Origin: a virus
Length of the DNA: 24,782 nucleotides
Direction: 5' to 3' (one strand)
Virus record (IMG/VR): IMGVR_UViG_3300030389_001531
Coordinates: 1-24,782 of that record
Below are positions 1 to 24,782 of this stretch, in pieces (positions within the stretch are counted from its first letter, which is position 1; every line of letters starts with the position of its first letter). A model generated the notes under the pieces. The model was given only the letters and a program-made list of their open reading frames with translations. It did not search any database and was not told where the DNA came from. A program made the position numbers and the translations under genes.

Positions 1-699
1 GTTGGTAATCGCTCCAGCAACAGTGCTTACGTTTGATGCTGCACCAGCAACTGTTGTCACATTTGACGCAATGCCAGCGACAGTAGTCACATTAGCAGCA
101 ATATTTTCGACAGCAGCTACATCGCTGCTTATTCCAGCTACAGCCGTTACATCACTAGCTATGCCAGAAACCGTGTTTACGTTAGATATTGAGCCACTAA
201 CATTATTAATAGCTGTTACATTTCCGCTTGTTGCGATTGTATTGAGGTCAGAAACAAAGTCAGAGGTGGCAAGCAGATTCAAGTCTGTAACAATATCTGA
301 TGTAGCAAGAGTATTAATGTCGCTAACAATATCGCTCGTAGCCAATGTGTTTAGATCAGAGACAATATCGCTTGTAGCCAGCGTGTTCAGATCGCTAACA
401 ATATCACTTGTTGCCAATGTATTGATGTCATTGATTACATCTGTAACAGCCAGAGCATTTAGATCAGATACAAAGTCACTTGTAATTAAACTGGCTTTTG
501 CAGCGACACTTGTTATCTCAGATGCTTTTCCAGCAACAGTATTTATGTTTGTTGTATTGCCAGCAACAGATGTAACATTACTAGCTATGCCAGCTACAGT
601 GGTTACATTTCCGGCAATACCAGCAACAGTCTGAACATTCGAAGAAATGCCAGCAACCGTAGTTACATTGCTTTGAATACCAGCAACCGTGTTTATATT
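1..699 (-). repeat. Tandem fibre-shaft repeats of two different periods
   Basis: The tail fibre codes for about seven ten-residue units (residues 179-250), then about seven mostly twelve-residue units (251-338), then about seven ten-residue units again up to the window edge. At DNA level these are degenerate 30-bp and 36-bp repeats. The 36-bp units around 250-480 are the most similar to each other. The pattern suggests unit duplication by recombination or slippage in the shaft. Confidence 0.85.
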
Positions 700-1233
700 T
701 GTTGTAATAGCAGAAAGACTATTAACATTGGCTATAGTTGGCCCTGCTTCTGGCGCACCTGTTGATGCATTGAAACCAAGCACTGTACCTAATCGTGCTG
801 CCTTGAGTGGAAGCGTCATCGAGACAGCAGAATCAAAATCTTGAAGACGTAACGCTCTATCAACTTCATCTTTTTGATCAGCGGCAATAGCTGTAAACCT
901 ATCAAGCTCAGTATTTAATGTTGCTACAGCAAATGGACCTGATGATGGAAAATCAGTCACGCGATCAAGATCAATATCGCGCGTAATAACAACGGTGCTG
1001 CCGCCACTAATCCCAGTAACATTGTTGCCACTGGTCATTGTTATTGTACCAGTAGAGCCATCTCCACCTGATACTGTGTAATGAGTTGTTAGAGTTTTAA
1101 GAGTGCCATCTACATATAGAGAAAGATCGTCATCATCAAAAAACTCAAAAGACACGGTAAAACTACTCTGTGTAACCCCTTGGCTTACAGAGTAAGAAAC
1201 TCGCGCTGCATTGTTACTCAAACTAATTGTCAT
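1..1233 (-). CDS. Tail fibre protein, T7 gp17-like N-terminus (partial, C-terminus off the window)
   Basis: This is the first 411 residues of a tail fibre; the frame is open to the window edge. Residues 1-140 look like the T7 gp17-type N-terminal domain that anchors the fibre to the tail: it begins MTISLSNNAARVSYSV and contains an acidic FFDDDDLSLYVDG stretch and ITRDIDLDRVTDFP, all typical of that family. From about residue 179 the protein becomes a run of short repeats, ten-residue NVTTVAGIAS units flanking a block of twelve-residue DIVSDLNTLATS units, probably a trimeric coiled or fibrous shaft. The receptor-binding tip is not in the window. The start is fixed by AGGAG seven bases upstream of the ATG. 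It follows the gp16-like ejection gene after a 42-base gap that holds a variant of the late-arm motif (GTGCGT). The opposite-strand frame at 2-634 is a shadow of the repeats. Confidence 0.9.
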   Translation of the reverse strand, partial: MTISLSNNAARVSYSVSQGVTQSSFTVSFEFFDDDDLSLYVDGTLKTLTTHYTVSGGDGSTGTITMTSGNNVTGISGGSTVVITRDIDLDRVTDFPSSGPFAVATLNTELDRFTAIAADQKDEVDRALRLQDFDSAVSMTLPLKAARLGTVLGFNASTGAPEAGPTIANVNSLSAITTNINTVAGIQSNVTTVAGISSNVQTVAGIAGNVTTVAGIASNVTSVAGNTTNINTVAGKASEITSVAAKASLITSDFVSDLNALAVTDVINDINTLATSDIVSDLNTLATSDIVSDLNTLATSDIVSDINTLATSDIVTDLNLLATSDFVSDLNTIATSGNVTAINNVSGSISNVNTVSGIASDVTAVAGISSDVAAVENIAANVTTVAGIASNVTTVAGAASNVSTVAGAITN

Positions 1234-1267
1234 AATTCACTCCTATCATCCATTGATATATGCTTCC

Positions 1268-1275
1268 ACGCACAA
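1268..1275 (-). promoter_or_regulatory. Weak copy of the late-arm motif (TTGTGCGT) before the tail fibre
   Basis: On the minus strand TTGTGCGT lies immediately after the stop codon of the gp16-like gene and 34 bases before the tail fibre start, the same placement as the full TTTTGTGCGTTG copies at 14434 and 18203. Only eight of the twelve bases match in a row, so this member is tentative. Confidence 0.35.
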
Positions 1276-4200
1276 TTAACGACCACCTAATATTAGATCC
1301 CTTGCGTCATCTTTTATGTAAGGGAGGCCAATAAATGGAGCATTGTAGAAAAACTCAGCAGAAGCCTCATTATATCTACCATTCAGGAAATCATGGATTG
1401 CTCTACTATAAGCAAGCCCAAGACCAGCAGGAGCACCAAATGGCTCTGTTAAAGCATCCATTAATCTTTCGTCTTTATCTCTGCTAATGTATTTTGGCAC
1501 AAATGGACCAACACCATTCTCAGGTATCAAGCCAGTATTTGCTGCCATCGATAGGCCCATATATCCAATATCACTGTAAACACCTAACAATCCTGAGTGA
1601 TCAATGACTCTTGCTAGAACTTCTGGACTCTCTCGTTTTTCAAACCAATAATCTGGTTTCTTTATTACTAATGAAAGATATGACAGGCCAATTAGAGCAA
1701 CAACACCTTGCAATCTATGCTGCCTATTTGGATCTCTTATTGCACCCAAAATTTTATTGTTTGCACCAAATGCAAAATTCATAAAAGTGAATGGCAAACT
1801 AAGCATGCCACTATCAAAACGTATAAGTTGTTGTGACCCAAAAGATGCGCGGCTATCTATTTTATAAAGAGTGGGAAACTTCTTTCTCATCATCTGAAAG
1901 AATGCATTGTCTCTCATATACATAACGCCATCAACGATTAGAGGCTTATCAAATGTTTGCCCCATAATAATTGTATTGTTTGTATGAGATGAAACAGCAG
2001 CTTGATACTGTCTTATAAATTCTCTTGCTTGTGGTGTAGATCTATCCCATGCATCTGTATTTGCATATTCCATATTAGATGTTGATGATTTTTCAGTTGG
2101 CATTTTTTGCATATATTCAGCAAGCTCATCACTTATGCCAAATCTACGAAGAAACTCTTCATCTCTCTTGCTTATTTTTCCAGAAACTAGTTGACGAGAA
2201 AGTTTTATAAACGAGTTGTTTACTGCTATTGCATTCAAAATTTTGCCAGCTTGAGTTATCGGACCAAGACCGTTAACTGTGTAAAATACTTTATTACCAA
2301 AATTAACAAATCTTTCAGGTCTACTTGCTGTAATCCTTCTTACAGAATCAGACACCATTTCTCTTGCCATAATGCTGTATGATATGTCTAAACCTTCTCC
2401 ACTAGCTTGAAGATCTCTTACAACTTTTCCAACAAACCCTATATCATCAAAGACCTTAAATCCTGCACCAACTGAATCTTTAAGACCATGTGCTAATACT
2501 ATAGACCCAACATCTGTTATTGCTGATACACCAGCAAGCGGGAGATATGTCCAACCAGAAACACCTTTTATGACTTGCGCCATTTGATTATCAAGTCGAT
2601 CAGGATCGCGTCTATATGCTCCCATTACTCTTAAATAATCACCACTAAAAGCTGTTCTTACATCAGATATCTGTTTGTCAGTATTCCCATTTTTTTTCAT
2701 CAAATCAGTAATGTCTTCTAAAACTTCGTCAACATTTCTGCCTTGAAACTTAGTAGCAAATGCTATTTGTTTTCCAACTCTTGATATGTATCCATGCAAA
2801 GCATCTCTGCCTAAGTGTATAAACTCAGTAATATCATGCTCTGGTATGTTAGTTTTTCGATGTCTTAAGTGCTTAGAACTTCCAACAAAGTCTTTCTCTT
2901 CTGACGGCAAAAGATTTTCAAAATCATCAGCATCATCAGTAAGTATTCTATTTACCGTTCTCTCAGCATCTTCTCTTGCACTTACACTGCCGCCTTTTAC
3001 ATCTTGATAATCAACAGTGCCTTCGTTGTATCTTTCTCTTATGTAATGATTTTCAAAGATTTGAGTTAACCGCTCTCTTGCAGAATCATCACTAAGTAAA
3101 AGCTCTTTATTATAATAAATAGGAAACCTAAAATCTTTTCTTGGAGGTGCGTTCAAAGCAGCCTCATTACGAGTAATACGACCTCTTATTGCCTCTATCT
3201 CATCTTCTAATTGTTTTATACGTTTGAATTGCTTTGTTGAATAAGTACCATCAGCACGTTTATTTTTTTCAATGTCTGCCATAAGGGCAGCTTTTTGTTC
3301 TATGCGTGTATTATCTTTCGCAATCTCTTTGCCAATCTGTGTATTTGTTTTTAATGCTCCAGAATAGGTCATGTCTTCTCCTATTCCTTTAAACATTATC
3401 TCCATCATATCTATTGCTTGTTGTTGAGCATCACTCATTCCTTCCAAAGCAGATCTTTTGATAGCTGGATTTGGATGCTTCATAAGAATGTATCTTTTTA
3501 CGGTATCATCAATAAAACCATCTAATTCTTTTGTAAAAGGACTATAGATGCCCATAATAGATCTGGCTTTTTCACCCGCGCCAATATGTTGTTTATGAAA
3601 ATCTCTAAGATTTCTTTCTAAGTTATAATACAAACCTTCAAATGTAGCTGATATTTGAGCAACTGATTGCGTAGCAATACCAGCTCTATTGCCTTGCACA
3701 GGAATAGAACTATTACCAACAAGATCAAGAAGCATCTTTTTTACATCTTGAGGCACATGAGCCTTTGACATTTCTTTGTGTATTGGCCCACTTACTATTG
3801 ATGCGTCAACAACAGGGTCATATTCGCTGTCTCGCGCCCCTACATAGCCATCATCGAGGTTGACAGCATCATCATCCCATACATGCTTTATCTTCTCTCC
3901 ACGAGCAACTCTACCCACTTTCTTGGCACTTGATTCAATAAATGGATACATCCAGCCAGCAGTTTTAAATGCGCCACCAAAGAACCCACTGATTGCTGTT
4001 GAAGAAGCAATGTTCATTGCAGACTCATATTCTGAATCAGCAACAGCAAAAGGAGCGCGTCTTGCTTCTGAAGCAACACCATAACCAAGACCAACTGCTG
4101 ATGCTCTAGTAGTGGCACTTACAATAGTTCTACCAAGACCAATAGCATTAAGACCTGGCACAAAGGTTGTAAGGAATAATGGATCTGTAATTCCACCAGC

Positions 4201-4530
4201 CAAGGCCGCTGACCAGTGACCACGATTCATTATATCTCTTCGAGCAAGTGATTTATCAACACGGCTTTTAAGGAACTGAAGATGTTCAGAATTTTTAGCT
4301 CTTACTAAATCCTCATAAAATGGCAAATATTTTTCATCAAGTTCAGCAACAACATCATAATTTGGATCAGCTTCTACACCGCCAAACAACTTTGATTCTT
4401 CAACACTTTCAATGATTGGCATGTTGTAATATGCAACATTTGCTTTCCAAGCCTCATACCAGCTTGGATCTACTTCATCCTTAAATCCTGCGCTTGCTGC
4501 AATGAAGAAGTCCCTACGACCTACATCCAT
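1276..4530 (-). CDS. Large internal virion (ejection) protein, T7 gp16 position
   Basis: A 1084-residue protein in the place of T7 gp16, last of three internal virion genes before the tail fibre. In T7 that set is ejected into the cell and builds the trans-envelope DNA channel. I see small-residue-rich hydrophobic stretches near residues 107-155 (SAALAGG, FVPGLNAIGLG), in the middle (LPLAGVSAITDVGSIVLAHG) and near the C-terminus (GVVALIGLSYLSLVI), which could enter the membrane, and a Lys/Glu-rich coiled-coil segment around residues 405-460. I do not see the lytic transglycosylase domain found at the N-terminus of T7 gp16; the family of such large proteins often lacks it. The ATG overlaps the stop of the preceding gene as TAATG. 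Assignment rests on size, order and composition, not on a clear motif. Confidence 0.75.
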   Translation of the reverse strand: MDVGRRDFFIAASAGFKDEVDPSWYEAWKANVAYYNMPIIESVEESKLFGGVEADPNYDVVAELDEKYLPFYEDLVRAKNSEHLQFLKSRVDKSLARRDIMNRGHWSAALAGGITDPLFLTTFVPGLNAIGLGRTIVSATTRASAVGLGYGVASEARRAPFAVADSEYESAMNIASSTAISGFFGGAFKTAGWMYPFIESSAKKVGRVARGEKIKHVWDDDAVNLDDGYVGARDSEYDPVVDASIVSGPIHKEMSKAHVPQDVKKMLLDLVGNSSIPVQGNRAGIATQSVAQISATFEGLYYNLERNLRDFHKQHIGAGEKARSIMGIYSPFTKELDGFIDDTVKRYILMKHPNPAIKRSALEGMSDAQQQAIDMMEIMFKGIGEDMTYSGALKTNTQIGKEIAKDNTRIEQKAALMADIEKNKRADGTYSTKQFKRIKQLEDEIEAIRGRITRNEAALNAPPRKDFRFPIYYNKELLLSDDSARERLTQIFENHYIRERYNEGTVDYQDVKGGSVSAREDAERTVNRILTDDADDFENLLPSEEKDFVGSSKHLRHRKTNIPEHDITEFIHLGRDALHGYISRVGKQIAFATKFQGRNVDEVLEDITDLMKKNGNTDKQISDVRTAFSGDYLRVMGAYRRDPDRLDNQMAQVIKGVSGWTYLPLAGVSAITDVGSIVLAHGLKDSVGAGFKVFDDIGFVGKVVRDLQASGEGLDISYSIMAREMVSDSVRRITASRPERFVNFGNKVFYTVNGLGPITQAGKILNAIAVNNSFIKLSRQLVSGKISKRDEEFLRRFGISDELAEYMQKMPTEKSSTSNMEYANTDAWDRSTPQAREFIRQYQAAVSSHTNNTIIMGQTFDKPLIVDGVMYMRDNAFFQMMRKKFPTLYKIDSRASFGSQQLIRFDSGMLSLPFTFMNFAFGANNKILGAIRDPNRQHRLQGVVALIGLSYLSLVIKKPDYWFEKRESPEVLARVIDHSGLLGVYSDIGYMGLSMAANTGLIPENGVGPFVPKYISRDKDERLMDALTEPFGAPAGLGLAYSRAIHDFLNGRYNEASAEFFYNAPFIGLPYIKDDARDLILGGR

Positions 4531-6662
4531 TATTCAAACTCGCTTATATCTATTCTACCACCAGCTATAGTGCCAACAGTAGTATCAGAAGATTTATCAA
4601 CAGACGCTCTAAACCTAAGGAACTGCTCTCTTTCTTCTAAAGCCTCTGCTCTTAGCTCTTCTATTGACTGATTAGTTCTTAATCTACGCGCTGCTAGAAT
4701 TGCTTGAGGTCCAACTTGCAATACTTCAGAGCCAGACATAAGAGGCATACCATCTGGATCTACTATTGTATAAACAGGAAGAGCTGGCCCTTCTCTTGGA
4801 TCTGGCTTTAAAAAAATAGTTCGCCCAAAATCTGCAAATTCAATATTTATATTTGACGCTCTTAAAACTTGAGCCATTACAGCTTTTTCAAGTTCTTGCA
4901 TATCTTCATTATTATAAACAAGCTCTGGAGCAAATCGTGATTTTTCTTTGCCAAAAATAAAATCAGATTTTACAAAAACTTTATCTAAAGAGCTTTTTAT
5001 TATCTTTTCTGCTTTAGGAGTTCCATGTAAGTAAACCAGTTCATCTGCATATCTGGAGAAAAAATCAAGCTGATCTGTACTTTCGACATCTATATTTTCT
5101 TTTATAAATGCATCCATATCTGCATAACCACCAGCCGTTAACTGTTGGTTAACTAATAAATTTCTTCTGTCCTTAGGAAGATTGTCATATTCAACCTTTT
5201 TTGCAAAAAATTGTTCTAAGTTCATTGTGCGTACAGAGTTGTCATACGCTTCCATAGTTGACCAAAATAAATGAGCTTCTGGTTTCAATCCGCGATTTGT
5301 TGAGTTTGAATAACCGCCTTGATTAAAGGTTGTTACTTGTCGCCACATATTAAGCAATGGACGAATCATTTCAGGATCTTGAGAAGTTATATCCTGTATG
5401 ATTTGTTGATCTCCTAAAAGATCTATAGCTGATTGTGGCAAACCACCTTTTTGTTTGAATAGCAAGCCATGTAAAAGATTTTCTGTTGATGTCCTTTTAT
5501 CGGCTGGTTTTAATAAATTATTTAAATTACCCGCAAGGTCATATGCGTTTGTTATACCATATGCATCTAAAAGTGTTTGAGATTCTTTGCTGCTTATATA
5601 TTGCTCAGATGCAACCTTGCTTTCTATGATAAGATTTTTATTTAGTGCAAACTCAGCATTATATTGCTCTTGAAGATTACCTTCTATAACAGAAAGATTT
5701 GATGCAAGTGTATTTCTAACTCTGCCCATGCCTTCTTGCTCAAGAAACGCTTGATCAAATCCAAATCTAGCCAAACTTTTTTGAACAGCTTCAGGCAAAC
5801 TTGATACAGTTCCCTTACGCAAAGCATCTTGCATATGTCTTAAATGACCTGTAACCACATTACGCTTTACAAAAGGGCTATTGTCTTCAGCAAGTCTATC
5901 TAATGAAGTTGCAATTCTTATAGTCTGACCACCATAGTAAGCTGATCGAGCAAGGTTTTTAAGCTCAGTAATTTGAGTGCTACCTAAACGACCTCCATGA
6001 TCTTTTTGCAACTGATCAATAAAGCCACCTTCTTGTGTTAACTCTTCAAATTTTCTTTTGCCTGTAAGTACCTCTACAAGATTAGAACCAGCATAAGTTG
6101 CAATTTCGTCTATTTGCTGTCTTATGTTTTCATAATCATTTAGAAAATCTATTCTATCTTCTTCTTCTAATTTTTCTGCATATAATGCAGCAGTATGTTG
6201 ACCAGCATATGTTGCTCCAATCTCTCTTGCTTGAGCTGCATATTTGCCAGAAACCTTTACTGTTTCTTCTACATAAGCACTATAAGCCTCATCGAATCCT
6301 ACTGGATCATTTTTGAAATCTGCTCTAAGTGTTGCTGCGCGTTCTTTCATGTCCACATTTAGTGAACTTACATATCTTTTATCTAAAAGTGGCTGTGCTT
6401 CTCTTTGTGCAACAGGAGATAAATTTTTTGGAGGTTCAGCAATAAATAATTTATCTTCTTGATCCCTTATAACAAGATTAAGAGCATAGTCTCGTCCTAT
6501 TTGTTTTTGCTTAATTACTTCTGTTTCATAAGCAGCTTCAAACATTTGTGTACCAAGACGCCTCAATGCTTGCCCCTGCTGAACTCCAGTGTCAGAAGGA
6601 CGAACAACACCAACAGGTTGATTAAAAACTTGATTTCCTTGAAAGCGTTTAATGACTGCCAT
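4530..6662 (-). CDS. Internal virion protein, T7 gp15 position
   Basis: This 710-residue protein sits between the gp14-like and gp16-like proteins and is close in length to T7 gp15 (about 747). It is predominantly charged and helical, with Gln- and Glu-rich stretches such as EETVKVSGKYAAQAREIGATY and KLEEEDRIDFLNDYENI, and no signal peptide. The N-terminus MAVIKRFQGNQVFNQPVGVV is like that of many podoviral gp15-type proteins, which begin with a short extended arm. The start codon overlaps the stop of the gp14-like gene (TAATG) and its own stop overlaps the next ATG in the same way, so the three ejection proteins are translationally coupled. Role as a component of the ejected DNA-translocation tube is inferred from order and size. 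Confidence 0.75.
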   Translation of the reverse strand: MAVIKRFQGNQVFNQPVGVVRPSDTGVQQGQALRRLGTQMFEAAYETEVIKQKQIGRDYALNLVIRDQEDKLFIAEPPKNLSPVAQREAQPLLDKRYVSSLNVDMKERAATLRADFKNDPVGFDEAYSAYVEETVKVSGKYAAQAREIGATYAGQHTAALYAEKLEEEDRIDFLNDYENIRQQIDEIATYAGSNLVEVLTGKRKFEELTQEGGFIDQLQKDHGGRLGSTQITELKNLARSAYYGGQTIRIATSLDRLAEDNSPFVKRNVVTGHLRHMQDALRKGTVSSLPEAVQKSLARFGFDQAFLEQEGMGRVRNTLASNLSVIEGNLQEQYNAEFALNKNLIIESKVASEQYISSKESQTLLDAYGITNAYDLAGNLNNLLKPADKRTSTENLLHGLLFKQKGGLPQSAIDLLGDQQIIQDITSQDPEMIRPLLNMWRQVTTFNQGGYSNSTNRGLKPEAHLFWSTMEAYDNSVRTMNLEQFFAKKVEYDNLPKDRRNLLVNQQLTAGGYADMDAFIKENIDVESTDQLDFFSRYADELVYLHGTPKAEKIIKSSLDKVFVKSDFIFGKEKSRFAPELVYNNEDMQELEKAVMAQVLRASNINIEFADFGRTIFLKPDPREGPALPVYTIVDPDGMPLMSGSEVLQVGPQAILAARRLRTNQSIEELRAEALEEREQFLRFRASVDKSSDTTVGTIAGGRIDISEFE

Positions 6663-7117
6663 TAGCTTCCCTCTGTTGGTGTTACTTGTCGTGTTTTATA
6701 TCCATACATCGCAACATCTCCAGCAGCACTAACTAAAGCAGATCTCATGGCTGCTGCACCAGTCGCTCTAGCATTATCAGCAGCAAATTGCATACGACTT
6801 TGAGTAAGAAGACTTTGTACTCTTGCTCTATTTAACTGCTCTCTAGATTTCTCTCTGCTAGCTTTCATTATAGCTTGATAAGATCTGTCAGATGTTGATC
6901 TTCTATTTATTGCTCTTGCTGCATTTGTAGTAGACTCATAAGCACTAAAAGCAGCAATACGAGCATTGTGTTCTTGTAATGCACGTAATTGTTCAACCTT
7001 TTTATTTTGTTCTTGTTGTGCAGCAATCGCAGCTTGTCTACGCCTTTCAGCACGACCAGCTTGCATAGCTCCAAAAACTTTTAATCCTGTGCTGATAGCA
7101 AAAAATGTTGGGTCCAT
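6662..7117 (-). CDS. Internal virion protein, T7 gp14-like
   Basis: A 151-residue, Ala/Arg/Gln-rich protein. A short hydrophobic N-terminal stretch (FFAISTGLKVFGAMQAG, residues 5-21) is followed by a long basic helix with RAERRRQAAIAAQQEQ. This hydrophobic-then-helical plan is usual for gp14-type internal virion proteins of podoviruses, the ejected component thought to sit in the outer membrane in T7. It overlaps tail tubular protein B upstream and the gp15-like gene downstream by TAATG junctions. The order tail tubular B, gp14, gp15, gp16, fibre is the T7 order and is the strongest support. Confidence 0.8.
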   Translation of the reverse strand: MDPTFFAISTGLKVFGAMQAGRAERRRQAAIAAQQEQNKKVEQLRALQEHNARIAAFSAYESTTNAARAINRRSTSDRSYQAIMKASREKSREQLNRARVQSLLTQSRMQFAADNARATGAAAMRSALVSAAGDVAMYGYKTRQVTPTEGS

Positions 7118-9348
7118 TAGAAAGCCACCTCTGTAACTAAACCATTTATCTGCAATGAAAGAGGAGCAGATTGGCTAATAGTAACTCTTGGATCTTTACT
7201 GTATCCAAGAACTCGAAACTCTTGTTTGCCAGATACAGCAGTTAATGCTGTTGACTGATCCTGCTGAACAGTACGAATAATCATATCTGTGCCATTCACG
7301 CTTACGCTTAATGTATCCTCAAGATCTAATGTAACCTTAGTTATTTTGCGAGGTGTGCCAGTCAAAGGGCCGCCAGCAACAGCAGCATCAATAGGAAGAG
7401 TTTTTAACTCAGGAGTAAACTTGTAACCAATCTGAGCAGATGTAGATGCTTTTACAGAAGTAACGGTTGCGTTATTGCTAGCAACCGTAAATTGCCCCAA
7501 ATACTCTGTACCATCCACAACATCAACAACAGCATTGTTAGAGAAATGACCAGAAGTAGAAAAAACGCCACTTGAGCCAGTAAACTCATTGCAGAAATCC
7601 ATCTTCATGCTTGTATTAAACTGCTCAAGAAACAGTTTTGTCGTTCCTGATCCATCATCGCGTGAAGTGCAAACAAACAAATCTTCATCTACAGCACAAA
7701 TAGAATGGAACTTGCCTGTTGTAGTCCAACGCATCCAACCAGCTTTTTTCTCTTGTCTGTTAGAATGATACACACCAATAGTGCCATCATCCATTAGATA
7801 GAAGCCATAAGCACCAGCCCTAGATAAAGAACCCTTTACAACCGCAAGCTGTATAGGTGATTTAATCAAATGAGAAGAAAGAAGCGATACCATAGCTCCT
7901 GTGTATGCACCCTCATTATCGGTAAATACAAACTCTCTTACAGCAGTGCCAGTTGCTTGCACAAATAATGTTGCTCCATCTACAGATTGTGGACGAACAA
8001 AGCCTGTGCCAAATGGAGTTTGCACAGATATTTTAGCATTTTCTGGTGTTACTGGTTTATCAGTAAATGAGGGCAAAAAGAACTCAGATTGGGAAGCAAA
8101 AACCTGTAGATCACGATTTGAAACCAAATGCCTTATTTGATTTGTAACGCCAACACTGGCATCAAGATCTAATGCATCATCATCACTTCCATCACCAAGA
8201 TCAAAGTTAAAAAAGTTGCCTGTCTTAGATCCCCACAATCCATCAGGCTGACTTGGAGTTCCACCAAACCAAAGCCTATCTTCATGGAAGGTAATCGCTT
8301 GTGGGAAGCCTCGAAGCGTACTGTATGATTGTTCAAACCATTCTGATGTGGCAGCAGCACTTTTGATCACTGGTGAACCACCACCTATTGCACCACTAGT
8401 TGCAGTAGATCCAGCGGTTACTTCATATCTGTTTTCATCAATAATCTTAGATATAGTTCTTGAGCCATTTATGTTGCTTGCAGAAATTCCACCAAGACCA
8501 CCAGCATCAGCAATAGTTATTGAAGCACCAGAAGCCAAGCCATGAAGTGCATGTGTTATTTCAATCTTGTCTGAATCATCTTTTGTTTGGATGGCATCTG
8601 GATCAAGCTGTGTAGATAGATCGCCTTTGAGAGTAGCTGTTACTGTAGTTGAGTTAGTAAAGCCTGTAATTAATGCTTCAGTTTCTCCAATTAGCAAACG
8701 CACACCAACGTGATCGGAAACAAAATATGCTGCGCTTGAAGTAAGAGTGCGACCTGTTCCTGAACTAAAGCTATCTGAGGATATTGTGACCCCGCTACCT
8801 TGAAAATGATAATATGGCTGAAACACATTGTTGCCATCCAATGATGTTTGAAAATCAAAAACACGCACTTCAAATGAAGTTAGGCCTGTTCTTACAAGCT
8901 GCCTACAAAGAAAACTTGTATGGCAGATAAACATAAAGTCACCCTTTTGGGCATATGTAAACTGCACAAGATTTGTATTGTTGATTGGCAAAGAATTGCC
9001 ATCTGTATCTTGTGTAATAGTAGTCGCAAGAGTTATTGCGCCTGTAGTTGGGTGAATGCGGAAGCATTCAATCTTAGCGTTTGAAAAAGCAATAATATAC
9101 TTTTCATCATCTGAAAAGATAAACGGTTCTAGTCTTACTTGCTGTGTTAGGCTAGCATCGAATGTGTGTGTAAAGTTATACATTCTTTGAGTGCCAGGTC
9201 TGCTAATGACACCACCCTCAGAGCGTATAAAAAAGTTCTGCACTGTTTCGGCAGCAGAAATATAGACAGGTGTATCAGTCCTCGATGTAAGTGATGGACT
9301 AATTTCTCCAAAAGCAAAGTTATTCAGCGGTATTCTTAGCCTCGCCAT
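7117..9348 (-). CDS. Tail tubular protein B (T7 gp12-like nozzle)
   Basis: A 743-residue protein close in length to T7 gp12 (794). The N-terminus MARLRIPLNNFAFGEISPSL with GGVISRPGTQRMY at about residues 43-55 is the typical opening of podoviral tail nozzle/stabilisation proteins, followed by beta-rich sequence. Mid-protein HEDRLWFGG and PDGLWGSKTGNFFNF are also recurrent in this family. The product should form the distal tail tube that closes the portal channel and binds fibres. The reading frame is open one codon further to a TTG at 9351, but the ATG at 9348 is preferred because it forms a TGATG overlap with the stop of tail tubular A. Confidence 0.93.
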   Translation of the reverse strand: MARLRIPLNNFAFGEISPSLTSRTDTPVYISAAETVQNFFIRSEGGVISRPGTQRMYNFTHTFDASLTQQVRLEPFIFSDDEKYIIAFSNAKIECFRIHPTTGAITLATTITQDTDGNSLPINNTNLVQFTYAQKGDFMFICHTSFLCRQLVRTGLTSFEVRVFDFQTSLDGNNVFQPYYHFQGSGVTISSDSFSSGTGRTLTSSAAYFVSDHVGVRLLIGETEALITGFTNSTTVTATLKGDLSTQLDPDAIQTKDDSDKIEITHALHGLASGASITIADAGGLGGISASNINGSRTISKIIDENRYEVTAGSTATSGAIGGGSPVIKSAAATSEWFEQSYSTLRGFPQAITFHEDRLWFGGTPSQPDGLWGSKTGNFFNFDLGDGSDDDALDLDASVGVTNQIRHLVSNRDLQVFASQSEFFLPSFTDKPVTPENAKISVQTPFGTGFVRPQSVDGATLFVQATGTAVREFVFTDNEGAYTGAMVSLLSSHLIKSPIQLAVVKGSLSRAGAYGFYLMDDGTIGVYHSNRQEKKAGWMRWTTTGKFHSICAVDEDLFVCTSRDDGSGTTKLFLEQFNTSMKMDFCNEFTGSSGVFSTSGHFSNNAVVDVVDGTEYLGQFTVASNNATVTSVKASTSAQIGYKFTPELKTLPIDAAVAGGPLTGTPRKITKVTLDLEDTLSVSVNGTDMIIRTVQQDQSTALTAVSGKQEFRVLGYSKDPRVTISQSAPLSLQINGLVTEVAF

Positions 9349-9932
9349 CAACCACGCCTTTCAGAAATAAACCTCGATGTAACAAGTTTTCGTGTTGTTT
9401 GTTGCTGACTATCAAGAGTTTTTGCTTGTTGCATTGCAACCCTTGCCTTGCTTTCCATTAAAGCAGCAAGCTGCTCATCTCTTGCTATAGCTACAGCAAA
9501 TGTAGTTGCAAGAGAAAACTCAACACTAATTGTAAAGTAGCTAGGAAATTTTTCTTCACCTACTCTAAATGCATAATCAGCAATAACTGTGTCAGTTTCA
9601 GATGTATTTGAAAACGCTTTATCACCATAAATATTATATTCGATTAGATTGTCATTTACGGTAAGGGCATGAAGCATCAACATGTCTGAAGGCAACTGAT
9701 ATGCAAAATCAAATCTTCCAGTAGGAACATCTGTAAGCCTATTTAACTCAGCTTGATTTGTTGCAAATCTCCATCTGCTTGCACACAATGCAGACTGAAC
9801 AACATCCTCATATATATTTGAAGCAACAAGAGCCTCAGTAGAGGTTTCTGTAAATGATGTTATTGGGTCCGCACCTATCAATATTAAGGCACGAGCAGCG
9901 ATGTCTATATCTGAATTAGCTACTGATGGCAT
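9348..9932 (-). CDS. Tail tubular protein A (T7 gp11-like adaptor)
   Basis: 194 residues, almost exactly the length of T7 gp11 (196). It begins with helical sequence SDIDIAARALILIGADPI, then ALCASRWRFATNQAEL and YQLPSDMLMLHAL; the pattern W-R-F-A followed by Y-x-L-P-x-D is the hallmark of tail tubular A/head completion adaptor proteins. It should form the ring between connector and nozzle. Its ATG lacks a good Shine-Dalgarno; the only AGGGGAGG lies about 35 bases upstream inside the 5' arm of a strong hairpin (9940-9974), so translation may depend on that structure or on coupling. The stop overlaps the start of tail tubular B. Confidence 0.92.
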   Translation of the reverse strand: MPSVANSDIDIAARALILIGADPITSFTETSTEALVASNIYEDVVQSALCASRWRFATNQAELNRLTDVPTGRFDFAYQLPSDMLMLHALTVNDNLIEYNIYGDKAFSNTSETDTVIADYAFRVGEEKFPSYFTISVEFSLATTFAVAIARDEQLAALMESKARVAMQQAKTLDSQQQTTRKLVTSRFISERRG

Positions 9933-9939
9933 GTCAAGT

Positions 9940-9974
9940 TAGGGGAGGCCAGCCGGTGTAACAAGCCTCCCCTA
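9940..9974 (-). promoter_or_regulatory. Perfect 10-bp hairpin between decoration-like and tail tubular A genes
   Basis: TAGGGGAGGC and GCCTCCCCTA are exact reverse complements separated by 15 bases. On the minus-strand transcript the hairpin follows the decoration-like stop and precedes the tail tubular A start by about 8 bases. No T-run follows, so it is not a classical terminator. It may be an mRNA 3'-end stabiliser or processing site that keeps coat and decoration mRNA abundant, and it contains the only good Shine-Dalgarno-like sequence ahead of the next gene. Confidence 0.7.
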
Positions 9975-9979
9975 TCCCT

Positions 9980-10243
9980 TTAGTCGCTGTCTGTCACTGT
10001 GACAGCAGTGCCGTCAGCAATGTCTACAACAGAACCAGTGTTTGAAAGCACAACAGAGATACCCAAAGTTGGGGCATCATTGTCATATACAAAAACAACA
10101 TCACCAACATTCATCATGCTAGCAGCATCGTTAAAGTATCCTGATGCACGTACTGCACTCAAGGCATCAGCAGAATCATAATACCAAAGATTATGACCGC
10201 CACCTCCTGCCATACGAGTAAGACCAGATGCAGAATAAGCCAT
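9980..10243 (-). CDS. Small structural protein after coat gene, probable head decoration protein
   Basis: An 87-residue protein with N-terminus MAYSASGLTRMAGGGGHNLWYY, a DAxSAVxASGYFNDAASMM segment and a short beta-rich C-terminus ending TDSD. I recognise this arrangement as a common conserved small protein directly downstream of Phage_capsid_2-type coat genes; a head decoration or minor capsid role is usually proposed from position, and is inference here. The Shine-Dalgarno AGGAGG is eight bases upstream of the ATG, with its upstream end reaching the coat stop codon, so the two are co-transcribed and probably made in similar amounts. Confidence 0.75.
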   Translation of the reverse strand: MAYSASGLTRMAGGGGHNLWYYDSADALSAVRASGYFNDAASMMNVGDVVFVYDNDAPTLGISVVLSNTGSVVDIADGTAVTVTDSD

Positions 10244-10258
10244 TTCCTAATCCTCCTC

Positions 10259-11074
10259 TTATGAGTTGTTGTCTAAGACTTCGTAGATACCGTTATCATC
10301 GATAACTACTGCGCCCATAGACATCATTGAAGTTGCAAGATGTGAAGCCTTCTCAGGAACATAATTTACCTCTGTGGAAACATCAGCATTTACGCCAAGG
10401 CCAACAGCAGATGTATGGTAAGCCATGTTCTTGCCAGCAGTCACAGCAGACGTTGAGAAGATCTTGAATCCAAGAAACTCTTTCATTGTCATGCCACCTG
10501 CAAACGGCAGATTTTGCTCACCAACAAAGTCGCTCGATGCAAACTCATTGATGAGGAAAAGGTCAGCATATCCTTTAGGATGCATTGCCAAATAACGGTT
10601 TCCGTCCTCTGGAATGTTTGCTGAACCAAAGGTTTCAAACAAAGACAGCAGATCAGCTTTTTCCAAAGCAGAACTTGTATCATGAATCTGTGTGCTGTTA
10701 GCACCAGCATCCATTGCTGTATAAAGAATCTCGTCAGTCTTACGACCAAGAGCAGCAGCAGCAGATGTTGCCACAGCCTGACGTTCATCAATATTTGTTT
10801 TCAACTCGTCTAACTTATCAATGTACTCAGCCGCATAGTGGTCAGCCATTGTTGCTTCGACGGTTGTGTGGGTCAGCTCCATAGGAGTAATGGAACCATT
10901 GCGAGATTTAGTTGAGGCAGATCCAGTTCCGATCTTTTGGAAACGAACAACGCTTCCTGCCACATTGCCAGCAGTACGAACAGTACCACGGAGTTTAGAC
11001 CCCATGCGCTGATATGCCATGTGAACTTCGGACTCGAACTGCTTAATGAAGGCGGTATCAATACTATTCGCCAT
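10259..11074 (-). CDS. Major capsid (coat) protein, Phage_capsid_2 type
   Basis: 271 residues. The N-terminal half has the family signature: FIKQFESEVHMAYQRMGSKL, then VRFQKIGTGSASTKSRNG, then VEATMADHYAAEYIDKLDEL and NIDERQAVATSAAAALGRKTDE, the last matching the conserved Lys-Leu-Asp-Glu and Asp-Glu-Arg-Gln region of these coat proteins (HK97-like fold). AMHPKGYADLF lies in the C-terminal half. It is preceded by AGAGGA at a normal distance and by a roughly 100-base gap from the Gp13-like gene; a TTTTGTGCGTTG copy lies 129 bases upstream of the start and may give it its own promoter. Confidence 0.93.
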   Translation of the reverse strand: MANSIDTAFIKQFESEVHMAYQRMGSKLRGTVRTAGNVAGSVVRFQKIGTGSASTKSRNGSITPMELTHTTVEATMADHYAAEYIDKLDELKTNIDERQAVATSAAAALGRKTDEILYTAMDAGANSTQIHDTSSALEKADLLSLFETFGSANIPEDGNRYLAMHPKGYADLFLINEFASSDFVGEQNLPFAGGMTMKEFLGFKIFSTSAVTAGKNMAYHTSAVGLGVNADVSTEVNYVPEKASHLATSMMSMGAVVIDDNGIYEVLDNNS

Positions 11075-11139
11075 TTTTCAGTCCTCTTACAAAAGTTACA
11101 GTTTCGCGCGGTTGTCCGTTTCGCTCATCATCCAGTTAT

Positions 11140-11149
11140 CCCATATGGG
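11140..11149. other. Perfect palindrome CCCATATGGG upstream of coat gene
   Basis: A 10-bp perfect palindrome lies in the gap between the Gp13-like stop and the coat start, 66 bases upstream of the coat ATG. It may be a protein-binding site or chance. Confidence 0.3.
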
Positions 11150-11173
11150 GCTGTCAGTTAAAAACAGGCCGTG

Positions 11174-11707
11174 TTATTGCAATGTCATCTTTGAAGGAGA
11201 AGCGCAACGCACAAAACGCACACATTCAAAACCATTTATCATAGTCGGCATATCTCCAAACGCAAATCCTAGCCATGAAAGCCATTGAATAGTTTTAGTA
11301 TGGTCTATGGGAACTACATTCTCAACAAGATCATATTCTTCAACTAGATACTCAGATACAGATCTGGATAAACGTAAAAACTTTCTCCACTCTTGATTGA
11401 GAGTATCAGTGCCAAGCATCCATATTAATGCTGTTCTAATATCGTGTTCTTCAACCAAAGGCACAGTGCCAAACATGCAAACAGGAATCTGTTGATAGAT
11501 TCCTGTCCATGTTTTTGCATTCTTAATTGATAGAGGTGTATGCAAGGCTCTCCAAGGAGTAGAACCATGAATCATACATTCTCGAACATCTGTCTGTCGC
11601 AAATGATGTTGAAGATATGATGCATGGTCTAATGTAGACCTTATAATCTTTACATCATCTTCATCATACAGAACATCAGGATGGGAAAAGTGTAGCAAAT
11701 CCTTCAT
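11174..11707 (-). CDS. Gp13-like protein (GNAT-related fold), T7 gp13 family
   Basis: A 177-residue protein whose C-terminal half, TALIWMLGTDTLNQEWRKFLRLSR, then YDLVENVVPIDHTKTIQWLSWLGFAFG, matches the conserved core of the T7 gp13 family (Phage_T7_Gp13), which resembles GNAT acetyltransferases. T7 gp13 is needed for normal virion assembly or maturation although little of it ends up in particles. Here the gene lies between scaffold and coat, whereas in T7 it follows the tail tubular genes. ATG 11707 is chosen because AAAAAGG stands five bases upstream; an ATG at 11731 would add eight basic residues. It overlaps the 3' end of the scaffold gene by 32 bases. The last residues FVRCA are encoded by a TTTTGTGCGTTG copy. 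Confidence 0.82.
   Translation of the reverse strand: MKDLLHFSHPDVLYDEDDVKIIRSTLDHASYLQHHLRQTDVRECMIHGSTPWRALHTPLSIKNAKTWTGIYQQIPVCMFGTVPLVEEHDIRTALIWMLGTDTLNQEWRKFLRLSRSVSEYLVEEYDLVENVVPIDHTKTIQWLSWLGFAFGDMPTMINGFECVRFVRCASPSKMTLQ
11204..11215 (-). promoter_or_regulatory. Late-arm motif TTTTGTGCGTTG, copy before the coat gene
   Basis: Exact copy of the 12-mer on the minus strand, located inside the 3' end of the Gp13-like gene and 129 bases upstream of the coat ATG. On its 5' side a second GTGCG partly duplicates it (GTGCGTTTTGTGCGTTG). It would separate a highly expressed coat block from the upstream genes. No consistent sigma70 -10 follows it. Confidence 0.6.
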
Positions 11708-12386
11708 CGACCTTTTTAACAAACGCCGCATCCCTTCTTACTGGATCGTGGTATCGTGGATCTTTTTGCATTGATTGCAAATCTTCTATAGTGATACTTT
11801 GTGCTGGCTGAGAAGCATTGTTCAATGAAGACTGCTTTACTTGAGATTGCATATATTCAAGAGCTTTAACACCAACTGCTGTTTGCCCCATCATTAAAAA
11901 TGCATCATGTAAATCTTCTGGGAAGAAACTATTAGCCCATTGATTTACAGATTCAATTCTTATTTGTGCATTTTCACCAAGAGCAACCATCTCTGACTTT
12001 AAGTCTGGCTGTGTTGAGTTAAAGAACTCAGCATATTGTGATATGCCATCTTCAAACTCTTCTTGGCTATATCCGTTTTCAAATGCATGGTTTGCCCACC
12101 ATTGAAACAACTTATTATCTACAGCCAGAGACTCGTCTACACCTTCTGGTATTTTGTAGTCGCCTACATTTTCTGGTCTATTAGCTAGAGCTTCATTCTC
12201 AAACTCTTGCATTATTTCATTACGAATGTTCTCTTTGTCTTGTCCTAACTTGCTTTCAAGTTCGCCATAAGAAGAAGCTAATGCTTCTGGAGTTTCAAAC
12301 TTTTCAGGCAACCATTCAGGACGCTCGACTACAGGTGCTTCCGCTGCCTCAGTTGCAACTTCCACATTATCTGTTACTTCATTCAT
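11676..12386 (-). CDS. Scaffolding protein
   Basis: A 236-residue acidic protein between the connector and coat genes, the usual place of the scaffold. It has an acidic N-terminus (EVTDNVEVATEAAEAP), PEWLPEKFETPEALASSYGELESKLG near residues 24-48, a motif shared by many podoviral scaffolds, and a basic, helical C-terminus (DPRYHDPVRRDAAFVKKVDEGFATLF) suitable for binding the coat. It should guide procapsid assembly and leave before or during packaging. The ATG at 12386 is preferred over a far upstream one because AAAAGG lies upstream and the homologous sequence begins there; it overlaps the Bbp19-like stop by 8 bases. Confidence 0.88.
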   Translation of the reverse strand: MNEVTDNVEVATEAAEAPVVERPEWLPEKFETPEALASSYGELESKLGQDKENIRNEIMQEFENEALANRPENVGDYKIPEGVDESLAVDNKLFQWWANHAFENGYSQEEFEDGISQYAEFFNSTQPDLKSEMVALGENAQIRIESVNQWANSFFPEDLHDAFLMMGQTAVGVKALEYMQSQVKQSSLNNASQPAQSITIEDLQSMQKDPRYHDPVRRDAAFVKKVDEGFATLFPS

Positions 12387-12636
12387 TTTTGAGTACCTTT
12401 TCTGCATGTTGTATACGACGACTAATAAGGCCAACAAGATATCGCTGGCCTTCTAAATGACGCAATTCTGCGTCTGAGGCATTCGGTCCTTGTACTGATT
12501 CAATAGTTATTGAACGCAAATACTGCAAGACCTGTTTGCCATTTGGTGTTTTGAAGAGTGCTTGGATATCTTTTGATATCCGTTCATCATCCGCTTTGCT
12601 GCGAACAAAATTATCCAGTCCTAAGTGTTTCTGCAT
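12379..12636 (-). CDS. Small Bbp19-like phage protein
   Basis: 85 residues from the ATG at 12636, which has AAGGTCGAG just upstream and overlaps the end of the connector by 26 bases. The core DIQALFKTPNGKQVLQYL followed by LEGQRYLVGLISRRI resembles the phage Bbp19 domain, in which a phenylalanine-x-T/S-P-x-G-x-x-V-L motif is followed by E-G-Q-R. Proteins of this family regularly lie between connector and scaffold genes; their function is not established. A longer in-frame start at 12705 would lie deep in the connector gene and is unlikely. Confidence 0.75.
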   Translation of the reverse strand: MQKHLGLDNFVRSKADDERISKDIQALFKTPNGKQVLQYLRSITIESVQGPNASDAELRHLEGQRYLVGLISRRIQHAEKVLKNE

Positions 12637-14158
12637 CTGGTACTCGACCTTGTTGTTGTGCTTGTGCAAACTGTTGCGCTGCTTGTAGCAACTGTTCACG
12701 CTCAACGCTGTCTCGTACTAATGTATCTGGAACACCAAACTTCTTAGCAAGATAGAGAGCAACGTCCTCTGAATTGATAAGAAGGTTTAATATCTCTGGC
12801 CCAAAGGTTCCCCCAACCAATTGAAGATATCTTGATACTGCACTGATATCTTGATTTGCTTGTGCCTGTGCTAATGGTGATACGGACCTTACCTTAACTT
12901 CTCTGCCATTGATAGATGGCATTTCAATCTTGCCTTGTTTCTTCAATATATACACAACACGCTGCAATATTGGCTGCACCATTTCAGCTTGCAATCTTCC
13001 AAAAGAAGATCCAATCCGTCTTGAAAGATCAGCCATACGTTCTGCAACTTCTGTTGCTGATGCTGGCGTTCTGTTTGGATCTCCAAGCATATCATTGTAA
13101 AGAGCACGTTTGATATTATTACGCATGTCTCCAAGTACAAGATTAGCTACATCAAAGTTTCCAGCGTTCTTTATTGGCTGCAAACCAGCAGATCCCATTG
13201 CTTTTGGGATGATAGTGCCAGGCACTAGGTTGATTGTATCTGTATTGATGATGCCGTCATCATCCATTTGATATACGCCAGATATAGCCATCTGTGCATT
13301 TTCAAGCACTAGCTCTATTGTGAGGTTGGTAGTTTTGATTGCACTGAGTGCATTGACTAATGGACCTCTGCCATAAATTTCTCCAGAGGCCTTAGACCAA
13401 CGGAAACATACAAACGGGTTTGATCCTGTTCCCTCAAACAACTCGTAATAGATTATCTCTTTATCAGCTATGTTAATTACATAGTAATCAAATCTTTGCT
13501 CATTTAACTGCTCATAATTTCTGCACACAAGCTCAAGGATCTTTATTTCTTTTTCTGGCTCTCTTTCAATATGTTTTAATGTCTTCTCTCCAATAACACC
13601 CTTTGGATATGCCACAGGTATTTCGATGCTTTTGAGAGTCCTTTCTCTGTAAACGTGGTCAATGCTATCATCTGGTCCAGTATCCAAGTAAACGCTCGGA
13701 AGAGGAATAGCATTAAAGCGAACAGGATTGATCGCATCGCCTTCTTCCACAAGAAGGACGCCTGTGCCGACAGCCAAGTCCATGAAGCTCTCATGTACTT
13801 CTTGCCCAAAGTTTGAACTTTGTATAATTTCAAATACAAGGTCTGTGATTTCATCAAGTGAATTATTTACCTCATCTTGCTGCTCTTTTGGAACTTCACT
13901 GCCAGCAATAAAGTCTGCCCATCTAGCAAAGTTTGGCACAAGGCCAGATTGCAGACGAGAAGCAAACTCTTGCACACCAACAACCGCAGTTTCATCAAAG
14001 ATCTTATCATCACGCCGTTGCCCCGCAACTTCGTGATAAAAACTTTGCCTCATTGGCAGCGCAAACTCATAGCACTCTTCAAATATAGACTCGAAATTAA
14101 CTCGGCTATATTTGGCTTTCTCATACTTCTTGAGCATGCGCTCTGCAATATTATCCAT
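12611..14158 (-). CDS. Head-tail connector (portal) protein, T7 gp8-like
   Basis: 515 residues, near T7 gp8 (536). The N-terminus has the family pattern FEECYEFALPMRQSFY, then DKIFDETAVVGVQEFASRLQSGLVP, and the middle has DPNRTPASATEVAERMADLSRRIGSSFGRLQAEMVQPILQR, the conserved connector segment in which ASATEV and the following helix line the crown. The dodecameric product forms the packaging vertex, docks the terminase and later carries the tail. The ATG overlaps the stop of the Gly-rich small gene by TAATG. Confidence is high. Confidence 0.95.
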   Translation of the reverse strand: MDNIAERMLKKYEKAKYSRVNFESIFEECYEFALPMRQSFYHEVAGQRRDDKIFDETAVVGVQEFASRLQSGLVPNFARWADFIAGSEVPKEQQDEVNNSLDEITDLVFEIIQSSNFGQEVHESFMDLAVGTGVLLVEEGDAINPVRFNAIPLPSVYLDTGPDDSIDHVYRERTLKSIEIPVAYPKGVIGEKTLKHIEREPEKEIKILELVCRNYEQLNEQRFDYYVINIADKEIIYYELFEGTGSNPFVCFRWSKASGEIYGRGPLVNALSAIKTTNLTIELVLENAQMAISGVYQMDDDGIINTDTINLVPGTIIPKAMGSAGLQPIKNAGNFDVANLVLGDMRNNIKRALYNDMLGDPNRTPASATEVAERMADLSRRIGSSFGRLQAEMVQPILQRVVYILKKQGKIEMPSINGREVKVRSVSPLAQAQANQDISAVSRYLQLVGGTFGPEILNLLINSEDVALYLAKKFGVPDTLVRDSVEREQLLQAAQQFAQAQQQGRVPDAETLRTG

Positions 14159-14376
14159 TAGAGAGTCTCGTTGTAGTAACCAATACCACCAGCTTGGCTT
14201 GTAAGAAGAGAAGGCATTCCTGAACCACCTCTTCTTTTTGCAACAGTTTCTTCAAGCTGCTTTTGCTTTGCCTTTTCTTTTTTTCTTTGCTCTTCAGCCT
14301 CTTGGTTTTCACGCTCAATCTCAGCATCAGGATCAACTGCTGGAGCGCCGCCGCCGCCACCGCCACCTAAACACAT
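14158..14376 (-). CDS. Gly-rich/basic small phage protein, function unknown
   Basis: 72 residues: MCLGGGGGGGAP, a central acidic-to-basic helix (EIERENQEAEEQRKKEKAKQK) and a C-terminus with KRRGGSGMPSLLTSQ. Small proteins with this plan, a polyglycine start and an RRG-x-S-LL segment near the end, are common immediately before connector genes in podoviruses, but no function is known to me. Strong Shine-Dalgarno AAGGAG is seven bases upstream of the ATG. The gene begins 57 bases after a TTTTGTGCGTTG copy and is the first gene of the block that contains connector and scaffold. A competing minus frame at 14151-14366 is rejected. Confidence 0.75.
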   Translation of the reverse strand: MCLGGGGGGGAPAVDPDAEIERENQEAEEQRKKEKAKQKQLEETVAKRRGGSGMPSLLTSQAGGIGYYNETL

Positions 14377-14433
14377 TTGGGATCTCCTTATAAAATAACT
14401 TACTGTGATCTAGCGTTGTCTAAATATAAATTG

Positions 14434-14445
14434 CAACGCACAAAA
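14434..14445 (-). promoter_or_regulatory. Late-arm motif TTTTGTGCGTTG, copy before the connector block
   Basis: Exact 12-mer placed directly after the large terminase stop codon and 57 bases before the next start. GCGTTG within it has an inverted partner CAACGC 15 bases downstream on the transcript. An AT-rich TTTATATTTA follows the motif at a 2-3 base distance. This is the cleanest intergenic copy. Confidence 0.65.
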
Positions 14446-15966
14446 CTACATCCTTGCCCACAAGCCTTCTCTACGTTTCTTTGGCTTTCGAGAGAATACA
14501 TCAAAGTCTCTTGTTGCTTGGAAGGGTTTATTCGGAACGCTCATGTTACTCAAGATTTGCCGCCCTTCACCAGCACCAAGCATCAAATATTGCAGCGCAT
14601 CATGGACATGAGAAAAGTGATTTTTATCAGGCTTATCAGCATAACGCTCACCAGATACTTGCATCCTTTTATATTGATAGCCGCCCTCAAAACCTTTGAT
14701 AATAGTGCGACATCTCTGATCTATTAACAGTCCTGATAGACCTTCTATCATTCTGCCAAGGGGTGCTGAAACAGATTCGAGCCGCAAAGCAACATCATTA
14801 CTTGGAGCAGGGCGAGCATTGAGGCCAGCGCCACGCATAATCTGAAATGGTGTAGTCTCGTCAGTCTGTGCGCGAAAGTCGCCAGCAGGATCGCCAAATA
14901 TTATAATCTCACACCCACCATATCTAGTTGCTATTTCTTGCCGCAACACCTCTGCAAATCTAACTATGCCCATGTCAAAAGCCACAATCTCTTGCAATAT
15001 CATCCATCTGCCTCGAACCTTTTGTCCTATGGCAGCAGCAGGAGTAAGGCCAAAGTCAATGCCAATATAAACAGGCATTCCAACAGCAACAGGTATTTCT
15101 TCTTTTGCAATATGAATATCAGGCGCAAACATTGGATAGACGGGCTTTCCATCTTTAATGCTGCCAAGCCTATTCATTACATATACATCAATCCAAGACT
15201 TTGTTTTACCCTGCACAATGTTTGGATAATAATCCGAGCGCATATTGTTTTTGTTTTCTGCATTCTCGTTTGGGACATATTTTTCTATGTCGCCATCTTC
15301 GTTCTTCTTTTCTGCCATTCCTGCTGGCTGTGTGAAGAAATCCCAGTTGTCTGGCTTGATCAACATCTTTGCTTCTTCGCGTGGAATATGATCTGGCACT
15401 GGCACTTCGCCTGACATTATAGGCCACCAATGATCTTCCTCTGGTGCATTAGTATCACAAATAACTCCTGTCCATGTGCAGCCACCATCCTTCATCGAGG
15501 GATAACGACCAACACGCATAGTACATGCATCAATAATTGACTTTGGAATCTCCCTCGCTTCGTTTACCCAAATGCCTGTTAACTCTAGGGAGAGCAACTT
15601 CTTTACGTCCTCTGGGCGATCCAAAGCGAGGAAGATAACTTCGAGATCTATATCATTCTTTTGAATGTGATGAGTGTATGGCACAGACCACAGGAACTTG
15701 CCCCAATCTTCTTCTGGAAACCAATCGAGCCATGTCTTGATTGTTGTTGTTCTTAGCTGTGGATTTGTATTACGGATAACAGCCCATCTGCTTTTGCGTA
15801 TTCCATCTGGACCTTTTTCCTGCATTAAGGCTCTGCGAAACAATTCAACACAGCAACTTACAGATTTGCCAGATCCAACAGGACCGCGCAGCCCACGAAA
15901 AAATGAGTCACACTTCATAAACTCTTTCAGAGTTTCGCCATCTGGCTTGAACTTAAAGTTGGTCAA
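14446..15966 (-). CDS. terL: Large terminase subunit (packaging ATPase and nuclease)
   Basis: About 506 residues from a TTG start. Walker A GPVGSGKS at residues 28-35, Walker B region LTGIWVNEAREI at 129-140 and the coupling segment VICDTNAPEEDHWW at 168-181 form the ATPase. The RNase H-like nuclease has VYIGIDFG (Asp 304), IIFGDPAGD (Asp 359) and HVHDALQY (Asp 456). It pumps DNA into the procapsid through the connector and cuts concatemers. No ATG precedes Walker A closely enough: the first is at residue 17 of this numbering. TTG at 15966 is chosen since AAGG lies nine bases upstream and the position overlaps the preceding gene by 14 bases, as elsewhere in this arm; a TTG at 16017 has no Shine-Dalgarno. 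Confidence 0.95.
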   Translation of the reverse strand: MTNFKFKPDGETLKEFMKCDSFFRGLRGPVGSGKSVSCCVELFRRALMQEKGPDGIRKSRWAVIRNTNPQLRTTTIKTWLDWFPEEDWGKFLWSVPYTHHIQKNDIDLEVIFLALDRPEDVKKLLSLELTGIWVNEAREIPKSIIDACTMRVGRYPSMKDGGCTWTGVICDTNAPEEDHWWPIMSGEVPVPDHIPREEAKMLIKPDNWDFFTQPAGMAEKKNEDGDIEKYVPNENAENKNNMRSDYYPNIVQGKTKSWIDVYVMNRLGSIKDGKPVYPMFAPDIHIAKEEIPVAVGMPVYIGIDFGLTPAAAIGQKVRGRWMILQEIVAFDMGIVRFAEVLRQEIATRYGGCEIIIFGDPAGDFRAQTDETTPFQIMRGAGLNARPAPSNDVALRLESVSAPLGRMIEGLSGLLIDQRCRTIIKGFEGGYQYKRMQVSGERYADKPDKNHFSHVHDALQYLMLGAGEGRQILSNMSVPNKPFQATRDFDVFSRKPKKRREGLWARM

Positions 15967-16147
15967 TCTTTCTATCCTTGCCTTGCTTGATAAGCTGGGC
16001 AACGGTTGAAGGCGCAATAGAAGCTATAATTTTATCTGCTTCATAATCTGTTTGGAAGTCTTGTGGAAAATATTGCATATGAACTGTGCGAACAACACGC
16101 CGTAAAATATCACGTTCACTTTTTTTAAGTGTATGCATAAAGGTCAT
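15953..16147 (-). CDS. Small protein preceding large terminase, unknown
   Basis: 64 residues, MTFMHTLKKSERDILRRVV, then YFPQDFQTDYEADKIIASIAP, then a Lys-rich end. It starts with an ATGA overlap with the preceding small basic gene and ends 14 bases inside the large terminase. The tyrosine-glutamate-alanine-aspartate-lysine segment is reminiscent of small conserved proteins found immediately before terminase large genes in marine podoviruses; I cannot name a function. An alternative ATG is three codons in. Placement suggests, without proving, a packaging accessory. Confidence 0.7.
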   Translation of the reverse strand: MTFMHTLKKSERDILRRVVRTVHMQYFPQDFQTDYEADKIIASIAPSTVAQLIKQGKDRKIDQL

Positions 16148-16395
16148 CTATACCTCTTTGATATTCTTCGAGCAGCTTTCGGTTGTTTAGAAAACTGCTT
16201 CCCCTTTTTTATGGCTCTCCTTTTTGCAGCGGTGCTTGCTGCATATTGCTTAGAAGACATAGCCTTTATTGCTGCCTCTGGCAAATACCTTTCACCTGTA
16301 GCCTTTGGGCCTTGAGTAGATGGCTTACCAGATTTGGTGCGCCACTTCTGCCGTGTCCAAGACTTTAGGGATCTTTGCGACTTTGAAAGAGCCAT
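16144..16395 (-). CDS. Tiny Lys-rich phage protein (DUF5872-like)
   Basis: 83 residues, strongly basic. WTRQKWRTKSGKPSTQGPKATGERYLP followed by AIKAMSSKQYAAST is a conserved block I know from small proteins of unknown function in aquatic phages (possibly DUF5872). The C-terminus KKGKQFSKQPKAARRISKRYR is a string of Lys/Arg. Starts at a TAATG overlap with the previous gene. May bind nucleic acid; nothing catalytic is visible. Confidence 0.72.
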   Translation of the reverse strand: MALSKSQRSLKSWTRQKWRTKSGKPSTQGPKATGERYLPEAAIKAMSSKQYAASTAAKRRAIKKGKQFSKQPKAARRISKRYR

Positions 16396-16544
16396 TACTT
16401 GCCAACTTTTTTCTGAGCAGCTTTATGTGCAGCGGAAAAACTTTGCCCTTCACGCATTAGCTTTTTCATCAAAGCCATATGCTTTCTAGTGTGATGCTTG
16501 GCATGTTTGGATAATGTTTTAGTTTGTCTGGTTGTTAGCTTCAT
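16395..16544 (-). CDS. Tiny His/Lys-rich protein
   Basis: 49 residues: MKLTTRQTKTLSKHAKHHTRKHMALM and then MREGQSFSAAHKAAQKKVGK. Histidines recur (KHAKHHTRKH). Both junctions are TAATG overlaps, which argues it is translated by reinitiation from the upstream gene. Sequences with the H-x-x-KHM ... F-x-x-AHK-x-A plan recur among marine phage small proteins; function unknown. Confidence 0.7.
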   Translation of the reverse strand: MKLTTRQTKTLSKHAKHHTRKHMALMKKLMREGQSFSAAHKAAQKKVGK

Positions 16545-16720
16545 TAGTTTCTGTAGCCTCCACCAGCTTTCTTATACTGAAGTGCAAGCATTTGAGCCTT
16601 TCGAGCAGACCATTGGCCAGGCCTTCCACCTTTGCCGCCAGCTTTTATGCGCTGAAAGATACGTCTTCTCATTGCTGGCTTGGTGTAGTTGCCAGCCTCA
16701 TTGACGCGAGACTTTGCCAT
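16544..16720 (-). CDS. Tiny conserved basic protein (MAKSRVNEAGNYTKP type)
   Basis: 58 residues, opening MAKSRVNEAGNYTKPAMRRR, followed by IKAGGKGGRPGQWSARKAQ and ending KKAGGGYRN. I recognise this as one of the most widely shared tiny proteins in aquatic phage genomes, with an invariant NYTKP and GKxGQWSARKAQ; its function is unknown. Both ends overlap neighbours by TAATG. The net charge is very positive, and the Gly-Lys stretches suggest nucleic-acid binding. Confidence 0.8.
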   Translation of the reverse strand: MAKSRVNEAGNYTKPAMRRRIFQRIKAGGKGGRPGQWSARKAQMLALQYKKAGGGYRN

Positions 16721-16827
16721 TAGTAGCCCCTGCTGTACTTACCCATAGCTGGCTTTTTCTTTGGCATAACTTTTTTAGCACTCTTCTTTGCAGCTTTCTT
16801 CATTGGCTTCATAGCTTTGGTTTTCAT
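16720..16827 (-). CDS. Tiny Lys-rich peptide, 35 residues
   Basis: MKTKAMKPMKKAAKKSAKKVMPKKK and a short GKYSRGY end. Almost half of the residues are lysine, and the KAAKKSAKK run resembles histone H1-like tails. Overlaps the next gene by TAATG and follows the previous one after one base. It could be dismissed as too short, but the coupled junctions on both sides support translation. Confidence 0.6.
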   Translation of the reverse strand: MKTKAMKPMKKAAKKSAKKVMPKKKPAMGKYSRGY

Positions 16828-16828
16828 C

Positions 16829-16942
16829 TTATCTTCCCTTCATCTTTGCTTTCATAATCTTCTGCTGCAATGCTTTTGGCAATGTCTTTTGCTTTGCAGT
16901 AAGCATAGACTTTTTAGGAGCCTTCTTAGCTTTCTTCATCAT
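16829..16942 (-). CDS. Tiny Lys-rich peptide, 37 residues
   Basis: MMKKAKKAPKKSMLTAKQKT followed by LPKALQQKIMKAKMKGR. The LPxALxxxIMKxKMKG ending is a recurrent motif of small phage proteins. It begins in an ATGA overlap with the previous gene. Two adjacent ATGs (16942 and 16939) could be used; only the first gives the ATGA overlap. Confidence 0.62.
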   Translation of the reverse strand: MMKKAKKAPKKSMLTAKQKTLPKALQQKIMKAKMKGR

Positions 16943-17280
16943 TTCTTTTTCCTCTTCTTTGCAGCTTGATATCGTGCCAGTAACCGTCTGCCTTTGGCAA
17001 CAGCACTTGCTTTATCACCTCGATGCCCCCATGCCTCTAGTGAGAGCTTCAATCTGGTCTTCTTGCCATCCTTCATCAGTGGACCCTTGGCTGATCCCAT
17101 CCGAACTAGAAAGCTGCCCTTGCGACGCAGCTTCTCTGGTGTGTTGGCTGCTCCTTTTACTGGTGCTTTGAGATTGCCTTTTTTGCCTGACTTGGTCCTG
17201 TACGAGGCGCGTCCTTTGGCGTTGAGTCCACCTTTGGGGTTCTGTCCTGCTTTGCGTTGCCATGCTGGTGTCTTAGCCAT
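16939..17280 (-). CDS. Small basic phage protein (DUF6321-like)
   Basis: 113 residues: AWQRKAGQNPKGGLNAKGRASY, then GNLKAPVKGAANTPEKLRRKGSFLVRMG, then GKKTRLKLSLEAWGHRGD and a terminal KKRKKK. This order is that of a small conserved phage family (I believe DUF6321), including the GGLNxxGRxSY and LxAPVK and SFLxRM motifs. ATG 17280 is preferred to an in-frame GTG at 17289; it overlaps the preceding stop by 8 bases. It is the first of six consecutive tiny basic genes. Function is unknown; charge suggests nucleic-acid binding. Confidence 0.78.
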   Translation of the reverse strand: MAKTPAWQRKAGQNPKGGLNAKGRASYRTKSGKKGNLKAPVKGAANTPEKLRRKGSFLVRMGSAKGPLMKDGKKTRLKLSLEAWGHRGDKASAVAKGRRLLARYQAAKKRKKK

Positions 17281-18169
17281 CCAATTCACTCAAATCCATA
17301 TCAGCTATTTGTCGCTGTGCATCATTCATGCGTCCGTATTCATCATTGCCATCCATAGGAAATGGCTGCTTACCTTTAAGCTGCATAACTCTTACCGTTG
17401 AAAGATCACGCGTAAGTCTTGGATCAATGTTGTCGTTTGTTTGCGCCTCTGCTTCAGTAACAAACATAGAAGTAAACTTGTCCCATATAGATTTGCGTTT
17501 ATTAGTCATAGGTCCACGGAACACAAAGTTTTGCGATTTGGGTGGCGGGTTGTCATCAAAGTCGATGTCTACAACTTCTTCTTTCTCAGGAAGAATAATA
17601 TTAACTGAAAGATTATCTTCATCTCCTTCTGCCATATATCTCTCACCTAAGAAACGTGCAACAAAATATGGAGCCTTGCTAGGATCTCTATTAGAGGCAG
17701 CAATATAATCAGATGCATTTGTTAAGTTGCTATACTGCTCCCACTCTCCAACAGGAGGGAAGTCATATTTATCATGTATGATTGTTTTGCCGTTCTTCTT
17801 TTCAACTGTAAAAGTGCCAAGAGCCATTTTGATCTGGTTCTCGAAACCACTCATATCAAAGCCGCCAGCAGCAAATACATTCTTCAAGTTATACTTCTTA
17901 TTGATTTCATCATAAGTAACTTGAGTAGCATGACCCTCTGGAACATCACCAGCAACATCATTAACAACAAGGCGAAGAGCCTCGATGGCTTCACCACTCA
18001 AGGATCGCTCGTTTATCTCTCGCTCGAAAGGATTCATAAATGCTGGAAGGAATGCATTAAAGACGCCACGCAGATAGAAGTTCTGGTGCAACGGAAGATC
18101 TTTTAATACATCATCAAGAGATGGGGCAACGCCCTGCTCTTGTGCTATCATGCTGCCTGTACTTGCCAT
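17273..18169 (-). CDS. Conserved phage protein of unknown function, 298 residues
   Basis: Not recognised by name. The N-terminus is helical with PLHQNFYLRGVFNAFLPAFMNPFEREI, the middle contains YDEINKKYNLKNVF and IHDKYDFPPVGEWEQY, followed by PYFVARFLGERYMAEGDEDN and a beta-like SVNIILP segment, an Asp-rich VVDIDFDDNPPP, and WDKFTSMFVTEAEAQT. A sequence of the type IxDxYDF ... FLGxRxxxEGD appears in several phage proteins I have seen without known function. It starts 33 bases after a TTTTGTGCGTTG copy and heads the transcription block that leads through the six tiny genes to the terminase. No signal peptide or clear membrane helix. Confidence 0.72.
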   Translation of the reverse strand: MASTGSMIAQEQGVAPSLDDVLKDLPLHQNFYLRGVFNAFLPAFMNPFEREINERSLSGEAIEALRLVVNDVAGDVPEGHATQVTYDEINKKYNLKNVFAAGGFDMSGFENQIKMALGTFTVEKKNGKTIIHDKYDFPPVGEWEQYSNLTNASDYIAASNRDPSKAPYFVARFLGERYMAEGDEDNLSVNIILPEKEEVVDIDFDDNPPPKSQNFVFRGPMTNKRKSIWDKFTSMFVTEAEAQTNDNIDPRLTRDLSTVRVMQLKGKQPFPMDGNDEYGRMNDAQRQIADMDLSELDG

Positions 18170-18201
18170 GCAGATAATATGTGCGCTGTCTTACAGAAAA
18201 T

Positions 18202-18702
18202 TCAACGCACAAAATCAACAATGCATCCAAAACCCCATCCGCTGTCTATATGCAAATGATCATGGTGAGCCGCATCATGATCAGGCGTTCTGACGGTAGT
18301 AAAAATTTTGCATGCCTCTTTGTACGCACTACGCCATTGTTTGCTTATAGGAACACCATCAATAGCAACTACATCAATAGCATTGCCGTAACTGTGCTGG
18401 CTCATAAAGAAAGAGCCAGCAATCTTACGACAGTTATAGCCACCAACATGCGTAATATGATCCGCATCAATAGCAGCAGTCCATGCACCAACCTTCTTGG
18501 CAAACTTGCATGACAGAGTTATTGGCGATGAAAAATTTGTGGAAGGCGTTGCAGACAACAACACAGGATCATCAATGCCGCAAACACCATCAGAAAAAGC
18601 AGACAAGCGTTTTACCGCGTATCCCTGAGACATAAGAGAGGAAGCGCAGTCAGCATAGGCTGGGAGAGCAACCAAGATAAAAAGAGCAATCAATCTAAAC
18701 AT
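18202..18702 (-). CDS. Secreted peptidoglycan hydrolase, extensin-like C (M15-type) endolysin
   Basis: 166 residues. A signal peptide, MFRLIALFILVALPAYA, ends at a typical AYA cleavage site near residue 17. The remainder is an Extensin-like_C domain: CRKIAGSFFMSQHSYGNAIDV with zinc ligands His 103 and Asp 110, and HHDHLHID with the third ligand in 146-151. Such metallopeptidases cut peptide cross-links in peptidoglycan and serve as lysins in many alphaproteobacterial phages. Six cysteines (19, 41, 65, 91, 131, 160) suggest disulfides in the periplasm. Export by Sec would remove the need for a canonical holin, and I see no holin nearby. Shine-Dalgarno is poor. Its stop codon lies inside a TTTTGTGCGTTG copy. 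Confidence 0.88.
   Translation of the reverse strand: MFRLIALFILVALPAYADCASSLMSQGYAVKRLSAFSDGVCGIDDPVLLSATPSTNFSSPITLSCKFAKKVGAWTAAIDADHITHVGGYNCRKIAGSFFMSQHSYGNAIDVVAIDGVPISKQWRSAYKEACKIFTTVRTPDHDAAHHDHLHIDSGWGFGCIVDFVR
18203..18214 (-). promoter_or_regulatory. Late-arm motif TTTTGTGCGTTG, copy before the 298-residue protein
   Basis: Exact 12-mer overlapping the lysin stop codon, 33 bases upstream of the next start. Its TGTGCG has an inverted partner CGCACA further downstream on the transcript (18180-18185), giving a dyad with a 20-base gap. CATATTAT lies near the start codon. Confidence 0.6.
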
Positions 18703-18750
18703 GCAAGTATGCTACAGAGCCTTTGTGGCAATAATGTGAGGAGGAGGCGG

Positions 18751-18789
18751 GGTCGAGGGGGGTACTACGCACTTTTTGACCCCCCGACC
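18751..18789. repeat. Bulged G/C inverted repeat between small terminase and lysin
   Basis: GGTCGAGGGGGGT (18751-18763) faces ACCCCCCGACC (18779-18789) across 15 bases. The arms pair completely except for a two-base bulge. No T-run follows in either direction, so it is not an intrinsic terminator. The gap 18703-18827 holds no gene. Being next to the small terminase, it may be part of a packaging recognition site; that is speculation. Confidence 0.5.
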
Positions 18790-18827
18790 AGCACAGACCG
18801 ACTCGACAGATGTTAACGCTGCATTGC

Positions 18828-19205
18828 TTAGCTTAGATCGATGTTCACCGATATGTCTCCGGCGTGGAGATGCATATGGCGATCAGGGGGCTTGAAGCCA
18901 GCTCGGTCCAAGATATCTTTGCTAGCCTCTAGCTGCACATACTCACTCTTAGCCCCCCGCGCCAGATGCAGCAGCTTTGCTGCCGCAACCGTAGCGTTCA
19001 GCCCAAGAGCTTCACCTACTCTCTGCAACATGTACTGCTGAACGTGCGGTAGCCTCAACGCCTTGCTAGCCGTCACTCTCCCGCTCTCACCCGAAGCATA
19101 CCCCGCATGGCTAGCGGCCTCTGATATGCTACAGCCATTTGCTACAAGAGTATCAACCAAGGCCGCTTGCTTGCGGGTCAGCTTCTTGGCAATCACATCA
19201 CTCAT
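18828..19205 (-). CDS. terS: Small terminase subunit
   Basis: 125 residues. KKLTRKQAALVDTLVANGCSISEAASHAGYA followed by SGRVTASKALRLPHVQQYML is the helix-turn-helix and Leu-x-x-P-x-V-x-x-Y-(M/I) pattern of small terminases (residues 8-62). A helical oligomerisation part (AKLLHLARGAKSEYVQLEASKDILDRAG) and a His-rich tail follow. It recognises phage DNA and loads the large subunit. ATG 19205 has AAGGAG eleven bases upstream; a longer frame to 19280 has no support. It is the first gene of the minus arm, while the large subunit lies about 3 kb further down, an unusual separation. The lysin follows it. Confidence 0.85.
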   Translation of the reverse strand: MSDVIAKKLTRKQAALVDTLVANGCSISEAASHAGYASGESGRVTASKALRLPHVQQYMLQRVGEALGLNATVAAAKLLHLARGAKSEYVQLEASKDILDRAGFKPPDRHMHLHAGDISVNIDLS

Positions 19206-19277
19206 ACTCGCTCGATCTCCTTGGCATGAACCCCCCCTTGTTCCCCCCCTTTTCTCACAGACATTGAATATCGCTGT

Positions 19278-19289
19278 CAACGCACAAAA
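19278..19289 (-). promoter_or_regulatory. Late-arm motif TTTTGTGCGTTG, copy before small terminase
   Basis: Exact 12-mer 73 bases upstream of the small terminase ATG. Here its last bases form part of a TTGACA, a perfect sigma70 -35, but the sequence 17 bases on (TGAGAA) is a poor -10. This copy would start the whole minus arm. Confidence 0.65.
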
Positions 19290-19433
19290 GCACTCACAGG
19301 GGATCTTTCATTGGAAAAGCCCTGCCGCATCCACTTGCTCCGTTCATAGATGGTTGTCATATCGCCCCGCCATGTTTCACTATGCCAGCCCTACCCGCCT
19401 GCGATTCCTTATGCCCCACGCCATTGCAGGGTC

Positions 19434-19582
19434 GCGCACAACTAGTCACTCCGCGCGTGGCGCGGAGTGGCTTGTTTGTTGTGTGCGCTGCAACCCGCTG
19501 CCCGCTCCACTCCGTGTTGCGGGTTGCTCCCTGCCCTGTCGCGGTGCATTCCCTCGCTTATCGGCGGGTAGTCCCGTCACAG
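19434..19582 (+). promoter_or_regulatory. Structured 5' leader of the first plus-strand gene: consecutive hairpins
   Basis: Hairpin 1: CACTCCGCGC (19447-19456) and GCGCGGAGTG (19460-19469) pair perfectly around a three-base loop, extended by an outer stem GCGCACAAC (19434-19442) with GTTGTGTGCGC (19478-19488, two-base bulge). Hairpin 2: GCAACCCGC (19490-19498) and GCGGGTTGC (19519-19527), perfect 9 bp. A third small one, CGGG-TAGT-CCCG, lies close to 19564-19576, just before the AAGGAGG of the next gene. The series could be a regulatory leader, a structured RNA or a DNA element. It matches no riboswitch I recognise. Confidence 0.6.
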
Positions 19583-19600
19583 CTCAACAAGGAGGTTCTC

Positions 19601-20092
19601 ATGAGCAACACATCTAATCACTTCGCAAGCGGATACAACAGTTCTTTCCCAAATCAAGATCTTAACGGTGGAAGATCTCGCGTATATCTCATTCAAAATC
19701 TAGCTCGCAAAGCTGTAGAACAAGCAGAGTGGTTGATCGCCCAGAAGGAGAAAGACATAGCTCAACTGGTCGATGACAAGATCCAGATTGAGGGCGCAGA
19801 CCAGATCTCAGACGATCAGCTTGTGGTGGTAGTCGCTAAGTACGGTGCAGCGCGTGGCGGCATGCACAACACAGATCTGGCTTCTGACCGAATCGATGAA
19901 CGCATGGACAATATCGATCAAGAGATTGAGATGTTGAAAGTGTTCATCGAAGCTCAGAAAGCAGCTTACGAGGAGTGTACCGAAGACAAGTTTACATACT
20001 CCTCAAAGAAACCAGCCGCACCAAGGATAGACATTGGTGCAAAACGCAGGAAGGAACTCGCTGCCAAGTACATGCAACAAGCAGCAGAATAA
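19601..20092 (+). CDS. Early coiled-coil protein, unknown function
   Basis: 163 residues, charged and helical. Helix segments VEQAEWLIAQKEKDIAQLVDDK and DRIDERMDNIDQEIEMLKVFIEAQKAAYEE have heptad-like spacing, pointing to a coiled coil; the C-terminus KRRKELAAKYMQQAAE is basic. AAGGAGG lies five bases before the ATG, among the strongest ribosome sites in the window, so high expression is likely. It stands alone between a highly structured leader and an intrinsic terminator, i.e. its own transcription unit at the head of the plus arm. I cannot assign a function. A longer frame back to 19382 is rejected because it runs through the hairpins. Confidence 0.82.
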   Translation: MSNTSNHFASGYNSSFPNQDLNGGRSRVYLIQNLARKAVEQAEWLIAQKEKDIAQLVDDKIQIEGADQISDDQLVVVVAKYGAARGGMHNTDLASDRIDERMDNIDQEIEMLKVFIEAQKAAYEECTEDKFTYSSKKPAAPRIDIGAKRRKELAAKYMQQAAE

Positions 20093-20101
20093 ACTCCCAA
20101 G

Positions 20102-20131
20102 CCTCAGCGGCTCCGGTCGCTGGGGTTTTTT
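20102..20131 (+). terminator. Intrinsic terminator after the coiled-coil gene
   Basis: CCTCAGCG (20102-20109) pairs with CGCTGGGG (20118-20125), one G-T pair, and is followed by six T. It starts ten bases after the stop codon. A standard rho-independent terminator. Confidence 0.85.
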
Positions 20132-20144
20132 CTGTCTGGCATTA

Positions 20145-20191
20145 GGCGATATGCGCCTGGGCAACATAGGAAGCCCAAGCAGCATATCGCC
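20145..20191. ncRNA. Long imperfect hairpin, possible small RNA or DNA dyad
   Basis: GGCGATATGC (20145-20154) and GCATATCGCC (20182-20191) are perfect complements; inside, GC/GC and TGGGC/GCCCA (20158-20162 with 20173-20177) continue the stem with one bulged A and one C-A mismatch, around the loop AACATAGGAA. Seventeen base pairs in all. No open frame, no T-run. It lies between a terminator and a promoter, so it would not be in the mRNA of either neighbour unless there is read-through. Structure is certain, role is not. Confidence 0.5.
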
Positions 20192-20262
20192 GCAGCTCCC
20201 CTGATTGGCAAGCTGTGTAATCTTTGCCCCAAAAATCGCCCACGAAATCAATTCATTTATTA

Positions 20263-20291
20263 TTGTAATCACTGCAACTATGCAGTACAAT
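20263..20291 (+). promoter_or_regulatory. Sigma70-like promoter with operator dyad for the zinc-ribbon/ArdC block
   Basis: TTGTAA (20263-20268), 17-base spacer, TACAAT (20286-20291). Within the spacer ACTGCA-ACTA-TGCAGT (20271-20286) is a perfect 6-bp dyad reaching the -10, well placed to block RNA polymerase. The same GCA-N4-TGC dyad recurs at 22371 and 23301. Confidence 0.75.
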
Positions 20292-20322
20292 CAAATCAAT
20301 TCAACAGGCAAAAGGATCTATC

Positions 20323-20496
20323 ATGTTTAGTAAATGTGCAGCTTGCGATGAACGTAATGCAACAGTTTATGACTCAGAAGCAGATGATATGTACTGCATT
20401 GATTGTCATTCTCAGAAAATCTACGACGACGAAATCGAAAAGATTCGTGCATTAGAAGATCTATATGAGGCACAAAATGAAATGCCATCATTGTAA
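20323..20496 (+). CDS. Small zinc-ribbon protein (57 residues)
   Basis: 57 residues with two cysteine pairs, CAAC at 5-8 and CIDC at 25-28, a C2C2 zinc ribbon, followed by an acidic helix KIYDDEIEKIRALEDLYEAQ. AAAGGA precedes the ATG by seven bases. It is the first gene after the promoter at 20263-20291. Proteins of this kind in phages can bind DNA, RNA polymerase or other proteins; none of these is shown here. Its 3' end overlaps the next zinc-ribbon gene by 20 bases. Confidence 0.75.
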   Translation: MFSKCAACDERNATVYDSEADDMYCIDCHSQKIYDDEIEKIRALEDLYEAQNEMPSL

Positions 20497-20692
20497 AGAT
20501 AAGCATGATGGATGGATTCGAGAGTCCGATGGAAGTGGTGATGTCTATTGGACTCTATGTGTGTGTTCACCAACAAACAGTCTAATGGAGCAAGAACGTG
20601 AGCGTATTTCAAAAGAAGACAGTGACGGTAACAGGATCAACTCTGGAACTAATTCACAAAATGTTGACGCCAACAATCACACATCCAAGTGA
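20477..20692 (+). CDS. Small zinc-finger-like protein (71 residues)
   Basis: 71 residues. MKCHHCKDKHDGWIRES and LCVCSPT give CHHC (3-6) and CVC (28-30), again a probable zinc site, followed by a hydrophilic Glu/Arg then Asn/Ser-rich tail. The ATG at 20477 is preferred over one four codons upstream because GAGG sits seven bases before it. The C-terminal part overlaps the next gene for 95 bases in another frame. The CHHC...WTLCVC plan resembles small phage proteins with a degenerate DnaJ-type zinc motif; function unknown. Confidence 0.65.
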   Translation: MKCHHCKDKHDGWIRESDGSGDVYWTLCVCSPTNSLMEQERERISKEDSDGNRINSGTNSQNVDANNHTSK

Positions 20693-20825
20693 AGTTGTTT
20701 CAATCGCACATGCAATCAAAGATGCTGATCCAACTTTCGATGAAAACAAATTCATCGACAGACAAGTTCAAGCATTTGAAGACTATCAAGCAATGATCAG
20801 TGGCAAAGAAGGAGCAGACATATGA
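20598..20825 (+). CDS. Small unknown protein before ArdC, GTG start
   Basis: 75 residues starting at GTG 20598, with GGAG seven bases upstream: MSVFQKKTVTVTGSTLELIHKML, then HPSEVVSIAHAIKDADPTFDENKF and an acidic end. No family recognised. Its stop overlaps the ArdC start as ATGA, so the pair is coupled. Part of it overlaps the zinc-finger gene; the overlap region codes for sensible sequence in this frame and a low-complexity tail in the other. Confidence 0.65.
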   Translation: MSVFQKKTVTVTGSTLELIHKMLTPTITHPSEVVSIAHAIKDADPTFDENKFIDRQVQAFEDYQAMISGKEGADI

Positions 20826-21664
20826 GCAAGTTTGATGACGTAACACGGCAGATCAAAGCGCAGCTTAAAGCTGGCACTCGCCCTTGGATCAAGCCTTGGA
20901 ACGGTGGAGGCATGCCAATGCCTCTACGCTTCAACGGCGAAATGTATCAAGGTATCAATGTTATTCTGCTTTGGATGCAAGGACGAACCGCACCCACATG
21001 GATGACATACAGACAAGCGCAAGAGATTGGCGGTCAAGTTCGCAAAGGAGAGCGCGGTACATCAGTATGTTATTCAGCACCAGTAACAACTAAACTGCCT
21101 AGTGGGGCAGAAGAAACTTACAGATGTTATAGATGGTATACAGTCTTCAATGCAGATCAGATCGATGGGTTGCCAGACAAATACCAACCGCCTCTTGTGC
21201 AGGATTACATCAACACAGATCCAAAAGACACAGTAGCGGATGATCTAGTATCAGGCACAAAGGCAGATGTTCGTAATGGTGCATCAAAAGCATACTTCAA
21301 TCCAACACATGATTACATCAACATGCCCAAGTTCGAAGACTTCAGATCTGCTCTGGATTACTACAGCACATTGTTCCATGAACTTGTTCACTGGACAGGA
21401 CACAAGTCTCGCCTCGAACGAAACTTCAGTCGCAACAAAACCGACTATGCCATCGAAGAGTTAGTTGCTGAGATGGGATCGGCGTTTTTGATGGCGCAGC
21501 TTGGCCTTGAGGCAAAGGTTCGAGAGGACCATGCAAGCTACATTGAGCATTGGCTCAAGGCTCTCGACAATGACAGCAAGTTTATATTCAGTGCAGCATC
21601 AGCAGCATCGAAAGCAGTCAACTATATTTGGGAAGCGCAAACAGCAAAGAAGGAAGCAGCATAA
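20822..21664 (+). CDS. ArdC-like antirestriction protein (ssDNA-binding domain plus zincin peptidase)
   Basis: 280 residues. N-terminal ArdC_N-type domain (about 1-125): LKAGTRPWIKPWNGG, RFNGEMYQGINVILLW, TWMTYRQAQEIGGQVRKGERGTSV and YRWYTVFNADQIDGLP, all diagnostic. C-terminal zincin-like metallopeptidase (about 150-280): HELVH at 186-190 followed by WTGHKSRL, and EELVAEMGSAF at 212-222 supplying the third zinc ligand. ArdC proteins protect incoming DNA from type I or type II restriction and bind single-stranded DNA; they are mostly known from conjugative plasmids and some phages. Placement early in the plus arm fits expression soon after entry. All key residues are present. Coupled by ATGA to the gene before and by TAATG to the gene after. 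Confidence 0.93.
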   Translation: MSKFDDVTRQIKAQLKAGTRPWIKPWNGGGMPMPLRFNGEMYQGINVILLWMQGRTAPTWMTYRQAQEIGGQVRKGERGTSVCYSAPVTTKLPSGAEETYRCYRWYTVFNADQIDGLPDKYQPPLVQDYINTDPKDTVADDLVSGTKADVRNGASKAYFNPTHDYINMPKFEDFRSALDYYSTLFHELVHWTGHKSRLERNFSRNKTDYAIEELVAEMGSAFLMAQLGLEAKVREDHASYIEHWLKALDNDSKFIFSAASAASKAVNYIWEAQTAKKEAA

Positions 21665-21903
21665 TGATCTATTACTGCAAACTAAATGAAACAGGAGGAG
21701 ACATCACAGTCTGGTCCTGTGGCAAGACACTCAAACAGATTGCACAAAAAATCAGACGTCAGGCCGCAATATGGCCTGATAAATATCCAGCTTGGGATGA
21801 ATATGTCACAGCCAAAAGATGCAAAACGACAAAGAAAATGATCCCTTCAAAACTCTATCTGTTCGATGGAGAAAACCTAAAAGTGATTGGAGATTCATGG
21901 TGA
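21664..21903 (+). CDS. Small unknown protein after ArdC
   Basis: 79 residues: MIYYCKLNETGGDITVWSCGK, LKQIAQKIRRQAAIWPDKYPAWDEYVTAKR and SKLYLFDGENLKVIGDSW. No family recognised. The ATG overlaps the ArdC stop (TAATG), which decides the start against one twelve codons upstream. The beta-then-helix pattern is that of a small soluble globular protein. Coupling suggests it is made together with ArdC. Confidence 0.7.
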   Translation: MIYYCKLNETGGDITVWSCGKTLKQIAQKIRRQAAIWPDKYPAWDEYVTAKRCKTTKKMIPSKLYLFDGENLKVIGDSW

Positions 21904-22109
21904 GTAATTTACCAGTAAGTAGCCACGCACAGCTAATGGCTGTCCTTAAAACTATTGAAAAACAGATAAAGGAAACTGAAGAGTACCAAGGCAAGCCCTG
22001 TTTATTCGGCGTTGGTTTGCCAAGTGCAATAGCTAGTGTTCGCAATCAAATGACCAATGAGATCATGGAGGCGATTGATTCTGCGAAAGATGAGGAGCAA
22101 AAACAATGA
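21897..22109 (+). CDS. Small helical unknown protein
   Basis: 70 residues from ATG 21897: SSHAQLMAVLKTIEKQIKETEEYQG, then LPSAIASVRNQMTNEIMEAIDSAKDEEQKQ. Almost wholly helical. GGAG is five bases upstream of the ATG, and the gene overlaps the previous stop by seven bases. Its stop overlaps the following start as ATGA. No function can be assigned. Confidence 0.68.
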   Translation: MVSNLPVSSHAQLMAVLKTIEKQIKETEEYQGKPCLFGVGLPSAIASVRNQMTNEIMEAIDSAKDEEQKQ

Positions 22110-22357
22110 ACAAAATCGAAAAGGCATACAATGAAGCCTATCAATACGCAGTCATTGAAAGCAAATGCAGATCAATGAGTGATATTGATATTGTTATTCG
22201 AGAAGAGATGAGTGAAAAGGGCTATGAAATCATAGACGATGATTACCCAAATGAGCCATCAAACTATAGACAGACTACAGAAACAAACCCTGATCTGCTG
22301 AATGATGGGCAACCAGATGCTATGCAAGAGTGGCATGACTTTGATCCTGATTGTTAG
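22106..22357 (+). CDS. Small acidic unknown protein
   Basis: 83 residues, MNKIEKAYNEAYQYAVIESK, a central helix, and an acidic, Asp/Asn/Pro-rich C-terminal half (YEIIDDDYPNEPSNY; FDPDC). ATGA overlap with the previous gene. The net negative charge and its early position would suit a DNA-mimic or a binding protein, but I see no specific signature. It is the last gene of the ArdC block; a new promoter starts three bases after its stop. Confidence 0.65.
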   Translation: MNKIEKAYNEAYQYAVIESKCRSMSDIDIVIREEMSEKGYEIIDDDYPNEPSNYRQTTETNPDLLNDGQPDAMQEWHDFDPDC

Positions 22358-22359
22358 CC

Positions 22360-22388
22360 TTGTCTAATTCGCATATATGCAGTATAAG
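22360..22388 (+). promoter_or_regulatory. Sigma70-like promoter with GCA-N4-TGC dyad before the regulators
   Basis: TTGTCT (22360-22365), 17-base spacer, TATAAG (22383-22388). The spacer contains the 10-bp palindrome GCATATATGC (22371-22380), followed by AGTA exactly as at 20284. A start of transcription seven bases after the -10 would fall on the A of the ATG at 22395. Confidence 0.7.
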
Positions 22389-22394
22389 CAGCTT

Positions 22395-22595
22395 ATGATT
22401 AGTTACATACATCAATTACAAGCTGCCGCAGATAAAGCAGATGTGTCGTTATTGAAAGCATTTAAGGAATCTGGCACACCAACCAGTACCTTCTATCGAG
22501 CAATCAACGGCACAGATCTGCACCTATCTACTGCCAAAAAGGTTGAGGATGCGATCAAAGTTTACGCATTACAAAAAACCGCAACCAATCTCTGA
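22395..22595 (+). CDS. Small helix-turn-helix regulator, possibly from leaderless mRNA
   Basis: 66 residues. SLLKAFKESGTPTSTFYRAINGTDLHLSTAKKVEDAI (about residues 18-54) has the look of a lambda Cro/CI-type helix-turn-helix: a turn at Gly-x-Pro, the STFYRAI recognition-like helix, and a following helix. There is no ribosome site before ATG 22395, and the preceding ATG at 22377 lies within the promoter spacer, so if the promoter at 22360-22388 is used the transcript begins about at the start codon. Lambda cI from its maintenance promoter is also leaderless. The dyad in its promoter would allow autoregulation. Could be a repressor or Cro analogue. Confidence 0.7.
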   Translation: MISYIHQLQAAADKADVSLLKAFKESGTPTSTFYRAINGTDLHLSTAKKVEDAIKVYALQKTATNL

Positions 22596-22803
22596 CAACT
22601 GGTCTGATGTTGTCACGGGTTTAATATCTCTACGGCAAGAGCAAGGTATAAGCCAAGAGGTATTGGCTGACAGGATAGGCTGTGCAAGTTCTCTTGTACA
22701 TAAATGGGAACAATTTAAACGAGTGCCATCAAACTTCTTGTTAATTTGCTGGCTGGATGCATTAGATGCGAAAGTCGAAATCAAAACAAGACAAGGTAGG
22801 TAA
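22549..22803 (+). CDS. XRE-family helix-turn-helix regulator
   Basis: 84 residues. LISLRQEQGISQEVLADRIGCASSLVHKWEQFKRVPSNFLL (about 25-65) is a standard XRE/HTH_3 domain: ISQEVLADRIG is the first helix pair, SSLVHKWE the recognition helix. There is no C-terminal sensor or cleavage domain. ATG 22549 is preceded by AAGG with a 6-base gap that lies within the 3' end of the previous regulator; overlap 47 bases. Two adjacent small HTH genes on the same strand could work as a repressor and anti-repressor pair, or form heteromers; that is inference. Confidence 0.82.
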   Translation: MRSKFTHYKKPQPISDNWSDVVTGLISLRQEQGISQEVLADRIGCASSLVHKWEQFKRVPSNFLLICWLDALDAKVEIKTRQGR

Positions 22804-23059
22804 AGCACAAAAATGCCAAGCATGTGAAACCATTACACCTTGGTATGTAATACTTGCTCATGGCGTTCTTGTTTGTGTCTCTTGTTATGAGGAAGAACGA
22901 TGGCATCATCTCAGCGCAACAAAGGAAGCTATCACGAAAGGTGGTGGGTCGAGTGGCTACAAAACCACGGGGCGAAAGCGAAACGTCAACCACTCAGCGG
23001 ATCGATGGGCGGCGAGTTCTCAGGCGACATCAAAATCGCCACAGAAACCGAAGTTCTGA
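22766..23059 (+). CDS. Probable small zinc-ribbon protein overlapping the nuclease gene
   Basis: 97 residues. KCQACETITPWYVILAHGVLVCVSC gives Cys 17, 20, 37 and 40, a complete C2C2 zinc ribbon. The remainder (from about residue 50) is Lys/Ser-rich and has no recognisable fold; it overlaps the nuclease gene for 160 bases in another frame. The ribbon part is therefore likely real, the tail may be an accidental extension. It overlaps the end of the XRE gene. A frameshift near 22900 would fuse the ribbon to the nuclease; see findings. Confidence 0.55.
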   Translation: MRKSKSKQDKVGKAQKCQACETITPWYVILAHGVLVCVSCYEEERWHHLSATKEAITKGGGSSGYKTTGRKRNVNHSADRWAASSQATSKSPQKPKF

Positions 23060-23235
23060 TTGCCGAATCTAAATATCAGGCAACAGGACGAGGTTTTTCA
23101 TTCCTAACAAAAACACACAAAGAGCAGCCAGCGGATATCTATCTTCTAAAACAGAAGTCAGGTCCAAACTTTATCTGCATCGAAGCTAGTAATCCACTAG
23201 CTGCCAAGTTAATTCGATGGATAGCAGGGAGGTAA
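22900..23235 (+). CDS. Holliday-junction-resolvase-like PD-(D/E)xK nuclease
   Basis: 111 residues. RNKGSYHERWWVEWLQNHGAKAKRQPLSG with Glu 13, SGDIKIATE with Asp 43, and LIAESKYQ with Glu 56 and Lys 58 reproduce the Hjc-type resolvase fold and its E...D...ExK catalytic set; Gln-rich KEQPADIYLL follows. Such enzymes cut four-way junctions made during replication and recombination, consistent with the replication genes next door. GAGGAA lies seven bases before the ATG. Could instead be a general structure-specific endonuclease. Confidence 0.83.
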   Translation: MASSQRNKGSYHERWWVEWLQNHGAKAKRQPLSGSMGGEFSGDIKIATETEVLIAESKYQATGRGFSFLTKTHKEQPADIYLLKQKSGPNFICIEASNPLAAKLIRWIAGR

Positions 23236-23268
23236 ACTACCCACCCAAAAATATAATGCTATTAGGCA

Positions 23269-23310
23269 TTGTATTACGTCAACCTATGTCTTAAACTACT
23301 GCATACTTGC
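23269..23310 (+). promoter_or_regulatory. Candidate promoter and third GCA-N4-TGC dyad before replication genes
   Basis: TTGTAT (23269-23274), 17-base spacer, TAAACT (23292-23297), with GCATACTTGC (23301-23310) over the expected transcription start. The -10 matches only four of six bases. A perfect TATAAT at 23252-23257 has no good -35 at the right distance. AATGC-TATTAG-GCATT is a further dyad at 23255-23270. The resolvase-like gene ends at 23235. Confidence 0.5.
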
Positions 23311-23326
23311 AACAGAGGAGCACAAC

Positions 23327-23650
23327 ATGAACGAAGATCTATTTGAAATCCCAGCATATAAATTAGTTCGCCGCAATGATCCATCGACAAGCTATGAAGC
23401 TGCTGAGTCGATTGATCCTACAAAGATGCAACAAATTGTGTTGGATGCAGTCAAGGCTATTGGGCCATGTATACATGATGAAGTGTGGAAGTATGTACAA
23501 ATCATTCATCCAAACATTACATCAAATTCAAGTGTAAGTAGTAGGTTCAATGAACTTGAAAAGAAAGGATTGATAGAGCTTACAGGTGAAAAACGAAAAG
23601 GCAGAAGCAATCGCAAACAACGCGAATGGAGAGCTATATGTTCACACTAA
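23327..23650 (+). CDS. Winged-helix DNA-binding protein preceding replication genes
   Basis: 107 residues. NDPSTSYEAAESIDPTKMQQIVLDAVKAIGPCIHDEVWKYVQII, then SNSSVSSRFNELEKKGLIELTGEKRKGRSNRKQREWRA, is a winged-helix pattern: an N-terminal helix, HDEVW helix, SSVSSRFNELEKKG recognition helix, and a basic wing. Small proteins of this kind are common in phage replication modules. AGAGGAG lies six bases before the ATG. Probably binds DNA as a replication accessory or local regulator; the exact role is unknown. Ends 13 bases inside the O-like gene. Confidence 0.8.
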   Translation: MNEDLFEIPAYKLVRRNDPSTSYEAAESIDPTKMQQIVLDAVKAIGPCIHDEVWKYVQIIHPNITSNSSVSSRFNELEKKGLIELTGEKRKGRSNRKQREWRAICSH

Positions 23651-24276
23651 TGGCTGATGCTATGCGTTTGCCTATACAAGATCCATTGGCAAAATGGCTT
23701 CTTGTTACACTGTGTGATTACGCCAATGACAAAGGTGAATGTTGGCCTAGCACTATCACTCTTGCTGAGCGTACTGGTATGCATCGAGCATCTGTTGCAA
23801 GAAAGCTGAATGATCTTGAACAAGCTGGGTACATACATCGAACGCAAAACGCTTTCAAAAGCAATATCTATCGTGTCGCACTGAGCGACATAGCTGTCGC
23901 ACACAGCGACAGTGGTGTTGCAGAGAGCGACAGTAACCTATCAATAACCAATAAACAAAGAAAGAAGAGGTGTCAGATTCCAGATGGTTGGACTCCTTCA
24001 ACAGAGTTGATTCAATCTATTGATGCCATCAGACTAGAACAGAAAAAATTGGAGCTAAACCATGACCATGAAGCAGCTATCTTCCGTGACCACCACAAAT
24101 CTAAAGGCAATACATTCATCGACATCGACGCCGCCTACAGAACTTGGTGTCGTAGATCTTACGGCAACAGACAAACAACAAGCAGTAGCACAGTTGCTCA
24201 AGGTGGACGATCCAGCAGAGGTAACTCGCAAAGTGACAGATTCAGTGCTTACCTTAGTGCCATCAATGGAAGCTAG
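23638..24276 (+). CDS. Lambda O-like replication initiator containing the candidate origin
   Basis: 212 residues. N-terminal winged helix (about 1-75): DPLAKWLLVTLCDYANDKGECWPST, then LAERTGMHRASVARKLNDLEQAGYI, an HTH_36/O-type pattern. Residues 80-100 are three seven-residue repeats (VALSDIA, VAHSDSG, VAESDSN) dictated by DNA iterons. The C-terminal part contains FRDHHKSKGNTFIDIDAAYRTWCRR, the segment that is conserved in phage replication proteins of the O type and may contact the helicase loader, and a low-complexity tail. In lambda the iterons lie likewise in the middle of O. Start chosen at 23638 by GGAG upstream; 23626 and 23650 are alternatives. Its 3' end overlaps the next gene for 215 bases. 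Confidence 0.85.
   Translation: MFTLMADAMRLPIQDPLAKWLLVTLCDYANDKGECWPSTITLAERTGMHRASVARKLNDLEQAGYIHRTQNAFKSNIYRVALSDIAVAHSDSGVAESDSNLSITNKQRKKRCQIPDGWTPSTELIQSIDAIRLEQKKLELNHDHEAAIFRDHHKSKGNTFIDIDAAYRTWCRRSYGNRQTTSSSTVAQGGRSSRGNSQSDRFSAYLSAINGS
23874..23970 (+). other. Candidate replication origin: three palindromic iterons plus A-rich tract
   Basis: Iteron 1 TGTCGCACTGAGCGACA at 23874-23890, iteron 2 TGTCGCACACAGCGACA at 23895-23911, iteron 3 TGTTGCAGAGAGCGACA at 23916-23932. Each has TGTCGC / GCGACA arms around five bases, and the spacing is exactly 21 bp, two helical turns. No fourth copy is seen on either side. An A-rich, G-poor stretch (about 23938-23966) follows directly. Three initiator dimers on one face of the helix next to an unwinding region is the lambda origin architecture. 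Confidence 0.8.
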
Positions 24277-24661
24277 GCATAGCAAAGACTTTACATTGTT
24301 AGGTTACAAAGTTGGTAAGTATGAAGATAAAAATATTTGCCAAGCAATCAGGAACGTAAATCGCAGTTTAGCTGGCATGCTTCCCAAAGATATTGAAAAG
24401 TGTATTGCAACGATCTTACCGTTGCTGACGCTTCCCAAAGATCTTGACGCCACAATGCTAGCAACAAAGGGTCGAACCCTTGCAGCAGAGCTTGCAAAGT
24501 ACCCTGCCGACATTGTTATGCAAGCATTCGAGGAAATCAAAAAGCGTTCTACGTTTTATCCCAGCTTTGCAGAGTTTTACAAACATATCGAACCGCGCTA
24601 CTTGCCAAGAAAATATCTTTTAGACGCACTGCAAAAGTGCATTGCAAAAAAGAGTATTTAG
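24062..24661 (+). CDS. Probable helicase loader or lambda P-like replication protein
   Basis: 199 residues, following the O-like gene as lambda P follows O. The C-terminal two thirds are helical: NICQAIRNVNRSLAGMLPKDIEKCIA, KGRTLAAELAKYPADIVMQAFEEIKKRSTFYPSFAEFYKHI. The segment A-F-E-x-x-x-(K/R)-(R)-(S)-x-F-(Y/F)-P-x-(F/L)-A-E is common near the C-terminus of phage P-like and replication proteins. There is no Walker motif, so it is not a DnaC-type ATPase. Start ATG 24062 is supported by GGAG seven bases upstream, at the price of a 215-base overlap; ATG 24266 would avoid overlap but has no ribosome site. The N-terminal 60 residues are Ser/Thr-rich. Function is inferred from position and pattern. 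Confidence 0.72.
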   Translation: MTMKQLSSVTTTNLKAIHSSTSTPPTELGVVDLTATDKQQAVAQLLKVDDPAEVTRKVTDSVLTLVPSMEARHSKDFTLLGYKVGKYEDKNICQAIRNVNRSLAGMLPKDIEKCIATILPLLTLPKDLDATMLATKGRTLAAELAKYPADIVMQAFEEIKKRSTFYPSFAEFYKHIEPRYLPRKYLLDALQKCIAKKSI

Positions 24662-24782
24662 TGCAATAGTGCAATAGGCAGTCGAGGGACTGTTGCGCGG
24701 CTTCGTCCAGTCGTGTCCCCAAGTTTTCCCTTCTCCCTCGACTATGCTCCTTCGTTAGAGGGGAAAGCAGGACGGTTGGGTT
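24662..24782. other. Terminal non-coding stretch with inverted and direct repeats
   Basis: GTGCAATA occurs twice in tandem (24661-24676, its first base shared with the stop codon). AGTCGAGGGA (24680-24689) and TCCCTCGACT (24734-24743) are perfect 10-bp inverted repeats 44 bases apart; CAGTC-GAGG-GACTG (24679-24692) is a local hairpin competing with the long one. No gene is seen before the window ends. No tRNA-like fold found. Confidence 0.5.

Follow-up and report, generated by a model that had tools for sequence, protein, structure and literature searches.

In phage lambda, the iterons bound by the O protein lie midway through gene O, next to an AT-rich tract (PMC7466680, PMC3349717). In phage SPP1, gp38 binds oriL within gene 38, and the helicase is loaded by gp39 (PMC6316719). 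A further set of described proteins are the HTH_36 initiators, termed O-like or primosomal protein I, of SfV, RAH1, S107, Psychrobacter Y8A, Vibrio D77 and Thermus Lalka27a, which are winged-helix proteins of the same broad kind as the initiator discussed here. Several of them have tandem dyads at 21–24 bp in the linker. Their arms vary by family, their identity to our protein is mostly 25–35%, and the records that we fetched carry no dyad annotation.

The DNA that we analysed, called the window below, is a whole virus record of 24,782 bp (positions 1 to 24,782 of IMGVR_UViG_3300030389_001531). By terminase (64%), its closest cultured relative is Pelagibacter phage EXVC031P Hodr, and its structural genes (for tail proteins, an internal virion protein and a head–tail adaptor) resemble those of podoviruses. 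A search of the window DNA against annotated phages gave no match. A scan of genome contigs with the initiator family also gave no matches, and hence no link to a host or prophage. In addition, GC skew in the window tracks gene orientation, and with this confounding it is uninformative on origin position; a promoter scan of the window gave fewer matches than shuffled sequence. Pelagibacter is an abundant ocean bacterium, and mapped origins are, to our knowledge, rare among marine phages, Pelagibacter-phage relatives included.

Elsewhere in the window, 20822-21664 encodes an ArdC-like antirestriction protein with a zincin metallopeptidase domain, and a strong terminator-like hairpin of 13 pairs lies at 19444-19472, near the switch of gene strand from minus to plus. 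The locus tags of the Hodr record (L189) read EXVC032PBaldr, probably a naming slip in the public record.

Three tandem dyads lie within the initiator gene of the window. This array is highly likely to be a tailed-phage replication origin built like ori-lambda, at which the initiator of the same gene would bind the dyads, open an AT-rich stretch and load helicase. The features concerned are as follows.

23638..24276, plus strand: O-like replication initiator, 212 aa (PHROG replication-initiation families, Pfam HTH_36, AlphaFold2 model); a longer form of the ORF begins at 23626
23782..23823, plus strand: recognition helix, initiator residues 49-62, HRASVARKLNDLEQ (model helix 50-63, residue–base table)
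23874..23890, no strand: iteron 1, TGTCGCACTGAGCGACA, TGTCGC-ACTGA-GCGACA, read directly
23895..23911, no strand: iteron 2, TGTCGCACACAGCGACA, TGTCGC-ACACA-GCGACA, read directly
23916..23932, no strand: iteron 3, TGTTGCAGAGAGCGACA, TGTTGC-AGAGA-GCGACA, read directly
23933..23970, no strand: AT-rich stretch directly after the array, candidate unwinding element, 73% AT over 30 bp
24062..24661, plus strand: P-like gene, 199 aa, probable helicase loader, overlapping the initiator gene (genomic pairing, structural matches)

The dyad array and the initiator that contains it

Each dyad in the window is 17 bp long, with 6-bp arms around a 5-bp centre. The first-pass annotation had described three palindromes of this length at exact 21-bp spacing, the third left arm having T in place of one C, and direct reading at 23874, 23895 and 23916 bears out both points. 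In the nearest relative (L002, 94% amino acid identity), the third arm is a perfect TGTCGC through a synonymous GTT/GTC change. Searching for TGTCGC-N5-GCGACA with at most two mismatches revealed no further site in the whole 24.8-kb window. Scored as sets of three dyads, the window reaches at best 17 of 18 pairs, against a maximum of 14 in 30 Markov-1 simulated windows. The array makes up codons 79–99 of the 212-aa initiator. It had also been placed between the DNA-binding and C-terminal parts of the protein, and the predicted structure, with a disordered linker there, agrees. Between the window and L002, 2 of 81 codons around the array were changed versus 21 of 131 elsewhere, with boundaries chosen afterwards; the longest unchanged run in this conservation profile was not significant (p 0.14).

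The A-rich tract that had been reported beside the array is present and is among the 2% most AT-rich 30-bp stretches of the initiator gene, but it is modest against the whole window, where about 17% of 50-bp stretches match the AT content of the 50 bp following the array. Across 28 representative genes, the stretch after the array has a mean of 71% AT versus 56% for whole genes (random placement, p < 0.0002). The stretch in the window is short, and it is weaker than that of lambda (73% versus 78%).

The initiator is composed of a winged helix (HTH_36, residues 1–80), a disordered linker (81–110) and a helical DnaT-like C-terminal domain (112–182). In the AlphaFold2 model (m40e74acf70fa) the winged helix is confident, and linker residues 84–105, which overlap the iteron codons, have pLDDT below 50. 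The protein matches replication-initiation families PHROG 1032, 270, 391 and 345 at E values of 1e-24 to 1e-13 (1e-24 for PHROG 1032). HTH_36 scores 59 bits in the window protein, with a cut-off of 25, and is found in 34 of 34 family members; on these profile matches, the window protein belongs to the HTH_36 O-like initiators. A fold search with the initiator returned mostly generic winged-helix regulators. DnaT (PF17948) is matched at E <= 0.01 by 5 of 34 family members; the window protein alone gives no match, and gp031 of Hodr scores 26.8 with a cut-off of 25. Residues 84–179 of DnaT bind ssDNA (PMC4129139).

Membership of the lambda O family was ruled out. PF04492 (Phage_rep_O), to which lambda O itself scores 123 bits, is absent from the Pfam list of the window initiator and from the best 25 families listed for the 34 family members, and hhalign of the initiator family against lambda O gave a probability of 0.4%.

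With ori-lambda the window shares tandem imperfect dyads (18–19 bp with a 6-5-6 core in lambda) placed centrally in the initiator gene, where the linker that joins the DNA-binding part to the C-terminal part is encoded; an AT-rich tract follows at once, and a putative loader gene lies directly downstream. The differences are in arm sequence, in the number and spacing of iterons (three at a strict 21 bp versus four at 20–24 bp), in the initiator, which is HTH_36 plus DnaT-like and not Phage_rep_O, and in a partner without sequence similarity to lambda P. The description of the locus as lambda-style is apt for architecture and probable mechanism (tandem dyads in the initiator gene, AT-rich stretch) and fails for family membership, where PF04492 gives no match. 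The remark that the iteron is unlike lambda's is correct for the letters, but the 6-5-6 geometry is that of lambda's annotated iterons (TCCCTC-AAAAC-GAGGGA). SPP1 oriL (gp38, gp39, gp40) is also similar in its position within the initiator gene and its AT-rich element, and the model of the window's partner protein may resemble the gp39 loader. However, the repeats of SPP1 are direct and it has an additional origin, oriR, and no helicase gene was seen in the replication module of the window.

Unannotated linker dyads with other arms were observed in RAH1, EBPR podovirus 1, Psychrobacter Y8A, Vibrio D77, S107, SfV and PhiR55_1 (L004, L006, L190, L193, L194, L195, L200). In Thermus phage Lalka27a (L197:1078-2550), the O-like ORF is annotated only from 1618, and its unannotated upstream part includes a region resembling a winged helix, along with about ten dyads of GTGCAC, most of them at 21-bp spacing.

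The dyads are very probably the landing sites of the encoded initiator; that it binds them, in what stoichiometry of dimers, that the strands open and helicase is loaded, and that the origin is active are all inferred. The winged helix would bind the 17-bp dyads within the initiator gene, presumably as one dimer per dyad. Since the 21-bp period is two helical turns, all dimers would lie on one face of the DNA, and the aligned dimers could build an O-some-like complex that strains and opens the adjoining AT-rich stretch. The DnaT-like C-terminal domain would then bind the exposed single strand as well as the P-like helicase loader, and this loader, encoded directly downstream, would recruit the host DnaB helicase.

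Binding to the dyads would also be expected if they were operators at which the initiator represses or adjusts the transcription that runs through its gene, with the origin elsewhere. Most winged helices of the MarR/IclR type belong to regulators, the best PDB sequence and structure matches of the N-terminal domain are mostly transcription factors, and all of the binding-site evidence from the residue–base table fits operators equally well. However, the sites are about 240 bp into the coding region, downstream of any promoter preceding the gene, and an AT-rich stretch adjoins them. The best scores of the initiator are to replication-initiation families, and its family has a DnaT-like domain coupled to a helicase-loader-like gene. 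Hence we consider operators improbable and prefer the origin.

Conservation of the dyads among relatives

Two scans with the initiator family gave 160 loci and 88 distinct genes, the window included; many of the relative records are fragments. Two or three dyads occur at the same location in the disordered linker in nearly all of these 88 genes, so that sequence comparison alone points to a candidate origin in nearly all of them. Of 37 steps between iterons, 33 are 21 bp long. The dyads are confined to the initiator gene in 10 larger relative records, except for one stray single dyad, and a few relatives have weak dyads (L076, L157, L170, L187).

Iteron registers were assigned by complementarity, partly by hand, and the key randomisation test re-optimised them each time. 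In the 28 representatives, 294 of 336 arm pairs of two dyads were complementary, against 207.8 ± 5.2 (maximum 223) after synonymous codon randomisation and 195 in control stretches from the same genes. With fixed registers, which had been chosen by complementarity, the count was 333 of 390 against 188 ± 8 in the synonymous null. Arm complementarity is far above what the encoded peptide forces. Moreover, of 65 iterons, 32 have T-A and 28 have C-G at pair 4/14, and at pair 5/13 42 have G-C and 14 have T-A; changes in the arms hit both sides of the dyad at once.

These counts bear on the possibility that the repeat is a selected heptapeptide whose codons are palindromic by chance. The first-pass annotation had pointed to a heptapeptide repeat, and in the window this stands: the usual spacing of 21 bp is seven codons, and the peptide looks repetitive (VALSDIA/VAHSDSG/VAESDSN). 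But complementarity is far above the synonymous null, the linker is predicted to be disordered, and the peptide is not conserved in relatives, which have different peptides, read dyads in a further codon phase and include a step of 22 bp. In one clade (L030/L031/L033), iterons 1 and 2 share one codon phase and iteron 3 has another, with a step of 22 bp; the peptide is LSQSET at iterons 1–2 (L030/L033) and VSQCDT at iteron 3. Two codon phases within one clade mean that the DNA is conserved and the heptapeptide is a by-product. The pattern named beforehand as speaking against an origin, dyads destroyed by synonymous changes under an intact heptapeptide, was absent; instead, dyads are kept while peptide and codon phase change. 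Selection on the heptapeptide is thus exceedingly unlikely to explain the repeat.

Each dyad could also fold into a stem of 6 bp and a loop of 5 nt, as mRNA hairpins in translation or attenuation would. We give this reading next to no credence, because the non-Watson–Crick pairs, 8 G-T versus 12 A-C, have no excess of the G-U pairs that an RNA stem would tolerate, and because the arm bases follow the DNA-recognition helix. Both the heptapeptide-repeat and the RNA-hairpin readings were rejected on the synonymous null, the codon phases and the pair counts.

Exact scans for two tandem dyads in 2.9 million viral contigs gave 9 and 15 matches, all within HTH-bearing ORFs, nearly all of which are initiator-like. 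Of these matches, L010, L014 and L028 are outside the family of the window, and their match to a replication-initiation family is clear for L028, weak for L014 and absent for L010. In these three (L010:2530, L014:900, L028:2486), TGTCGC or TGTTGC arrays lie in HTH ORFs, by convergence or very distant kinship.

The recognition helix and the arm bases

If the origin is bound by its own initiator, the arms may be expected to vary with the winged helix, and a comparison of this kind had been proposed in the first-pass annotation. In the 88 distinct family genes the outcome is positive, with arm bases 4 and 5 following two residues at the start of the recognition helix. The motif there is M-x1-x2-x3-[ST]-[VI]-x4-[RK]-K-L; in the window, H49 (x1) tracks arm base 5 and A54 (x4) tracks arm base 4. 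Ala at x4 occurs with C at base 4 in 178 of 182 half-sites and Thr at x4 with T in 260 of 260, the rule having been derived and counted on one and the same dataset. His or Asn at x1 goes with G at base 5, and Ser or Gly at x1 followed by Arg or Lys goes with T; the exception is proteins with Ser-Val at x1x2, which pair with mixed G/T half-sites at base 5. In a tree of the whole protein, with the x residues and the linker masked, there are two supported independent switches for x4/base 4 and two for x1x2/base 5, all in the expected direction, and 2–3 independent switches are too few for significance of the residue–base association.

This covariation also bears on recognition of the dyads by some other DNA-binding protein of phage or host, for example the winged-helix protein of 23327-23650 or the HTH protein of 22543-22803. 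Several small HTH proteins are in fact encoded just upstream of the initiator. However, the arm bases track the recognition helix of the initiator itself, and L019 is without dyads despite a relative of the 23327-23650 protein (recognised by eye). Recognition by another protein is thus very unlikely, and the initiator remains our candidate for binding the dyads.

The new element is the family-wide covariation of the iteron with the recognition helix. PLE/ICP1 is a related precedent, in which initiator and iteron specificity diverged together under selection (PMC8263062). In a broader proposal, the family would be a natural record of origin-specificity change: x1 and x4 would set two half-site bases, gene and origin would re-specify each other within one DNA segment, and the winged helix with the iterons, and the C-terminal domain with the loader, would be two moving cassettes; in our judgement this proposal has an even chance of being right. 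The family gives a testable two-position recognition rule, and with initiator and target in one DNA it offers a clean case for how origin specificity shifts without losing replication.

The P-like gene and exchange of domains

All 78 genes that combine the usual C-terminal domain with an intact winged helix have the P-like gene, and it is absent from about 2.8 kb of downstream sequence checked in 9 of 9 distinct genes that keep winged helix and dyads with an unrelated C-terminal domain; one further gene (L149) is truncated by the end of its contig. The P-like gene segregates with the C-terminal domain of the initiator.

Lambda P family membership of the P-like protein was ruled out, in view of the lack of sequence similarity: the window protein has no Pfam match, including Phage_lambda_P (PF06992), and hhalign against lambda P gave a probability of 0.3%. 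The two best VIA-align matches of its model were lambda P (9oa1; Z 7.5, 79 residues, 3.5 Å) and SPP1 gp39 (1no1; Z 6.4), both with Z < 8 on a scale where unrelated AAA domains reach 6, and Foldseek gave a probability of 0.93 for SPP1 gp39. Structural match values of such size can be chance, and the models suggest a resemblance to lambda P and SPP1 gp39 in fold only.

Domain exchanges within the family separate the dyads from the partner gene. In L019/L020, an Hjc-like nuclease is fused to the initiator C-terminal domain (L019:2568-3215), without a winged helix, and the P-like gene is kept. Hodr is like the window in its terminase, in the homologous C-terminal domain of its initiator (L189:15431-15958) and in a short P-like gene, recognised by eye; it differs in an HTH_3 domain, which replaces the winged helix and is fused to this C-terminal domain. 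Tandem dyads were sought in L019/L020 and Hodr, and none were found. Presumably, Hodr and phages of the L019 type replicate without a dyad array. Loss of the winged helix goes together with loss of the dyads, and exchange of the C-terminal domain leaves them in place. In L069-L072 and L090-L101, the winged helix and dyads are kept, the replacement C-terminal domain has no Pfam match and the P-like gene is missing, an arrangement that suggests a different helicase-recruitment route.
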